From Dechloromonas aromatica (nom. nud.) (GTDB lineage Bacteria > Pseudomonadota > Gammaproteobacteria > Burkholderiales > Rhodocyclaceae): a DNA stretch of 64,000 nucleotides. Location of the stretch: the NCBI GenBank assembly GCA_017848965.1, contig JAFIHA010000033.1:29251-93250 (forward strand). Reading direction: 5' to 3'. Below, in pieces: positions 1 to 64,000 of this stretch. The position numbers and the translations under genes were made by a program. The notes beneath the pieces were generated by a model, which did not search any database, had not been told where the DNA came from, and worked only from the letters and a program-made list of their open reading frames with translations. The first letter of the stretch is position 1. Every line of letters begins with the position of its first letter.

Positions 1-909
1 GCCATGGCCAACCGCCCCGAAGTCCGGGCCGGGCTCGCCGGGCGCGGCATCGTCATCCCGGCGAGCTGCCATTTCGTCGCCGCCGAACACCATACCGGCG
101 ACGACAGCATCGAGTGGTACGACCTCGACCGCCTGCCGGCAAGCCACCAGGCGGATTTCGACCAGTTGCTGGCGAAGCTCTCGGAAGCCTGCCGCTGGCA
201 CGCCGTCGAACGTTGCCGCCGGCTTGCCTCGGCGCCGCCGCGGCCGAACCCGTGGCAGGCGATGCGCCACGTCGCCGGCCGGGTCGCCGATCCGGCGCAG
301 GCCCGCCCGGAACTCGGCCACGCCACCAACGCCGCCGCTTTCATCGGCCGGCGGGCGATGAGCCGCGGTCTCTTCCTCGACCGCCGGGTGTTCCTGATTT
401 CCTACGACCCCGAGGCCGACGGCGACGGTGCCATCGTCGAGCGCATCCTGCTCGCCGCCGGCCCGGTCGGTGCCGGCATCGCCCTCGAATACTATTTTTC
501 CACCGTCGACAACGAGGCCTGGGGCTGCGGCTCCAAGGTCACCCACAACCTGACCGGCTTGTTCGCGGTCATGGAAGGTGCCGAGTCCGACCTGCGCACC
601 GGCTTGCCCTGGCAGATGGTCGAAATCCACGAGCCGATGCGCCTGCTCGTCGTCGTCGAACAGAAACCCGAAGTGCTGTCCGCCATCGTCGCCCGTCAGC
701 CGCCCCTGCAGGAACTGGTCGGCAATGCCTGGATCAATCTCGGCGCGCGCGACCCGACGAGTGGGGCGCTGCACCGCTACTGCCCGCGCCGCGGCTGGCT
801 GCCCTGGGCGGGGAGCCGCGTGCTGCCGCAGGTGGCGCGTTCGCACGACTGGTTCGCCGGCGAATCCGGGCCACTGGCGCCGGCGATGCTGCTGGGAGGC
901 GTGACATGA
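1..909 (+). CDS. dabA: DabA (DUF2309) inorganic-carbon transporter subunit, C-terminal part
   Basis: The gene enters from the left edge, so only about 300 C-terminal residues are visible. They match the end of the DUF2309/DabA family: the segment GCGSKVTHNLTG followed by VMEGAESDLRTGLPWQMV is the family's C-terminal signature. DabA is a carbonic-anhydrase-like protein with a zinc site. It works with a NuoL-like membrane partner to take up CO2/bicarbonate using the ion gradient. The window opens just after where the family's conserved CGACGG zinc-ligand motif would lie, so the metal site itself cannot be checked. Its stop codon overlaps the start of the next gene (ATGA), which is a NuoL-like subunit as expected for a Dab operon. 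Confidence 0.87.
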   Translation, partial: AMANRPEVRAGLAGRGIVIPASCHFVAAEHHTGDDSIEWYDLDRLPASHQADFDQLLAKLSEACRWHAVERCRRLASAPPRPNPWQAMRHVAGRVADPAQARPELGHATNAAAFIGRRAMSRGLFLDRRVFLISYDPEADGDGAIVERILLAAGPVGAGIALEYYFSTVDNEAWGCGSKVTHNLTGLFAVMEGAESDLRTGLPWQMVEIHEPMRLLVVVEQKPEVLSAIVARQPPLQELVGNAWINLGARDPTSGALHRYCPRRGWLPWAGSRVLPQVARSHDWFAGESGPLAPAMLLGGVT

Positions 910-2429
910 GCGAATTGCTGGGTAAGGTTGCCGATCTCGTCTGGCTGGTACCCTTGCTGCCGCTGCTCGCCGCCATGGCGGTTGGTCTGCGCGTGCTGCT
1001 CGGGCGCTGCGCTGGCGATGCCGGCGAAGTGCCGACGGCGCGCTTGAGCGAACTGGCGGCGCTCGGCAGCCTGGGTCTGCTGCTGCTGATCGACCTTGCC
1101 GTGTACTGGCACGGCTGGCCCGGCCAGCGGGTGTTCGCCACGTGGTTTGCCGCCGCCCACTGGCGCGGCCAGATGTCCTTCCTGCTCGACGCCTTGTCGC
1201 TGCCGGTGGCGACGCTGAGTGCGCTGATCGGCTGGCTGGTGGTGCGTTTCTCGGCCGCCTACCTGCATCGCGAGGCGGGTTTCCATCGCTACTTCATCGT
1301 CCTCGGTCTCTTCCTTTCCGGGCTGCAGGCGCTGCTGCTCGCCGGCAACGGGCTGCTGCTCTTCCTCGGTTGGGAAATGTGCGGGGTCGCTTCCTTCCTG
1401 CTCATCGGCTACGCCTGGCAGCGCCCGCTGGCGACCGGCAACGCGCTGTTCGCCTTCGTCAGCAACCGCGTCGGCGACGCCGGCCTGCTCTTCTCGCTTG
1501 GGCTGGCCGCCTACTGGGCCGGCAGTTTCGAGTGGCCGGCGCTGTTCGACGCCCAGTTGTCGCTGGTCGACCTGCGCGTGCTGGTGCTCGGCTTCGCCGT
1601 CGCCGCCCTGGCCAAGTCGGCGCAACTGCCGTTCACGCCGTGGATCGCCCGGGCGCTGGAGGGACCGACGCCGTCGTCGGCGATCTTCTACGGCGCGCTG
1701 CTGGTCCATGCCGGCGTCTTCCTGATGCTGCGCCTGTCGCCGCTGCTCGCCCAGTTGCCCGACGTGCAGGTGGCGCTGGTCGTGATCGGCGCGCTGACCG
1801 CGCTCTATGCTTGGCTGTGCGGCCTGGTGCAGAGCGACATCAAGTCGGCGCTGATCTTCCCCACCGTCTTCCAGGTCGGCCTGATGTTCGTTGCCATCGG
1901 CCTCGGCTGGACGACGCTGGCCACCTGGCACCTCTGCCTGCACGCTGCCTGGCGCGCCTGGCAGTTCCTGCTGGCGCCGTCCTGGCTGCAGTTGACCCGC
2001 GGCCGCCCGGCGCCGCCGCCGCGCTGGCTGGTGCGCAGCCAGACCCTGTACACGGCGGCGCTGCAGCGCTTCTGGCTCGACCGCCTGGGCATCATCCTGC
2101 TCGCCGCGCCGACCGCGGCGATCGCCCGCGACGTGCGGGCGCTGGAAGAAAACTTCATCGACCGCGTCATCGGCGAACCCGGGCGCGGCCGGGCGGTCGC
2201 GTCGGACCGTCCGCTGATCCAGGCCGACGGCCTGCCCGGCCGCCTGCTGGCGCTGCTCGCCGATTTCCTGCAACGGATCGAGAACCGCCTTCTCCTGCGC
2301 GGCCGCGGCGGTGCCGCCGAGCGCCTGCTGCGCGAGGCCGGCCGCTGGCTGGTGACGCTGGAGGGGCTGCTCGAACAACCGCGCTACCTGATGATGGCGG
2401 TGATGGCGACTTTCGTGGTGATCCTCTGA
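906..2429 (+). CDS. dabB: NuoL-like proton-conducting subunit (DabB-type) of the inorganic-carbon pump
   Basis: This 507-residue polytopic membrane protein belongs to the NuoL/MrpA antiporter family (PF00361). The core signature AKSAQLPFTPWIARALEG then PTPSSAI matches the GKSAQLPxxxWLxxAMxGPTPVSA segment of NuoL, including the channel lysine. GWEMCGVASFLLIGY and NRVGDAGLL are also NuoL-like. The C-terminal third is short and does not show the long lateral helix of complex I NuoL. The start overlaps the dabA stop by four bases. In Dab systems the NuoL-like DabB carries the ion flux that drives DabA. Here two further NuoM-like proteins follow, so this is probably the DabB equivalent, but which of the three contacts DabA cannot be told from sequence. 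Confidence 0.83.
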   Translation: MSELLGKVADLVWLVPLLPLLAAMAVGLRVLLGRCAGDAGEVPTARLSELAALGSLGLLLLIDLAVYWHGWPGQRVFATWFAAAHWRGQMSFLLDALSLPVATLSALIGWLVVRFSAAYLHREAGFHRYFIVLGLFLSGLQALLLAGNGLLLFLGWEMCGVASFLLIGYAWQRPLATGNALFAFVSNRVGDAGLLFSLGLAAYWAGSFEWPALFDAQLSLVDLRVLVLGFAVAALAKSAQLPFTPWIARALEGPTPSSAIFYGALLVHAGVFLMLRLSPLLAQLPDVQVALVVIGALTALYAWLCGLVQSDIKSALIFPTVFQVGLMFVAIGLGWTTLATWHLCLHAAWRAWQFLLAPSWLQLTRGRPAPPPRWLVRSQTLYTAALQRFWLDRLGIILLAAPTAAIARDVRALEENFIDRVIGEPGRGRAVASDRPLIQADGLPGRLLALLADFLQRIENRLLLRGRGGAAERLLREAGRWLVTLEGLLEQPRYLMMAVMATFVVIL

Positions 2430-3922
2430 TGCCGAGCGAGACTTTCTGGTTCCAGCAGACGGCGTTGCCGCTGCTCGCCCTCCTGCAACTGCTGCCGCTG
2501 GCCGGCGCGGCGCTGGTCTATGCGCTCGGCGAACGACCGGCGGCGGTGCTCGGCGGCAAGCTGTGCGCGCTGGCCGTCCTCCTCTTCGCCGGCTACGTCG
2601 CCGCCCAGGTCGACCCGACGCGGGCTGGCCTGCAACTGGCGGAGCGCGGGGCGCTGCTCGGCTACCACGTCGCGGTCGACGGCATTGCCATCGTCTTCCT
2701 GCTGCTGGCGGCGCTGCTGACGCTGTTGATGACGCTGTACGGGATGAGCCGCGGCATGATCTCGCCGGGCCGCCTGTTTTCGGTGCTGCTGCTGGCCGAG
2801 GCTGGACTGGTCGGCATGCTGGTCACGGTCAACATCGCCTGGTTCGCCTTCTTCTCGGCGCTCGAATTGTGGGCGGTGGTCTACCTGCTGCGCCGTTGGG
2901 CGTCGTCGCGCGCCGAGACCCAGGCGCTGGCGCGCTTCGTCCAGTACCAGGGCTTCGGGCTGGCGCTTTTCGTCGCCGGCTGCTTCGTGCTTGGCTGGGG
3001 CTACGCCGAAAGCACTGGCGGGCGCTGGAGTTTCGACCTCTTCGACCTGAGCGGCACGCTGCCCGCCGGCAAGTTCCAGACCGCCGCCTTCTACCTGCTG
3101 TTCTACGGCCTGGCGGTGCGCACGCCGCTCTTCCCGCTGCACGGCTGGCTGCCCAACATGGCGCAGCACGGCCTGATCGCGGTGGCGCCGGCGCTGATGG
3201 TCGGGGTCAAGGTCGGCATCTACGGCATGGCCCGCTTCGTCCTGCCGCTGACGCCGGATGCTGTGCTCGCCTGGCAGCCCTACGTCGTCGGCTTCGCCAT
3301 GGCCGGCGTCTTCTTCACCGCCGCGCTTGCCTTCCTGCAGAGCAACCTGCGCCGCTTGCTCGCCTTTGCCGTGGTCAGCCATACCAGTCTTCTGGTGATC
3401 GGCCTGTTCAGCCTGCACGCCGCCGGCATCCAGGGGGCGGTGCTGCTCGCCGCCAACTTCGGGCTGGCGGTGACCGGCATGTGGTTCATCGTCGGCTTCG
3501 TCTTCCGGCGTACCGGGACTACCGAGTTGGGCGAATTGTCCGGCTTGTTCGAGCGCATTCCCTTCCTCGCCGTCGCCTTCCTGACCTGCGGTCTGGCCAT
3601 TGTCGGCATGCCCGGCACGCCCGGTTTCGACGCCGCCCACCTGGTGCTGGAGGCGGCGATCGACCGCTTCGGCGCGTTGTCCACGGTCGCCACCGCGCTC
3701 GGCAACGTGGCCGCCGCCGGCTTCCTGCTCTGGGCCTTCCAGAAGGCCTTCCTGTCGCAGGAGAAGACGGCGGGGCGCGACGTGGACCGGACGCTGGCGA
3801 TGGAATACGCGGTCTGCGGCATCGCCCTGGCGGCGCTGCTGGCGATCGGCTTCTTCACCGAACCCTGGCTGCGCCTGACCGATACCGCCAGCCAGGCGCT
3901 GGCCGCGAGGTTCGTCCAATGA
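2429..3922 (+). CDS. NuoM-like proton-conducting membrane subunit, first copy
   Basis: This 497-residue protein is almost entirely hydrophobic, with about 14 predicted membrane segments, and belongs to the NuoM/NuoN/MrpD family. The motif FPLHGWLPNMAQHG corresponds to the NuoM segment VPLHGWLPDAHSQAPT. The lysine just before it in NuoM (AVKMP) is arginine here (AVRTP). SNLRRLLAFAVVSHTSLL corresponds to the second conserved channel half. The start codon shares its A with the stop codon of the preceding gene (TGATG), so translation is coupled. No NADH- or quinone-binding complex I subunits are nearby. That argues for a role in the carbon pump, not respiration. Confidence 0.78.
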   Translation: MPSETFWFQQTALPLLALLQLLPLAGAALVYALGERPAAVLGGKLCALAVLLFAGYVAAQVDPTRAGLQLAERGALLGYHVAVDGIAIVFLLLAALLTLLMTLYGMSRGMISPGRLFSVLLLAEAGLVGMLVTVNIAWFAFFSALELWAVVYLLRRWASSRAETQALARFVQYQGFGLALFVAGCFVLGWGYAESTGGRWSFDLFDLSGTLPAGKFQTAAFYLLFYGLAVRTPLFPLHGWLPNMAQHGLIAVAPALMVGVKVGIYGMARFVLPLTPDAVLAWQPYVVGFAMAGVFFTAALAFLQSNLRRLLAFAVVSHTSLLVIGLFSLHAAGIQGAVLLAANFGLAVTGMWFIVGFVFRRTGTTELGELSGLFERIPFLAVAFLTCGLAIVGMPGTPGFDAAHLVLEAAIDRFGALSTVATALGNVAAAGFLLWAFQKAFLSQEKTAGRDVDRTLAMEYAVCGIALAALLAIGFFTEPWLRLTDTASQALAARFVQ

Positions 3923-5388
3923 GCCCGCTGTTTCCTGAACTGCCCGTGCTGTCGCTGCTGGTGTTGCTGCCGGTTGCCGCCGCCGGGCTGCTCTGGCTGT
4001 TGCCGGCCCGCCTGGCGCGGCCGGCGACTTTCGTCGCGCTGGCGGCGGTGCTGGCGCTGGCGACGCTGGCGCTGTTTTCCTATCGTCCGGAGACGGCCGG
4101 TTTCCAGCTCATGGAACGCTGGCCGTGGCTGACCGGGCTCGGCGTCGACTGGCTGCTCGCGGTGGATGGGCTGTCGGTGCTCTTCCTGCCGGCGAGCGCC
4201 TTGCTCTTCCTCGGCGCGCTGATCGTCGCCGGCGACGCCGGCGCCAACGCGCCGCGCCTTTTCCACAGCCTGCTCCTGCTTCTGCTGGCGGCGACGCTGG
4301 GCATCTTCTGTGCGATCGACCTGATCGTCTTCTTCGTCTTCTGGGAATTCAGCCTGGTTCCGGTCTATTTCCTGCTGGCGCGCTGGGGCGCCACCGCCGG
4401 GGCGCCGCAGGTCGCCGCGCGCTACGTGCTGATCATGCTCGCTGGCGGCTTTCCGCTGCTGCTCGCCTTTGTCGTCGTCGGCAGCGCCGGCGGCAGTTTC
4501 GACCTGACGGTACTGCTCGGCCACCCGCTGCCGCTGCGCGAGCAGCGCATCGTCCTCGTCCTGATGCTGATCGGTTTCGGCCTCAAGCTGCCGCTGGTGC
4601 CCTTGCATACCTGGCTGCCGCAGTTCGCGCTGGCGGCGCCGGGCAGCCTGAGCGCGCTGCTGCTCGGGCTGAAGGTCGGCGCCTACGGGCTGGTCCGATT
4701 CGCCATTCCGCTGGCGCCGCAGGCGGCGCAGGACTGGCACTGGCTGCTCGCCGGTTTCGGCACGGTGACGCTGATCTACGGCGCGGTCGGCGTCCTGGCG
4801 CACAGCAACCTGCGCGTCGGCATGGCCTACGCCAGCATCTGTCACGTCGGCTTGGCGACGCTCGGTCTGTCGACACTATCCGGGCAGGGCGCGCAGGGGG
4901 CGATCTCGCTGCTGCTCAGCTTCACGGTGGCGAGCGGCGGCGGCATGCTGCTGCTCGAATGCCTGCGCCAGCGCACCGGCTCGACCGACGTCCAGGCGCT
5001 GGGCGGGGCGGCGCGGACCATGCCGCTGTTGGCCAGCGGGGTGCTGATGTGCGGCCTGGCCGGTGTCGGCATGCCGGGGACGAGCAGCTTTCCGGCCGAG
5101 TTCCTGCTCATCCTGGCGACGCTGGATCGCTACACCGGGGCCGGCATGGCGGCGCTGTTCGGGCTGGCGATCGCCGCTGGCGCCTTTCTCTCCCTCTACC
5201 GCAAGGCCTTCTTCGGGCCGCTGACGCAGCCGGCGGTGGCCAGCGCCAGCGATCTGCGGCCAGCCGAGTGGTGGGTCCTGCTGGCGCTGATCGCGATGAT
5301 CGTCGGCATCGGCGTCTATCCTGCGCCCTGGCTGGATATCGTGCGCCCGTCGGCGGAGGCCTGGGCGGCCGGGCTGCAGCGGGGCTAG
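3919..5388 (+). CDS. NuoM-like proton-conducting membrane subunit, second copy
   Basis: The 489-residue product is another NuoM/MrpD-type antiporter-like protein. GFGLKLPLVPLHTWLPQFAL is the channel motif and here keeps the lysine that is arginine in the upstream copy. FVFWEFSLVPVYFLLARWG matches the NuoM glutamate helix, and SNLRVGMAYASICHVGL matches the second half-channel. It overlaps the previous gene by four bases (ATGA) and closes the dabA-containing operon. Both NuoM-like genes are shorter on the N-terminal side than E. coli NuoM but otherwise full. Whether the two copies are redundant or stacked side by side as in complex I is not known from sequence. Confidence 0.8.
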   Translation: MSPLFPELPVLSLLVLLPVAAAGLLWLLPARLARPATFVALAAVLALATLALFSYRPETAGFQLMERWPWLTGLGVDWLLAVDGLSVLFLPASALLFLGALIVAGDAGANAPRLFHSLLLLLLAATLGIFCAIDLIVFFVFWEFSLVPVYFLLARWGATAGAPQVAARYVLIMLAGGFPLLLAFVVVGSAGGSFDLTVLLGHPLPLREQRIVLVLMLIGFGLKLPLVPLHTWLPQFALAAPGSLSALLLGLKVGAYGLVRFAIPLAPQAAQDWHWLLAGFGTVTLIYGAVGVLAHSNLRVGMAYASICHVGLATLGLSTLSGQGAQGAISLLLSFTVASGGGMLLLECLRQRTGSTDVQALGGAARTMPLLASGVLMCGLAGVGMPGTSSFPAEFLLILATLDRYTGAGMAALFGLAIAAGAFLSLYRKAFFGPLTQPAVASASDLRPAEWWVLLALIAMIVGIGVYPAPWLDIVRPSAEAWAAGLQRG

Positions 5389-5391
5389 GCG

Positions 5392-5592
5392 ATGGCAGTG
5401 ACCTCTGCACAGGCGCCGGAGCGGCCGCGTTGCCGCGGCTGCCGGCACTACTACATCACCTTCGACGCGGATTTTCCCTACGGCTGCCGCCAGCTCGGCT
5501 TCAAGAGCGCGCGCGAGCCGATGCGCGACGTCATCGAGTCGTCGGGGCAGCCCTGCCTCTATTTCACGCCGGGCAAGCCAGCGCCCGGCTGA
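5392..5592 (+). CDS. small four-cysteine protein, function unknown
   Basis: A 66-residue soluble protein starts three bases after the last antiporter gene, so it is probably in the same transcript. It has a CxxC pair (Cys14, Cys17) and two single cysteines (Cys32, Cys55) in the pattern CRGCRHYYITFD, then PYGCRQLGFKS and GQPC. This could form one zinc or iron-sulfur site. I recognise it as a conserved small protein of proteobacteria but know no proven role. The next gene is convergent and begins one base after its stop. Confidence 0.7.
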   Translation: MAVTSAQAPERPRCRGCRHYYITFDADFPYGCRQLGFKSAREPMRDVIESSGQPCLYFTPGKPAPG

Positions 5593-5934
5593 TCAGGCCT
5601 TCTTGACGAATTCCGACTTCAACTGCATGGCGCCGATGCCGTCGATCTTGCAGTCGATGTCGTGGTCGCCGTCGATCAGGCGAATGTTCTTGACCTTGGT
5701 GCCGACCTTGACCACCGACGAAGAGCCCTTGATCTTCAAGTCCTTGATCACGGTGACGCTGTCGCCGTCCTTGAGTTCGTTGCCGTTGGCGTCACGCCAG
5801 ACCTTGGCTTCTTCTTCGGCGACGGCCGGGCCGTCCTTCGGCCACTCATGGGCGCATTCGGGGCAGATGTAGAGCGGGCCGTCCTCGTAGGTGAAGGCGG
5901 AGTTGCATTGCGGGCAGTTGGGCAGGGCGCTCAT
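5593..5934 (-). CDS. yjdM: PhnA/YjdM family zinc-ribbon protein
   Basis: At 113 residues it has the usual length of the YjdM (formerly PhnA) family. The N-terminal zinc ribbon has CPQC at residues 7-10 and CPEC at 24-27, followed by HEW. The C-terminal half starts at about [16 protein letters not shown] and ends in the family's conserved [14 protein letters not shown]. Despite the old name 'alkylphosphonate utilisation protein', no phosphonate genes are present and the family's role is unclear. It lies three bases downstream of the SulP gene on the same strand and is probably co-transcribed with it. Confidence 0.9.
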
Positions 5935-5937
5935 GGT

Positions 5938-7662
5938 TCAGTATTCTTCCTGGTGGCCGCCCATCAGGTTGGGCAGCAGGCGGTGGGCACGCGCGATGGC
6001 GTGCGGGAGGTCGGCGCAGACGTTGTCGTCGCCGACGGCGTCGATGAAGCCGGCGCGGTAGAGCAGCGAGCCGGGTTGCGAATTGAGGCCGCAGAGGAGC
6101 AGCGTGCAGCCGCGCTTGGCCAGCTTGTCGCGCAGGTTCTCCAGGCCTTCGAGGCCGGTGGTGTCGAGCTGGACCAGGCGGGTGGTGTCGAGGATGACGA
6201 CTTCCGGATGGCCGGCGCGCGGGTCGAGCAGTTCTTCGAGCTTGTTCACGGCGCCGAAGAACAGCGAGCCGTACAACTGCCAGGCGGCGACGCGCAGCGT
6301 GCCGTCGGGGTAGAGCAGGTGCGGCTCCTGCGCTTCCTCGTCGAGCGGCAGGCGCTCGATGCGGGTTAGTTCGGACATGCGGTAGATGAAGAACAAGCTG
6401 GCCAGGACCATGCCGAGTTCGACGGCGATGGTCAGGTCGAAGAGCACGGTGACCAGGAAGACGCTGACCAGGATCAGCCGGTAATTCCACGAATAGCGGC
6501 GCAGTTCCTTGAATTCGTGCCATTCGCCCATGTTGATGGCGACCACCATGACGATCGCCGACAGCGTCGCCAGCGGCACGTAGGCGGCGAGCGGCGCGGC
6601 GACCAGGACGACGGCGAGCAGGGTTGCCGCGTGGATGATGCCGGCGATCGGCGTGCGCCCGCCGGACTTGACGTTGGTCGAGGTGCGGGCGATCGCGCCG
6701 GTCGCCGCGAAACCGCCGCACAGTGGGGCGGCGATGTTGGCCAGGCCCTGGGCGACGAGTTCCTGGTTGGGGTCGTGGCGGTCGTCGATCTGGCCGTCGG
6801 CGACGCGTGCCGAGAGCAGCGACTCGATGGCGCCGAGCAGGGCGATGGTGATCGCCGGCGAGATCAGCTTGCCGAAGTCGTGGATCGAGACATCGGGGAA
6901 GCCGAAGGCCGGCAGTTCCTGCGGAATGCCGTTGAAGCGGCTGCCGATGGTTTCCACCGGCAGGTCGAGCGCCCAGGCGGCGACGGTGCCGACCACCAGC
7001 ACGGCGAGCGGGCCGGGCGCCCGGCGCAGCGGCGCGAAGCGTTGCGCCAGCCGGTTGTAGGAGAGCAGGAAGACGAAGCAGGCGATCGACAATGCCAGCG
7101 TCGGCAGGTCTACGGTATGCGCGTGTGCCGCCAGCACCTTGATCCGGGCGAAGAATTCGGCCGGCAGGCTGGCGATGGTGAGGCCGAAGAAATCCTTGAT
7201 CTGGGCGAGGAAGATGACGACGGCGATGCCGTTGGTGAAGCCGATGACGACGGTCACCGGGATGAAGCGGATCAACTGGCCCATGCGCGTCAGGCCCATC
7301 GCCAGCAGCATGACGCCGGCGAGCATGGTGGCGCCGAGCAGGTTGGCGAAGCCGTGGGCAGCGACGATGCCGTAGATGATCGGGATGAAGGCGCCGGTCG
7401 GGCCGCCGATCTGCACCCGCGAGCCGCCGAGCAGCGAAATGATCAGGCCGGCGACGATGGCGGTCCAGATGCCGGCGGTCGGCGACACCCCGGAAGCGAT
7501 CGCGAAGGCCATCGCCAGCGGCAGCGCCAGCACGCCGACGGTGATCCCGGCGCCGAGGTCCTTGCCAAACTGGGCCCGGTCGTAAGTCGGCAGGCAATCC
7601 AGCAGCTTGGGACGGAAGGCGATCTTCATCATGACGCGCACTCGGGGAGGGAAGCGTTGCAT
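5938..7662 (-). CDS. SulP family inorganic anion transporter with STAS domain
   Basis: This 574-residue SulP/SLC26 permease has a membrane domain over about residues 35-430. Motifs include GGPTGAFIPIIYGIVA and the transport-domain segment TGAIARTSTNVKSGG. A cytoplasmic STAS domain covers about 450-560, with LDTTRLVQLDTTGLEGL as its nucleotide-binding-like loop. SulP proteins carry sulfate, bicarbonate or other anions; several bacterial members are bicarbonate transporters. Placement 0.5 kb from a dabA-type carbon pump favours bicarbonate, but substrate cannot be read from sequence. The first ATG (7662) lacks a Shine-Dalgarno site. A tandem MetMet at 7632/7629 before KIAFRPK is an equally good start. 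Confidence 0.9.
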   Translation of the reverse strand: MQRFPPRVRVMMKIAFRPKLLDCLPTYDRAQFGKDLGAGITVGVLALPLAMAFAIASGVSPTAGIWTAIVAGLIISLLGGSRVQIGGPTGAFIPIIYGIVAAHGFANLLGATMLAGVMLLAMGLTRMGQLIRFIPVTVVIGFTNGIAVVIFLAQIKDFFGLTIASLPAEFFARIKVLAAHAHTVDLPTLALSIACFVFLLSYNRLAQRFAPLRRAPGPLAVLVVGTVAAWALDLPVETIGSRFNGIPQELPAFGFPDVSIHDFGKLISPAITIALLGAIESLLSARVADGQIDDRHDPNQELVAQGLANIAAPLCGGFAATGAIARTSTNVKSGGRTPIAGIIHAATLLAVVLVAAPLAAYVPLATLSAIVMVVAINMGEWHEFKELRRYSWNYRLILVSVFLVTVLFDLTIAVELGMVLASLFFIYRMSELTRIERLPLDEEAQEPHLLYPDGTLRVAAWQLYGSLFFGAVNKLEELLDPRAGHPEVVILDTTRLVQLDTTGLEGLENLRDKLAKRGCTLLLCGLNSQPGSLLYRAGFIDAVGDDNVCADLPHAIARAHRLLPNLMGGHQEEY

Positions 7663-7677
7663 TATATGAGTATGCTA

Positions 7678-7711
7678 TTAATCGTCAATGTTAATCGTAT
7701 GTTAATATCAC
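7678..7711. promoter_or_regulatory. 11-bp-phased direct repeats in the SulP / RHH divergent promoter
   Basis: In the 77-base gap between SulP (leftward) and the ribbon-helix-helix gene (rightward), TTAATCGT occurs at 7678-7685 and 7691-7698, with TTAATATC at 7702-7709. Within this, ATGTTAAT repeats at 7688 and 7699, exactly 11 bases apart. The block is AT-rich against a GC-rich background. Ribbon-helix-helix proteins of the CopG type commonly bind tandem repeats one helical turn apart, so this is a likely operator for the adjacent regulator. The binding itself is inferred. Confidence 0.5.
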
Positions 7712-7739
7712 GACGAAGGAATACGACTAGAGAAGACTC

Positions 7740-7931
7740 ATGGAGAAACGCACTGCCCGCCTGACGCTGTTGATCGACCCGAGGAAGAAGCAGATCTTCG
7801 AGGAAATCTGTGCCGCGCAGGATCTGACGCCGTCGCAGGTCGTGCGCCGGCTGATCCGTCAGTACATCATCGACAATGCCGGCGAACGCGAATTGCCGGA
7901 CTGGCTGCGCGCTTCGGTACGCGGCGATTAA
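7740..7931 (+). CDS. ribbon-helix-helix (CopG-like) DNA-binding protein
   Basis: A 63-residue protein with a short N-terminal beta strand (RTARLTLLID) followed by two helices joined by the turn TPSQ. This is the layout of MetJ/Arc/CopG regulators. The strand residues R-L-L would contact the major groove. It is divergent from the SulP gene and next to phased repeats, so it probably controls that gene and itself. No toxin gene follows, so an antitoxin role is unlikely. Its stop overlaps the end of the convergent membrane protein gene by four bases. Confidence 0.78.
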   Translation: MEKRTARLTLLIDPRKKQIFEEICAAQDLTPSQVVRRLIRQYIIDNAGERELPDWLRASVRGD

Positions 7932-8182
7932 TCGCCATCCGCGCGGGGCGGCGCCAGGCGTCCGAGTTCGCGCAGGATGCGGCCGATCGCCCAGACCATG
8001 ACGACCAGCCCGCCGCCAGCGCTGGCTAGCGCTTCCGCGGTGCTGCGCGGAAAACTGTCGAGGATCACGCCAGTGCCGCCAGCGAACCAGGCGACGCCGA
8101 GGGCGAGGCAAAGGAAACCGAACAGGTCGGCCAGCAGGTAGCCGAGCAGGCGGGAGCGAAGGGGGCGGGGCTGGGCTTTCAT
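7928..8182 (-). CDS. small two-helix membrane protein, function unknown
   Basis: This 84-residue protein has a basic N-terminus (MKAQPRPLRSR), a membrane helix over about residues 13-40 and a second over about 52-70, then a charged tail. I do not recognise a family. It converges on the ribbon-helix-helix gene with a four-base overlap, which supports both being real. The start ATG at 8182 is preceded by a run of A and T on its strand, with no strong ribosome site. Confidence 0.55.
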   Translation of the reverse strand: MKAQPRPLRSRLLGYLLADLFGFLCLALGVAWFAGGTGVILDSFPRSTAEALASAGGGLVVMVWAIGRILRELGRLAPPRADGD

Positions 8183-8213
8183 TGCGCCATTCTGACAAAA
8201 AAATGCGTTTCAG

Positions 8214-8237
8214 GCTTGACAAGCGACTTTGTCAAGC
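8214..8237. repeat. perfect 9-bp inverted repeat with 6-base spacer
   Basis: GCTTGACAA at 8214-8222 pairs with TTGTCAAGC at 8229-8237 across the spacer gcgact. No U-tract follows on either strand, so it is more likely an operator or cruciform than a terminator. Confidence 0.6.
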
Positions 8238-8430
8238 TTGGTTATGCACAGCGACGATTGTTTGTCGCGGCCCGCCTTGCTATCTCGCTGATGAATTTGA
8301 CAGATTCGCCTGGTGGGTGATTAGTCGCATTGAATCAGTGACTTACGAATTTGCGCAAGTTTTGCGCAGGGTAAGGAAAAGCCTTGTGGGGCGGTCACTT
8401 AGCGATATATCCCGCAAATAACCAACAGAC

Positions 8431-8453
8431 TTATCCACAGGTTTTGTGGATAG
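8431..8453. promoter_or_regulatory. inverted pair of DnaA-box-like 9-mers
   Basis: TTATCCACA (8431-8439) matches the DnaA-box consensus exactly. TGTGGATAG (8445-8453) is its reverse complement with one change, five bases away. A third box-like 9-mer, TTATGCACA, lies at 8242-8250. Three such 9-mers in about 210 bases are unlikely by chance in a GC-rich genome. Actual DnaA binding is inferred. Confidence 0.45.
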
Positions 8454-8545
8454 ATCGAAAACCTCTAGGCCGGGGTGGCTATTGACCGCCAAACTTAAAG
8501 TAACGCTTTAAGAGTTGGGCGAAAATGCTGCGGTGCAAAAGAATT

Positions 8546-8570
8546 GGGCCGCTATTGCGGCCCAGGTTTT
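8546..8570. terminator. bidirectional hairpin terminator after metG
   Basis: GGGCCGC (8546-8552) and GCGGCCC (8557-8563) form a 7-bp stem with loop TATT. On the plus strand it is followed by AGG and five T; on the minus strand by AATTCTTTT. It sits 17 bases beyond the metG stop and probably ends that transcript. It could also end a rightward transcript from the non-coding region. Confidence 0.7.
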
Positions 8571-8579
8571 TCTTGCGTC

Positions 8580-10661
8580 CTACTTGACCCGCATGCCGGG
8601 TTGCGCCCCGCTGTCGGGCGAGAGCAGGTAGAGCCCCGGCGTCTTGCCGTCGAGGTCGGAAGCGGCGAGCACCATGCCCTCGGAGAGGCCGAACTTCATC
8701 TTGCGCGGCGCCAGGTTGGCGACCATCACGGTCAGCCGGCCGACCAGTTGCGCCGGATCGTAGGCCGCCTTGATGCCGGCGAAGACGTTGCGCGTCTTCT
8801 CCTCGCCGATGTCCAGCGTCAGGCGCACCAGCTTGTCGGCGCCGTCGACGTGCTCGGCATTGACGATTTTGGCGATGCGCAGGTCGACCTTCATGAAGTC
8901 GTCAATGTTGCACAGGCCGTCGGTGCTGGCCGGGACTTCCTTCTTTTCGGCTGCCTTGGCGGCGGGCTTGGCCGGGGCTTCGGCGGCCGCCGGCGCCAGC
9001 GACTGCTTGTTGGCTTCGATCAGCGCTTCGATCTGCTTGGCGTCGACGCGCGTCGTCAGGTGGCTGTAGGCGTTGATCGCGTGGCCGCCGGCGAGCAGCG
9101 TGCCGGCGTCGCCCCAGGTCAGCGGCGCCAGGTTCATGAACGCCTCGACCTTGGCAGCGGTGGCCGGCAGTACCGGCTTCAGGAGCACGGTGAGCAGGCG
9201 GAACAGATTCAGCGCGTTCGAGCAGGCGGCGTGCAGCTCGCTGTCCTTGCCTTCCTGCTTGGCCAGTTCCCAGGGCTTGACGCTGTCGACGTACTGGTTG
9301 GCGCCGTCAGTCAGGGCCATGATCTCGCGGATCGCCTTGCTGAATTCGCGCGCTTCGAACAGTTCGGCAACGCGCGGCGCCGCATCGCGGATGGCGCGGA
9401 TCGCCGGCAGGCTGTCGTCGGCCGGTGCCAGTTGGCCGTTGAAACGCTTGGCGATGAAGCCGGCGGCACGGCTGGCGATGTTGACGTACTTGCCGACCAG
9501 GTCCGAATTGACGCGGGCGACGAAGTCGTCGAAGCTGAGGTCGATGTCTTCCATCGTGTTCGACAGCTTGGCGGCGAAGTAGTAGCGCAGCCATTCCGGG
9601 TTCATGCCGCTGTTGAGGAAGCTTTCGGCGGTGATGAAGGTGCCGCGCGATTTCGACATCTTGGCGCCGTCGACGGTGAGGAAACCGTGCGCGAAGATCT
9701 TGGTCGGCGTGCGGTAGCCGGCGTGCTGCAGCTCGGCCGGCCAGAACAGCGCGTGGAAGTAGAGGATGTCCTTGCCGATGAAGTGGTAGAGCTCGGTCGA
9801 CGAGTCCTTCTTGAAGAACTCGTCGAAATCGAGGCCCTTCTGCGCGCACAGGTTGCGGAACGAACCCATGTAGCCGATCGGCGCATCCAGCCAGACGTAG
9901 AAGTACTTGCCCGGCGCGTCAGGAATCTCGAAGCCGAAGTAAGGCGCGTCGCGTGAGATGTCCCAGTCGGACAGCTTGTTGTCGCCGGGGGCGCCCAGCC
10001 ATTCCTGCATCTTGTTGGCGGCTTCCGCCTGGAGCACGCCGCTGCTGGTGTATTCGCGCAGGAAGGCCTCGCAGCGCGGGTCGGAGAGCTTGAAGAAATA
10101 GTGGTCGGAATGACGCAGTTCCGGTTTGGCGCCGGAGACGGCCGAGAACGGCTCGATCAGGTCGGTCGGCGCGTAGGCGGCGCCGCAGACCTCGCAGTTG
10201 TCGCCGTACTGGTCCTTGGCGTGGCACTTCGGGCACTCGCCCTTGATGAAGCGGTCAGGCAGGAACATCTGCTTGACCGGGTCATAATATTGCTCGATCG
10301 AACGCACCTCGATCAGGCCGGCGGCCTTGAGCTTGCCGTAAATGTCGTTGGCGCAGTCGCGGGTTTCCGGCGAGTGCGTGCTGTAGTAATTGTCGAAGCC
10401 GACCAGGAAGCCGGCGAAGTCGCGCGAGTGCTCACCATGGACGCGGGCGATCAGCTGTTCCGGCGTGATCCCCTCTTTTTCGGCGCGCAACATGATCGGC
10501 GTGCCGTGCGTGTCGTCGGCGCAGACGTACCAGCATTCGTTGCCGGACATCTTCTGGAAGCGCACCCAGATGTCGGTCTGGATGTATTCGACGAGGTGGC
10601 CGAGGTGGATGGCGCCGTTGGCGTAGGGCAGGGCGGAGGTGACGAGGATCTTGCGCGACAT
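8580..10661 (-). CDS. metG: methionyl-tRNA synthetase
   Basis: The 693-residue protein charges tRNA-Met. It has the class I HIGH-type motif HLGH at residues 19-22 and KMSKS at 334-338. A two-knuckle zinc insert carries CPKC and CEVC at about 145-162. An alanine-rich linker precedes the C-terminal tRNA-binding OB-fold domain, from about residue 590 ([18 protein letters not shown]) to the end. Length and layout match the long E. coli MetG type with the dimerisation domain. It is the only gene on its strand here and ends at a hairpin terminator. Confidence 0.97.
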
Positions 10662-10831
10662 GGGGCGACGGAGTTGGGCAAAACCCGGATTCTACCGCGC
10701 TCTGGCCCAAAGCCGAGGGAGGGCTTGTTGCGGCGCGGGAGAAAGCTGGATGTCGCAAGCGTGGATTGATACATTTATCAGTTGATCCGGCGGCCAGTGC
10801 TGGGCAGAATTCGTCCTATCCAGGAGGGATT

Positions 10832-11515
10832 ATGAATTTTGCCGTTATCGAGGACAGCCGTAGTCAGGCCGAAGTGCTGAAGGCTTTGTTGAAGAGCGAG
10901 GGCTATCAGGTCGAGGTGTTTGCCGACGGGCAGTCCTTTCTCGACGTGCTGGCCACGCGCAGCTTCGATTTCTACGTCGTGGACTGGGTTCTCCCCGATA
11001 TCGGCGGCGACGTGCTGGTCGGCAAGATTCGCGAGCGTTACGGCTGGGATGTGCCGATCGTCGTTTGTACCGCGCGCACGGAGGAAGAGCACGCCTCCGA
11101 CATCCTGCGCCTGGGCGCCGACGACTATGTGCCGAAGCCGGTCCGCTACATGGAATTCCTCGCCCGCGTCGATGCGCTATTGCGTCGCCGCCGGGCCAAA
11201 CAGCCGGATCTGCTGCGCGTCGGCAACATCGAAGTCGATATCGAGGGCCGGCGGGTTCGTCTGGCGGGCCAGGAAGTTGACCTGACGCAGCGCGAGTTCG
11301 ACCTCGCCGCCGTCTTCCTGAAGAACATCGGCCGGGTGCTGCCGCGTGAGGAACTGCTGGCCGCCGTCTGGGCGCGCGAGACCGACGTCGATACGCGTAC
11401 CGTCGATACCCACGCCAGCCGCTTGCGCAAGAAGCTCGGCCTGTCCGGCGAAAGCGGCCTGATGCTGACCTCGGTCTACGGCCAGGGTTATCGCCTGGAT
11501 ACCGTCTCCGGCTGA
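10832..11515 (+). CDS. OmpR-family response regulator, orphan
   Basis: This 227-residue two-domain regulator has a receiver with the acidic pair Glu7/Asp8, phospho-acceptor Asp51, Thr80 and Lys102, then a winged-helix output domain from about residue 125. The output domain contains the typical LTQREFDLA and the VDTHASRLRKKLG recognition helix. The start ATG at 10832 has a strong AGGAGGGA site two bases upstream. No histidine kinase gene is adjacent, so its partner is elsewhere. A TGATA-N4-TATCA palindrome at 10767-10780 lies in its promoter region and may be an autoregulatory site. Confidence 0.92.
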   Translation: MNFAVIEDSRSQAEVLKALLKSEGYQVEVFADGQSFLDVLATRSFDFYVVDWVLPDIGGDVLVGKIRERYGWDVPIVVCTARTEEEHASDILRLGADDYVPKPVRYMEFLARVDALLRRRRAKQPDLLRVGNIEVDIEGRRVRLAGQEVDLTQREFDLAAVFLKNIGRVLPREELLAAVWARETDVDTRTVDTHASRLRKKLGLSGESGLMLTSVYGQGYRLDTVSG

Positions 11516-11590
11516 TTTGCGGCGCGGCTTTGGGCTATACTCTACGAAATCAGTCGGGTATTGTCCGACGCCAGCCCAAGCGGAGTGTCC

Positions 11591-12682
11591 ATGAGCCTTA
11601 CCGAACAGCAGGTCAGGAATGTCCTGGCCGAAACCATCGATCCCAATACCGGGAAGAGCTATCTTGCCGGCAAGTGCCTGAAGAATCTGCGCCTTGATGC
11701 CGACGGGGTCGCCTTCGACATCGAACTCGGCTACCCGGCGAACAGCCAGCACGAGATCATCCGCCAGCAGATCGTCGATGCGCTGGCCGCGTTGCCGGGC
11801 GCCGGTCGGATCAACGTCCGCGTCTCCAGCAACATCGTCGCCCACGCCGTCCAGCTCGGCGTCAAGCTGCTGCCGGGGGTGCGCAACATCATCGCCGTAG
11901 CCTCCGGCAAGGGCGGCGTCGGCAAGAGTACGACGGCGGTCAACCTGGCGTTGGCGCTGGCTCAGGAAGGCGCCCGGGTCGGCTTGCTTGACGCCGATAT
12001 CTACGGCCCGTCGCAGCCGCAGATGCTGGGGTTGGCCGGTCGCCAGCCGGAATCGCTCGACGGCAAGCGGATGGAGCCGCTCGAGGCTTACGGCGTGCAG
12101 GCGATGTCGATCGGTTTCATGGTCGATGTCGAGACGCCGATGGTCTGGCGCGGGCCGATGGTGGCGCAGGCACTCGACCAGTTGCTCAACGAGACGCACT
12201 GGCAGGACGTCGATTACCTGATCGTCGACATGCCGCCGGGTACCGGCGACACGCAATTGTCGCTGGCGCAGAAAGTGCCGGTGACCGGCGCGGTGATCGT
12301 CACCACGCCGCAGGACATCGCCCTGATCGACGCGCGCAAGGGGCTGAAGATGTTCGAGAAGGTGAACATCCCGATCCTCGGCATCGTCGAGAACATGAGC
12401 ATCCACGTCTGTTCGAACTGCGGTCACGCCGAGCACATCTTCGGTGAAGGCGGCGGCGAGCAGATGTGTAAGGACTACGGCAGCGAATTCCTGGGCAGCC
12501 TGCCGCTGGAAATGAGCATCCGCCAGATGGCCGACGGCGGCAAGCCGACGGTGGTTGGCGCGCCGGATTCGCCGGCCGCCGAAATCTATCGTCGCATCGC
12601 CCGCCGGGTGGCGGTCAAGGTCGCCGAAAAGGCCAAGGACATGAGTTCGAAGTTCCCCAACATCGTCGTCCAGAACACCTGA
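11591..12682 (+). CDS. apbC: iron-sulfur cluster carrier ATPase ApbC/Mrp
   Basis: The 363-residue Mrp/NBP35-type P-loop ATPase carries Fe-S clusters to target proteins. An N-terminal MIP18-like domain spans about residues 5-85. The deviant Walker A GKGGVGKST lies at 106-114, and the cluster-binding CSNC at 274-277. I chose the ATG at 11591 because GGAG lies five bases upstream; an upstream TTG at 11561 has no such site. A perfect 12-bp terminator hairpin follows the stop. Confidence 0.95.
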   Translation: MSLTEQQVRNVLAETIDPNTGKSYLAGKCLKNLRLDADGVAFDIELGYPANSQHEIIRQQIVDALAALPGAGRINVRVSSNIVAHAVQLGVKLLPGVRNIIAVASGKGGVGKSTTAVNLALALAQEGARVGLLDADIYGPSQPQMLGLAGRQPESLDGKRMEPLEAYGVQAMSIGFMVDVETPMVWRGPMVAQALDQLLNETHWQDVDYLIVDMPPGTGDTQLSLAQKVPVTGAVIVTTPQDIALIDARKGLKMFEKVNIPILGIVENMSIHVCSNCGHAEHIFGEGGGEQMCKDYGSEFLGSLPLEMSIRQMADGGKPTVVGAPDSPAAEIYRRIARRVAVKVAEKAKDMSSKFPNIVVQNT

Positions 12683-12702
12683 TTTTTTTACACATTGCAG
12701 CG

Positions 12703-12733
12703 AATAAAGGCGGGTAAAATCCCGCCTTTATTT
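12703..12733 (+). terminator. rho-independent terminator after apbC
   Basis: AATAAAGGCGGG (12703-12714) pairs perfectly with CCCGCCTTTATT (12721-12732) around the loop TAAAAT. The stem ends in T/A-rich sequence on both strands. It separates apbC from dcd. Confidence 0.85.
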
Positions 12734-12756
12734 CTGGTTGACCGCAGGATTCCCGT

Positions 12757-13323
12757 ATGGCCATCAAATCGGACAAGTGGATACGCCGCATGGCGCAGGA
12801 ACACGGCATGATCGAGCCGTTCGCGCCGGAACTGGTGCGCGAGGCGAACGGCCAGAAGATCGTCTCCTATGGTACCTCGAGCTACGGCTACGACATCCGC
12901 TGCGCGCGCGAATTCAAGGTGTTCACCAACATCAATTCGACCGTTGTCGATCCCAAGAACTTCGACCCGAAGTCCTTCGTCGAGATCGAATCCGACGTCT
13001 GCATCATTCCGCCGAACTCCTTCGCGCTGGCGCGCACCATGGAATACTTCCGCATCCCGCGCTCGGTGCTCACCGTCTGCCTCGGCAAATCGACCTATGC
13101 GCGCTGCGGCATCATCGTCAACGTGACGCCTTTCGAGCCGGAATGGGAAGGCCATGTCACGCTCGAATTCTCGAACACCACGCCGCTGCCGGCCAAGATC
13201 TACGCCGGCGAAGGCTGCGCCCAGGTGCTGTTCTTCGAGTCCGACGAAATCTGCGAGACCTCGTACAAGGATCGCGGTGGCAAGTACCAGGGGCAGGAAG
13301 GCGTCACCCTGCCCAAGATCTGA
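12757..13323 (+). CDS. dcd: dCTP deaminase
   Basis: The 188-residue enzyme deaminates dCTP to dUTP, feeding thymidylate synthesis; thyA is 4 kb away. The trimeric dUTPase-fold motifs are present: SSYGYDIRC at about 41-49, [10 protein letters not shown] with the catalytic region at about 109-118, and [12 protein letters not shown] at about 129-140. Length equals that of the classic monofunctional Dcd. It starts 24 bases after the apbC terminator and therefore needs its own promoter or read-through. Confidence 0.96.
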
Positions 13324-13355
13324 CCGCATTCCGTAACGTAAACCGCTTATTCTCC

Positions 13356-13373
13356 GACCCGCTGCGGCGGGTC
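13356..13373. terminator. possible weak terminator hairpin after dcd
   Basis: GACCCGC (13356-13362) pairs with GCGGGTC (13367-13373), loop TGCG, followed after five bases by only four T. It may attenuate read-through into the decarboxylase gene that starts 21 bases later. Confidence 0.4.
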
Positions 13374-13393
13374 GCCGCTTTTGGGGATACACC

Positions 13394-15619
13394 ATGCGCT
13401 TCCATTTTCCGGTCATCATCATCGATGAAGACTTCCGTTCCGAAAACGCCTCCGGGCTGGGGATCCGCGCCCTGGCCGACGCCTTGCAGAGCGAGGGGCT
13501 GGAAGTGCTGGGTGTCACCAGCTACGGCGACCTGACCTCGTTCGCCCAGCAACAGAGCCGGGCATCGGCCTTCATCCTGTCGATCGACGACGAGGAACTG
13601 GCGCTCGAACCGGAAGAGACGCTCGCCGAGCTGCGCGCCTTCGTCGGCGAAATCCGCCACAAGAACGCCGAGATCCCGATCTTCCTGCACGGCGAGACGC
13701 GCACCAGCCGTCACATCCCGAACGACATCCTGCGCGAACTGCACGGCTTCATCCACATGCACGAGGACACGCCGGAATTCATCGCCCGCAACATCAAGCG
13801 CGAGGCGCACGCCTACCTCGACAGCCTGCCGCCGCCCTTCTTCCGCGCGCTGACCCACTACGCCGCCGACGGCTCCTACTCCTGGCACTGCCCCGGCCAC
13901 TCGGGCGGCGTCGCCTTCCTGAAGAGCCCGGTCGGCCAGATGTTCCACCAGTTCTTCGGCGAGAACATGCTGCGCGCCGACGTGTGCAACGCCGTGGAAG
14001 AGCTCGGCCAGCTGCTCGACCACACCGGCCCGGTTGCCGCCTCCGAGCGCAACGCCGCGCGCATCTTCAACTGCGACCACCTCTACTTCGTCACCAACGG
14101 CACCTCGACCTCGAACAAGATCGTCTGGAACTCGACCGTGGCGCCGGGCGACATCGTCGTCGTCGACCGCAACTGCCACAAGTCGATCCTGCACTCGATC
14201 ATCATGACCGGCGCCATCCCGGTGTTCCTGATGCCGACGCGCAACAACTTCGGCATCATCGGGCCGATCCCGAAGAGCGAATTCGCCTGGGAAAACATCC
14301 AGAAGAAGATCGATGCCAACCCCTTCATCGAGGACAAGACGGCCAAGCCACGTGTGCTGACGATCACCCAGTCGACCTACGACGGCGTGCTCTACAACGT
14401 CGAGGACATCAAGGAGATGCTCGACGGCAAGATCGACACCCTGCATTTCGACGAGGCCTGGCTGCCGCACGCCGCCTTCCATGATTTCTACGGCGATTAT
14501 CACGCCATCGGCGCCGACCGCCAGCGTTGCAAGGAATCGATGATCTTCGCCACGCAATCGACGCACAAGCTGCTCGCCGGTCTCTCGCAAGCCTCGCAGA
14601 TCCTCGTCCAGGACTGCGAGGAACGCCACCTCGACCGCGATGCCTTCAACGAGGCCTACCTGATGCATACCTCGACCTCGCCGCAGTACTCGATCATCGC
14701 CTCGTGCGACGTCGCCGCGGCGATGATGGAAGCGCCGGGCGGCACCGCCCTGGTCGAGGAATCGATCGCCGAAGCGCTCGACTTCCGCCGTGCCATGCGC
14801 AAGGTCGATGAGGAGTGGGGCACCGGCTGGTGGTTCAAGGTCTGGGGGCCGGACGACCTGTCCGAGGAAGGCATCGAGGAGCGCGATGCCTGGATGTTGA
14901 AGCCCGGCCACCGTTGGCACGGCTTTGGCCAGCTCGCCGAAGGCTTCAACATGCTCGACCCGATCAAGGCGACGATCATCACCCCGGGGCTGGACGTCGA
15001 TGGCGACTTCGGCGAGCGCGGCATCCCGGCAGCGATCGTCACCAAGTACCTCGCCGAGCACGGCGTCATCGTCGAGAAGTGTGGCCTGTACAGCTTCTTC
15101 ATCATGTTCACCATCGGCATGACCAAGTGCCGCTGGAACACGCTGGTCACCGCGCTGCAGCAGTTCAAGGACGATTACGACAAGAACCAGCCGCTGTGGA
15201 AGGTGCTGCCCGAGTTCGTGCAGAAGCACCCGCGCTACGAGCGCATGGGCCTGAAGGACCTGTGCAAGCAGATCCACGCGGTGTACAAGGAAAACGACGT
15301 CGCTCGCCTGACCACCGAGATGTACCTCTCGGATATGGTGCCGGCGATGCGTCCGGCCGACGCCTGGGCGCGCATGGCGCACCGCGAGATCGAGCGCGTT
15401 CGCCTCGACGAGCTCGAAGACCGCATCACCTCGGTGCTGCTGACGCCCTATCCGCCGGGCATCCCGCTACTGATCCCGGGCGAGCGCTTCAACGCCACCA
15501 TCGTCCGTTACCTGAAGTTCGCGCGCGACTTCAACGCCCGCTTCCCCGGCTTCGAGACCGACATCCACGGCCTGGTCAAGCGCGAGGACGGCGAGTACTA
15601 CGTCGACTGCGTGCGCTGA
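13394..15619 (+). CDS. arginine/lysine/ornithine decarboxylase (PLP-dependent, fold type I)
   Basis: A 741-residue enzyme with the three parts of the family: an N-terminal receiver-like wing domain (about 1-130), the PLP domain (about 135-580) and a C-terminal domain. The PLP lysine is Lys392 in QSTHKLLAGLSQ. The sequence HCPGHSGGVAFL and the region around HFDEAWLPHAAF are typical of biodegradative decarboxylases AdiA, LdcC and SpeF. It removes CO2 from a basic amino acid to give a polyamine or precursor. Sequence alone does not fix whether arginine, lysine or ornithine is used, so no symbol is given. No antiporter gene is adjacent, which speaks for biosynthesis more than acid resistance. Confidence 0.92.
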   Translation: MRFHFPVIIIDEDFRSENASGLGIRALADALQSEGLEVLGVTSYGDLTSFAQQQSRASAFILSIDDEELALEPEETLAELRAFVGEIRHKNAEIPIFLHGETRTSRHIPNDILRELHGFIHMHEDTPEFIARNIKREAHAYLDSLPPPFFRALTHYAADGSYSWHCPGHSGGVAFLKSPVGQMFHQFFGENMLRADVCNAVEELGQLLDHTGPVAASERNAARIFNCDHLYFVTNGTSTSNKIVWNSTVAPGDIVVVDRNCHKSILHSIIMTGAIPVFLMPTRNNFGIIGPIPKSEFAWENIQKKIDANPFIEDKTAKPRVLTITQSTYDGVLYNVEDIKEMLDGKIDTLHFDEAWLPHAAFHDFYGDYHAIGADRQRCKESMIFATQSTHKLLAGLSQASQILVQDCEERHLDRDAFNEAYLMHTSTSPQYSIIASCDVAAAMMEAPGGTALVEESIAEALDFRRAMRKVDEEWGTGWWFKVWGPDDLSEEGIEERDAWMLKPGHRWHGFGQLAEGFNMLDPIKATIITPGLDVDGDFGERGIPAAIVTKYLAEHGVIVEKCGLYSFFIMFTIGMTKCRWNTLVTALQQFKDDYDKNQPLWKVLPEFVQKHPRYERMGLKDLCKQIHAVYKENDVARLTTEMYLSDMVPAMRPADAWARMAHREIERVRLDELEDRITSVLLTPYPPGIPLLIPGERFNATIVRYLKFARDFNARFPGFETDIHGLVKREDGEYYVDCVR

Positions 15620-15637
15620 CCCCGCTTGTCGGCGGCC

Positions 15638-16114
15638 TCAGCGCCGCCGGTAGCTGACGAAGGCGCAGCCGGGACCGGCGCTGCGTGCGCTTTCCTGCCA
15701 GTCGGCAGCGGAGATTTCCGGGAACCAGGCGTCGCCCTCCGGCGCCAGCTCGACTTCGGTGATTTCCAGGCGGTCGGCGAGCGCCATCGCCTGTTCGTAG
15801 ATCTCGGCGCCGCCGATGACGAACAGCTTCTCCGCGTCCGCCGCCAGGGCGATGCCGTCGGTCAGCGCGTGGGCCAGTTCGGCGCCTGGCGCGTTGTAAT
15901 CCCGTTGTCGGCTGATCACGATGTTGCGTCGGCCGGGCAGCGGCCGGAAGCGCTCGGGTAGCGACTCCCAGGTCTTGCGTCCCATCAGCACCACGTGGCC
16001 GGCGGTCAGGCGCTTGAAATGCGCCATGTCCTCGGGAATGTTCCAGAGCAGCCGGTTGTCCTTGCCGATCACGCGGTTGCGAGCGACGGCGACGATCAGG
16101 ATGATTTCGGGCAT
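15638..16114 (-). CDS. folA: dihydrofolate reductase
   Basis: The 158-residue enzyme reduces dihydrofolate to tetrahydrofolate, regenerating the cofactor consumed by ThyA. Recognisable motifs are IVAVARNRVIGKDNRLLW, with the substrate-site Asp/Glu of LLWNIPEDM, the NADPH loop GRKTWESLP, and FVIGGAEIYEQ. It is the last gene of a leftward thyA-pgi-folA unit and starts one base after the pgi stop. Confidence 0.96.
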   Translation of the reverse strand: MPEIILIVAVARNRVIGKDNRLLWNIPEDMAHFKRLTAGHVVLMGRKTWESLPERFRPLPGRRNIVISRQRDYNAPGAELAHALTDGIALAADAEKLFVIGGAEIYEQAMALADRLEITEVELAPEGDAWFPEISAADWQESARSAGPGCAFVSYRRR

Positions 16115-16115
16115 G

Positions 16116-17708
16116 TCAGTAGCGCACTTTGCGGAGGTAGTCGATCAGGCCGCGGGTCGAGGCATCGAGTTCAGGTGCGACGCCTTCGCCGCGAATCACC
16201 GGCAGGAGGCGGCCGGCCAGTTGTTTGCCGAGTTCGACGCCCCACTGGTCAAAGGAATTGAGGTGCCACAACACGCCCTGGCAGAAGACCTTGTGTTCAT
16301 ACAGGGCGATTAGCTGGCCCAGGCTGAACGGCGTCAGCGCCGGCAGGATCAGGGTGCTCGATGGCTGGTTGCCGGGGAAACTGCGATAGGCGACCAGAGC
16401 CTCATCGATGCCGGCAGCGCGTGCTTCCTCCGCGGTCTGGCCGAAAGCCAGCGCCGCCGCCTGGGCCACGCAACTGGCGAGCAGGCCGCTATGGTGGCCG
16501 GGCAGGGGGAAATCCGGGCGGGCCACGGCAATGAAGTCGCTGGCCACCAGTTCGCTACCCTGGTGCAGCAACTGGAAAAAGGAGTGCTGACCGTTGGTGC
16601 CGGCGACGCCCCAGACGATCGGGTTGGTCTGGTAATCGACGGCGAAGCGGTCGCGGTCGACGCGCTTGCCGTTGCTTTCCATTTCCAACTGCTGAAGATG
16701 GCTCGGCAAGAGGCGCAGCGAGTGGCTGTAGGGAAAGATGGCGTGACTGTGGGCGCCGAGGAAGTTGCGGTTCCAGATGCCGATCAGGGCCAGGGTCAGC
16801 GGCAGGTTGCTGGCGGCGGGGGCGGTAAAGAAGTGCTCGTCGAGATCGTGGGCGCCGGCCAGCAATTGCTCGAAATTACGGAAGCCGATGGCCAATGCAA
16901 CCGGCAGGCCGATCGACGACCACAAAGAGAAGCGACCGCCGACCCATTCGGCGAACGGGAAGACGTTTTCCGGGGCAATGCCGAAGGCGGCCGCCGCCGC
17001 CTGATTGCTGGAAGCAGCGACGAAATGGCGGGCAACCGCTGCTTCGTTCCCGGCCGCGTGCAGCAGCCAGGCGCGGGCGGTGCTGGCATTGACCGTGGTC
17101 TCCAGCGTGGTGAAGGTCTTGCTGGCGACGATGAACAGGGTGCGGCGCGGATCGAGTCGGGAGAGCTGGCTGGCCAGGTCGGCGCCATCGAGGTTGGCGA
17201 CGAAATGGACGCGCAGGTCGGGGTGCTGGCTGGCCGCCAGCGCCTGGACGGCCATGCGTGGTCCGAGGTCGGAACCACCAATGCCGAGATGAACGACGTC
17301 GCTGATCCGCTCGCCGGTGTAACCCCGCCATTCACCACTGTGGACGCTCTCACAGAAAGCCGCCAGACGGCTGAGGGAGGCGCGTACATCTTCCGGTGCG
17401 TTGACGCCTGCACGCAGCCAGTGATGGCCGACGGCGCGCTGCTCGGTATGGTTGATCGCCTCGCCGTTGCGCATCCGTTCCCGCCACTGTCGCCAGTTCG
17501 TCTGTTCGGCGAGTTCGCGCAGCAACGCCAGTGTGGCGGTGCTCAGGCGCTGTTTGGAAAAATCGAGCAGCAGCCCGTTGTGCTGCAGCGAAAGCTCGGC
17601 GAAGCGCTGCTGGTCGGCGGCAAACAGGTCGCGCAGATGATGCTGGCGCATTTCCCCGGCGTGTCGCGCCAGGGCCTGCCAGGCCGGAGTCGCGGTCAGT
17701 CGGCTCAT
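16116..17708 (-). CDS. pgi: glucose-6-phosphate isomerase
   Basis: The 530-residue enzyme interconverts glucose-6-phosphate and fructose-6-phosphate. Conserved parts are HLGIGGSDLGPRM, VASKTFTTLET, the catalytic glutamate in QQLEMESNGK, the histidine in GTNGQHSF, and the C-terminal SFDQWGVELGK with the catalytic lysine. The ATG at 17708 (MSRLTATPAWQ) lies two bases from the thyA stop. Upstream in-frame sequence only reads through thyA. Its position between thyA and folA is unusual, since those two are commonly direct neighbours. Confidence 0.96.
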   Translation of the reverse strand: MSRLTATPAWQALARHAGEMRQHHLRDLFAADQQRFAELSLQHNGLLLDFSKQRLSTATLALLRELAEQTNWRQWRERMRNGEAINHTEQRAVGHHWLRAGVNAPEDVRASLSRLAAFCESVHSGEWRGYTGERISDVVHLGIGGSDLGPRMAVQALAASQHPDLRVHFVANLDGADLASQLSRLDPRRTLFIVASKTFTTLETTVNASTARAWLLHAAGNEAAVARHFVAASSNQAAAAAFGIAPENVFPFAEWVGGRFSLWSSIGLPVALAIGFRNFEQLLAGAHDLDEHFFTAPAASNLPLTLALIGIWNRNFLGAHSHAIFPYSHSLRLLPSHLQQLEMESNGKRVDRDRFAVDYQTNPIVWGVAGTNGQHSFFQLLHQGSELVASDFIAVARPDFPLPGHHSGLLASCVAQAAALAFGQTAEEARAAGIDEALVAYRSFPGNQPSSTLILPALTPFSLGQLIALYEHKVFCQGVLWHLNSFDQWGVELGKQLAGRLLPVIRGEGVAPELDASTRGLIDYLRKVRY

Positions 17709-17710
17709 GC

Positions 17711-18505
17711 TCAGACGGCGACCGGCGCCGCGATGTGCGGGTGCGGGTCGTAGCCTTCGAGGCGGAAATCCTCGAAGCGGAAGGCGAAGATGTCCCGCAC
17801 CTCGGGATTGATCCACATTGTCGGCAAGGCGCGGGGCTGGCGCGCCAACTGCAGGCGGGCCTGCTCGAAATGGTTGGCGTAGAGGTGGGCGTCGCCGAAG
17901 GTATGGACGAAGTCACCCGGGCGATAGCCGCAGACCTGCGCCAGCATCATCGTCAGCAGCGCGTAGGAGGCGATGTTGAACGGTACGCCGAGGAAGATGT
18001 CGGCGCTGCGCTGGTAGAGCTGGCAGGACAGCTTGCCGTCGGCGACGTAGAACTGGAACAGGCAGTGGCAGGGCGGCAGCGCCATCTGGTCGACGTCGCC
18101 GGGGTTCCAGGCGGAAACGATATGGCGGCGCGAATCCGGGTTGTGCTTCAGGCTGTGCACGAGTTGCGCGATCTGGTCGACCAGGCGGCCGTCCGGGGTT
18201 TCCCAGCGCCGCCACTGCTTGCCGTAGACCGGGCCGAGGTCGCCGTTCTCGTCGGCCCATTCGTCCCAGATGCGGACGCCGTTTTCCTTGAGGTAGGCGA
18301 TGTTGGTGTCGCCCTGCAGGAACCACAGCAGTTCGTGGATGATCGACTTGAGATGGAGCTTTTTCGTGGTCAGCGCCGGAAATCCCTGCGTCAGGTCGAA
18401 ACGCATCTGCCAGCCAAAGACCGAACGGGTGCCGGTGCCGGTGCGGTCGCTCTTGTCCTGGCCGTGTTCCAGCACCTGGCGCATCAGGTTGAGGTATTGC
18501 TGCAT
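17711..18505 (-). CDS. thyA: thymidylate synthase
   Basis: The 264-residue length equals that of E. coli ThyA. The catalytic cysteine is Cys146 in [12 protein letters not shown]. The substrate motifs [17 protein letters not shown] and the C-terminal APVAV are intact. It methylates dUMP to dTMP using methylene-tetrahydrofolate, made by GlyA elsewhere in this window, and yields dihydrofolate for FolA. The start MQQYLNL is at 18505; an extension to 18682 would overlap the divergent gene and is not family-like. Confidence 0.97.
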
Positions 18506-18638
18506 CGGGGTCGTGTCTTGTGCGGGAATGAACGTCCCGATTCTACCGTGTTCATCGTGTTTCCGTAGCCCATGGCGACGGATTAGAATGCGGGCATGTC
18601 GTCGTCCAGGGGCGGCGTGCTGACGCGAGGAGGGCGAA

Positions 18639-20180
18639 GTGCTGAACAAGATGGGAAATCTGGGGGGGCTGTTCGACCGCAAGAACGGTCATCCATTGGC
18701 CAACCCGCGCGAGTTGCAGCAGATCGTCAGCGAACTGCCGCGCGACAATGCGTTCAAGTCGCTTGATGAAATCGGCGGCTGGCTCGAGTCGCTGGCGGTC
18801 GCCGAGGGCTTTCCTGCTGATCGCTTGTTCGTCGCCGCCAGTCAACTTGAGGACGCGGCGGCGCCGCATTTGCGGCGACTGTCGCGCGAATATCTGCATA
18901 CCATCCGCTTGTCGAAGGCTGAAGAGCGTCGGCTGTGGGCGATCAACGCCGGTTTCTGGCGCCAACTGGCGGAGGTCTATGATAAGGCGCTGGCCGGCCT
19001 GATTGCCGCCGGGCCGACACCGGAGGCGCTGCGTCTCCACTTGCCTAGCTTGTGCGCCCGCCTGATCGCCGCGTTGCGCGCGCAGCTCAAATGGGAGCAG
19101 TTCCACTACGGGCCGACGCCGCCGACGCTCTGGGCGCGCCTCGGGGCAGCCTTGCTGCGGGCGGAGGCGTGTGGCGTGGCGACCCGGGTGAGCAATCTCG
19201 GTGGTCTGACCGGCAACACCTCGCCGCTCGCCGAATATCGCAAGGCGATGGTCTTCCATGCCGCCTCGATGGATAGCCTGCTGCCGCTGGAAATCGAACT
19301 GGCCGAGCGATTCATCGCGCATTACCTGATGGCTTTCGATTTTCCACAGCACGGCGAACATGATTGCGTCTATTGGGTCGATCTGGCGCTCGCCCAGCCG
19401 CCGCTGCGTCTGGCGCGGATGCCGGCGGAAGCGACGCCGACCCTGCGCTTTTTCCGCCCGGGAAGGGCGCATCACGAAATGGCGGAATTGCTGCAGCTAC
19501 TCGAGCGCGGCGGCGATGTGCCAGCCGACATCATGCTCGGTGGCCAGTATCCGGCGAAGACGCTGATTCCGGTGTTGCGGCATCTGGCGGCCTATCTGGC
19601 GCCGATTCCGCCGCAGCGTCGGCACGACCGGCACCGGGTCAAGCATCGGATGTCGGTGATGAGCGGCCTGGTCAATGCCTATGTCGTCTTCTCCGGCGAG
19701 TTCGGCGGTCGCCCGGCCGGCCTGCAGATCGAGAGCTGGGTGGTCGAGAACGTCAGCCGTGGCGGTTTCGGCGCCTACGTCAACAGCATTCCCGGCGAGT
19801 GGCTGAAGGTCGGCGCCTTGCTCGCCCTGCAGCCGGAAGGCGGCGAGAACTGGGTGCTCGGTTGCGTCCGCCGCTATCACCGGGAGAGCGAGGACGAGGC
19901 GCGGGTCGGCATCGAGGCGCTGGCGCGGGCGGTGGTCGCCGTCGAACTGAAACCGAAGATGATTTCCAGCTACGCCGCGGTTGGTGGGATTCCGGCGCTG
20001 CTGTTGCAGGAGAACAATGCGCCGGGCGAATTGCGCGTCGTATTGCCGCCCTATACCTTTGATCCGCGCGAAGCTCTTGAGCTGGTGCTCGATGACCGGC
20101 GCAACCTGCTCGAACCGCTGCTCGTCATCGAGCAGACCAATGACTACGAACTGGCGCGCTACCGCGTCCTGCCCGGCTGA
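18639..20180 (+). CDS. large protein with C-terminal PilZ-like domain
   Basis: A 513-residue protein of no named family that I can identify. Most of it (1-320) looks helical and soluble. Residues 333-337 (RVKHR) and 371-378 (NVSRGGFG) reproduce the RxxxR and [D/N]xSxxG motifs of PilZ c-di-GMP-binding domains, in the right order and about 35 residues apart. The likely start is GTG at 18639 with GAGGAGGG four bases upstream; an ATG at 18651 is too far from that site. It is divergent from thyA. A role in c-di-GMP-dependent surface behaviour is plausible, since type IV pilus genes exist in this genome, but this is inference. Confidence 0.75.
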
Positions 20181-20183
20181 GCG

Positions 20184-20774
20184 TCAGCGCGGGCGGAGCG
20201 CCGATTTCGGCCGGAAAGCCTGGATCACCTGCGGATCAGTTTCGGCGTAGGGGCCGCCGATCAGGTCGATGCAGTAGGGAATGGCGGCGAAGATGCCGAC
20301 ATGACTGACGCTGCCGTCGGCGGCGCGGACGCCTTCGAGCGTCTCGCGGATCGACTTCGGTTGCCCGGGTAGATTGACGATCAGCGCCTGCTTGCGGATC
20401 ACCGCCACCTGCCGCGACAGGATCGCGGTCGGCACGAAATTCAGGCTGATGCGCCGCATTTCCTCGCCGAAGCCGGGCATTTCCTTGTCGGCGACGGCCA
20501 GCGTCGCTTCCGGCGTGACGTCGCGCGGGGCCGGGCCGGTACCGCCGGTGGTCAGTACCAGGTGGCAGCCGCAATCATCGACCAGCTCGATCAGCGTTGC
20601 TTCGATGCCCGGCCGGTCGTCGGCGATCAGCCGGGTTTCGGCGCGCCACGGCGTGGTCAGCGCGCTGCCCAGCCATTCCTGCAGCGCCGGGATGCCCTTG
20701 TCCTCGTAGATGCCGGTCGAGGCGCGGTCGCTGATCGAGACCAGGCCGACCACCAGGGTGTCAGGCGTCGTCAT
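20184..20774 (-). CDS. mog: molybdopterin adenylyltransferase
   Basis: The 196-residue Mog/MogA family enzyme adenylylates molybdopterin before molybdenum insertion. Motifs include VSISDRAS near the N-terminus, the TTGGTGPAPRDVTPEAT segment at about 93-110 and the LPGQPKSIRETLEGV segment. It overlaps the end of darP by 14 bases. It converges on the PilZ-like gene with a three-base gap. Confidence 0.95.
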   Translation of the reverse strand: MTTPDTLVVGLVSISDRASTGIYEDKGIPALQEWLGSALTTPWRAETRLIADDRPGIEATLIELVDDCGCHLVLTTGGTGPAPRDVTPEATLAVADKEMPGFGEEMRRISLNFVPTAILSRQVAVIRKQALIVNLPGQPKSIRETLEGVRAADGSVSHVGIFAAIPYCIDLIGGPYAETDPQVIQAFRPKSALRPR

Positions 20775-21300
20775 GCTCGGTCTCCGCGCTGCCGGTCGGG
20801 GTGCCGTCGAGGTCCTTGAGGAACTGGAAGATGGCGCGGTAGCTCTTCGGCGGCTTGCCGGCTTCCTGTTCTTTCAGCGCGTTGCGGCGCAACTGGCGCA
20901 ATTGCTGGAGGTCGGCGCCGGGCCACTGGTTGGCGATCTCGGTCAGCGTCGCTTCCTCTTCCAGCAGGCGCGTGCGGAAACGTTCCAGGCGGTGCAGGCG
21001 CGCCGTTTCCGCCGCCGATTCGCCGCGCAGCAGCGCCAGGCCGGCGCGGATCGGTTCTTCGTCCACGCCGCGCATGATTTTGCCGATGTACTGCATCTGG
21101 CGGCGGCGGGCGCCGTGGGCGGTGATCTTCTGGCAGTCGCGCACCGCTGCCAACAGGGTTTCCGGCAGATCGATGCGCTTCAACTGGCCAACCGAGAGTT
21201 CGACCAGCTCGGCGCCGAGGTCGCGCAGCGCGTGCATCGCCTCCTTCTGCTTGGTTTTCGAGGGGCGAACGAGGTCTTCGGGGTAGGTATCGTCTTGCAT
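20761..21300 (-). CDS. darP: ribosome biogenesis factor DarP (YjgA)
   Basis: This 179-residue, highly charged, helical protein has the DarP/YjgA hallmarks SKTKQKEAMHALRDLGAELV and RRRQMQYIGKIMR. The family associates with 50S precursors. Adjacency to a divergent pmbA is widely conserved in gamma- and betaproteobacteria and supports the call. Confidence 0.95.
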   Translation of the reverse strand: MQDDTYPEDLVRPSKTKQKEAMHALRDLGAELVELSVGQLKRIDLPETLLAAVRDCQKITAHGARRRQMQYIGKIMRGVDEEPIRAGLALLRGESAAETARLHRLERFRTRLLEEEATLTEIANQWPGADLQQLRQLRRNALKEQEAGKPPKSYRAIFQFLKDLDGTPTGSAETEHDDA

Positions 21301-21367
21301 GGCAGCATCCGGAACGGCAACGGCGGGCTGCTATGATAGCGACTTTTCCCGCCAGGACGCCGTCCAC

Positions 21368-22711
21368 ATGTCCGAGACCGCCGCTTTTTCCCACGCCTTC
21401 GCCGACCTTCAGCAACTCGCCGAGGATGTCCTCAAGCATGCCCGCACGCACGGCGCCAGCGCCTGCGAAGTCGACGTCTCGGAAGGCTTCGGGCAGTCGG
21501 TGACGGTACGCTGCGACGAGGTCGAGACCATCGAGTTCAACCGCGACAAGGGCATCGGCGTGACCGTCTATGCCGGGCAGCGCAAGGGCTACGCGAGCAC
21601 TTCCGACTTTTCCGCGCAGGCCCTGCGCGATACCGTCGAGGCGGCACTCAACATCGCCCGCTTCACCGCCGAAGACGATTGCGCCGGCCTCGCCGACGCC
21701 GCATTGATGGCCCGCGATTGCCCGGACCTCGATCTCTACCACCCTTGGCGCCTGAGCGTCGAGGAAGCGATCGAGATCGCCAGCCGCTGCGAGCAGGCGG
21801 CCTTCGGCGCCAGTCCGCTGATCGACAACTCCGAAGGGGCGACGGTGTCCACCCAGCAGGCGCACTTCGTTTCCGCCAACAGCCACGGCTTCATGGGCGG
21901 CTACCCGACCTCGCGCCACTACATCTCCGCCTCGGTGATCGCCGGCGAGCGCGAGCAGATGCAGCGCGACGACTGGTATACGACGCACCGCGACGGCCAA
22001 CGCCTGGAAAGCCCGGAAAGCGTCGGTCGCATCGCCGCCGAGCGCGCGGTGGCGCGGCTCGGCGGGCGCAAGCTGAAGACCGGCGACTACCCGGTGCTAT
22101 TCGAAGCGCCGCTCGCCGCCGGTCTGCTCGGCAGTCTGGTGCACGCGGCCAGCGGCGGCGCCCTCTACCGCAAGGCCTCCTTCCTGCTTGACCACCTCGG
22201 CAAGCAACTGATGCCCGACTTCGTCAATATCGTCGAGCGGCCGCACCTGCCCTGCGGGCTGGCCAGCGCCAGCTTCGACAGCGACGGCGTGGCGACGCGC
22301 GACAGCGACGTGGTCAGCGGCGGCATCCTGCAACGCTATTTCCTCTCCGCCTACACGGCGCGCAAGCTCGGCCTGCAGACCACGGCCAACGCCGGCGGCA
22401 GCCACAACCTGATCATCGAACCCGGCAGCCTCGACCGTGCCGGCCTGCTGCAGAAGATGGGGCGTGGCCTGCTGCTCACCGAAGTCCTCGGCCACGGCAT
22501 CAACTACGTCACCGGCGACTACTCGCGCGGCGCCGCCGGCTTCTGGGTCGAGGACGGCAAGATCGCCTATCCGGTCGAGGAAATCACCATCGCCGGCAAC
22601 CTGCGCGACATGTTCGCCGGCATCGTCGCCGTCGGCAACGACGTTCTGGCGCGCGGCAGCAAGCAGAGCGGCTCGATCCTGATCGACCGGATGACGATCG
22701 CCGGCGAGTAG
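21368..22711 (+). CDS. pmbA: metalloprotease PmbA/TldE
   Basis: The 447-residue PmbA (TldE) protein forms a heterodimer with TldD that degrades unfolded peptides and matures modified peptides such as microcins. PmbA lacks the metal-binding HEXXH of TldD, and none is present here. Conserved parts are SGGILQRYFLSAYTARKLG and GINYVTGDYSRGAAGFWVEDG. The ATG at 21368 is chosen because the protein begins directly with the family's N-terminal helix. Confidence 0.95.
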   Translation: MSETAAFSHAFADLQQLAEDVLKHARTHGASACEVDVSEGFGQSVTVRCDEVETIEFNRDKGIGVTVYAGQRKGYASTSDFSAQALRDTVEAALNIARFTAEDDCAGLADAALMARDCPDLDLYHPWRLSVEEAIEIASRCEQAAFGASPLIDNSEGATVSTQQAHFVSANSHGFMGGYPTSRHYISASVIAGEREQMQRDDWYTTHRDGQRLESPESVGRIAAERAVARLGGRKLKTGDYPVLFEAPLAAGLLGSLVHAASGGALYRKASFLLDHLGKQLMPDFVNIVERPHLPCGLASASFDSDGVATRDSDVVSGGILQRYFLSAYTARKLGLQTTANAGGSHNLIIEPGSLDRAGLLQKMGRGLLLTEVLGHGINYVTGDYSRGAAGFWVEDGKIAYPVEEITIAGNLRDMFAGIVAVGNDVLARGSKQSGSILIDRMTIAGE

Positions 22712-22788
22712 GGCATACGCCGAAACGCGGATTTCCTTACGGTTTCAGCCCTTTTCCCGGCTTCTCGCGGCCGGCATGCCTCGCTTGC

Positions 22789-23217
22789 TCAGTGCCCACA
22801 CCCGCAGGAGGCAAGGTTTTCGCCCCGGTTGCGCATGAATTCGCCGATGTGGACGAATTGCTCGTACAAGGCGCTGCGCAGGCGGACGTCGGAGACGGTT
22901 TCTTCCAGTGCAAGTTGCATGCACATCAGCCATTGGTCGCGTTCTTCCGGACCGATCGCGTAGGGCATGTGGCGGCGACGCAGCATGGGCGGGCCGTATT
23001 TTTCGACGTAGAGCTGCGGACCGCCGAGCCAGCCGGAGAGGTAGTCGACAAACTTGTTGCCGGATTCGCTGAGGTCCTGCGGGTGAATCTTGCGCGCGCT
23101 GTAGGCTTCCGGCAGTTCGTCCATGATCTGGTAGAAGCGATCAACGAGCTTGCGGATGGCGTCGGCGCCGCCGATGCGTTGATAGGGGGTTGCGGTGCTG
23201 GGATCGAGGGTTTCCAT
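22789..23217 (-). CDS. group II truncated haemoglobin
   Basis: A 142-residue 2/2 globin of the TrHbO group. FVDYLSGWLGGPQLYVEKYG then PPMLRRRHMPYAIG is the group II core. It includes the distal tyrosine region and the tryptophan of group II in RDQWLMCMQLAL. The proximal histidine is in the RRHMPY segment. The C-terminus ends CGCGH, an extra thiol/metal motif beyond the globin fold. Such globins handle O2, NO or peroxide in low-oxygen cells. The gene stands alone. Confidence 0.93.
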   Translation of the reverse strand: METLDPSTATPYQRIGGADAIRKLVDRFYQIMDELPEAYSARKIHPQDLSESGNKFVDYLSGWLGGPQLYVEKYGPPMLRRRHMPYAIGPEERDQWLMCMQLALEETVSDVRLRSALYEQFVHIGEFMRNRGENLASCGCGH

Positions 23218-23526
23218 GTCGCTTTCTCAATTGTTGCGCCAGGTCGCACTCGGCGCCTTCCTCGAGTGCGTGGCTTGGGGCTTGGCTCAGCAACATGCGT
23301 GCCGGGCGCTAATCCGCGCCTAACCCCGGTCAAATGCTGTGAAATGCCGACGGGAAACGGGAAGTCGGGTTCGCTCCTTGCATTGCTGCGACATCGTTGG
23401 CACGTGGCCTGTCAAAACTGGCAGCGGATATGGCCTTCGCCAGTCTGGCGACGGGAGCGAAAAATCGGCCGCGACGGCGTCGCCAAAACCGGAAGAACTG
23501 GCCGGTCGGCTGGGCTGCCAAGTGTT
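23218..23526. other. 309-base intergenic region, nothing recognised
   Basis: This lies between the divergently placed globin start and the end of the DUF294 gene. It is GC-rich, and I see no convincing gene, RNA or repeat. Short open frames here lack ribosome sites and family resemblance. Confidence 0.5.
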
Positions 23527-24555
23527 TCAGCGCAGCGGGACATCCGGATAGATCAGGCGTAGCGCCGCGCGCTGCTGTTCGATGCGGGCCAGCGCGCTGC
23601 TTAGCTGTTGTTTTTCCTCGCGGCCTAGCGTGTCGGGATCGATCCGCGCGTCGCCGTCCGTTGCGTCGGCGATGGCGAGCTGGCGTTGCTGGAGTTCGCG
23701 CAGCAGGCGCCAGTCGTGGCGCAGTTCGTCGGCACCGCGCCGGCTCAGCCAGCGCTTGCCGGCGGCCGCCGCCAGGCGGGCGTCGGTGCCGACGGCGTCG
23801 ATGCCGGCGGCCAGGGCGTGGATGCGGGCGAGTTCGACGATGGGGATGAGCGCGTTGCGTTTGAGGTCGAAGCGGCCATCGGCGTCCCGGCGCAGGCGCT
23901 GGAACAGGCCGAGGGCCGGCGGGGCGGCGGCGGCGTTGGCGATCCAGCGGCCGAGCAGGGCATCGGCGCCCGGGCAGCGGTCGATGATCAGTGCGCGGAG
24001 TGGGGCAACCAGTGCGTTCGCGCCGGCAATCCAGCGCAGGTCGAAGAGGTTGCTCGCCAGGCGGGCCTGGTGGATGTCGCAAGCCTGCAGCCAGCCGCTG
24101 AACAGATGTTGCCAGTCGCTCAGGCTGGCGCGCCAGTCCGGACGGCTCGCCATCATCCCGCCAGGGCAGTGCACAAAGCCGCAGGCGGCGAGGCCATCGC
24201 AGACGGTGTCGGCAAGCACCGCGAAGTAAGCGGCGTGCGCCGCCGGCGCGAAATCGTCGGCGAGGATCAGCGCATTGTCCTGGTCCGAGCGGCGGGTCAT
24301 CTCGCGGCGGCCCTGCGAGCCGTGGGCGATCCAGGCGTAGGCGACTGGGGGCGGGCCCTGGTCGCGTTCGGCCAGGGCAAGCAGGCGACGGGTCAGGGCA
24401 TCGGCAAGGTCGGAGAACAGGTTTGCGCTGCCGGTTTCGGCCGGCGTGGAAGTGTTCGACAACTGCGCCCGGGCGGCGAGGGCGAGGCGGCTCAGCTCGG
24501 CGGGCGAGCCGGCGGCGGCAAGAAGCTTGTGCAGGCGATCGGGCAGTTGGGACAC
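23527..24555 (-). CDS. stand-alone DUF294 nucleotidyltransferase (GlnD-like)
   Basis: The 342-residue protein has the Pol-beta nucleotidyltransferase signature of DUF294/GlnD proteins. Residues 79-96 hold GSQGRREMTRRSDQDNAL with the metal-binding DxD. The DUF294_C substrate-binding helical domain fills the rest. Most relatives are longer and carry cyclic-nucleotide and CBS sensor domains at the N-terminus; here only about 50 residues precede the catalytic motif. It may uridylylate or adenylylate a protein, but the target is unknown. Confidence 0.85.
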   Translation of the reverse strand: MSQLPDRLHKLLAAAGSPAELSRLALAARAQLSNTSTPAETGSANLFSDLADALTRRLLALAERDQGPPPVAYAWIAHGSQGRREMTRRSDQDNALILADDFAPAAHAAYFAVLADTVCDGLAACGFVHCPGGMMASRPDWRASLSDWQHLFSGWLQACDIHQARLASNLFDLRWIAGANALVAPLRALIIDRCPGADALLGRWIANAAAAPPALGLFQRLRRDADGRFDLKRNALIPIVELARIHALAAGIDAVGTDARLAAAAGKRWLSRRGADELRHDWRLLRELQQRQLAIADATDGDARIDPDTLGREEKQQLSSALARIEQQRAALRLIYPDVPLR

Positions 24556-24683
24556 GTTGAGTTTTCCGGAACGGCGGCGCTCCCCGAGTTTACGACGACG
24601 GTTGGCGGCGGGGGCGAATTTCGGTTTTTGCTCGCCAAGTCGCGCGCTTTACGGAAGAATGCATGCCATTGGATACAGCAAAA

Positions 24684-24699
24684 TCCCGCCCGAGCGGGA
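24684..24699 (+). promoter_or_regulatory. hairpin touching the ribosome site of the TRAP binding-protein gene
   Basis: TCCCGC (24684-24689) pairs with GCGGGA (24694-24699) around CCGA. The right arm runs into the GGGAGGAG ribosome site of the gene that starts at 24710. It could tune translation, but the stem is short. Confidence 0.35.
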
Positions 24700-24709
24700 G
24701 GAGACAGGC

Positions 24710-25885
<1,176 letters not shown>

Positions 25886-25886
25886 G

Positions 25887-26546
25887 ATGCGTTTTGATGA
25901 AGAATCGCCGCGCCCGACGCGGCTTTGCGTGGTCCGTCACGGCGAGACCGAGTGGAATGCCGAGCGGCGCATCCAGGGGCAGATCGATATCGGCCTCAAT
26001 GCGACCGGCCAGCGTCAGGCGCATGCCGCCGGGCGCTGGCTGAAGACCGCTGGAATCAGCGCGCTTTACGCCAGCGACCTGCGCAGGGCCTGGGATACGG
26101 CGCTGGCGATCGGCGCCGCGCTGCAGTTGCTGCCGGTGGCGACGCCCGAGTTGCGCGAACGCCGCTACGGCGTCTTCGAAGGCCTGACCTATGCCGAGGC
26201 GGCGGCGCGCTTTCCCGAGGGCTACGCCGCCTTCGAGGGGCGCAACGCCGATTACGCCTTCGAGAACGGCGAGAGCCTGACGGTCATGTACGCCCGCGTT
26301 ACCGGCAAGCTGCGCGAAATCGCCGCTCTGCATCCCGGCCAGAACGTCGCCGTCGTCGTTCATGGCGGCGTGCTCGACGTGATCAACCGCTTCGTGCGCG
26401 GCAATCCGCTCGAGATGGCGCGCGACTTCCTGATCCCGAACGCCGGCATCAACTGGATCGCCACGCTTGATGGCCGGTGGACGCTGGAAAGCTGGGGCGA
26501 AACCGGACATCTGGCGGGCGACGCGTTGGACGAACTGCCTTCGTGA
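25887..26546 (+). CDS. histidine phosphatase family protein (phosphoglycerate-mutase-like)
   Basis: The 219-residue protein has the phosphohistidine motif VVRHGETEWN at about 15-24, SDLRRAWDTA, the acid residue in ELRERRYGVFEG, and the second histidine in VVVHGGVLD. This is the GpmB/CobC/PhoE-like branch. The exact substrate is not fixed by sequence; a phosphatase is more likely than a glycolytic mutase. The ATG lies one base after the TRAP gene stop, so the two are probably co-transcribed. Confidence 0.9.
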   Translation: MRFDEESPRPTRLCVVRHGETEWNAERRIQGQIDIGLNATGQRQAHAAGRWLKTAGISALYASDLRRAWDTALAIGAALQLLPVATPELRERRYGVFEGLTYAEAAARFPEGYAAFEGRNADYAFENGESLTVMYARVTGKLREIAALHPGQNVAVVVHGGVLDVINRFVRGNPLEMARDFLIPNAGINWIATLDGRWTLESWGETGHLAGDALDELPS

Positions 26547-26583
26547 TAAAATCGCGGCCTTTTCAACGGCTTGAGGCATCCCC

Positions 26584-27834
26584 ATGTTTTCCGCGAAAGA
26601 CACCCTGGCGAAAGTTGACCCTGAACTGTGGCAGGCCATCACGGCCGAAAACCAGCGTCAGGAAGATCACATCGAACTGATCGCATCCGAGAACTACGTC
26701 AGCAAGGCGGTCATGGAAGCCCAGGGCTCGCAGCTGACCAACAAGTACGCCGAAGGCTACCCGGGCAAGCGCTACTACGGCGGTTGCGAACACGTTGACG
26801 TTGCCGAGCAGATCGCCATCGACCGCATCAAGGCGCTGTTCGGCGCCGATGCCGCCAACGTCCAGCCGAACTCCGGTTCGCAGGCCAACCAGGCTGTGCT
26901 GATGGCCTTCTGCAAGCCGGGCGACACGATCATGGGCATGAGCCTGGCCGAAGGCGGTCACCTGACCCACGGCATGCCGCTGAACATGTCCGGCAAGTGG
27001 TTCAACGTCGTTTCTTACGGCCTCAACGAAAAGGAAGAGATCGACTACGACAGGATGGAAGCGCTGGCCCGCGAACACAAGCCGCGCCTGATCGTCGCCG
27101 GTGCCTCGGCCTACGCGCTGCGCATCGATTTCGAGCGCTTCGCCAGGATCGCCAAGGAAGTCGGCGCCATTTTCTGGGTCGACATGGCGCATTACGCCGG
27201 CTTGATCGCCGCCGGTTTCTACCCGAACCCGGTGCCTTTCGCCGATGTCGTCACCACCACCACGCACAAGACCCTGCGCGGTCCGCGCGGCGGCGTCGTG
27301 CTGATGAAGGCCGAGCACGAGAAGGCGATCAACTCCGCCATCTTCCCGGGCCTGCAGGGCGGTCCGCTGATGCACGTGATCGCCGCCAAGGCCGTCGCCT
27401 TCAAGGAAGCCGCTTCGCCTGAGTTCCGCAATTACCAGGAACAGGTGATCAACAACGCCCGTGTCATGGCCCGTGTGCTCGGCGAAGAGCGCGGCCTGCG
27501 CATTGTTTCCGGTCGTACCGAGAGCCACGTCTTCCTGGTCGATCTGCGTTCCAAGAACATCACCGGCAAGGAAGCCGAGGCGGCGCTGGGCAATGCCCAC
27601 ATCACCGTCAACAAGAACGGCATCCCCAACGACCCGCAGAAGCCGATGGTCACCTCCGGCATCCGCATTGGTTCGCCGGCGATGACGACGCGCGGTTTCA
27701 CCGAGATCGAAGCCGAGCAGGTCGCTCATCTGATCGCCGACGTGCTCGACGCGCCGAACGACGAAGCCGTCGCCGCTACCGTCCGCGAGAAGGTGGCGGC
27801 CTTGTGCAAGCGCTTCCCGGTCTACGGCGCCTAA
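26584..27834 (+). CDS. glyA: serine hydroxymethyltransferase
   Basis: The 416-residue PLP enzyme converts serine and tetrahydrofolate to glycine and methylene-tetrahydrofolate, supplying ThyA. The PLP lysine is Lys229 in [34 protein letters not shown] and [15 protein letters not shown] are hallmark segments. It heads the conserved glyA-nrdR-ribD order. TAAAAT at 26545-26550 could be a -10 element. There is no room for a glycine riboswitch in the 37-base gap. Confidence 0.98.
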
Positions 27835-27840
27835 GCAAGC

Positions 27841-28305
27841 ATGAAGTGCCCTTTCTGCGGCAATGACGAAACCGGGGTGGTCGACACCCGGGTTTCCGAA
27901 GAGGGCGACATCGTCCGTCGCCGCAGGAAGTGCGCTGCCTGCGACAAGCGTTTCACCACCTACGAACGGGCCGAGATCCAGTTGCCGCAGGTGGTCAAGA
28001 AGAACGGCCTGCGCGCCGACTTCAGCCGTGCCAAACTGCGCGCCAGCCTCGAGCTGGCGCTGCGCAAGCGGCCGGTATCGATCGAATCGGTCGATGCGGC
28101 GATCGCCGACATCGAGGAAAAGCTGCTCACCGCCGGCGAGCGCGAAGTCAGCACGCAGCAACTGGGCGAACTGGTGATGCGCGAGCTGAAGAAGCTCGAC
28201 AAGGTCGCCTACATCCGTTTCGCGTCCGTCTATCGCAATTTCGAGGACGTCGACGCCTTCTCCAAGGCGATCAAGGAAGTCTCGCCGTCGTCACGCAAGA
28301 AATGA
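27841..28305 (+). CDS. nrdR: transcriptional repressor NrdR
   Basis: The 154-residue regulator of ribonucleotide reductase genes has a zinc ribbon with Cys3, Cys6, Cys31 and Cys34, then an ATP-cone domain (about 49-139) that senses ATP/dATP. It starts seven bases after glyA and overlaps ribD by four bases (ATGA). Confidence 0.97.
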
Positions 28306-29399
28306 GTTTTTCCGCCGCCGACAGCAGCATGATGGCGCGGGCGCTGCAACTGGCCGAGCGCGGCCTATGGACGACCTCGCCCAATCCGCGCGTTGGCTGC
28401 GTGCTGGTCCGTGACGGCCAGATCGTCGGCGACGGCTGGCACGAAAAGGCCGGCGAGCCGCATGCCGAAGTCCATGCCCTGCGCGCCGCCGGCGAGCGGG
28501 CGCGCGGTGCCACCGCCTACGTCACGCTCGAACCCTGCAGCCACCACGGGCGCACGCCGCCCTGCGCGGAAGCGCTGATTGCTGCCGGCGTCAGCCGCGT
28601 CGTCGCGGCCATGGAAGACCCCAATCCATTGGTTGCCGGCCGTGGCCTCGCCTTGCTGCGGGCGGTCGGCATCGAAACGGCGAGCGGCCTGCTGGAGAAC
28701 GAGGCGCGCGAACTGAATGTCGGTTTCATCTCGCGCATGACCCGCGGTCGTCCCTGGCTGCGCCTGAAGGTGGCGGCCAGCCTGGATGGCAAGACGGCCT
28801 TGAACAACGGCAGCAGCCAGTGGATCACCGGCCCCGACGCACGCCGCGACGGCCACCGCTGGCGGGCCCGCGCCTGCGCCATCCTGACCGGCATCGGCAC
28901 GGTGCGCGACGACGATCCGAGCCTGACCGTGCGCGACGTCGCCACCCCGCGCCAGCCGCTGCGGGTGATCGTCGACAGCCGCCTGGAGACGCCGCCGACG
29001 GCGAAGATCCTGGCCGGGGGCGGGGTGCTGGTCGCCGCCGCGGTCGAGGCGCCGGAACGTGCCGCCGCCTTGCGCGCCGCCGGGGCCGAGATTGTTTTGC
29101 TGGCCAACGCCCAGGGCAAGGTCGATCTTGCCGCCCTGTTGCAGGAACTGGGGCGGCGCGGCATCAACGAGTTGCACGCCGAGGCCGGCCACAAGTTGAA
29201 CGGCTCGCTATTGCGCGAAGGCCTGGTCGACGAGTTCCTGTTCTATCTGGCGCCCTGCTTGATCGGCGACGATGCTGCCGGGCTGTTCAGTCTGCCGGCG
29301 CTGAGCGCGCTGGCCGACAAGCGCTCGCTGCAGATTGTCGATCTGCGCCAGGTCGGGCCGGATATCCGCCTGCTTGCCCGGCCGCTAAACGGTCGTTAA
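28302..29399 (+). CDS. ribD: bifunctional riboflavin biosynthesis protein RibD
   Basis: The 365-residue enzyme has an N-terminal deaminase domain with zinc ligands in [10 protein letters not shown] and [12 protein letters not shown]. The C-terminal reductase domain runs from about residue 147 ([18 protein letters not shown]). It carries out the deamination and side-chain reduction steps of the riboflavin pathway. The ATG overlaps the nrdR stop. No FMN riboswitch is possible ahead of it because nrdR coding sequence is there. Its end overlaps the convergent moeB gene by four bases. Confidence 0.96.
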
Positions 29400-30166
29400 A
29401 CGGTTCGGACGCCGCACACGGCGCAGTCGGGGTCGCGGCGGAACTTCACCGTGCGCCACTCCATGTTCAGGGCGTCGAGCAGCAGCAGCCGACCATTGAG
29501 CGATTCGCCGATGCCGGCGACCAGCTTCAATGCCTCCGCCGCCTGCATGGTACCGACGATGCCGGTCAGCGGCGCGAACACTCCCATCACCGCGCAGCGC
29601 ACTTCCTCGACGTCCTCGGCTTCCGGAAACAGGCAGTGGTAGCACGGCGCGTCGTCGCGGGCGAGATCGTAGACGCTGACCTGACCGTCGAAGCGGATGG
29701 CGGCGCCGGAGACCAGCGGTTTGCGGTGCTGCACGCAGGCGCGGTTGATGGCGTGGCGGGTGGCGAAGTTGTCGCTGCAGTCGAGGACGATGTCGGCGGC
29801 GGCGACCCGGGCGTCGAGCTCGGCGCCGGCCAGCCGGCTTTGCAGCGGCACCACTTCGACCGCGGGATTCAGTGCGGCTAGCGCCAGACGGCCGGATTCG
29901 GCCTTGGCCATGCCGACGCGCGCTTCGGTGTGGAGTATCTGTCGCTGCAGGTTGGTCAGGTCGACGGCGTCATCGTCCACCAGGGTGATCCGGCCGATCC
30001 CGGCCGAGGCGAGATAGAGCGCCGCCGGCGAGCCGAGACCGCCGGCGCCGACGATCAGCGCGTGGCTGTCGAGGATGCGCTGCTGGCCTTCGATACCGAG
30101 CTCGTCAAGGAGGATGTGCCGGCTGTAGCGGAGAAGCTGCTCGTCGGTCACTTGTACTCGCGCCAC
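29396..30166 (-). CDS. moeB: molybdopterin-synthase adenylyltransferase (MoeB/ThiF/HesA family)
   Basis: The 256-residue E1-like enzyme has the nucleotide loop GAGGLGSPAALYLASAGIG at about 40-58, the ATP-contact QRQILH segment, and structural zinc cysteines in CYHC and CAVC. It activates the C-terminus of a sulfur-carrier protein (MoaD or ThiS). ThiF-type function is possible, but the length and motif spacing favour MoeB. mog, for a later step of the same pathway, is 9 kb away. Confidence 0.9.
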   Translation of the reverse strand: MARVQVTDEQLLRYSRHILLDELGIEGQQRILDSHALIVGAGGLGSPAALYLASAGIGRITLVDDDAVDLTNLQRQILHTEARVGMAKAESGRLALAALNPAVEVVPLQSRLAGAELDARVAAADIVLDCSDNFATRHAINRACVQHRKPLVSGAAIRFDGQVSVYDLARDDAPCYHCLFPEAEDVEEVRCAVMGVFAPLTGIVGTMQAAEALKLVAGIGESLNGRLLLLDALNMEWRTVKFRRDPDCAVCGVRTV

Positions 30167-30552
30167 TCCGGCGGGGTGTCGTCGTGGTCGCCGTGCGGCC
30201 GGTGTTCCCAGGCCTTGACGTAGGCTTCCTCGGGCGAGGGCTTGAGCCGCTTCTCGGGGGAGGCCATGTTGTGCAACTGGGTTTCCTCGACGTAGTGGAT
30301 CAGCGCTCGCGTCAGCTTGCTCATCAGCGTGCTGTCGAGATGGTAGCCGTGGTCGACCAGGCGGTCCTCGAGTTCGGCCAGGGTGTGCTGCTGCAGGTCG
30401 TAAGCAACGCCGAGCGCCCGCTTTTCATAGCGGGGCTCGACATCGACCTCTTCCACCTTCTTGAGGTCGTCGGCGGCTTCCGGTACCTGTCCTGGCGGAA
30501 ACTTGGCGAACAGGATTTCCCGTTTCTTCCTGAGGTCCGTGCTGCTCATCAT
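30148..30552 (-). CDS. conserved hypothetical protein
   Basis: This 134-residue acidic, soluble protein has no domain I recognise. Charged segments EEVDVEPRYEKRALGVAYDLQ and HTLAELEDRLVDHGYHLD suggest a helical fold; the C-terminus is polar and likely disordered. It sits between ctpA (21 bases upstream) and moeB (19-base overlap), so it is co-transcribed with both. Confidence 0.7.
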   Translation of the reverse strand: MMSSTDLRKKREILFAKFPPGQVPEAADDLKKVEEVDVEPRYEKRALGVAYDLQQHTLAELEDRLVDHGYHLDSTLMSKLTRALIHYVEETQLHNMASPEKRLKPSPEEAYVKAWEHRPHGDHDDTPPEWREYK

Positions 30553-30573
30553 CCCTCCCGCGCGGTGATCGGC

Positions 30574-31956
30574 TTACTGCTTACCCTGCATGAACTGTAC
30601 GCCCTTCAGGATATTCAGCGCCTGCTGGAACTGGTAGTCGCTCTTGCTGGCATATTCAAGACGGGCCGGCATCGCTTCGTCGTCGTGTTCTTCCTTGGCG
30701 GCGGGCTTGCTCGGCTGGGGTTTGGCGTCTTCCTTCTTCGCCGCATCCTGCTTGTCTTCGAGATGGCGTTCGAGGTCGGCTTCGCGCAGGCGGGCCGGAC
30801 CGTTGCCGTTCGGGGTCTCGTCGACAACGATGTCGGGGGTGATGCCCTTGGCCTGGATCGAGCGCCCGCTGGGCGTGAAGTAGCGAGCCGTGGTCAGCTT
30901 GATCGCCGTGTTGCCGGGGAGCGGCAGCACCGACTGCACCGAGCCCTTGCCGAAGGACTGGGTGCCGACGATGGCGGCGCGCTTATGGTCCTGCAGGGCG
31001 CCGGCGACGATTTCCGACGCCGAGGCCGAACCGCCGTTGACCAGCACCACCATCGGCACCTTCTTGACCGCCACCGGCAGGCTGCGCAGCGGGTCTTCTC
31101 CGGTGCCGCGCAGGTAGTCGCGCGGCCGGGCGAGGAATTCCTGCTTGGCGTCCTCGGTGCGGCCGTCGGTCGATACGACCTTGACTTCCGGCGGCAGGAA
31201 GGCGGCGGAGACGCCGATGGCGCCGTTGAGCAGGCCGCCCGGATCGTTGCGCAGGTCGAGGACGAGGCCCTTGAGTTCGCCTTCCTTGTACAGCTTGCCG
31301 AGGTGCTTGGCGAGGTCGGCGACCGTGGTTTCCTGGAACTGGGTGATGCGGACCCAGGCGTAGCCCGGTTCGATGAGCTTGGACTTGACGCTCTGCACCT
31401 TGATCACTTCGCGGACCAGCGTGATTTCCAGCGGCTTGGCCTCGCCCTTGCGCAGGATGCCGAGGCGGATCGAGGTCTTCGGCTTGCCGCGCATCTTCTT
31501 GACCGCGTCGGACAGGCTGAGGCCCTTGACCGGGGTGTCGTCGAGCTTGAAGATCAGGTCGCCGGCCTTGACCCCGGCACGGTAGGCCGGCGTGTCCTCG
31601 ATCGGCGAGACGACCTTGACCAGACCGTCTTCCATGCCGACTTCGATGCCGAGGCCGCCGAACTCGCCTTGGGTGCCGACCTGCAGATCCTTGAACGAAT
31701 CGGCGTCGAGGTAGGCGGAGTGGGGGTCGAGATTGCCGAGCATGCCGGCGATGGCATTGGCGATCATCTTCTTGTCTTCGACCGGTTCGACGTAGCCCTG
31801 CTTGATCGCGCTGTAAACCTCGGCGAAGGTGCGCAGATCCTCGATCGGCAGGCCGATCTTGGCGTCCTTCTCGGCGAAGGCGGGCAACTGCAGGGTGATC
31901 AGTGCGCCGGCAACGAAGCCGCCGACGGCGAGGCTCAAGGTCTTGATTTTGCTCAT
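30574..31956 (-). CDS. ctpA: carboxyl-terminal processing protease (S41 family)
   Basis: The 460-residue periplasmic protease has an N-terminal hydrophobic signal (to about residue 28), a PDZ domain at about 95-180 and the S41 protease core. The catalytic serine lies in GGSASASE (308-315) and the lysine is Lys337 in SFGKGS. A charged lysine/glutamate-rich linker (about 400-430) precedes the C-terminus. It follows envC with a four-base overlap. CtpA and EnvC both act on the cell wall: CtpA-type proteases regulate peptidoglycan hydrolases. Confidence 0.94.
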   Translation of the reverse strand: MSKIKTLSLAVGGFVAGALITLQLPAFAEKDAKIGLPIEDLRTFAEVYSAIKQGYVEPVEDKKMIANAIAGMLGNLDPHSAYLDADSFKDLQVGTQGEFGGLGIEVGMEDGLVKVVSPIEDTPAYRAGVKAGDLIFKLDDTPVKGLSLSDAVKKMRGKPKTSIRLGILRKGEAKPLEITLVREVIKVQSVKSKLIEPGYAWVRITQFQETTVADLAKHLGKLYKEGELKGLVLDLRNDPGGLLNGAIGVSAAFLPPEVKVVSTDGRTEDAKQEFLARPRDYLRGTGEDPLRSLPVAVKKVPMVVLVNGGSASASEIVAGALQDHKRAAIVGTQSFGKGSVQSVLPLPGNTAIKLTTARYFTPSGRSIQAKGITPDIVVDETPNGNGPARLREADLERHLEDKQDAAKKEDAKPQPSKPAAKEEHDDEAMPARLEYASKSDYQFQQALNILKGVQFMQGKQ

Positions 31957-33254
31957 TTCAGGCTGGCCCAGGACAAGGGGTCGATCGGATTACCTTTATG
32001 ACGGATTTCGAAGTATAAACCGGATTCTGGATTGCCCCCGGTGTTGCCGACCGTGGCGATGGTTTCACCCCCGTCGACGGCCTGGCCGACCTGCTTGAGC
32101 AGCGAGTCGTTGTTGCCGTAGATCGACAGGTAGGCGTCGCCATGGTCGACGATCAGCAGGTTGCCAAAACCGCGCATCCACTCCGAAAACACCACCCGGC
32201 CGGAGGCGATCGCCTTGACCGGGCTACCACTGTCACTGCGGATGAACAGGCCGCGCCATTGACCGCCGCCTTCGCGTGCTTTACCGAAGCGGCCGATTAC
32301 CGCGCCGCGCACCGGCAGGCGCAGCTTGCCGCGCAGTTTGGCGAAGCGGCCATCGTTGGGTACCGGGTCGTAGCGGTTTTCCTTGCCCGGGCTTTCGCGC
32401 GGCGCCGCCGGTTCGCGGCTGTTGCCGGCATTGGCGGGCGGTGGCGGCGGTTTGCGGCGGGCTTCTTCCGCCGCCCGGGCCGCCTGCTGGGCGAGTATCC
32501 GCGACAGTCGGTCGATCAGCCGGGTCATCCGTTTCTCGTCGCGCTGCAGCGAGCCGATCTCCCGCCGTTGTGCGCGGATCTTGCTCGACAGTTCGGCGTG
32601 CAGTGCCTGGCGTTCGCGACGTTGCTGCTCGAGTTCGGTGTGGTGCCGGCGCTGTTCGTTTTCGACTTCAGCCAGTTCGGCGGTGCGTTCGCGGGTGTCC
32701 TCGGCGAGCGCCTTCTTCTGCCGGATGGTGGCCTGGATTTCGCTCATCAGTTCAGCCTTGGCACCGGCGATGGCGGACAGATAATAAAGATCGCGCGCCA
32801 GCTGGCTCGGGTTGTCGCCGTTGAGCAGCAACTGTAGCGAATCGGGCGAGCCTTTCAGGTACTGGCGATAGAGCAGGTTTTCCAGCTGCTGTTGCTGCAG
32901 GGTCAGCGTGCCGCCCAGTTCGCGTGACTGGGTTTCCAGGTTTTCCAGCCGGCTCTGCAATTGCTCGCGTTGCCCGCCCAGTTCGTGCAGCTTGCGTTGC
33001 AGGCGGGAAATCTGCCGCTCCGATTCACGTAGCCGGTCGGCGGCGTCGGCGCGGGAGTCTTCGCTGCTCGACAGGTCCTTGCGCAGGTCCTCGATGCGGT
33101 TGCGTAATTCCTCGAGGTCGGCGCGTTTGGCCGCCACTTCCGGCGCGCTGGCCTTCTTCTGGGCTGTGGCGGGAGAGATCAGGGAGAGCGCCAGCAGAAG
33201 CGCGAGCGAGCAGGCGGAAAAAGCGGAGCGCAGGCCGGCGCGGGCGGAAAGCAT
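31953..33254 (-). CDS. envC: EnvC-like murein hydrolase activator
   Basis: About 433 residues: a signal peptide (to about residue 31), a long coiled coil (about 40-260), a proline/alanine linker and a C-terminal LytM (M23) fold. The metal-binding residues of active LytM enzymes are missing: HxxxD is replaced by QWRGLFIRSD, and HxH by the sequence FEIRH. As in E. coli EnvC it therefore activates amidases at the septum instead of cutting itself. I chose ATG 33254, which places the signal peptide at the N-terminus; a TTG at 33287 is the alternative. Confidence 0.9.
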   Translation of the reverse strand: MLSARAGLRSAFSACSLALLLALSLISPATAQKKASAPEVAAKRADLEELRNRIEDLRKDLSSSEDSRADAADRLRESERQISRLQRKLHELGGQREQLQSRLENLETQSRELGGTLTLQQQQLENLLYRQYLKGSPDSLQLLLNGDNPSQLARDLYYLSAIAGAKAELMSEIQATIRQKKALAEDTRERTAELAEVENEQRRHHTELEQQRRERQALHAELSSKIRAQRREIGSLQRDEKRMTRLIDRLSRILAQQAARAAEEARRKPPPPPANAGNSREPAAPRESPGKENRYDPVPNDGRFAKLRGKLRLPVRGAVIGRFGKAREGGGQWRGLFIRSDSGSPVKAIASGRVVFSEWMRGFGNLLIVDHGDAYLSIYGNNDSLLKQVGQAVDGGETIATVGNTGGNPESGLYFEIRHKGNPIDPLSWASLK

Positions 33255-33333
33255 GGGGAAATCGTGATTGGGTTCTAGGTTTGGCAAGGCTTATTCTATA
33301 ATCAACCGTTCAACCAAACTGAGGTTTTATATC

Positions 33334-33651
33334 TTGGACCTTATTTCCTCCGCTCTGATCGACAAACAGGAGCATATCGAGACGGCGGCGAAAGCCTTGA
33401 AGGCAATCGCGCATCCCCTGCGCCTGAAGATCCTGTGCGTTGTCGGCGATCAGGAAGCCTGCGTGCAGGATATCGTCGAAGCCGTCGGCACTTCGCAAAG
33501 CAACATTTCACAGCATCTCGCGATCCTGCGCGAGAAGGGTGTCCTGCTGACGCGCAAGGATGCCAACCGGGTGTTCTACCGTGTCGGCGATCAGCGCACC
33601 CTGCAGCTTGTCGGCATGATGCGCGAAGTTTTTTGTGGTGTGGAGAATTAA
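33334..33651 (+). CDS. ArsR-family regulator with BigR/SqrR-type cysteine pair
   Basis: A 105-residue winged-helix repressor with recognition helix SQSNISQHLAILREKG. Two cysteines, Cys35 (RLKILC) and Cys101 (REVFC), are 66 residues apart, the same spacing as the persulfide-sensing pair of SqrR and BigR. A third, Cys43, lies in the region where metal-sensing ArsR proteins carry their CxC. The start is a TTG at 33334 with GAGG nine bases upstream. TATAAT at 33297-33302 is a good -10 element. It is directly upstream of a rhodanese gene, which fits a sulfur-responsive repressor. Confidence 0.85.
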   Translation: MDLISSALIDKQEHIETAAKALKAIAHPLRLKILCVVGDQEACVQDIVEAVGTSQSNISQHLAILREKGVLLTRKDANRVFYRVGDQRTLQLVGMMREVFCGVEN

Positions 33652-33654
33652 GTA

Positions 33655-34080
33655 ATGCCGATGGATTTCATCAACCAGAACATCCTGCTCATCGGGATCG
33701 TTGTCGTCTCCGGTCTCGGGCTGCTCTGGCCGCTCGTCTTCCGGTCGCAGGGCAAGGCCGTCAATCCAGGCGAGGCGACGCTGATGATCAACCGCCAGGA
33801 CGCCAAGGTGATCGATGTGCGTCAGGCGAGCGAGTTTGCCGCCGGACACATTCCGGATGCGGTTCACATTCCGGAAGCGCAGCTCGGTGAGCGCCTGGCG
33901 GAGCTGGAAAAATTCAAGGCGCAGCCGCTGATCCTGTGCTGTGCTTCCGGCCTGCGTTCCGACCGGGCCTGCAAGGCACTGAAGCAGCATGGCTTCGAAC
34001 AGCTGTTCAACCTCGGCGGCGGGGTCGATGCCTGGGTCGCGGCGGGCTATCCGCTGCACAAGGGAGGACGCAAGAAATGA
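33655..34080 (+). CDS. membrane-anchored rhodanese-like sulfurtransferase (YibN-like)
   Basis: The 141-residue protein has an N-terminal membrane helix (about 8-29) and a single rhodanese domain. The active loop is CASGLR starting at Cys96 (with a second cysteine, Cys95). DVRQASEFAAGHIPDAVHIPEA is the rhodanese substrate-entry segment. It transfers sulfane sulfur. Its stop overlaps grxC (ATGA). E. coli has the same order, yibN-grxC-secB-gpsA. Confidence 0.92.
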   Translation: MPMDFINQNILLIGIVVVSGLGLLWPLVFRSQGKAVNPGEATLMINRQDAKVIDVRQASEFAAGHIPDAVHIPEAQLGERLAELEKFKAQPLILCCASGLRSDRACKALKQHGFEQLFNLGGGVDAWVAAGYPLHKGGRKK

Positions 34081-34343
34081 CGCAGCCGGTTCTGATGTAC
34101 ACCACGGCGGTCTGCCCGTACTGCATGCGCGCCAAGCAGTTGCTGAAGGCGCGCGGGGTGGCGGCGATCGAGGAGGTCCGGGTCGATCTCGACCCCGAAC
34201 GGCGCGACGAAATGATGCAGAAAACCGGGCGGCGCACCGTGCCGCAGATTTTCATCGGTACCACCCATGTCGGCGGCTGCGACGACCTCTACGCCCTCGA
34301 CGCCGCCGGCGGTCTGCTGCCCTTGCTGGCGGCGGACGCCTGA
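34077..34343 (+). CDS. grxC: glutaredoxin 3
   Basis: The 88-residue glutaredoxin has the dithiol site CPYC at 13-16, the TVPQIFI cis-proline segment and GGCDDLYALD glutathione-binding loop. It reduces disulfides and glutathionylated proteins. Overlap with the rhodanese gene and its role in thiol chemistry fit the sulfur-sensing ArsR upstream. Confidence 0.95.
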   Translation: MTQPVLMYTTAVCPYCMRAKQLLKARGVAAIEEVRVDLDPERRDEMMQKTGRRTVPQIFIGTTHVGGCDDLYALDAAGGLLPLLAADA

Positions 34344-34369
34344 ACTGATCAACTACCAGAAAGAGAAAC

Positions 34370-34825
34370 ATGGAACAGAACGAACAGCCGGTTTTCGGCA
34401 TCGAAAAGCTTTACGTCAGGGACCTTTCGCTCGAAGTGCCGAATGCCCCGGAAGTCTTTCTTGAACAGGAAGCACCGCAAGTCACCGTGCAACTCAACTC
34501 CACCGGCCGTGGCGTTGGTGATGGGGTCTTCGAAGTCGTGCTGACGGTGACGGTGACCGCCGCCGTTGCCGAAAAGACCGTGTTCCTGGTCGAAGTGGCG
34601 CAAGCCGGTGTCTTCCGCATCCAGAACGTCCCCGAAGACCAGCTTGAGCCGCTGATCGCCATCGCCTGCCCGAACGTGCTTTTTCCCTATGCCCGGGAAA
34701 CGGTCTCGGACGCGGTGACCCGCGCCGGCTTCCAGGCCATCCTGCTGCAGCCGGTCAATTTCGAGGCGATGTACGTGCAGCGTCTGCAGGAAATGCAGGC
34801 CGCGGCTGAAGCCCCGATCCAGTAA
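34370..34825 (+). CDS. secB: protein-export chaperone SecB
   Basis: The 151-residue tetrameric chaperone keeps preproteins unfolded and hands them to SecA. Family segments are GIEKLYVRDLSLEVPNAP near the N-terminus and CPNVLFPYARETVSDAVTR at about 102-120. It lies in the conserved grxC-secB-gpsA run. Confidence 0.97.
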   Translation: MEQNEQPVFGIEKLYVRDLSLEVPNAPEVFLEQEAPQVTVQLNSTGRGVGDGVFEVVLTVTVTAAVAEKTVFLVEVAQAGVFRIQNVPEDQLEPLIAIACPNVLFPYARETVSDAVTRAGFQAILLQPVNFEAMYVQRLQEMQAAAEAPIQ

Positions 34826-34833
34826 ACGCCGTC

Positions 34834-35271
34834 ATGCGCCGCCTGCTGACAGCCTTCTGCTGCCTCGCCACGGCCTTGCCGGCCCTGGCGCTGGATTTCC
34901 GTTCGGTCGTCGTGCCGGCGGCGGTGCTCTATGATGCGCCTTCGCTCAAGGCCAAGAAGCTCTACCTGATCCGCGCCCAGACGCCGGTCGAGGTGGTCGT
35001 CCGCCTTGAGGGCTGGGTCAAGGTTCGTGACGCCGAGGGCGGCCTGGCCTGGATCGAAGCCAGTCAGGTGGGCGAAAGGCGCACCGTCATCGTCACCGCT
35101 GCCGACACCGAGCTTCGGGAGGCAGCGGCAGACAACGCGCCGGTCAGCGCCAGTTTGGCCAAATGGCTGGTGCTTGACTACGTCGCTACCCCGGCGCCCG
35201 GCTGGGTTGCGGTCAAGCATCGCGATGGGCTGAGCGGCGTGGTCCGCGCGACGCAGGTCTGGGGACTATGA
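34834..35271 (+). CDS. secreted SH3-domain protein
   Basis: The 145-residue protein has a signal peptide (to about residue 20) and two bacterial SH3-like repeats: about 22-78 ([40 protein letters not shown]) and about 85-145 ([20 protein letters not shown]). Such domains bind peptidoglycan peptides or proteins in the periplasm. It is inserted between secB and gpsA, its stop overlapping gpsA (ATGA); E. coli has no gene here. Confidence 0.85.
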
Positions 35272-36257
35272 GAGTTTCCCTGCTTGGGGGCGGTGCCTGG
35301 GGCACCGCGCTGGCCATCGCTTTCGCCGAGGCGCACGCGGTGACTTTGTGGACACGCGAAAGCGATGTTGCCGCCGAACTCCTTTCCTGCCGTGAAAACC
35401 GCCGCTTCCTGCCGGGCTACCGTTTGCCTGCGTCAGTCGCGGTGGCGACCGATTTTGCCGCGGCGGTTGGTGATGCAGAATTGCTGGTCGTCGCGACGCC
35501 GATTGCCGGTCTGCGGCCGACGGCGGAAAAATTGCGCGAATTGCCCTGCACGGTGCCGCTACTCTGGGTGTGCAAGGGTTTCGAAGCCGGTAGCGGCAAG
35601 TTGCCGCACCAGGTGGTGGCAGACGTGCTTGGCCCTGCCGCGCTTTGCGGCGCCCTGTCCGGGCCGAGCTTCGCCGAGGAAGTCGCCGCCGGACAGCCGA
35701 CGGCGATAACGCTGGCGTCCCGCGATGCCGCCTTTGCGCGCGAGACCGCGCGACAGTTGCACGGCGGCAGTCTGCGCATCTACGCCAACGACGATCTGGT
35801 CGGTGTCGAGGTCGGCGGCGCGGTCAAGAACGTGCTGGCGATCGCCACCGGTGTCTGCGACGGCCTCGGCCTCGGTCTCAATTCGCGGGCCGCGCTGATG
35901 ACCCGTGGCCTTGCCGAAATTGCCCGTCTCGGCGTTGCACTGGGCGCCCAGCGCGAGACTTTCATGGGCTTGGCCGGCATGGGCGACCTGATTCTGACCT
36001 GCACCGGCGATCTCTCGCGCAACCGTCGGGTCGGCCTCGGGCTGGCGCAGGGCAAGTCGCTGGCAGAGGTGCTCGACGAACTCGGCCATGTCGCCGAAGG
36101 GGTCTATACCGCCCGCGAGACGGCGCGTCTGGCGGCCGAACTCGGTGTCGAGATGCCGATCAGTACGGCGGTGGCCGCCGTTCTTGATGGTCGCTTGACC
36201 GCGCCGGCTGCGGTCGAGCAACTGATGGCGCGCGATCCCAAGGAAGAGATCGCCTGA
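35268..36257 (+). CDS. gpsA: glycerol-3-phosphate dehydrogenase [NAD(P)+]
   Basis: The 329-residue enzyme makes glycerol-3-phosphate for phospholipids. The NAD-binding [15 protein letters not shown] is at the N-terminus. [17 protein letters not shown] and the catalytic lysine in [13 protein letters not shown] are intact. It is the last gene of the ArsR-to-gpsA rightward unit and converges on trmL. Confidence 0.97.
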
Positions 36258-36260
36258 GTC

Positions 36261-36746
36261 TCACACGGCGTCGCTGAAGCCGCACTGTCGCCACGCCTCG
36301 AAGACGGTGACGGCAGCGGCGTTCGACAGGTTGAGGCTGCGCTGCCCGGCGCGCATCGGCAGACGCAGGCGGCGGTCTTCCGGGAAGCTGTCGCGGATTG
36401 CCGGCGGCAGGCCGGCGGTTTCGCTGCCGAAGACGAAGACATCGTCAGCTTCCATTGTCACCGAGTACAGGTTGCGGCTGCCGCGGGTGGTCATCGCGAA
36501 CATCCGGCGCGGCGCCAGGGCGGCCAGGCAGCTCGGCCAGTCCGGGTGACGGACGAGCCTGGCATATTCGTGGTAGTCGAGCCCGGCCCGGCGCAGGTGC
36601 TTGTCGCTGAGATCGAAGCCGAGCGGTTCGACGAGATGCAGTTCGGCGCCGGTATTGGCGCACATGCGGATGATGTTGCCGGTATTGGGCGGAATTTCCG
36701 GATGGACGAGGACGACGGCGAACACGGGACGGTCGGTGAGCGGCAA
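36261..36746 (-). CDS. trmL: tRNA (cytidine(34)-2'-O)-methyltransferase
   Basis: The 161-residue SPOUT methyltransferase has HPEIPPNTGNIIRMC at the N-terminus, FGSETAGLP for SAM binding and RSLNLSNAAAV in the trefoil knot. TrmL modifies the wobble base of leucine tRNAs. Neighbourhood with gpsA is conserved with E. coli (yibK). Confidence 0.96.
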   Translation of the reverse strand: MPLTDRPVFAVVLVHPEIPPNTGNIIRMCANTGAELHLVEPLGFDLSDKHLRRAGLDYHEYARLVRHPDWPSCLAALAPRRMFAMTTRGSRNLYSVTMEADDVFVFGSETAGLPPAIRDSFPEDRRLRLPMRAGQRSLNLSNAAAVTVFEAWRQCGFSDAV

Positions 36747-36768
36747 AGGCGCCGATTAAATCACGAAT

Positions 36769-37425
36769 TCAGCTATTGAGGGTGCGGGCGACGACCGCGA
36801 CATGGACCTCGAGCGCGCCGTGTTCGATCAAGCTGCGGGCGGCTTCATCCGCGGTGGCGCCGCTGGTCAGCACATCGTCGACCAGAAGAAGGCGCTGGCC
36901 GCTGCAATCCGCATGGCAGGCGAAGGCGCCGCGCACGTTGCGCTGCCTGGCCTTGCGGTCGAGGCCGGCTTGTGACGCGGTGGCGCGTTGGCGTTGCAGG
37001 AGGTCGCGGGCGAGCGGGAGTTGCCGCAGCCCGGCAATCGTGCGCGCAATTTCCAGCGACTGGTTGAAGCCACGTTCGCGCAAACGCTGCGGGTGCAGTG
37101 GAAGCGGAATGATGGCAGTGAAGTCGGGCCCGACGAGGAGCTCGGCGAGCCGCTTGCCGAACCAGTCCGCCAACGCCAGTTGATGGCCATACTTCAGCGC
37201 GTGAACCAGGCGGTCGACCGGAAAATCGTAGCGATACAGGGCGCTGACGCCGGAAAAGGCGGGCGGTCTCTGTAGGCAACTACCGCAGTGTTCGCCATAG
37301 GTGGTTGTTTCGCCGCAACGCGGGCAGCGGTGTACGGGTAGTGGCGGGAGGTCGCTTACGCAAGGGGGGCAGAGCAGATCGTTGGCGCTGTCGGCGCCGC
37401 AGAGCAGGCAGCTGCCAGGTGGCAC
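36769..37425 (-). CDS. ComF family phosphoribosyltransferase-like protein
   Basis: A ComF/GntX protein with an N-terminal zinc finger (CLLC, CPPC, CPRC, CGSC) and a PRTase-like domain ending in LLVDDVLTSGATADEAARSL. ComF proteins help DNA uptake or use of DNA as nutrient; type IV pilus genes are present at 51-55 kb. The start is uncertain. GTG at 37425 gives 218 residues. An ATG at 37566 would add AT-rich codons unlike the rest and overlap the bioB start, so I prefer the shorter form. Confidence 0.85.
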   Translation of the reverse strand: MPPGSCLLCGADSANDLLCPPCVSDLPPLPVHRCPRCGETTTYGEHCGSCLQRPPAFSGVSALYRYDFPVDRLVHALKYGHQLALADWFGKRLAELLVGPDFTAIIPLPLHPQRLRERGFNQSLEIARTIAGLRQLPLARDLLQRQRATASQAGLDRKARQRNVRGAFACHADCSGQRLLLVDDVLTSGATADEAARSLIEHGALEVHVAVVARTLNS

Positions 37426-37501
37426 CAGATGGGTCCGGGCTAAGGCAGCGAAACGGCGTCGGACGCCCTGAGGTAAAATGCCGGAAACGCTTGACCATTT
37501 C

Positions 37502-37518
37502 GGTAATCCATAATTACC
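37502..37518. promoter_or_regulatory. inverted repeat in the bioB upstream region
   Basis: GGTAAT (37502-37507) and ATTACC (37513-37518) are separated by CCATA in an AT-rich gap upstream of bioB. It may be an operator for bioB or for the divergent comF. It does not resemble the long BirA site. Confidence 0.4.
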
Positions 37519-37564
37519 ATTGTCGTTTGCCCTTGATTTTTCGACGATTTTCTTAAGGTATTCC

Positions 37565-38548
37565 ATGCCAGCCAGTGCCACCGCCGTGACTCCTTCCTGT
37601 TCCCAGACCGCAGCGCTTCCCCGCTGGACCCTCGAGCAAGTGCTGGCGCTCTACGAGTTGCCGCTGATGGATTTGCTGTTCCGCGCGCAGACGGTGCATC
37701 GCGAGAATTTCGATGCCAATGCCATTCAACGCTCGACCCTGCTTTCCGTCAAGACCGGTGGTTGTTCCGAGGATTGCAGCTATTGCTCGCAGTCGGCGCG
37801 CTACGACACCGACCTTGAGCGGGAACGCCTGATGCCGCTCGACGAGGTGGTGGCGGCTGCGCAGGCGGCCAAGGACAAGGGGGCCTCGCGCTTCTGCATG
37901 GGCGCCGCCTGGCGCGGCCCGAAGGACAACGACCTCGACCAGGTGCTGGCGATGGTGCGCGAGGTCAAGGCGCTCGGCATGCAGACCTGCGTCACGCTGG
38001 GCATGCTCAAGGAAGGCCAGGCCGAGAAACTGAAGGCGGCCGGGCTCGACTACTACAACCACAACCTCGACACCGACAAGGATTTCTACGGCCAGGTGAT
38101 CCGCACCCATACCCACGACGATCGTCTCGATACGCTCGATCAGGTACGCGACGCCGGCATCAATGTCTGCTCCGGCGGCATCATCGGCATGGGCGAGTCG
38201 CGCAAGAACCGCGCCGCGCTGCTGGTCCAGTTGGCCAACCTGCCGACGCCGCCGGAATCGGTGCCGATCAACAACCTGGTGCCGATTCCCGGCACGCCGC
38301 TGGCCGCGCAGCCGCGTCTCGATCCCTTCGAATTCGTTCGCACCGTTGCCGTTGCCCGTATCACCATGCCAGCTTCCTGGGTTCGCCTGTCGGCTGGCCG
38401 TCAGGAAATGAGCGACGAGCTGCAGGCGCTCTGTTTCATGGCCGGCGCCAACTCGATGTTCTACGGCGATGCGCTGCTGACCACCGGCAATCCCGATGTC
38501 GACCGCGACGACGCGCTATTTGCCCGCCTCGGCCTGCGTGCGGTGTGA
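37565..38548 (+). CDS. bioB: biotin synthase
   Basis: The 327-residue radical-SAM enzyme inserts sulfur into dethiobiotin. The radical-SAM cluster motif CSEDCSYC has Cys67, Cys71 and Cys74. [17 protein letters not shown] is characteristic. The ATG at 37565 is preceded by AAGG at six bases. It is followed by bioC with a four-base overlap; other bio genes (bioF, bioD, bioA) are not in the window. Confidence 0.97.
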
Positions 38549-39432
38549 GTCAGGCTGACGCCGTCGCCTTCGTCGATCGCCCGGCGGTCGCGCGCCGTTT
38601 CGCTCGTGCGGCAGCGGATTATGCACAGCACGATTTCCTGGTTCGGGAGATCGACCGGCGCATGCTCGAGCGTCTCGACTATGTCCGTCTGCAGCCGCAG
38701 CGCATCCTCGATCTGGGGTGTAGCCGCGGCGGCAGTTTTCCCGGCTTGCTCGAGCGCTATCCGCAGGCCCGCCTGCTCGGCGTCGATATTGCCCGGCCGA
38801 TGCTCGCCGCAGCGCGGCCGGCCAGATCCGGCTGGCGGCGCTGGCTCGGGCTTGATGGCGCTGCGCCCGATTGCCTGCAGGCGGCGGCGGAGTCGCTGCC
38901 GCTGGCCGGGGCCTCGGTGTCGCTGGTGTGGTCGAATCTGGTGCTGCACTGGCTCGACCATCCCTTGCCGGCGCTGGCTGAAGCCCATCGCGTGCTCGAG
39001 GTCGGCGGGCTGTTGATGTTCTCGACGCTGGGGCCGGATACGCTGCAGGAGTTGCGCGCTGCCTTCGCCGATGGCTATGCGCATACGCAGCGCTTCACCG
39101 ACATGCACGATCTCGGCGACATGCTGGTCGAAAGCGGTTACGCCGATCCGGTGATGGACATGGAAGTGTTGACCCTGACCTACGATGACATCGACAGCCT
39201 GTTCGCGGAGCTGCGCGGCGCCGGTTCGGCCTGCGCGATGCACGCCAGGCGCCACGGCCTGACCGGCAAGGGGCGCCTGCAGGCGGTGCGCGAGGCCTAT
39301 GAACGGATGCGCAGCGCTGGCTGCTTGCCGGCCAGTTTCGAGATCATTTACGGCCACGCCTGGAAGGCGGCGCCAAAGAAAACCGCCGACGGTCGCGCGA
39401 TCATCCGCTTCGAACGCGGCGCTCGTCCCTGA
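38545..39432 (+). CDS. bioC: malonyl-ACP O-methyltransferase BioC
   Basis: The 295-residue SAM-dependent methyltransferase has motif [14 protein letters not shown], then [11 protein letters not shown] and [16 protein letters not shown]. It disguises malonyl-ACP as a methyl ester to start pimelate synthesis for biotin. The start is GTG at 38545 overlapping the bioB stop (GTGA), so translation is coupled. Confidence 0.93.
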
Positions 39433-39436
39433 GTCG

Positions 39437-40099
39437 CTAATCCGGGCGCTTGCGGTAGAACTTCACCGCCTGTACCCGCTGGTCGGGCATCGGCGTTGCC
39501 TTGCGCCGCCGCTCCTGGACCCGCCACCACAGCAGCAGGCCGAGGAAAACCGCGTAGCTCAGCGTGGCCGGGAGCTCTTCCGGCTTGCTCTGCCATAGCA
39601 GGTGCACGCAGCCCAGAATGGCGATCAGGTAGATGTTGCGGTGCAGTTCCTGCCACTTGCGCCCACCCAGGCGGCGGATGGCTGTTGCGTTCGAGGTGGC
39701 GGCTAGCGGAACCATCAGCAGCAGGGCGGCGAGGCCGACAGCGATGAAGGGGCGCTTGAGCACGTCGCGGGCGATCGCGGTGAGGTCGAAGCCATGGTCG
39801 TAGCCGATGAAACTGAAGAGGTGTAGAAGAGCGTAGGCAAAGGCGAACAAGCCAAGCATCCGGCGCAGGCGCAGCAGCCAATGTTGGCCGGTGAGGGCGC
39901 GTGCCGGAGAGATGCACAGCGTGAGTAACAGGAAATTCAGCGTCCAGGTACCGGTGAAGGCTTGCAAGGTTTCGCTGGGCTCCGGGCCAAGCCCGTTATG
40001 GCGTAGTTGCCAGCCGATCCAGGCGGCCGGCAGCAGGCTGGCAACGAAGAGGAGTGCCTTGAAAGCGTTGACGGGAATACGCGCGCTGCTTGTGCTCAT
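39437..40099 (-). CDS. msrQ: MsrQ heme-binding membrane subunit of methionine sulfoxide reductase
   Basis: The 220-residue protein has six membrane helices in the ferric-reductase-like fold (YedZ/MsrQ). Heme-ligand histidines lie in ALLHLFSFIGYDHGFD, KWQELHRNIYLI and GCVHLLWQ. MsrQ passes electrons to periplasmic MsrP, which repairs oxidised methionine. The msrP gene, usually adjacent, is not in the window. It follows the HDOD gene by 18 bases. Confidence 0.92.
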   Translation of the reverse strand: MSTSSARIPVNAFKALLFVASLLPAAWIGWQLRHNGLGPEPSETLQAFTGTWTLNFLLLTLCISPARALTGQHWLLRLRRMLGLFAFAYALLHLFSFIGYDHGFDLTAIARDVLKRPFIAVGLAALLLMVPLAATSNATAIRRLGGRKWQELHRNIYLIAILGCVHLLWQSKPEELPATLSYAVFLGLLLWWRVQERRRKATPMPDQRVQAVKFYRKRPD

Positions 40100-40117
40100 C
40101 TTGGGTCCTGCGGAGGA

Positions 40118-40966
40118 TTACTGACGGATGCCGAGTGCCGACCGCAACTCATGGATATCGTCCTCGGCTTCGAGAACGAGGTCCTGGTAACGAGCCCGGT
40201 CGGCGTCGCGCAATTCCTGGGCGTCCGTGTCGTTGTATTCCCCCATCCATTCCCGGTCGCCGCCGGCCAGCAGGTTGGCAAAATAGAGGACGTCGCGCAC
40301 GTTGCAAGGGGTTTCGACGTTGTACAGGCGGTCGTGGTCGCTGATCGCTTCGATGATTCGCTCGGGGACTCCAAGCGCATGGAGGAGGCTCTCGCCAATG
40401 CCTTCGTGCCAGCCGCAGAGCAACTCCATCATTGCGTCCGGGTTACTGCGGTATTCCGGATACTCGGCAGCCCGATACAGCAGGTAGAAGACACCGATGT
40501 CGTGTACCAGGCCGGCCATCATGGCGTCTTCTGGATTGATGCGGCCGATCCGCCTTGCCAGTACCCGGGCGATTGCAGCGACATCGAGCGAATGGGCCCA
40601 GGCGCGATGCGCGATCGGCTCGTAAGCGGCGAGATTGCGTGACTTGAGCAATTGATCCATGGCTACTGCCAGCGAGATCGTGCGTACCGAGTCGAAGCCG
40701 ATGCGTCCGATGGCAGTGCCCAGGTCGCTGATCGTCTTGCCGGCGGGGTTGTAGGCAATCGAGTTGGCGAGACGAAGCAACTTGCTGGAGATCAGGGGCT
40801 CGATGCTGACCACCCGGACAACCCGGTCGATGTTGGCGAAAGGGTCCTTCAAGGTATTGCGCACGAGCAGTGCGGCATCCATGCAGGTCGGGAAATTGAT
40901 GTCGCCGGAAAGCTCGTGGGCGATGTCCTCGAGAATGCGGAAATGCAGGCTGTCGTGCGCGCTCAT
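40118..40966 (-). CDS. HDOD domain signalling protein
   Basis: The 282-residue protein is made up of an HDOD domain (about 20-220), with the HD-like residues in GLVHDIGVFYL and the SISDHD-like motif AISDHDRL. HDOD proteins act as signalling scaffolds in motility or c-di-GMP circuits and usually lack phosphodiesterase activity. It starts three bases after the CBS gene and is probably co-transcribed with it and msrQ. Confidence 0.88.
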   Translation of the reverse strand: MSAHDSLHFRILEDIAHELSGDINFPTCMDAALLVRNTLKDPFANIDRVVRVVSIEPLISSKLLRLANSIAYNPAGKTISDLGTAIGRIGFDSVRTISLAVAMDQLLKSRNLAAYEPIAHRAWAHSLDVAAIARVLARRIGRINPEDAMMAGLVHDIGVFYLLYRAAEYPEYRSNPDAMMELLCGWHEGIGESLLHALGVPERIIEAISDHDRLYNVETPCNVRDVLYFANLLAGGDREWMGEYNDTDAQELRDADRARYQDLVLEAEDDIHELRSALGIRQ

Positions 40967-40969
40967 GAC

Positions 40970-41401
40970 TCAACTGGCGATGTAACGCTCGAGTTCCTCG
41001 ATCAGGAATTGCTGGGAGCTGATGATTTCCTTGACCATGTCGCCGATCGAGAGAATACCGAGCACCTGCTGTTGATCGTCGAGCACCGGCAGATGCCGGA
41101 AACGTTTTTCGGTCATCAGCGTCATGCATTCTTCCAGGGTGCTGTCGAGACTGACGTAGGCAACTCGGGAACTCATCATTTCGCGAACCGGCGTTTCCTT
41201 GGGCGAGAGGTTGTTCCTGATCTGCTTCCTGGCGTAGTCGCGCTCGGAAAAGATGCCGACCAGACGCCCGTCCTCGAGCACCAGCAAGGCGCCGACATTG
41301 TGTTCGGCCATGACGCAAAGGGCATGGAAAACGCTGTCGTCGGGGGCGACAGCGGCAAGGACCTGGGATTTGCCAGCCAGCAATTGCTTGAGCGTCTTCA
41401 T
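40970..41401 (-). CDS. CBS-domain pair protein
   Basis: The 143-residue protein consists of two CBS domains: the first around VMAEHNVGALLVLEDGRLVG and FSERDYARK, the second around LEECMTLMTEKRFRHLPVLD and GILSIGDMVK. Such pairs bind adenine nucleotides and often regulate a partner. The partner is probably the HDOD protein next door. ATG 41401 gives the family's usual length. Confidence 0.9.
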   Translation of the reverse strand: MKTLKQLLAGKSQVLAAVAPDDSVFHALCVMAEHNVGALLVLEDGRLVGIFSERDYARKQIRNNLSPKETPVREMMSSRVAYVSLDSTLEECMTLMTEKRFRHLPVLDDQQQVLGILSIGDMVKEIISSQQFLIEELERYIAS

Positions 41402-41493
41402 GGTCAGTCTCCGCGTTGTTGTTTGTGGTGCGGACAGTCTAATCCCGGCGGCAATGCGCGACAAGAAAGCTTCTTGGGTCGCGCAAAAACAAA

Positions 41494-41513
41494 GGGCAGC
41501 CCGCAGGCTGCCC
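41494..41513 (-). terminator. rho-independent terminator after the cytochrome c4 gene
   Basis: GGGCAGCC (41494-41501) and GGCTGCCC (41506-41513) form an 8-bp stem. On the minus strand the stem is followed by TTTGTTTTT. It lies 20 bases beyond the cytochrome stop. Confidence 0.85.
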
Positions 41514-41533
41514 CGAATCGATGCCTTGCCGGA

Positions 41534-42169
41534 TCAACGCAGGCCGGCAGCGTAGTCGGCGACAGCCTTGATTTCCGCATCCGAGAGCTTGGCGGCGATG
41601 GTGCGCATCATGCTTTCCGGATCGTTGGCGCGGGTGCCGGCGCGGAAAGCCACCAGTTGCGCTTCGGTGTATTCGGCAAACTGGCCAGCCAGGCGCGGAT
41701 ACTGGGCCGGCATGCCGGAGCCGGCCGGGCCGTGGCAACCGGCGCAGGCGGGAACGCCCTTGCGGAAGTCGCCCTGACGCCAGATTTTCTTGCCCAGCGC
41801 GAGGCTGGCTTCGTTCTTCGCCGATTCCGGCTTCAGTTTCTGGCTGGCGAACCAGGCGGCGACATTCTTCATGTCTTCTTCGGTCAGCGCCGCGGCCATG
41901 CCGGCCATGATGGCGTTGTCGCGCAGCGCGGGGTTGCCGTCGACTGTCTTGAAGTTGGACAACTGCTTGTAAATGTATTGTTCGATCTGGCCGGCCAGAT
42001 GCGGGTTGGCGGAACTCATGCTGTTGCCGTCGGCACCGTGGCAGGCGACGCAGATGGTTTCGGCGACGATTTTTCCTTTGGCAGGATCGGCCTTGGCCGT
42101 TGCTTGCTCGGAAGCGTGGGTGACAAAACTGGTGGCAAACAGGATTGCCATTGCCGCAGAACGGATCAT
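41534..42169 (-). CDS. diheme cytochrome c4
   Basis: The 211-residue periplasmic protein has a signal peptide (to about residue 19) and two cytochrome domains with heme sites CVACH (40-44) and CAGCH (142-146). Distal methionines lie in the later part of each half. Cytochrome c4 shuttles electrons to terminal oxidases. The start at 42169 is supported by AGGAG upstream. It is divergent from engB, a pairing common in betaproteobacteria. Confidence 0.94.
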   Translation of the reverse strand: MIRSAAMAILFATSFVTHASEQATAKADPAKGKIVAETICVACHGADGNSMSSANPHLAGQIEQYIYKQLSNFKTVDGNPALRDNAIMAGMAAALTEEDMKNVAAWFASQKLKPESAKNEASLALGKKIWRQGDFRKGVPACAGCHGPAGSGMPAQYPRLAGQFAEYTEAQLVAFRAGTRANDPESMMRTIAAKLSDAEIKAVADYAAGLR

Positions 42170-42277
42170 TTTCGAACTCCTAGTGCGCATGATGGGGCGC
42201 TTTGGCCGGAACGGAAGTTACAAACCTGTTATTCTATATTAGTTTCCCTTCAACTAGGCGGGTCTTCCGCGTTTTTT

Positions 42278-42976
42278 ATGCCTCTTTTCCAGAACGCGGT
42301 TTTTCATACGACCGTAGCCAATCTGCGCGACCTGCCAGTCGATGCCACTTGCGAAGTGGCGTTTGCCGGACGCTCGAATGCCGGCAAGTCGTCGGCGATC
42401 AACACCCTGGCGGGACGGGTGCGTCTTGCCTTCGTCAGCAAGACGCCGGGGCGTACCCAGCACCTCAATTACTTCACGCTGGCACCGGGAAAGTATTTCG
42501 TTGACCTGCCTGGCTATGGTTTCGCCAAAGCGCCCGAAGATATCCGGGCGCAGTGGGAAGGACTGATCGGCCCCTATCTCAGCCGGCGCGGGCCGCTGGT
42601 CGGCTTGGTGGTGATCATGGATTGCCGGCGACCATTCACCGACCTCGACCTCAACCTGATCGAGTGGTTCAAGCCCACCGGGCGGCCGATTCATCTCCTG
42701 CTGTCGAAGGCCGACAAATTGTCGCGGCAGGAGCAGACCAAGGTACTGCGTGCGGTGAAGGCGGAAATCGCTAGCTGGGTGGGCGGAACCTATAGCGCCC
42801 AGCTCTTTTCCAGTCTGAAGAAGACCGGGATCGAGGAGGCGGAAGCCGTTCTTGCCGGCTGGTTGGGCATCGAGTCGCCGAAAAAGGCTGTGACGGAAAA
42901 CAAAGGGCCCCCGGACAAGGGGAATCCGGGGGCCAAAATGCCTCAACAGTGTCAAGGCACCCGCTCAGGGAGGTGA
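42278..42976 (+). CDS. engB: ribosome biogenesis GTPase YsxC/YihA (EngB)
   Basis: This 232-residue small GTPase is needed for 50S assembly. The P-loop GRSNAGKSS is at 31-39, followed by DLPGYGFAKAP (G3) and LLSKADKLS (G4). The family normally ends near residue 205. The last 23 or so residues here are encoded by a GC-rich hairpin and its surroundings (42906 on), so the C-terminal tail may be translated non-protein-like sequence or a tail shared with an RNA element. No strong ribosome site is visible upstream. Confidence 0.92.
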   Translation: MPLFQNAVFHTTVANLRDLPVDATCEVAFAGRSNAGKSSAINTLAGRVRLAFVSKTPGRTQHLNYFTLAPGKYFVDLPGYGFAKAPEDIRAQWEGLIGPYLSRRGPLVGLVVIMDCRRPFTDLDLNLIEWFKPTGRPIHLLLSKADKLSRQEQTKVLRAVKAEIASWVGGTYSAQLFSSLKKTGIEEAEAVLAGWLGIESPKKAVTENKGPPDKGNPGAKMPQQCQGTRSGR

Positions 42977-42982
42977 AGCGGG
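42906..42982 (+). ncRNA. three tandem stem-loops at the engB end / hemB leader, candidate structured RNA
   Basis: Three back-to-back inverted repeats occur. They are GGCCCCCGGA (42906-42915) with TCCGGGGGCC (42925-42934); TGCCT (42939-42943) with AGGCA (42955-42959); and CCCGCT (42960-42965) with AGCGGG (42977-42982). The middle and last loops are purine-rich (a CAGTGTCA segment; CAGGGAGGTGA). On the minus strand the first hairpin precedes CTTTGTTTTC, so it could also end leftward transcription. I recall a candidate 'hemB' RNA motif described in betaproteobacteria but could not compare it. Confidence 0.45.
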
Positions 42983-43047
42983 AGACGGCGCGAGCCATCG
43001 TGCCTTTCTGACCGCGGGGTTTGAAAAAAGGTTCCGCGCGGGTTTAA

Positions 43048-44076
<1,029 letters not shown>

Positions 44077-44099
44077 TCAGGATTTTAAAAGCAAGCTAA

Positions 44100-44123
44100 A
44101 AGGGCGGCTGGTGGGCCGCCCTT
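44100..44123. terminator. bidirectional terminator between hemB and slmA
   Basis: AAGGGCGGC (44100-44108) pairs with GCCGCCCTT (44115-44123). On the minus strand the stem runs into TTTTAGC, on the plus strand only GGCGTTTAC follows. It serves slmA best and possibly hemB as well. Confidence 0.75.
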
Positions 44124-44128
44124 GGCGT

Positions 44129-44731
44129 TTACGCCTCGCCGGCCTGCGACAGGCAGGCGAAGTAAAGCATCGGCCACTGCTGCGGCCATTGCGCCAGTGG
44201 TTCACGGCTGAAGCCGGAGCGGGCGTATTGCTCCCAACGGCCGACGACGTAGCAGCGCAAGAGGTTGGCCAGCGCCCCGAAGTCGGCGTCGGCCTTGAAT
44301 TTTTCCTGCGTCGCGGCGATGCGCAGCGCCTGCTTGAGCGCCGCCTCGACCTTGTCGAGCAGCGCGTTGATGCGTAGTTGCAGGCGTTCGTTCTCATTGA
44401 CCAGCGCGTCACCGATCAGCACCCGGGTCATGCCGCGGTTCTTTTGGGCGAAGTTGAGCAGCAGGCCGAGGATCAGTTCGAGCTGGCGGAAACCGCGCTC
44501 TTCCTCGCCGGTGATCTGGTTGATGACGCCGAACAGGCTTTGCTCGATGAATTCGATCAGCCCCTCGAACATCTGCGCCTTGCTGGCGAAGTGACGGTAG
44601 AGCGCGGCTTCGGAACATTCCAGCTTGCCGGCCAGGGCGGCGGTGGTGATCTTTTCCCCCTTCGGGGTTTCCAGCATTTCAGCCAGGGTTTGCAGGATCT
44701 GCAGGCGGCGTTCGCCCGGTTTTGTCGCCAT
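44129..44731 (-). CDS. slmA: nucleoid occlusion factor SlmA (TetR family)
   Basis: The 200-residue TetR-type protein binds DNA and blocks FtsZ ring assembly over the nucleoid. The helix-turn-helix is in ITTAALAGKLECSEAALYRHFASK (about 28-51), followed by the SlmA-typical MFEGLIEFIEQSLFGVINQI. Start ATG 44731 (MATKPGERR) gives the normal length. It is the last gene of argB-nucleotidase-slmA. Confidence 0.93.
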   Translation of the reverse strand: MATKPGERRLQILQTLAEMLETPKGEKITTAALAGKLECSEAALYRHFASKAQMFEGLIEFIEQSLFGVINQITGEEERGFRQLELILGLLLNFAQKNRGMTRVLIGDALVNENERLQLRINALLDKVEAALKQALRIAATQEKFKADADFGALANLLRCYVVGRWEQYARSGFSREPLAQWPQQWPMLYFACLSQAGEA

Positions 44732-44766
44732 CGATGTTGTCCCTCGAAGAATTTTTTGTGCCCGGA

Positions 44767-45408
44767 TTATAGACGAGCGCAGCGTTGCGGCAATTGCAGC
44801 ACTGAGGAAACCTGGACGTCGACGTAGGGCGAGCGGCGAGAGCCAGCGCTCACCCACACGGTTTTCATGCCGAGCTTGCGGGCGGTGACGAGGTTGGCCA
44901 GGCTGTCCTCGACCATGATGCAGCGGCGCGGGTCGAGGCGCTCGGCGTGCAGCAGGGTGCGGAAGCCCTGCGGCATCGGCTTGGGCCGGAATTTCAGGCT
45001 TTCGACGGAATACACCGCGGCGAAGTGGCGATCCAGTCCGGTCAGTTCGAGCACCGCCTCGGCGTAGGCGCGCGGCGCGTTGGAGAACAGGATCTTGCGC
45101 CCAGGCAGGCGCTTGAGCGCGTGCAGCAGCGGCTTCTCGAATACCAGCATGCGGGCGAGATCGGGAAACTGATGGGTTTCGTGCAGGAAATGATGCGGGT
45201 CGATCGCGTGGTGGCGGATCAGGCCGAGCAGGGTTGCGCCGTAGCGCTGCCAGTAGTCCTGGCGCAGCCGGTTGGCGGCGTTTTCGTCGAGGCCGAGGTG
45301 GCGCTCGATGTACTCGCGCATCGCCCGGTTGATGTGCGGGAAGATGTGCGGGGAAGCGTTGTGCAGCGTGTTGTCGAGGTCGAACAACCAGACGCGTTCC
45401 CCACGCAT
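44767..45408 (-). CDS. pyrimidine 5'-nucleotidase (HAD family)
   Basis: The 213-residue HAD phosphatase is of the YjjG/SDT1 type. Motif I is FDLDNTLHNAS, motif II the serine/asparagine in ILFSNAP, and motif IV VEDSLANL. It dephosphorylates pyrimidine nucleotides. It starts three bases after argB. Confidence 0.9.
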   Translation of the reverse strand: MRGERVWLFDLDNTLHNASPHIFPHINRAMREYIERHLGLDENAANRLRQDYWQRYGATLLGLIRHHAIDPHHFLHETHQFPDLARMLVFEKPLLHALKRLPGRKILFSNAPRAYAEAVLELTGLDRHFAAVYSVESLKFRPKPMPQGFRTLLHAERLDPRRCIMVEDSLANLVTARKLGMKTVWVSAGSRRSPYVDVQVSSVLQLPQRCARL

Positions 45409-45411
45409 GCT

Positions 45412-46799
<1,388 letters not shown>

Positions 46800-46850
46800 C
46801 TTGGTTCTCCTTTCCGGTGGGTTTTGAAATAAGGGGATTCATGCAAAACC

Positions 46851-46879
46851 AATATAGGTCTGCCGCCCCGGTTTTCAAG
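46851..46879 (-). promoter_or_regulatory. sigma-32-type heat-shock promoter of hsp20
   Basis: Read on the minus strand, CTTGAAA (46879-46873) is followed after 14 bases by CCTATATT (46858-46851). This fits the sigma-32 -35 and -10 elements in sequence and spacing. The -35 box overlaps the nudB stop codon. The hsp20 ATG is 51 bases downstream. Confidence 0.75.
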
Positions 46880-47324
46880 TCCACTCGTGCGCGACGCCGA
46901 GCAAGCGGATCGCGTCCCGGTTGCTCCACGAGAAGCAGCGCTCGGCGGCCTCGTCGCGCGCTAGCCAGAGCCAGGCGCGGTGCTCCTCGGGCGCGATGCG
47001 GACGGCGACGCGCTCGGGCAGGCAGAGGCCGAAAACCCGCTCGGTGTTGCAGTCGACGCCGGGCGCGTAGCGGTGGCGCCAGGCTGGATGGATCGTGTAG
47101 TGGTTTTCGATGCGCCAGTCGGTGAGGCGGTAAAGCCGGCTGTCGATGCCGGTTTCCTCGAGCACCTCGCGGTGGGCCGTGACTGCCGGCGGTTCGTTGC
47201 CTTCGCGGCTGCCGGTCACTGACTGCCAGAAGCCGGGATGGCGGGCGCGCTCGAGCAGCAGGACTTCACCGGCCAGGGTATGGATGACCACCAGTACCGA
47301 ATGCGGCTGCTTGTAGGCGCTCAT
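46875..47324 (-). CDS. nudB: dihydroneopterin triphosphate diphosphatase NudB
   Basis: The 149-residue Nudix hydrolase has the Nudix box GSREGNEPPAVTAHREVLEE plus TGI at about 41-63. The family features are WRIENHYTIHPAWRHRYAPG and ERVFGL. It removes pyrophosphate from dihydroneopterin triphosphate, the early step of folate synthesis. The start at 47324 overlaps the barstar gene by four bases. Confidence 0.93.
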   Translation of the reverse strand: MSAYKQPHSVLVVIHTLAGEVLLLERARHPGFWQSVTGSREGNEPPAVTAHREVLEETGIDSRLYRLTDWRIENHYTIHPAWRHRYAPGVDCNTERVFGLCLPERVAVRIAPEEHRAWLWLARDEAAERCFSWSNRDAIRLLGVAHEWT

Positions 47325-47704
47325 GCCGCCAGCCATGGGGGCAGGGTTTCCGGTCCGTCTTCGAGGATGACGGCAAGCGGCGCGCCCTGTTCGCTGCGCG
47401 CCTGGCAGGCGGCGTCGAGTACGGCGAGCAGTATCGCGTAGTCGCCCGGCGACTGCTGCGAGAAACGGGTCAGCCCGCTCAGCCGGATGAGGGTGGCAGC
47501 GCCGTCGCGCCAGTCGGGGTCGGAGAGGCAATCAGCCAGGGCATCGAAATTACTTCCGTACCAGTCGGGAAAATCCAGGGTGGTGCCGAGTCGATCGAGG
47601 ACTTGCCTGGCCTCACGGCAGGCGCCGAGGTCGACCGTGATGTCTGCATCAATGGGGTGGTCGGCATGCTGGCGATAGACGCCACTGGGGGCGAATTCAT
47701 TCAT
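47321..47704 (-). CDS. barstar-like RNase inhibitor
   Basis: The 127-residue protein belongs to the barstar family (PF01337). FPDWYGSNFDALADCLSD at about 45-62 matches the barstar helix with the tryptophan, tyrosine and aspartates that plug the barnase active site. It immediately follows a barnase-like RNase gene (three bases), so it is very likely that enzyme's cytoplasmic inhibitor. Confidence 0.9.
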   Translation of the reverse strand: MNEFAPSGVYRQHADHPIDADITVDLGACREARQVLDRLGTTLDFPDWYGSNFDALADCLSDPDWRDGAATLIRLSGLTRFSQQSPGDYAILLAVLDAACQARSEQGAPLAVILEDGPETLPPWLAA

Positions 47705-47707
47705 TGG

Positions 47708-48064
47708 CTATTCCCGGATGCGCCGGAAGGAGCGGTAGTGGTCTTCCGTGTAGTAATACTCGGCGGCCTTGCCGGCAACGATGCGGCGTGGGCCGCGATC
47801 CCTGCGTCCGGGTGTCTTCACCGTGTACTCGCGGTAATAGCCGCGCGGTTGCAGCGGTAGCAGCTTTTCGAAATTGTTGAAGACGATGCCGTCGCGCTTG
47901 TAGGGGAAAGGGCCGCCCTGCTTGATCAGGACCAGCGTTTCGCGGGCTTCGGGCGGCAGGCGGGCGACATCGATCGTCTGCCGGTCGCCGCCGCCACTCC
48001 AGAAAGCAAAAGCGCTTCCGATCGCCAGCAGCAGGACGATCAGGAAGCGCATCAGCTGGCGCAT
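47708..48064 (-). CDS. secreted barnase-like ribonuclease (N1/T1 family)
   Basis: The 118-residue protein has a hydrophobic signal (about 4-22) followed by a microbial RNase domain. Barnase's catalytic triad is matched by Glu79 (YYREYTV), an arginine at 93/94 (PRRIVAG) and His109 (EDHYRSFRRI). The last segment closely parallels barnase DHYQTFTKIR. It would cut RNA after guanine outside the cytoplasm. It lies three bases downstream of aspS and three upstream of barstar. Confidence 0.88.
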   Translation of the reverse strand: MRQLMRFLIVLLLAIGSAFAFWSGGGDRQTIDVARLPPEARETLVLIKQGGPFPYKRDGIVFNNFEKLLPLQPRGYYREYTVKTPGRRDRGPRRIVAGKAAEYYYTEDHYRSFRRIRE

Positions 48065-48067
48065 GGT

Positions 48068-49867
<1,800 letters not shown>

Positions 49868-49886
49868 GAAAAATCCGTGGGGTTGC

Positions 49887-50516
49887 TTAAGTGTGGGTGA
49901 CGACGCGGGCGTGCGCTGGCGGGGCGACGACGCCCATCGAGATGATGTACTTGAGGGCTTCGTCGACCGTCATGTCGAGTTCGACGACGTCGTTTCTCGG
50001 CATCATCAGGAAAAAACCGGAGGTCGGGTTGGGGGTGGTCGGGACGTAGACGCTGACGTAGTCCCCGCGCAGATGATTGCGAATATCGCCGCCGGGTATT
50101 CCCGTCAGAAAGGCGATGGTCCACGCGCCCTGCCGCGGGTACTGGACCAGCAAGGCCTTGCGAAAGGCATTGCCATTGGGGGCGAACAGGGTGTCGGATA
50201 CCTGCTTGACCGCCTTATAAACCGAATTGACGACGGGAATTCGCGACAACAGCTTGTCCCACCAGCCGACCAGCTTCTGGCCGATGAAGTTGGCAGCCAG
50301 GAGGCCGGTGAACAGGATCATGGCCAGCGTCAACAAGGCGCCGACGCCGGGGATCGCGAAACCGAAGAGATTCTTCGGGTGTACGGCCTCGGGCAGAAGT
50401 TGCAGCGACTGGTCAAGCGTGTTGACGATCAGCGACAGCACCCAGACGGTGATGACCAGCGGCACCCAGATCAGGAGCCCGGTGATGAAATAGCGTTTGA
50501 TCAACTGGCCGCGCAC
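49887..50516 (-). CDS. DUF502 family membrane protein
   Basis: The 209-residue protein has two membrane helices (about 8-32 and 53-80) and a soluble domain with [19 protein letters not shown] and GIPGGDIRN. This is the DUF502 family, of unknown function. It is commonly found beside fmdB and aspS in betaproteobacteria, as here. It overlaps fmdB by 16 bases. Confidence 0.92.
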
Positions 50517-50749
50517 GACGAACAGCTTCCTTCCCCTGTCTGGCAGGGGGGGGGCGAGGCGGGCTTGCTACCCTTGAAATCGGTGGCATACCAGCCATTG
50601 CCCTTCAACTGGAAACCGGCGGCAGACAGTTGCTTGGCATAGCTGTCCTTGCCGCAGCTCGGGCAGGTGGTGAGTGGTGCATCTGCCATCTTTTGCAGAT
50701 GTTCCTTCTGGAAACCGCAGGATTCACAGCGATATTCGTAGATCGGCAT
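50501..50749 (-). CDS. FmdB-type zinc-ribbon protein
   Basis: The 82-residue protein begins MPIYEYRC. It has zinc ligands Cys8, Cys11, Cys29 and Cys32, plus a C-terminal CSSC. FmdB proteins are named for formamidase regulation, but their general role is unknown. The ATG at 50749 is the family start; a longer version would only add four residues. Confidence 0.92.
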   Translation of the reverse strand: MPIYEYRCESCGFQKEHLQKMADAPLTTCPSCGKDSYAKQLSAAGFQLKGNGWYATDFKGSKPASPPPCQTGEGSCSSCAAS

Positions 50750-50819
50750 GGGGCCCTCCAAAACCTTGAATTGTAACCGAAAGCACGGACTCCGAATATT
50801 GGTGTCGGTGGCCGGTTTT

Positions 50820-51674
50820 TCAATAGGCCAGGCCGAGATAGGTGCTGGTCAGCGTTTGACCCCAGAACAGGGCAATGATGCCGGCGCTCGCCAGATAGGG
50901 GCCGAAGGGAATCGGGATGTTGCGACCATGACGGGCAAACACGATCAGGGCGATGCCAACCGCCGCGCCGACAACCGAGGATAGCAGGATGATCGCCGGT
51001 AGCATCTGCCAGCCCAGCCAGGCGCCCAAGGCTCCAAGGAGCTTGAAATCGCCGTAGCCCATGCCCTCCTTGCCGGTCAGCAGCTTGAATCCCCAGTAAA
51101 TGCTCCACAGAATCAGGTAGCCAGCCATGGCCCCCAGCACTGCGGATGGCAGGTCCGTATAAACCTGCGCGAGGTTGAAGGCGAGACCAAGCCAGAGCAG
51201 GGGCAGGGTGATGCTGTCGGGGAGAAGTTGCGTATCGAAATCGATGAAGGTCAGCGCCAGCAAGGCCCAGATCAGCAGCAGTCCGCCTGCTGCAGCGTAG
51301 GTGTCGCCAAAGTGCCAGACGGTGAATGCCGAAAGCAGTCCGGTTAGCGCCTCAATCAGCGGGTAGCGTAGCGAAATCGGCTTACCGCAACCGGAGCATT
51401 TACCGCGCAGGATTACGAAGTAGCTCAGCAGCGGGATATTTTCGTGGGCACGAATCGCATGGCCGCAATGCGGGCATCGCGAGCGCGGGTGCGACAGGCT
51501 CAGCGGTGAAGTGTCCGCGGGCGGCTCTCCTCCCACAAGCTCCGCGCTTTGCGCCAGCCATTCGCGCTCGATGATTTTCGGCAAGCGATGGATGACGACA
51601 TTGAGGAAGCTGCCGACACAGAGTCCGAGCAAGCCGCCGAAGACTGTCAGCAGCGACAAAGGAAGGCCCGTCAT
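50820..51674 (-). CDS. pilD: prepilin peptidase / N-methyltransferase PilD
   Basis: The 284-residue membrane protease has a zinc-binding CPHC and CSGC loop (about 67-95). The two catalytic aspartates lie in FIDFDTQLLPD and in GYGDFK, the GxGD motif. It trims and methylates type IV prepilins. It overlaps pilC by four bases. Confidence 0.96.
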   Translation of the reverse strand: MTGLPLSLLTVFGGLLGLCVGSFLNVVIHRLPKIIEREWLAQSAELVGGEPPADTSPLSLSHPRSRCPHCGHAIRAHENIPLLSYFVILRGKCSGCGKPISLRYPLIEALTGLLSAFTVWHFGDTYAAAGGLLLIWALLALTFIDFDTQLLPDSITLPLLWLGLAFNLAQVYTDLPSAVLGAMAGYLILWSIYWGFKLLTGKEGMGYGDFKLLGALGAWLGWQMLPAIILLSSVVGAAVGIALIVFARHGRNIPIPFGPYLASAGIIALFWGQTLTSTYLGLAY

Positions 51675-52903
51675 CCTCCCACCACGGCGCCAAGCTTGAA
51701 CAATGGCAGGTACATCGCGATGACCATGCCGCCGATCAGGGTGCCAAGAACCACCATGATCATGGGTTCCATCAGGCTCGACATGGCCTCCACCGAGTCA
51801 TCGACCTCCTGCTCGAAGAAGTCGGCGACCTTGCCCAGCATGGAATCGAGGGCGCCGGATTCTTCGCCGATGGCAACCATCTGCGTCACCATGTTGGGGA
51901 AGACTGTCGCGTCCTGCATCGCGTTGGTCAGACTGGTGCCGGTCGATACGTCGCTCTGGATCTGGCGGGTTGCCATCTTGTAGATGTAATTGCCGGAAGC
52001 GCCGCCTACCGATTCAAGGGATTCGACCAGAGGGACGCCGGCGGCGAACATGGTTGACAAGGTTCTGGTCCAGCGGGCGATCACCGCCTTGCGGATGATG
52101 TCGCCGAAAATCGGCAGGCGCAGCAGGAAACGGTCCATGATCATCTGTACCTTTTCTGAACGCTTCCAGGCAGCAAAGAAAGCGTACAAGCCGCCGCCTA
52201 TCGCGCCAAAGATCAGCCACCACCATTCGACGAAGAAGTCTGAGATGGCGATGACGAACAGGGTCGGGGCCGGCAGATCGGCGCCGAAACTGCTGAATAC
52301 CTCCTTGAACGCCGGAATGACAAAGATCATGATCACGGCGGTGATGATGAAGGCGACAACCAGTACGGCGATCGGGTAAAACAGGGCTTTCTTGATCTTG
52401 CCCTTGATCGCCAGGATTTTTTCCTTGTAGGTTGCCAGGCGGTCGAGCAGAGAGTCCAGAATCCCCGCCTGTTCGCCGGCGCCGACCAGGTTGCAGTAAA
52501 GCGCGTCGAAATAGAGGGGGTACTTGCGAAAGGCCTGTGACAGCGAACTTCCGGTTTCGACTTCGGACTTGATGTCGAGCAATAACTTGCCGACTGCTGG
52601 ATTGCTATGGCCGCGGCCAACGATGTCGAAAGTCTGCAGCAAAGGAACGCCGGACTTCATCATGGTGGCCAACTGCCGGGTGAATAGGGTGATGTCCTTT
52701 TCGGAGATGCTGCCGCCGGATTTGAAGCGTATTTTTTTGATCTTGGTGCTACTGATGCCCTGGCGGCGCAGGGTGGTCTGAACGACTGTCTCGGTCGCGG
52801 CGCGCATTTCGCCACGGACGGTTTTCCCCTCCCGGTTGCGACCTTCCCACTGAAAGGTGCTTTCCTTGACATCAACGCTTCTTGATTTTGCTGCAGTTGC
52901 CAT
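51671..52903 (-). CDS. pilC: type IV pilus inner-membrane platform protein PilC
   Basis: The 410-residue GspF/PilC family protein has two repeated cytoplasmic T2SSF domains (about 75-200 and 278-400) and three membrane helices. Conserved parts are FTRQLATMMKSGVPLLQ and RTLSTMFAAGVPLVESL. It anchors the assembly motor PilB. It starts 16 bases after the pilB stop. Confidence 0.96.
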   Translation of the reverse strand: MATAAKSRSVDVKESTFQWEGRNREGKTVRGEMRAATETVVQTTLRRQGISSTKIKKIRFKSGGSISEKDITLFTRQLATMMKSGVPLLQTFDIVGRGHSNPAVGKLLLDIKSEVETGSSLSQAFRKYPLYFDALYCNLVGAGEQAGILDSLLDRLATYKEKILAIKGKIKKALFYPIAVLVVAFIITAVIMIFVIPAFKEVFSSFGADLPAPTLFVIAISDFFVEWWWLIFGAIGGGLYAFFAAWKRSEKVQMIMDRFLLRLPIFGDIIRKAVIARWTRTLSTMFAAGVPLVESLESVGGASGNYIYKMATRQIQSDVSTGTSLTNAMQDATVFPNMVTQMVAIGEESGALDSMLGKVADFFEQEVDDSVEAMSSLMEPMIMVVLGTLIGGMVIAMYLPLFKLGAVVGG

Positions 52904-52919
52904 TGCCTGGTCCTTCAGC

Positions 52920-54635
52920 TTAGATATTGGTTGTACTTAAAACTTCTTCGAGCGAAGTCAGGCCTTGTTTGACCTTGAGCAAGCCCGATTCGCGTAGATC
53001 GCGGACCCCTTCCTGCTTGGCTTGTTCGGCGAGATCAAGCGACGTGGCACCACTCATGATCAGGCGTTGCATGGCTTCGCTGATCGGCATGACCTGGTAG
53101 ATACCGACCCGTCCCTTGTAGCCCGTGCCTTTGCAGCGTTCGCAACTGCCTGGACCATATAGTGTCCAGCTGCCATCGAGGTCTTCGGCCTTGAAGCCCG
53201 CGTCAAGCAAGGCCTGTTCCGGAACCTTGATTGCCTGTTTGCAGGTGCAGAGGCGACGGGCCAGGCGTTGTGCCGTGATCAGCAGGATGCTGGAGGCGAT
53301 GTTGAAGGTCGGCACCCCCATGTTCATCAGGCGGGTCAGGGTCTGCGGTGCGTCATTGGTGTGCAGGGTCGATAGCACCATGTGGCCTGTCTGGGCTGCC
53401 TTGATGGCGATTTCAGCGGTTTCCAGGTCGCGGATTTCACCCACCATGATGATGTCGGGATCCTGGCGCAGGAATGCTTTCAGCGCTACGGGGAAGGTCA
53501 GGCCGGCGCGGTCATCGACGTTGACCTGGTTGATCCCGGGGAGGTTGATTTCAGCCGGATCCTCGGCAGTGGCGATGTTGACGCCATCCTTGTTGAGGAT
53601 GTTGAGGCAGGTGTAGAGGGAAACGGTTTTCCCGGAGCCGGTTGGGCCGGTGACCAGAACCATGCCATAGGGGCGGTTGATGGCGTCGAGCAGGATGGCT
53701 TTCTGGTCGGGTTCATAGCCCAGCGCTTCGATTCCCAGCGTTGCCGAGGTCGGGTCAAGAATACGCAGCACGATCTTCTCGCCTTGCAGAGTGGGCAAGG
53801 TACTGACACGGAAGTCAATGGCGCGTGATTTGGAGATGACCAGCTTCATTCGGCCATCTTGGGGGACGCGCTTTTCGGCGATGTTGAGGCGAGAGATGAC
53901 CTTGATCCGCGAGGCGATCTTTTCCTTGATCGCCAGCGGCGGGGTGGCAACCTCGCGGAGCATGCCGTCAACGCGAAATCGTATCCGGTAATATTTTTCG
54001 TAGGGCTCGAAGTGAATGTCCGAAGCACCGTCGTTGATGGCGTCGAGCAGAATCTTCTGGATGAACTTGACTACCGGAGCATCGTCGATGTCCTGGGCGG
54101 CGGCTTCGTCTGCCTTGCTGGGGGTTTCTTCGTCGAGGAAATCAAGGTTGATTTCTTCGTCATTGAAGCTCTTCAGCGCGTCGGTGGCGGATTCCGAGTA
54201 CTTCGCGACCAGCGGGAGCAGCTTGGGTTGCTCGACGACGATGGGGTCAACGCTCAGGCCGCTTTGGAAACGGATTTCGTCAAGAGCCCGCAGGTTGGTC
54301 GGGTCGGCTATGGCAATCGACAGGCGGTTTCCTCTTTTGTTCAGAGGAATGACCTTGTGCGTTGCAATCAGCTTCCGATCAATGGCGTCCTGCGGGATGT
54401 GGCGCTCGTCCAGCGCGTCGAGATCAAATAATGGATAACCGAAGGTCTCTGCGGAAAAGCGCGCAATCTCGATGGCGCTGGCCTTGTTGCTGCTGATCAA
54501 CTGCTCGATGAGCGAGGTCTTTGTCGCTGTGGCCTGACGTGACACTTCTTCCGCCTCGGCTTCCTTCAGGCGTCCAGCCTGGACGAGCGCACGCGCCAGG
54601 CCGCTGAGCGGGGAGTTTTGTGGAGTCGCTGCCAT
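52920..54635 (-). CDS. pilB: type IV pilus assembly ATPase PilB
   Basis: The 571-residue GspE-type motor has an N-terminal T2SSE_N domain, the Walker A GPTGSGKT at 330-337, the Asp box and IMVGEIRDLETAEIA Walker B. A zinc tetracysteine (CTCK and CERC) lies near the C-terminus. It powers pilus extension. Together with pilC and pilD it forms the conserved pilBCD cluster; no pilin gene is in the window. Confidence 0.97.
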   Translation of the reverse strand: MAATPQNSPLSGLARALVQAGRLKEAEAEEVSRQATATKTSLIEQLISSNKASAIEIARFSAETFGYPLFDLDALDERHIPQDAIDRKLIATHKVIPLNKRGNRLSIAIADPTNLRALDEIRFQSGLSVDPIVVEQPKLLPLVAKYSESATDALKSFNDEEINLDFLDEETPSKADEAAAQDIDDAPVVKFIQKILLDAINDGASDIHFEPYEKYYRIRFRVDGMLREVATPPLAIKEKIASRIKVISRLNIAEKRVPQDGRMKLVISKSRAIDFRVSTLPTLQGEKIVLRILDPTSATLGIEALGYEPDQKAILLDAINRPYGMVLVTGPTGSGKTVSLYTCLNILNKDGVNIATAEDPAEINLPGINQVNVDDRAGLTFPVALKAFLRQDPDIIMVGEIRDLETAEIAIKAAQTGHMVLSTLHTNDAPQTLTRLMNMGVPTFNIASSILLITAQRLARRLCTCKQAIKVPEQALLDAGFKAEDLDGSWTLYGPGSCERCKGTGYKGRVGIYQVMPISEAMQRLIMSGATSLDLAEQAKQEGVRDLRESGLLKVKQGLTSLEEVLSTTNI

Positions 54636-54686
54636 CAGATCGGGTGTGTGCGGATGCTTAGATGCCGTATGGATCGCCCGATGATG

Positions 54687-55994
54687 CTACGGGGGAGGGG
54701 CTTTGTAAAGACTGGCCGGCATTTCTGTCGGGCGCGGCCGGTAAATCCGGGCGGTAACGATGCTGCGATCTCGGGTCTGCAGGATTTCCACGGCGATGTC
54801 ATTGAGCTTGAGCCCGACATCCGCTTCCGGGATATCCTGGAAATGCTCGAGGATCAGACCGTTGAGTGTCTTGGGGCCGTCGAGCGGAAAATCGAGTCCG
54901 AGCATGCGGTTGATGTCGCGGATTTGCCGGGTGCCGTCAATCACGACACTGCCGTCCTCGTTCCAGGTCAGGTCGGTGTCTACCCCCGGTGTCGTGGTGG
55001 TGAAGTCGCCAACGATTTCTTCGATGATGTCCTCGAGTGTGAGCAAACCGAGAATGTCGCCATATTCGTCGACGACGAAGCCGATCCGCTGCCGGTTTTC
55101 CTGGAAGAAACTCAGTTGGGAAAAGACCGCGGTTCCCGCCGGGATGTAATAGGGGGGCTGAAGCTGTTCAAGCAGGGCGGTTTCGTTGAAGTCTGCTTCC
55201 GAAAGCGCTGAAAGCAGGCGCCGTACGGGCAGGATGCCGAGCAGGTGGTCGAGCGAACCATGGCAAACCGGCAAACGACTATGGTGGCTGGTCAGCAATT
55301 GCTGCTTGGCGGCCATCCACTCCTGATCGAGATCGAGAATCTCGATGCTGCTGCGTGGGGTCATCATGTGTTCGACGGTGATTTCATTGAGATCGAACAG
55401 GCTGTTGAGAATGGCCTGGTGCTTTTTCGGGATGACGTTCGACGATTCGAGCACCAGGCTGCGCAGCTCTTCCGGAGAGAGCCGGTTGGTATCGTCATTG
55501 GGGTGAAGGGATAATCCCATGATGCGCAACAAGGCTGCGGCAAACAGGTTGACGAACCAGACGACCGGATAGCAGAGGCGTAGCAGCGGGGTCAGCAGGT
55601 AGGCAATGATCACTGACATCCTGTCGGCGTAGGTGGCGCCGATAATTTTTGGGGTGATCTCCGAAAAGACCAGGATGGCAAAAGTGATGATCAGGGTGCT
55701 GGCACCGAGTGCCCATTTTTCTTCGCCGAACATCTGCAGGGCAATCACGCTCACCAGTGTGGCGGCGGCGGTATTGACCAGATTATTGCCAAGCAGGATG
55801 ACCCCCAGCATCTTGTCGGTCTGGTCCAGCAGGGCAATCGCCTTGCGGGCGCCGCGGTGGCCATTCTGGGCGAGGTGGCGAAGACGGAATCGGTTGGCTG
55901 CCATCATCGCCGTTTCGCTCATGGAAAAGATCGCCGACAGGGCGAGAAGTCCAATCAGTGCGCCAAGCTGGAAAGATAGGGGGATGTTGTCCAA
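54687..55994 (-). CDS. HlyC/CorC family transporter (CNNM/CorB-like)
   Basis: The 435-residue protein has an N-terminal DUF21/CNNM membrane domain (about 1-190), two CBS domains (about 205-330; MMTPRSSIEIL, FVVDEYGDILGLLTLEDIIEEIVGD split by the conserved GD) and a C-terminal CorC_HlyC domain. It is implicated in Mg2+/Co2+ efflux. The start lies one base before the stop of the CcsA-like gene upstream. Confidence 0.93.
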   Translation of the reverse strand: MDNIPLSFQLGALIGLLALSAIFSMSETAMMAANRFRLRHLAQNGHRGARKAIALLDQTDKMLGVILLGNNLVNTAAATLVSVIALQMFGEEKWALGASTLIITFAILVFSEITPKIIGATYADRMSVIIAYLLTPLLRLCYPVVWFVNLFAAALLRIMGLSLHPNDDTNRLSPEELRSLVLESSNVIPKKHQAILNSLFDLNEITVEHMMTPRSSIEILDLDQEWMAAKQQLLTSHHSRLPVCHGSLDHLLGILPVRRLLSALSEADFNETALLEQLQPPYYIPAGTAVFSQLSFFQENRQRIGFVVDEYGDILGLLTLEDIIEEIVGDFTTTTPGVDTDLTWNEDGSVVIDGTRQIRDINRMLGLDFPLDGPKTLNGLILEHFQDIPEADVGLKLNDIAVEILQTRDRSIVTARIYRPRPTEMPASLYKAPPP

Positions 55995-56834
55995 TTACAG
56001 GCGGCCGAGAATGATCTCGATGACGAAACGGCTGCCGAAATAAGCCAGGATCAGCAGTCCAAAACCGGCAAGGGTCAGCCGCAGGGCGCGCTTGCCGCGC
56101 CAGCCCCAGACATGGCGGCCGAACAGCAGGGTGGCGAAGATGGCCCAGGAAGCGATGGCAAACACCGTCTTGTGATCGAAGGCGAGCGGCTTGCCGAAGA
56201 TGTGCTCGGAGAAGAAGACGCCGCTGCCCACCGCTAGGGTCAGCAGGATGAAGCCCAGCATCAGCATGCGGAACAGAAGCGATTCCATGGAGAGGAGCGA
56301 GGGCAGGCTGGTCAGGCTGCGCTTGACGATGCGCCGATGCAGGGCGTTTTCGGTGAAGCCCATGAATACGGCGTGCAGCGCGGCCAGCGTCAGCAGGCTG
56401 TAGGCCAGCATGGCGGTCAGGAAGTGGAACTGGAAGCCGGTAGCGTCGGCGTGGGCGACCAGATGGTCGGCGGAAAATATCGCCGGTAGCACGGTACAGG
56501 CGGCGGCCAGCGGCAGGACCATCGGCTGCATGCCTTCCATGCGGGCCATGAAGCTCTCCAGCCAGTAGATCAGGACGGCCAGCCACATCATCAGCGAGAG
56601 GGCGAGGGCAACCGAAAAATGCATGCCGTCCTGGTTGAGCAGGGTGCCGAACAGCCCGTAGCCGTGGACGATCAGTGTCAGGCCGATGGCGCCGCGTTCC
56701 CAGGGCAGCATCGGGCAGGCGACGCATTGGCCTTCGTGGTCGCGCCAGCGGGTGTTCCAGAAATGAAAACCGAGCGCGCCATAAATCAGCGCGGCGAGGA
56801 TATGCATGGAAAGCTGAATTACAATGTCGGCCAT
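55995..56834 (-). CDS. cytochrome c assembly (CcsA/YpjD-like) membrane protein
   Basis: The 279-residue protein has eight membrane helices and a CcsA-type core. Histidines in HFHFLTAMLAYSLL-like segment (GFQFHFLTAMLAYSLLTLAA), and in GFHFW and RHVWGWRGKRA, may bind heme. YpjD-type members are found beside ffh in many proteobacteria. It may assist cytochrome maturation, but this branch is uncharacterised. It is divergent from ffh. Confidence 0.9.
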   Translation of the reverse strand: MADIVIQLSMHILAALIYGALGFHFWNTRWRDHEGQCVACPMLPWERGAIGLTLIVHGYGLFGTLLNQDGMHFSVALALSLMMWLAVLIYWLESFMARMEGMQPMVLPLAAACTVLPAIFSADHLVAHADATGFQFHFLTAMLAYSLLTLAALHAVFMGFTENALHRRIVKRSLTSLPSLLSMESLLFRMLMLGFILLTLAVGSGVFFSEHIFGKPLAFDHKTVFAIASWAIFATLLFGRHVWGWRGKRALRLTLAGFGLLILAYFGSRFVIEIILGRL

Positions 56835-56863
56835 CCGCGAATTCTACTAGAAGCCCATCTGAC

Positions 56864-58234
56864 ATGCTCGATAACCTGACTACCCGCCTTGCTCGCGTCA
56901 TGAAGACCTTGAAGGGCGAGGCGCGCCTGACCGAATCCAACATTGCCGATGCCCTGCGCGAGGTACGCATGGCACTGCTCGAGGCCGACGTCGCCCTGCC
57001 GGTGGTCAAGGATTTCATCGCTGCGGTCAAGGAGAAGGCGGTCGGTCAGGAGGTGATCGGCTCGCTCAACCCCGGTCAGGCGCTGATCGGAGTCGTCCAT
57101 GGCGAACTGACCAAGATCATGGGCGACGCCCACGAAGGGATCAACTTCAATACCCAGCCCCCGGCCATCGTCTTGATGGCGGGTCTGCAGGGTGCCGGCA
57201 AGACGACGACGGTGGGCAAGCTGGCCAAGTTCCTCAAGGAAAACCACAAGAAGAAGGTGTTGGTGGTTTCCTGTGACGTTTACCGGCCGGCGGCAATCGA
57301 GCAGTTGAAGTCGGTGGCCGGTCAGGCCGGGGTGGATTTCTTCCCGTCGGCGGTCGGCGAGAAGCCGGAAGCGATCGCTGTCGCGGCGATCGATTGGGCC
57401 AAGCGCCACTATCACGACGTGCTGCTGGTCGATACCGCCGGGCGTCTCGCCATCGACGAAGAGATGATGGCGGAAATCAAGCGCCTGCACGCGGCGATCA
57501 AGCCGATCGAAACGCTGTTCGTGGTCGATGCCATGCTCGGCCAGGACGCGGTCAATACGGCGCGCGCCTTCAACGAAGCGTTGCCGCTGACCGGTGTGGT
57601 GCTGACCAAGCTTGACGGCGATGCGCGTGGCGGTGCCGCGCTGTCGGTACGCCACATCACCGGCAAGCCGATCAAGTTTGCTGGGGTCGGCGAGAAGCTC
57701 ACCGGCCTCGAAGCTTTCCATCCCGAGCGGATGGCGTCGCGTATCCTCGGCATGGGCGACGTCCTGTCGCTGATCGAAGAGGCCAAGAAAGGCATCGACG
57801 AAGAGAAGGCGGTGGCTTTCGCCAAGAAGCTCAAGGCCGGCAAGGGCTTTGATCTCAACGACTTCAAGGAGCAGATCGGCCAGATGCGGGCGATGGGTGG
57901 CCTGACTTCGCTGATGGACAAGTTGCCGGCCCAGTTCGCGCAGGCTGCCGGTCAGTTGCCGGCGGGGGCGGAAAACAAGATGGTCGGCCGGGTCGAGGGC
58001 ATCATCAATTCGATGACGCCGCAGGAGCGCGCCAAACCGGAACTGATCAAGGCCAGCCGCAAGCGCCGGATTGCTGCCGGGGCCGGTGTGCAGGTGCAGG
58101 AAGTCAATCGTCTGCTCAACCAGTTCGAGCAGACGCAGAAGATGATGAAGCAGTTTTCCAAGGGCGGCATCGGCAAGCTGATGCGCGGCATGAAAGGAAT
58201 GATGCCCGGCGGTATGGGCGGTTTCGGCCGCTGA
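56864..58234 (+). CDS. ffh: signal recognition particle protein Ffh
   Basis: The 456-residue SRP GTPase has an N domain (1-85), the G domain with P-loop GLQGAGKTT at 107-115, DTAGR and TKLDGDARGG, and the methionine-rich M domain that binds 4.5S RNA and signal peptides and ends GGMGGFGR. The ATG at 56864 begins the family's MLDNLT N-terminus. Confidence 0.98.
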   Translation: MLDNLTTRLARVMKTLKGEARLTESNIADALREVRMALLEADVALPVVKDFIAAVKEKAVGQEVIGSLNPGQALIGVVHGELTKIMGDAHEGINFNTQPPAIVLMAGLQGAGKTTTVGKLAKFLKENHKKKVLVVSCDVYRPAAIEQLKSVAGQAGVDFFPSAVGEKPEAIAVAAIDWAKRHYHDVLLVDTAGRLAIDEEMMAEIKRLHAAIKPIETLFVVDAMLGQDAVNTARAFNEALPLTGVVLTKLDGDARGGAALSVRHITGKPIKFAGVGEKLTGLEAFHPERMASRILGMGDVLSLIEEAKKGIDEEKAVAFAKKLKAGKGFDLNDFKEQIGQMRAMGGLTSLMDKLPAQFAQAAGQLPAGAENKMVGRVEGIINSMTPQERAKPELIKASRKRRIAAGAGVQVQEVNRLLNQFEQTQKMMKQFSKGGIGKLMRGMKGMMPGGMGGFGR

Positions 58235-58846
58235 TCAGCGGGCGTTGGCGGCCAGCCCGGCTGGGCTGGCGTAGCTCCAGTTGCTCTGCCAGGCGCCGCG
58301 CACCAGGTTCGGGTATTCCGGCTTGCCCAGGCTGCCGTTGTAGCGCCCGAGGGCGCGGTAAAGGTCGCCCTTCTCGATGTCCAGATAATGGCGCAGGATG
58401 GTGCAGCCGTAACGCAGGTTGGTCCTCATGTCGAAGAGGTTGTCCTCCGGCCGGCCAATCACTTTCAGCCAGAACGGCATGACCTGCATGTAGCCGCGGG
58501 CACCGACGGTGGATACGGCGTACTTGCGGAAGGCCGATTCGACCTGGATCAGACCGAGGACCAAGTGCGGGTCGAGGCCGGCACGGGTTGCCTCGTAGTG
58601 GATGCTGCGCAGCAGGTCGATCCGGTAGTTGCGGTCGGGAATGCGGCGGGCCAGCCGACCCGACATCTCGGTCAACCAGTTGGTGGCTTCCAGCGGCGAC
58701 TTGAACGAGCTGACCTGTGGCCGGCTGTCCGAGACCGCTTCATGTAGCGCTGCCCGCACGCTGGCGGCGAGCGGTTCATACTTCTGCGCACCGGCGTTGA
58801 CCGCCGATGCGCAGCACAGCCAGGCGATGCCGATCAGGCGCCGCAC
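58235..58846 (-). CDS. lytic transglycosylase (SLT domain)
   Basis: The 203-residue secreted enzyme has a signal peptide (to about residue 20) and an SLT domain. The catalytic glutamate lies in [15 protein letters not shown] and is followed by [12 protein letters not shown]. It cleaves peptidoglycan glycan strands. Its start overlaps the proS end by 13 bases. It converges on ffh with no gap. Confidence 0.93.
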
Positions 58847-60564
58847 AGTTTTCCTTGCAGCAGGCCGACGATCTCGCCCTGGGCGATCATCGTCGCTTCC
58901 GCCTCGGTGCGGCCCTTGTACTCGAACTGACCGTCCTTCAGGCCGCGTTCGCCGATCACCACGCGGTGCGGAATGCCGATCAGCTCCATGTCGGCGAACA
59001 TGACGCCGGGGCGCTCGTTGCGGTCGTCCAGCACGACATCGATGCCAAGCTTTTTCAGGTCGGCGTAGAGCTGGTCGGCGGCGGCCTTGACCGCTTCGCT
59101 CTTGTGGTAACCCATCGGCACGATGCAGACGGCGAAGGGGGCGATGGTCGGCGGCAGGATGATGCCCTTGTCGTCGTTGCCCTGCTCGATGGCGGCGCCG
59201 ACGATGCGCGAGACGCCGATGCCGTAGCAGCCCATCTCCATGATCTGGCTCTTGCCGTTCTCGTCGAGGAATGCGCAGTTCAGGGCCTTGGCGTACTTGC
59301 TGCGCAACTGGAAGATGTGGCCGACTTCGATGCCGCGGCAGATGCCGAGCACGCCCTTGCCGTCAGGCGAGGGGTCGCCGGCGACGACGTTGCGGATGTC
59401 GAAGACTGCCGGTTCGGGCAGGTCGCGGCCGAAGTTGACGCCGCTGAGGTGGAAGCCGGCCTCGTTGGCGCCGCACACGAAGTCGCTCATCGCGGCGACC
59501 GTACGGTCGGCAAAGACCGTCACCTTGCCGGCGTCGACGCCGACCGGGCCGATATAGCCCGGAACGCAGCCGAGATACTCCTGGACTTCGCTGTCAGAGG
59601 CGAAGCGGAAAGCGCCGAGCGTCGGGATCTTGGCTGCCTTGATCTCGTTCAGTTCGTGGTCGGCGCGCAGCAGCAGCAGGGCGAACTGCTTGTCGCCGTC
59701 CTCGCGTTCGGCAACGACGGCAATCGACTTGACGATCTGCGTCGGCTCGATCGCCAGGAAGGCGGCGACGTCGGCGCAGGCCATCTTGCCCGGCGTGGCG
59801 ATCTTTTCCATCGTCTTGCCGGCGGCGGCACGCGGCGTTGCCGGGGCGACGGCTTCTGCCAGTTCGACGTTGGCCGCGTAATCGGAGTCCGGACAGAAGG
59901 CGATGTCGTCCTCGCCGGAGTCGGCCAGGACGTGGAATTCATGCGAGCCATCGCCGCCGATGGCGCCGGTGTCGGCCGCCACGGCGCGGAACTCCAGGCC
60001 GAGCCGGGTGAAGATGCGGCTGTAGGTGGCGTACATGTTGCCGTACTCGCGGAGCAGGTCGTCGAACGAGGTGTGGAAGGAGTAGCCGTCCTTCATCAGG
60101 AACTCGCGGCCGCGCATGACGCCGAAGCGCGGGCGGATCTCGTCGCGGAACTTGGTCTGGATTTGGTAGAGGTGGATTGGCAACTGGCGGTAGCTCTTGA
60201 CGTCGCGGCGGACGACATCGGTGATCACTTCCTCGTGCGTCGGGCCGATCACGAAATCGCGCTGATGGCGATCCTTGAAGCGCAGCAGTTCCGGGCCGTA
60301 GGCCGGGCCGCGGCCCGACTCTTCCCAGAGCTCGAAGGGCTGCACGGCCGGCATCAGCAGTTCCAGAGCACCGGCCGCGTTCATTTCCTCGCGGACGATG
60401 TTCTCGACCTTACGCAGCACGCGCAGGCCGAGCGGCATCCAGGTATAGATGCCGGCCGCCGAACGCTTGATGTAGCCGGCGCGCAGCATCAGTTTCTGGC
60501 TGACGACTTCGGCGTCGGCCGGGGCTTCCTTGAGGGTGGTGAAGAAGAACTGCGAGGTACGCAT
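58834..60564 (-). CDS. proS: prolyl-tRNA synthetase
   Basis: The 576-residue bacterial-type ProS has class II motifs 1-3 ([21 protein letters not shown] contains motif 2), a YbaK-like editing insert (about 225-380) with deacylase residues, and a C-terminal anticodon domain. The start is the ATG at 60564 (MRTSQFFF) with AAGAG upstream; further upstream sequence is the divergent rppH promoter. Confidence 0.97.
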
Positions 60565-60688
60565 GGAATGCTCTTGAATTCGTGGAAAAAAGCGGATTTT
60601 ACACGGAGCGTGTTCTTTGCCGCTTTTTTGCGTATCGACGCCCTTTGTGAAAGAATCCAGGTAACCCAATATTTTTAGCAGGTTTTCT

Positions 60689-61228
60689 ATGCTCGACCGC
60701 GAAGGCTTTCGCCCGAACGTCGGCATCATTCTTTGCAACGCCAAAAACGAGGTCTTCTGGGGCAAGCGTATACGTGAACATTCCTGGCAGTTTCCACAAG
60801 GTGGCATCAAGCGGGGCGAAACCCCCGAAGAAGCGATGTACCGGGAACTGCACGAAGAAGTCGGGCTACGTCCCGAGCACGTGCGCATACTCGGGCGGAC
60901 CAAGGGGTGGCTGCGCTACGAAGTGCCGAATCAATGGATCAAGCGCGAATGGCGCGGATCTTACAAAGGCCAGAAGCAGATCTGGTTCCTCCTTCGTCTG
61001 GTCGGCCGCGACAGCGACGTCAGCTTGCGGGCGACCGCCAAGCCGGAGTTCGACGCCTGGCGCTGGAACGATTACTGGGTGCCCTTGGAGGCCGTGATCG
61101 AGTTCAAGCGTGGGGTCTATCAGCAGGCTTTGAATGAGTTGGTGCGTTTTCTCGATCAGGATCGTCGCCCTTTCCGGCAATCTCGTGCGGGAGAGGTCAT
61201 TTCAACAGACAGTGAGGATAGGGGATGA
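60689..61228 (+). CDS. rppH: RNA pyrophosphohydrolase
   Basis: The 179-residue Nudix enzyme has its Nudix box at 38-60 ([20 protein letters not shown] then VGL). It removes pyrophosphate from mRNA 5' ends to trigger decay. [11 protein letters not shown] and [14 protein letters not shown] are family hallmarks. It is divergent from proS and overlaps the next gene by four bases. Confidence 0.96.
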
Positions 61229-61758
61229 GTATTTGTCCGCTTTGTCGCGCACTTGTCATTTTTCTGATTGCTCTTTGGGGCTTGCCCTGTGGGTATGCAG
61301 CTAGTCTTTTCGGCTTGGCAGAGGATGAGTCCAAGTGGCAGGAGCAGGAAGTTAGTTTTCCTGAACTTCCCAAGAATGACTCATGGTTTGCCTTTGATGC
61401 TCGTTCACTCTCGGCCCACCGTTTTTTTGTAGACCTCGCGTCACTGAGCGTTGGTAGCGACGGTGTTGTCCGTTACGTCTTGCTGTTGGAGGCTCAGGGC
61501 GGTGCTCGCAACATCCGTTTTGAAGGGATGCGTTGTTCGACCCGAGAATGGCGACTCTATGCCACAGCTAGAAGTGACGGCACTTGGGTGAAGTCGCGGA
61601 ACGAGAACTGGGAAAAACTGCGTGATGGGGTCGCTGGCCGACATCGCGTCACTCTGTTTGCCGATTATTTTTGTCCTGGCGGTGTGATTGCGCGGGATGC
61701 CGGCGAGGTGGAAGGGGCTTTGCGCAAAGGCGGGCATCCGGATAACCATCTGTGGTGA
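61225..61758 (+). CDS. CNP1-like family protein
   Basis: The 177-residue protein has a signal peptide (to about residue 25) and the CNP1-like domain (PF08750 type). It includes the segments [20 protein letters not shown] and [20 protein letters not shown]. The family is common in betaproteobacteria and its function is unknown. Its reading frame is less GC-rich than its neighbours. It overlaps rppH by four bases and precedes coq7 by four. Confidence 0.85.
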
Positions 61759-61762
61759 AGCC

Positions 61763-62386
61763 ATGACTATCGATGATTTGGTACTCGAGATTGATCGCTG
61801 TCTGCGTACCTTGGCAGCTCCCGCGCGTTCGCGGCGGCCGGTTCCAGGTGATGCCCTTCCGGAGGCTTCGTTGGGTGAGGCTGAGCGTCTCCATGCGCTG
61901 GGTCTGATGCGGGTGAATCACAGCGGCGAGGTTTGTGCTCAGGCTCTTTATCAGGGGCAGGCCTTGACTAGCCGCCGCAGTGAGGTGCGCGACGCACTTC
62001 AGCAGGCTGCCGACGAGGAGGTTGAGCATCTCGCCTGGACCGAGCAACGGATTCGCGAGCTTGGTGGGCGGGTCAGTCTGCTCAACCCGTTTTGGTACAT
62101 GGGGGCGCTGTCGCTGGGTGTGTTGGCTGGAGTCGTGGGTGACAAATGGAATCTGGGATTTCTGGCGGAAACCGAGCGTCAGGTTGAGTCTCACCTTGAT
62201 GGGCATTTGCGGCGCTTGCCTGTCGAGGATGTTCGGTCCCGGGAAATCGTCGAACAGATGCGTGTTGATGAACGGGGACACGCCGAAATGGCGGTGCGGT
62301 TTGGCGCAGAAGAGCTGCCTTTGCCAGTTCGCCAGGGGATGAAGGCGATGGCCCGGGTGATGACCGGGCTCGCCTATCGCTTATGA
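61763..62386 (+). CDS. coq7: ubiquinone biosynthesis demethoxyubiquinone hydroxylase Coq7
   Basis: The 207-residue di-iron hydroxylase has carboxylate/histidine iron ligands in NHSGEVCAQALYQG, EEVEHLAWTEQRI and VDERGHAEMA. It carries out the C6 hydroxylation of the ubiquinone ring. The protein begins MTIDDLV at 61763. It is the last gene of the rppH unit. Confidence 0.95.
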   Translation: MTIDDLVLEIDRCLRTLAAPARSRRPVPGDALPEASLGEAERLHALGLMRVNHSGEVCAQALYQGQALTSRRSEVRDALQQAADEEVEHLAWTEQRIRELGGRVSLLNPFWYMGALSLGVLAGVVGDKWNLGFLAETERQVESHLDGHLRRLPVEDVRSREIVEQMRVDERGHAEMAVRFGAEELPLPVRQGMKAMARVMTGLAYRL

Positions 62387-62399
62387 CTGTAGGGCCTCA

Positions 62400-62843
62400 T
62401 CAAGAAGGGGTGCTTGCCGTTTCTTCGATGATTTCATAGCTGGTCGTGATTGCGGCCGTTTGAGCCAGCATGATCGAAGCGGAGCAATATTTTTCCTTGG
62501 ATAGGCCGATTGCCCGTTCCACCGCTTCAGGTTTGAGGCTTCTGCCTTTTAAGCGATAGTGGAAGTTGATGCGTGTGAATACTTTGGGATCGGTTTCGGC
62601 GCGCTCGGCGTTCAAAGTCACGTCGCAGGCGGTGATTGCTTGGCGGCCTTTCTTCAGGATCATTACAACATCGAAGGCGGTGCAGCCACCTGCGCCGGCC
62701 AGCAACATTTCCATTGGTCGCGGTGCTAGATTGCGTCCCCCCGCCTCCGGTGCTCCATCCATCACTACCGCGTGTCCGCTGCCGGTTTCCGCGAGGAAGG
62801 ACATCCCCGCGTCGCTTCCTGTCCATCTGACTGTGCAGTCCAT
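62400..62843 (-). CDS. OsmC family protein (YhfA-like)
   Basis: The 147-residue OsmC/Ohr-fold protein has the two redox cysteines Cys54 (AGGCTAFDVV) and Cys120 (KYCSASIML). It is probably a thiol peroxidase or a YhfA-like member; substrate unknown. It converges on coq7 and its promoter would lie in the AT-rich gap to the right. Confidence 0.93.
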   Translation of the reverse strand: MDCTVRWTGSDAGMSFLAETGSGHAVVMDGAPEAGGRNLAPRPMEMLLAGAGGCTAFDVVMILKKGRQAITACDVTLNAERAETDPKVFTRINFHYRLKGRSLKPEAVERAIGLSKEKYCSASIMLAQTAAITTSYEIIEETASTPS

Positions 62844-63229
62844 TCAGTTCTTCCTGTTTGAGAGGTGGTGTGGTGCGAGATTTTACTCGCTAAGTTCCGC
62901 CTGCCTTGTTGCAATGCAACATAATCACCTTAGCTGGAAAGAAATCATTGTCACGCGCGGTGTGTTATTTATTGGTTCATGAGTTTATTTTCTGCTATAT
63001 AAAACACAAAAAAACAACAAGTTATGTTCTATAAATTAAAGCGATTTAAATATAAGCCAATGGATGGTGCAGCGCACAAATATTTCTTGCGATAGGGGGG
63101 CTGTTTGGGCAGAATGGGAACCGTTGGAACTGTGGTGCGGTAATGGTCCTCAGTTCAGATTTGTCTCCTCCACCCTCCTCCTTTGGTGTGGATTTAACGC
63201 GGCTCAGCGAGCCGCGTTTTTTTTTGTTG
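62844..63229. other. AT-rich intergenic stretch ending in a terminator
   Basis: No gene is supported. Bases 62930-63060 are strongly A+T-rich, unlike the rest of the window. A palindrome TGTTGC-AAT-GCAACA lies at 62907-62921 and resembles PhaR-type sites described for phasin promoters in related bacteria. A GC-richer part (63090-63190) leads into a strong rightward terminator, so some rightward transcript may have existed here. Confidence 0.45.
63196..63225 (+). terminator. strong rho-independent terminator
   Basis: AACGCGGCTC (63196-63205) and GAGCCGCGTT (63209-63218) form a 10-bp stem with loop AGC. It runs into nine consecutive T (63217-63225). The group II intron fragment begins five bases later. 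Confidence 0.9.
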
Positions 63230-63380
63230 GTGCGTCCCCGGGGCGCGCTTGCTTGGAGGTGAAAGTCCCCCGCGTGTCTGGCAAGGGGGGGCGTGGGTGA
63301 CTGCGAGTCCGGAGGGCATGCGAAGCAAAGCGCTGGCCTGACAAACAGGAAGTGGGTATGGGTGCTACGGCGAGTTGAGG
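63230..63380 (+). mobile_element. 5' fragment of a class C group II intron
   Basis: It opens with GTGCG (63230-63234), the group II intron 5' end. Then come GGTGAAAGTCC (about 63258), and later CCTGACAAACAGGAAGT and a TATGGGTGCTACGG segment. Order and sequence parallel domain I of class C introns (GTGCGCCC...GGGTGAGAGTCCC...CTGAGGAACACGAAC...). Class C introns insert just after terminator hairpins, which is the position here. The fragment stops near 63380, where transposase sequence begins; no reverse transcriptase gene follows. Confidence 0.65.
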
Positions 63381-63530
63381 CGGCCGATAGAGGTTCCTGA
63401 TCAGATACGGGTAGAGCCACTGCCCTTGTTCCTGAGGTGGCAAGTAAGTCATGTCTCCGCGCCACACTTGGCCGGGGGGGGGGCAATGTGTGTGGTCGGC
63501 GTTCGCGCCGGCTGTGGCCCTCGGTGGCGG
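63381..63530 (-). pseudogene. IS3-type transposase remnant (integrase core fragment)
   Basis: On the minus strand the sequence reads PPGQVWRGDMTYLPPQEQG then QWLYPYLIRNLY. This parallels the start of the rve integrase core of IS3/IS481 transposases (NQVWxxDxTYLPT...GQWLYLYLILDLYSR) and includes the first catalytic aspartate. Nothing recognisable of the remaining catalytic residues or ends is left. It is bordered by the intron fragment on one side and the IS630 remnant on the other. Confidence 0.6.
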
Positions 63531-63539
63531 TACGACCCC

Positions 63540-63810
63540 GTCGTTCGGGGCAATGAGCGCGCTGGATGGCTCGACTTGCTGCGTCAGATCAACCGCGAGA
63601 GCCTCAGAGGCAAGGCGCTGCATCTGGTCTGCGGCAACTACGCCCCTTTCTGCAGGCATTCCAAGGTCACGGAATGCTTGGGGGGCATCCGCGTCTCCAT
63701 ATGCACTTCACGCCAAACCCCGCTTCCTGGCTCGACATGGCCGAACGGTTCTTCCGCGGTGTCTCCACGGGGCGACTGGTGCGCGGTGTCTTCCACGGCG
63801 TGCCTCCAGA
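63540..63810 (+). pseudogene. frameshifted IS630-family transposase remnant
   Basis: One frame (from about 63552) reads WLDLLRQINRESLRGKALHL then VCGNYAPFCRHSKV. After a six-G run at 63680-63685 another frame continues HPRLHMHFTPNPASWLDMAERFF and RGVFHGVP. Together these match the IS630 DDE core (LHLIxDNYATHKHPKV...HPRFHMHFTPTSASWLNMVERFF). The second catalytic aspartate is glycine (CGNYA) and the reading frame is broken, so it is dead. Confidence 0.75.
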
Positions 63811-63880
63811 AAGCCTTCCGCGCCAATCGGTAGTTTGGTTCGAAGAAAAGCGAAGCGCTACACTAGCCTACCAAGGGAGG

Positions 63881-64000
63881 CCCCCCGGCTCTGCCGGGGA
63901 GGCAGTAGACGTTTGACGTATTCGGGAGTCCATCGGAGGAAACTCCCCTTCGTGAGCCGCCAAGCACATGAAAGGGAGAATCACGATGGACGAATTCGAG
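63881..64000 (+). mobile_element. left end of an IS200-like element (runs off the window)
   Basis: A tight hairpin, CCCCGGC (63883-63889) with GCCGGGG (63893-63899), is followed by a second one, GGGAGT (63924-63929) with ACTCCC (63942-63947), and then a short gene start with AAGGGAGA. Subterminal hairpins and a leader stem before a small transposase gene are the IS200 layout. The element's right part is outside the window, so the assignment is tentative. Confidence 0.5.
63986..64000 (+). CDS. start of a gene cut by the window end, perhaps IS200-type transposase
   Basis: ATG at 63986 follows AAGGGAGA at seven bases. Only MDEFE is visible. IS200/IS605 TnpA proteins often begin M-D-E-aromatic-x-SLSHTKW, so the few residues fit but do not prove this. 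Confidence 0.4.

Follow-up and report, generated by a model that had tools for sequence, protein, structure and literature searches.

The 64,000-nucleotide stretch of Dechloromonas aromatica DNA analysed here (the window) opens within dabA, and the genes that follow encode proteins resembling the antiporter-like subunits of complex I. What would such a membrane arm do beside a carbonic-anhydrase-like protein? Judging from sequence, dabA belongs to a five-gene set that probably encodes a membrane machine for inorganic carbon uptake, with key residues unlike those of the studied DABs.

Composition of the dabA operon

The 3' end of dabA occupies 1..909 of the window (+ strand) and includes an RPELGH motif. 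Extending the contig leftward, we recovered the whole gene (C3:27187-30159, 990 aa) and one further, NuoM-like gene upstream. The DabA protein matched PF10070 with 800.4 bits over profile positions 3-747 of 747 (cut-off 25) and is a member of this family. Next comes B (906..2429, + strand, 507 aa), a short DabB-like, NuoL-related subunit assigned from PF00361 (122.1 bits, only to profile position 221 of 294), PF00662 (40.4 bits), residues and phylogeny. It is followed by M1 (2429..3922, + strand, 497 aa), a divergent NuoM-like subunit (PF00361, 110.4 bits; residues and tree), and M2 (3919..5388, + strand, 489 aa), a NuoM-like subunit by its residues and its scores against PF00361 (152.2 bits) and NDH_I_M (356.9 bits, cut-off 263.8). 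dabA and B overlap in ATGA, B and M1 in TGATG, and M1 and M2 in ATGA. Pfam matches and junctions thus confirmed the sequence-only reading, in which dabA is followed by one NuoL-like and two NuoM-like genes with overlapping starts and stops. That reading placed three antiporter-like subunits on one DabA; the three within the window stand, but the true count is four, with N0 (482 aa; NDH_I_M 463.7 bits, cut-off 263.8) at C3:25737-27185, upstream of the window and ending 1 base before dabA. The gene set is therefore N0-dabA-B-M1-M2. N0, outside the window, and the residue changes in DabA had both been overlooked.

Directly 3' of M2 lies a gene for a 66-aa cysteine-bearing protein (5392..5592, + strand), seen from sequence and matching nothing in Pfam or NCBIfam. 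It was recognised at only 8 of the 80 named loci (the best 80 of 391 stretches) and is probably not a core part for this reason. The convergent neighbour (5938..7662, - strand) encodes a SulP/STAS transporter (PF00916, 310.7 bits); as a carbon transporter it is at most a candidate, its best NCBIfam match being DauA, under the cut-off, with BicA far below its own. SulP was the commonest neighbour cluster of the operon (37/96 loci), and a CsoSCA-like carbonic anhydrase occurred at 7/96 loci, with all three proteins tested matching PF20686. The neighbours scanned in the host genome were YjdM, SulP, HTH-receiver and MCP proteins, while the flanks of other loci were clustered only. The host genome has one RuBisCO.

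The possibility that these are stray complex I or Mrp genes was ruled out. NuoL/M/N of the host are encoded on contig C20 and MrpA and MrpD on C63, each above its curated cut-off, and the gene immediately upstream of dabA is N0 of the same system, not the end of a complex I or Mrp operon. No other nuo subunit genes were found among the operon genes or scanned neighbours, and no Mrp small subunits in the gapless operon or the same neighbours. These locations support the proposal that several antiporter-like subunits belong to a DabA-type system, rather than being pieces of complex I or Mrp.

Conservation of the five-gene set

The order N0-dabA-B-M1-M2 was kept at 65 of the 80 named loci (best 80 of 391 stretches), and 13 of the 15 others were cut by contig or locus ends. 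It was also kept at 8/9 loci from the host's order and at 15/17 loci from outside its class, for which 17 of 34 M1-bearing genomes were fetched. Recurrence of the order down to about 35-50% protein identity indicates more than chance. Close relatives (Azonexaceae, Accumulibacter) are abundant among the rows, so the counts are not independent. Before counting, three M1 rows out of 105 were dropped, namely two fusions and a short one, as were three B rows out of 95, all of them joined readings of >600 aa.

Of the 75 DabA-bearing genomes of the sample, we examined those behind 40 loci and those bearing M1. All five genes were present in 16 of 17 M1-bearing genomes of the class sample, four of which (G373, G626, G367 and G497) have a complete set with unlinked genes. 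With G665 and G808, which lie outside this count, six genomes have scattered genes with all five present. In G626 and G665, M1 is paired with M2 at a site away from dabA; N0-B-M1-M2 lie together without dabA in G373, and the same four in the order N0-M2-B-M1 in G808. In G367 and G497, which belong to one genus, B and M1 are fused into a protein of 1045 aa. A second independent fusion at locus L050 was rejected, since a frameshift close to where B ends produces its joined reading.

Some genomes carry fewer of the genes. G545 (88% complete) carries a two-gene relative, dabA-B, in which DabA and B show the residues of the five-gene type, and N0, M1 and M2 were not found in this genome at that completeness. 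Such residue changes alone therefore need no extra subunits. In G369 (78% complete), dabA and B are accompanied by one divergent PF00361 gene, apart from those of complex I and Mrp, and in G616, where the contig ends inside B, M1 and M2 were not found.

These arrangements bear on an alternative that we consider unlikely, in which DabA and B form an ordinary two-subunit DAB and N0, M1 and M2 a separate, merely co-regulated Mrp-like or antiporter complex, serving for example pH or sodium balance during CO2 hydration. It would account for the two-gene relative in G545, for the M1-M2 pairs and the sets lacking dabA described above, and for locus L233, where dabA lies inside a full Mrp-type operon; the NuoM channel residues retained by N0 and M2 would also fit. 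However, B, the DabB homologue, is itself fused to M1 in two genomes, the abutting or overlapping genes of the host leave no room for Mrp small subunits, and nearly all M1-bearing genomes of the class sample keep all five genes.

Residue changes in DabA

The zinc site is intact: C351, D353, H524 and C539 were found in 94/94 DabA sequences of the five-gene type and R355 in 93/94. The same ligands are present in the PF10070 subunit of DAB2 (DabA2-DabB2 of Halothiobacillus neapolitanus; PDB 9rd0; PMC13144422). The finger glutamate, Glu444, which is reported in PMC13144422 to be essential in DAB2, was found in 27/27 DAB1-type and 9/9 DAB2-type sequences but in 0/94 of the five-gene type (4/94 have Asp). 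At the Leu658 site, Leu is kept in 27/27 DAB1-type proteins, whereas the five-gene type has His in 93/94 (H795 of the host DabA, in the RPELGH motif) and Tyr in one; His is the state of ordinary beta-carbonic anhydrases. A further difference from DAB2 is Glu in place of Ser356. The Leu658-site His and the absence of the finger Glu were also seen in 15/15 sequences from outside the class. According to PMC13144422, DAB2 L658Q had no activity in vitro and L658G/A/N were still functional in vivo, so that His at this site need not mean an active enzyme.

In a model of DabA, a helical hairpin is predicted at the position of the finger (helices 536-562 and 566-587), as in DAB2. Compared with PDB entries up to April 2026, the model gave no significant match (best CsoSCA, E 0.11), and 9rd0 was not among the 50 matches listed. 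In the tree, DabA sequences of the five-gene type formed one clade (support 100), separate from that of DAB1. Because the residue differences follow clades, they represent few independent events.

Residues and phylogeny of the antiporter-like subunits

DabA, B, N0, M1 and M2 each formed a clade of their own. In the tree, B was sister to DabB1 plus DabB2 (SH-aLRT 92, a quick method, below the starred level of 95), which at this support makes it a NuoL-like partner belonging to the DabB clade. A structural model of B, with a weak C-terminus (residues 481-507 under pLDDT 50), gave NuoL-type chains as best Foldseek matches; those of low rmsd were aligned across about 345-370 columns.

E157, R188, D191 and K237 of B correspond to E144, R175, D178 and K229 of NuoL. 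At the E144 site, Glu was found in 93/93 B and in 17/17 further B proteins, whereas DabB2 has I/V/L/S (10/10; Ile151 in the solved DAB2) and DabB1 has H/Y/F/N (26 listed of 27). In DAB2, the change I151E at this site is reported in PMC13144422 to reduce growth by half. That B keeps this Glu only together with the partner subunits was a weakened proposal, for the two-gene relative in G545 keeps it too. At the sites of NuoL His254 and Lys342, kept by both DabB types, B has Tyr and Arg.

N0 groups with NuoM and retains its residue set. M2 (E143, K223, K252, E394) keeps the set except at two sites, where Phe replaces His and Arg replaces Lys. Both N0 and M2 carry the TM5 Glu, TM7 Lys and TM12 Glu of the complex I membrane arm. 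M1 differs from that arm in lacking these key residues: the TM5 glutamate and TM7 lysine are missing, and FDAAH (D401, H404) replaces the TM12 acid. At the site of NuoM K234, the TM7 lysine, M1 has R231 (R in 103/103 M1) and M2 has K223 (K in 94/94 M2), as the sequence-only reading had noted; its suggestion of a division of labour also fits the residues. Arginine as a feature of M1 only was ruled out, since 26/27 DabB1-type proteins have it at the same site.

A resemblance to cyanobacterial NdhF/NdhD/CupA complexes, also proposed from the sequence, was not borne out: B scored 133.5 bits against the ndhF3 model, far below the cut-off of 588.7 for an NDH-1MS NdhF3-type subunit (the tree was built without cyanobacterial sequences).

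Proposed mechanism

The five genes travel together and stay together as a set when unlinked, DabA retains its zinc ligands, B is related to DabB, and N0 and M2 have near-complete sets of NuoM channel residues. From these observations we infer a physical complex, its substrate and its direction: the operon likely encodes one membrane complex of a DabA carbonic anhydrase and a complex-I-like arm, with gradient-driven conversion of CO2 to bicarbonate. DabA, a zinc enzyme on the cytoplasmic side, would be docked on B as its DabB, and B would join it to the arm of N0, M1 and M2, where ions flowing down the membrane gradient would drive CO2 hydration to bicarbonate inside the cell. One proton per CO2 is enough at ordinary proton-motive force by a bioenergetic estimate, so four conducting subunits look excessive. 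In the model of DAB2 given in PMC13144422, protons arriving via DabB and the finger glutamate of DabA would activate an otherwise latent enzyme (Leu658), and loss of the Glu144 equivalent would hold DabB 'open'. With the beta-carbonic anhydrase histidine, no finger glutamate and the alternating ion pair of B kept, coupling ions of the five-gene complex probably pass through the N0 and M2 channels. B, adjoining M1, might communicate open and close states between enzyme and arm in the manner of complex I. This mechanistic proposal as a whole is the least certain part.

The gene set is best read as a vectorial carbonic anhydrase of the DAB type that represents a third kind and bears a complex-I-like arm. 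More tentatively, it may be a third mechanistic class, combining an ordinary beta-carbonic anhydrase histidine, no finger proton relay, and open/close switching of the ion pair coupled to three further antiporter-like subunits.

Under a quite improbable alternative, the reaction runs in reverse or another chemistry applies, and a DabA reaction that is exergonic under cellular conditions powers the export of ions by the membrane subunits. Many hosts, such as Dechloromonas and Accumulibacter, are largely heterotrophic, which would suit export, as would the beta-carbonic anhydrase histidine (93/94) together with the pumping-type ion pair of B (93/93), both unlike DAB2. However, CO2/bicarbonate interconversion lies near equilibrium and would scarcely power the export of several ions, and carbon supply is the role suggested by the zinc ligands and by the CsoSCA-like and SulP neighbours. 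Ion export was proposed for YbcC operons by the COGNAT authors in 2017 (PMC5700660). Pairing of the arm with an unlinked electron-transfer module, as in cyanobacterial NDH-1MS, would make CO2 hydration redox-driven and would suit four complex-I-like membrane subunits beside a carbonic-anhydrase-like protein, but it is very improbable, as no redox subunit is encoded among the five genes, the scanned host-genome neighbours are those named above, and B is far from NdhF3.

Relation to known systems

The gradient-driven complex proposed here shares with DAB2 a NuoL-like partner leaving PF00361 early; DAB2 has one antiporter-like subunit rather than four, and dabA precedes B here but follows dabB in the DAB2-type loci examined. 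DAB1 (hneap_0907-0909 type) likewise has a long DabA, whose length is about 1040-1100 aa at most loci and 1046 aa for H. neapolitanus, and the same zinc site; its loci differ in having one NuoL-like gene upstream of dabA. MpsAB(C) of Staphylococcus aureus has one NuoL-like membrane partner. Its DabB/DabA homologues have a bicarbonate role, and it differs in the use of sodium, which is argued for in PMC13144422.

Clade C of the YbcC (COG3002) operons in the COGNAT analysis, as far as the accessible part of PMC5700660 goes, has ybcC before nuoL, plus NuoM (COG1008) and SulP (COG0659) genes, and very likely represents the same systems. NuoM and SulP beside YbcC-type genes were thus already described there, with the proposal that more subunits move more ions; 'more ions per bicarbonate', as the sequence-only reading put it, had already been published as an inference for such operons. 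That part of the article does not count subunits, compare residues or describe unlinked sets or a fusion.

Significance

A central open question of complex I is how antiporter-like subunits link ion movement to a remote reaction. In the five-gene set, similar subunits are apparently coupled to a simple, non-redox reaction, and natural variants have one (DAB1/2, G545), two (G369) or four of them. The set also yields definite predictions for residues, with a solved relative as the reference. If the third mechanistic class is real, it would be a complex I membrane arm in which a carbonic anhydrase 'engine' replaces electron transfer, and for each CO2 it may transport several ions, or it may swap protons for another cation. 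For Dechloromonas, Azonexus, Accumulibacter and sulfur oxidisers, the operon is a candidate system of inorganic carbon uptake.

A DabA operon with four antiporter-like genes

The sequence-only reading had taken dabA, one NuoL-like gene and two NuoM-like genes for a carbon pump with three antiporter-like subunits. The occurrence of several such genes held up, but their number is four: upstream of the window, the Dechloromonas genome carries a further NuoM-like gene, N0 (contig C3:25737-27185, 482 aa), which ends 1 base ahead of the start of dabA (C3:27187-30159, 990 aa), the gene inside which the window opens. Downstream of dabA are the antiporter-like genes B (window 906-2429), M1 (2429-3922) and M2 (3919-5388), with stops and starts overlapping through dabA-B-M1-M2. 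A Pfam scan assigned PF10070 to dabA and PF00361 to all four antiporter-like genes, with PF00662 additionally in B. N0 (463.7 bits) and M2 (356.9 bits) scored above the cut-off of the NuoM subfamily model (263.8 bits), while M1 fell narrowly under it (260.7 bits).

The genome encodes ten PF00361 proteins. Three on contig C20 are NuoL, NuoM and NuoN, two on C63 are Mrp subunits A and D (each of the five above its curated cut-off), four belong to the operon and one lies on C59. Directly upstream there is therefore no intact operon for complex I or Mrp that could have explained the NuoM copies; those genes are the ones on C20 and C63. C59 carries a second dabB-dabA pair in the canonical order (locus L004, 1-3139), accompanied by a divergent LysR-family gene (PF00126), with its dabA truncated by the contig end.

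Upstream of N0, a divergent gene (locus L003, 9990-10586, minus strand) encodes a fusion of HTH_17 and a response-regulator receiver domain; it adjoins the operon in many Azonexaceae loci and is a candidate regulator. Directly 3' of M2, window 5392-5592 encodes a 66-aa protein with four cysteines, which was recognised in 8 of 80 loci from named genomes and for which no family match was found.

Conservation of the five-gene set

Because M1 is the most divergent member of the set, we used it as the probe for relatives. M1 was detected in 10 of 300 genomes of the order, and the full order N0-dabA-B-M1-M2 was present in 8 of the 9 loci fetched from these, the remaining one being broken by a contig end. 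In named genomes, including Azonexus, Dechloromonas, Accumulibacter, Sulfuricella and Sulfurimicrobium, 391 stretches encode an M1 relative; 65 of the best 80 of these showed the full order. Thirteen of the other 15 are truncated by contig or locus ends, one (L050) has a frameshift close to the end of B, and one (L111) carries M1-M2, but neither dabA nor B was seen in the preceding 10 kb. M1 was also found at E 1e-90 or better in 17 of 369 genomes of the class sample and in 36 of 398 of the phylum sample, 34 of the latter from outside the class; 15 of 17 loci fetched from outside the class have the full order. In one of the other two, from genome G728, the contig is cut inside dabA, and N0 with the remainder of dabA lies on another contig. 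In the second, from G808, the genes are rearranged to N0-M2-B-M1 (L272, 1567-7530), with dabA on a different contig.

Of the M1-bearing genomes in the class sample, 16 of 17 contained the complete set of five; in G513 (77% complete), M1-M2 alone was seen. In one of the 16, a single-contig genome, M2 matches in two pieces in different reading frames (L139, 6540-7927), possibly a frameshift.

The operon is broken up in six genomes that retain all five genes. Besides G808, these are G373 (N0-B-M1-M2 together, with dabA on a separate contig and its product among the most divergent of its clade), G626 (N0-dabA, B and M1-M2 in three places), G665 (dabA, N0, B and M1-M2 in four places) and two genomes of one genus, G367 and G497. 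In these two, dabA precedes a gene for a 1045-aa B-M1 fusion protein, although in G497 an additional reading frame intervenes; N0 and M2 each stand alone elsewhere. Retention of all five genes despite unlinking is the strongest evidence for joint action of the five proteins.

We also fetched 40 DabA loci, four of which fall in or at the base of the five-gene DabA clade and come from genomes without an M1 hit in the class search. In G616 the contig ends within B, and M1 and M2 were not found in this genome. In G350 the contig likewise ends within B; M2 is on another short contig, together with a fragment scoring equally for M2 and M1. The DabAs of G369 and G545 branch at the base of the clade. 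In G369 dabA and B are accompanied by a single divergent PF00361 gene (L229, 2747-8624), and G545 has dabA-B alone (L238, 6035-10463); thus, two-gene members of the wider clade exist.

A dabA in G324 looks to lie inside a full Mrp/MBH-type antiporter operon (L233, 544-12451), in which genes for SulP, DabA, MrpE, MrpF, MrpG and MbhD/E-like, MrpB-like, NuoK/MrpC-like, MrpD-like, NuoL-like and NuoM-like proteins run in one direction. In this DabA, the 658 site is occupied by Leu and the finger site by Asp (sites in DabA are numbered as in DabA2, the DAB2 enzyme subunit).

Phylogeny and predicted structures

A quick tree-building method without bootstrap, applied to 93 PF00361 proteins, gave one clade each for N0, B, M1 and M2 (support 99-100), with some long branches in the tree. 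DabB1 and DabB2, the NuoL-like partners in the studied systems DAB1 and DAB2, were together the sister group of B (SH-aLRT 92), N0 grouped with NuoM (91), and M1 and M2 were sisters (98). In a 62-protein DabA tree, the five-gene type was one clade (100), separate from the DAB1 and DAB2 types.

The AlphaFold model of B from the window (mean pLDDT 78.8, with a poor C-terminus) resembles NuoL over the first ~345-370 residues. That of Azonexus hydrophilus DabA (L034; pLDDT 80.3) shows a long helical hairpin (536-562, 566-587) at the expected finger position; it had no significant match in the PDB, the best being the beta-carbonic anhydrase CsoSCA (E 0.11).

Substitutions at functional residues

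Five-gene DabA keeps C351, D353, H524 and C539 in 94/94 sequences and R355 in 93/94. In the DAB2 structure study (PMC13144422), the finger substitutions E444A and E444Q abolish activity and Ser356 binds water. E444 is missing from all 94 five-gene DabAs (Ala in 60, Asp in 4, others in the rest) but kept in the DAB1 type (27/27) and DAB2 type (9/9). Similarly, the Leu658 site is His in 93/94, whereas it is Leu in both studied types (27/27 and 9/9). The Ser356 site, directly after R355, is Glu in 94/94. A further 15/15 DabAs from outside the class have His at 658, Glu for Ser356 and no E444.

The same study reports that DabB2 has Ile151 in place of NuoL Glu144 and that I151E halves growth. In B this site is Glu (93/93, plus 17/17 further sequences), in contrast to I/V/L/S in the DabB2 type (10/10) and H/Y/F/N in the DabB1 type (all 26 sequences listed, out of 27). 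Tyr replaces His254 in B (92/93) and Arg replaces Lys342 (93/93), both of which are kept by the two DabB types. By E. coli NuoL/NuoM numbering, N0 keeps E144, K234, K265, H348 and E407 (87 or 88 of 88). M2 keeps E144, E407, K234 and K265 (93 or 94 of 94), with Phe for His348 (93/94) and Arg for Lys at NuoL 305 (94/94). M1 has lost E144 and E407, but it has Arg for K234, keeps K265 and carries an invariant His404 (each of the latter three in 103/103).

Genomic neighbours and carbon genes

SulP was the commonest neighbour cluster within 3.5 kb of the operon (37/96 loci). A gene for a CsoSCA-like carbonic anhydrase adjoins the operon beside M2 in 7/96 loci (L033, L105, L140 and four others), and the three tested all match PF20686 (22.7-26.5 bits, cut-off 21.5); the Azonexus/Dechloromonas loci L034-L075 have none of these seven. 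The Dechloromonas genome encodes one beta-carbonic anhydrase (PF00484) and one RuBisCO matching NF010002 (901.7 bits), which we take to be the form II model.

Implications for ion coupling

A 2017 COGNAT study (PMC5700660) describes NuoM and SulP as neighbours in ybcC operons and suggests that the number of subunits sets the number of ions. Besides that study, we recognised no account of a multi-antiporter DabA system in the largely open-access literature searched.

The simplest reading of the five-gene set is a DAB-type complex. A finger without glutamate would have lost proton relay by that residue, and with this loss ions would pass via N0/M2-type channels. B, which the B-M1 fusion places physically next to M1, would communicate the arm's state to DabA. 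M1 seems unlikely to conduct net charge. One proton at ~150 mV provides ~14.5 kJ/mol, which suffices to accumulate bicarbonate a few hundred-fold. With four protons for each CO2, this need would be greatly exceeded; therefore, either some subunits conduct no net charge, or there is exchange of a different cation, or the complex would serve under low-gradient conditions.
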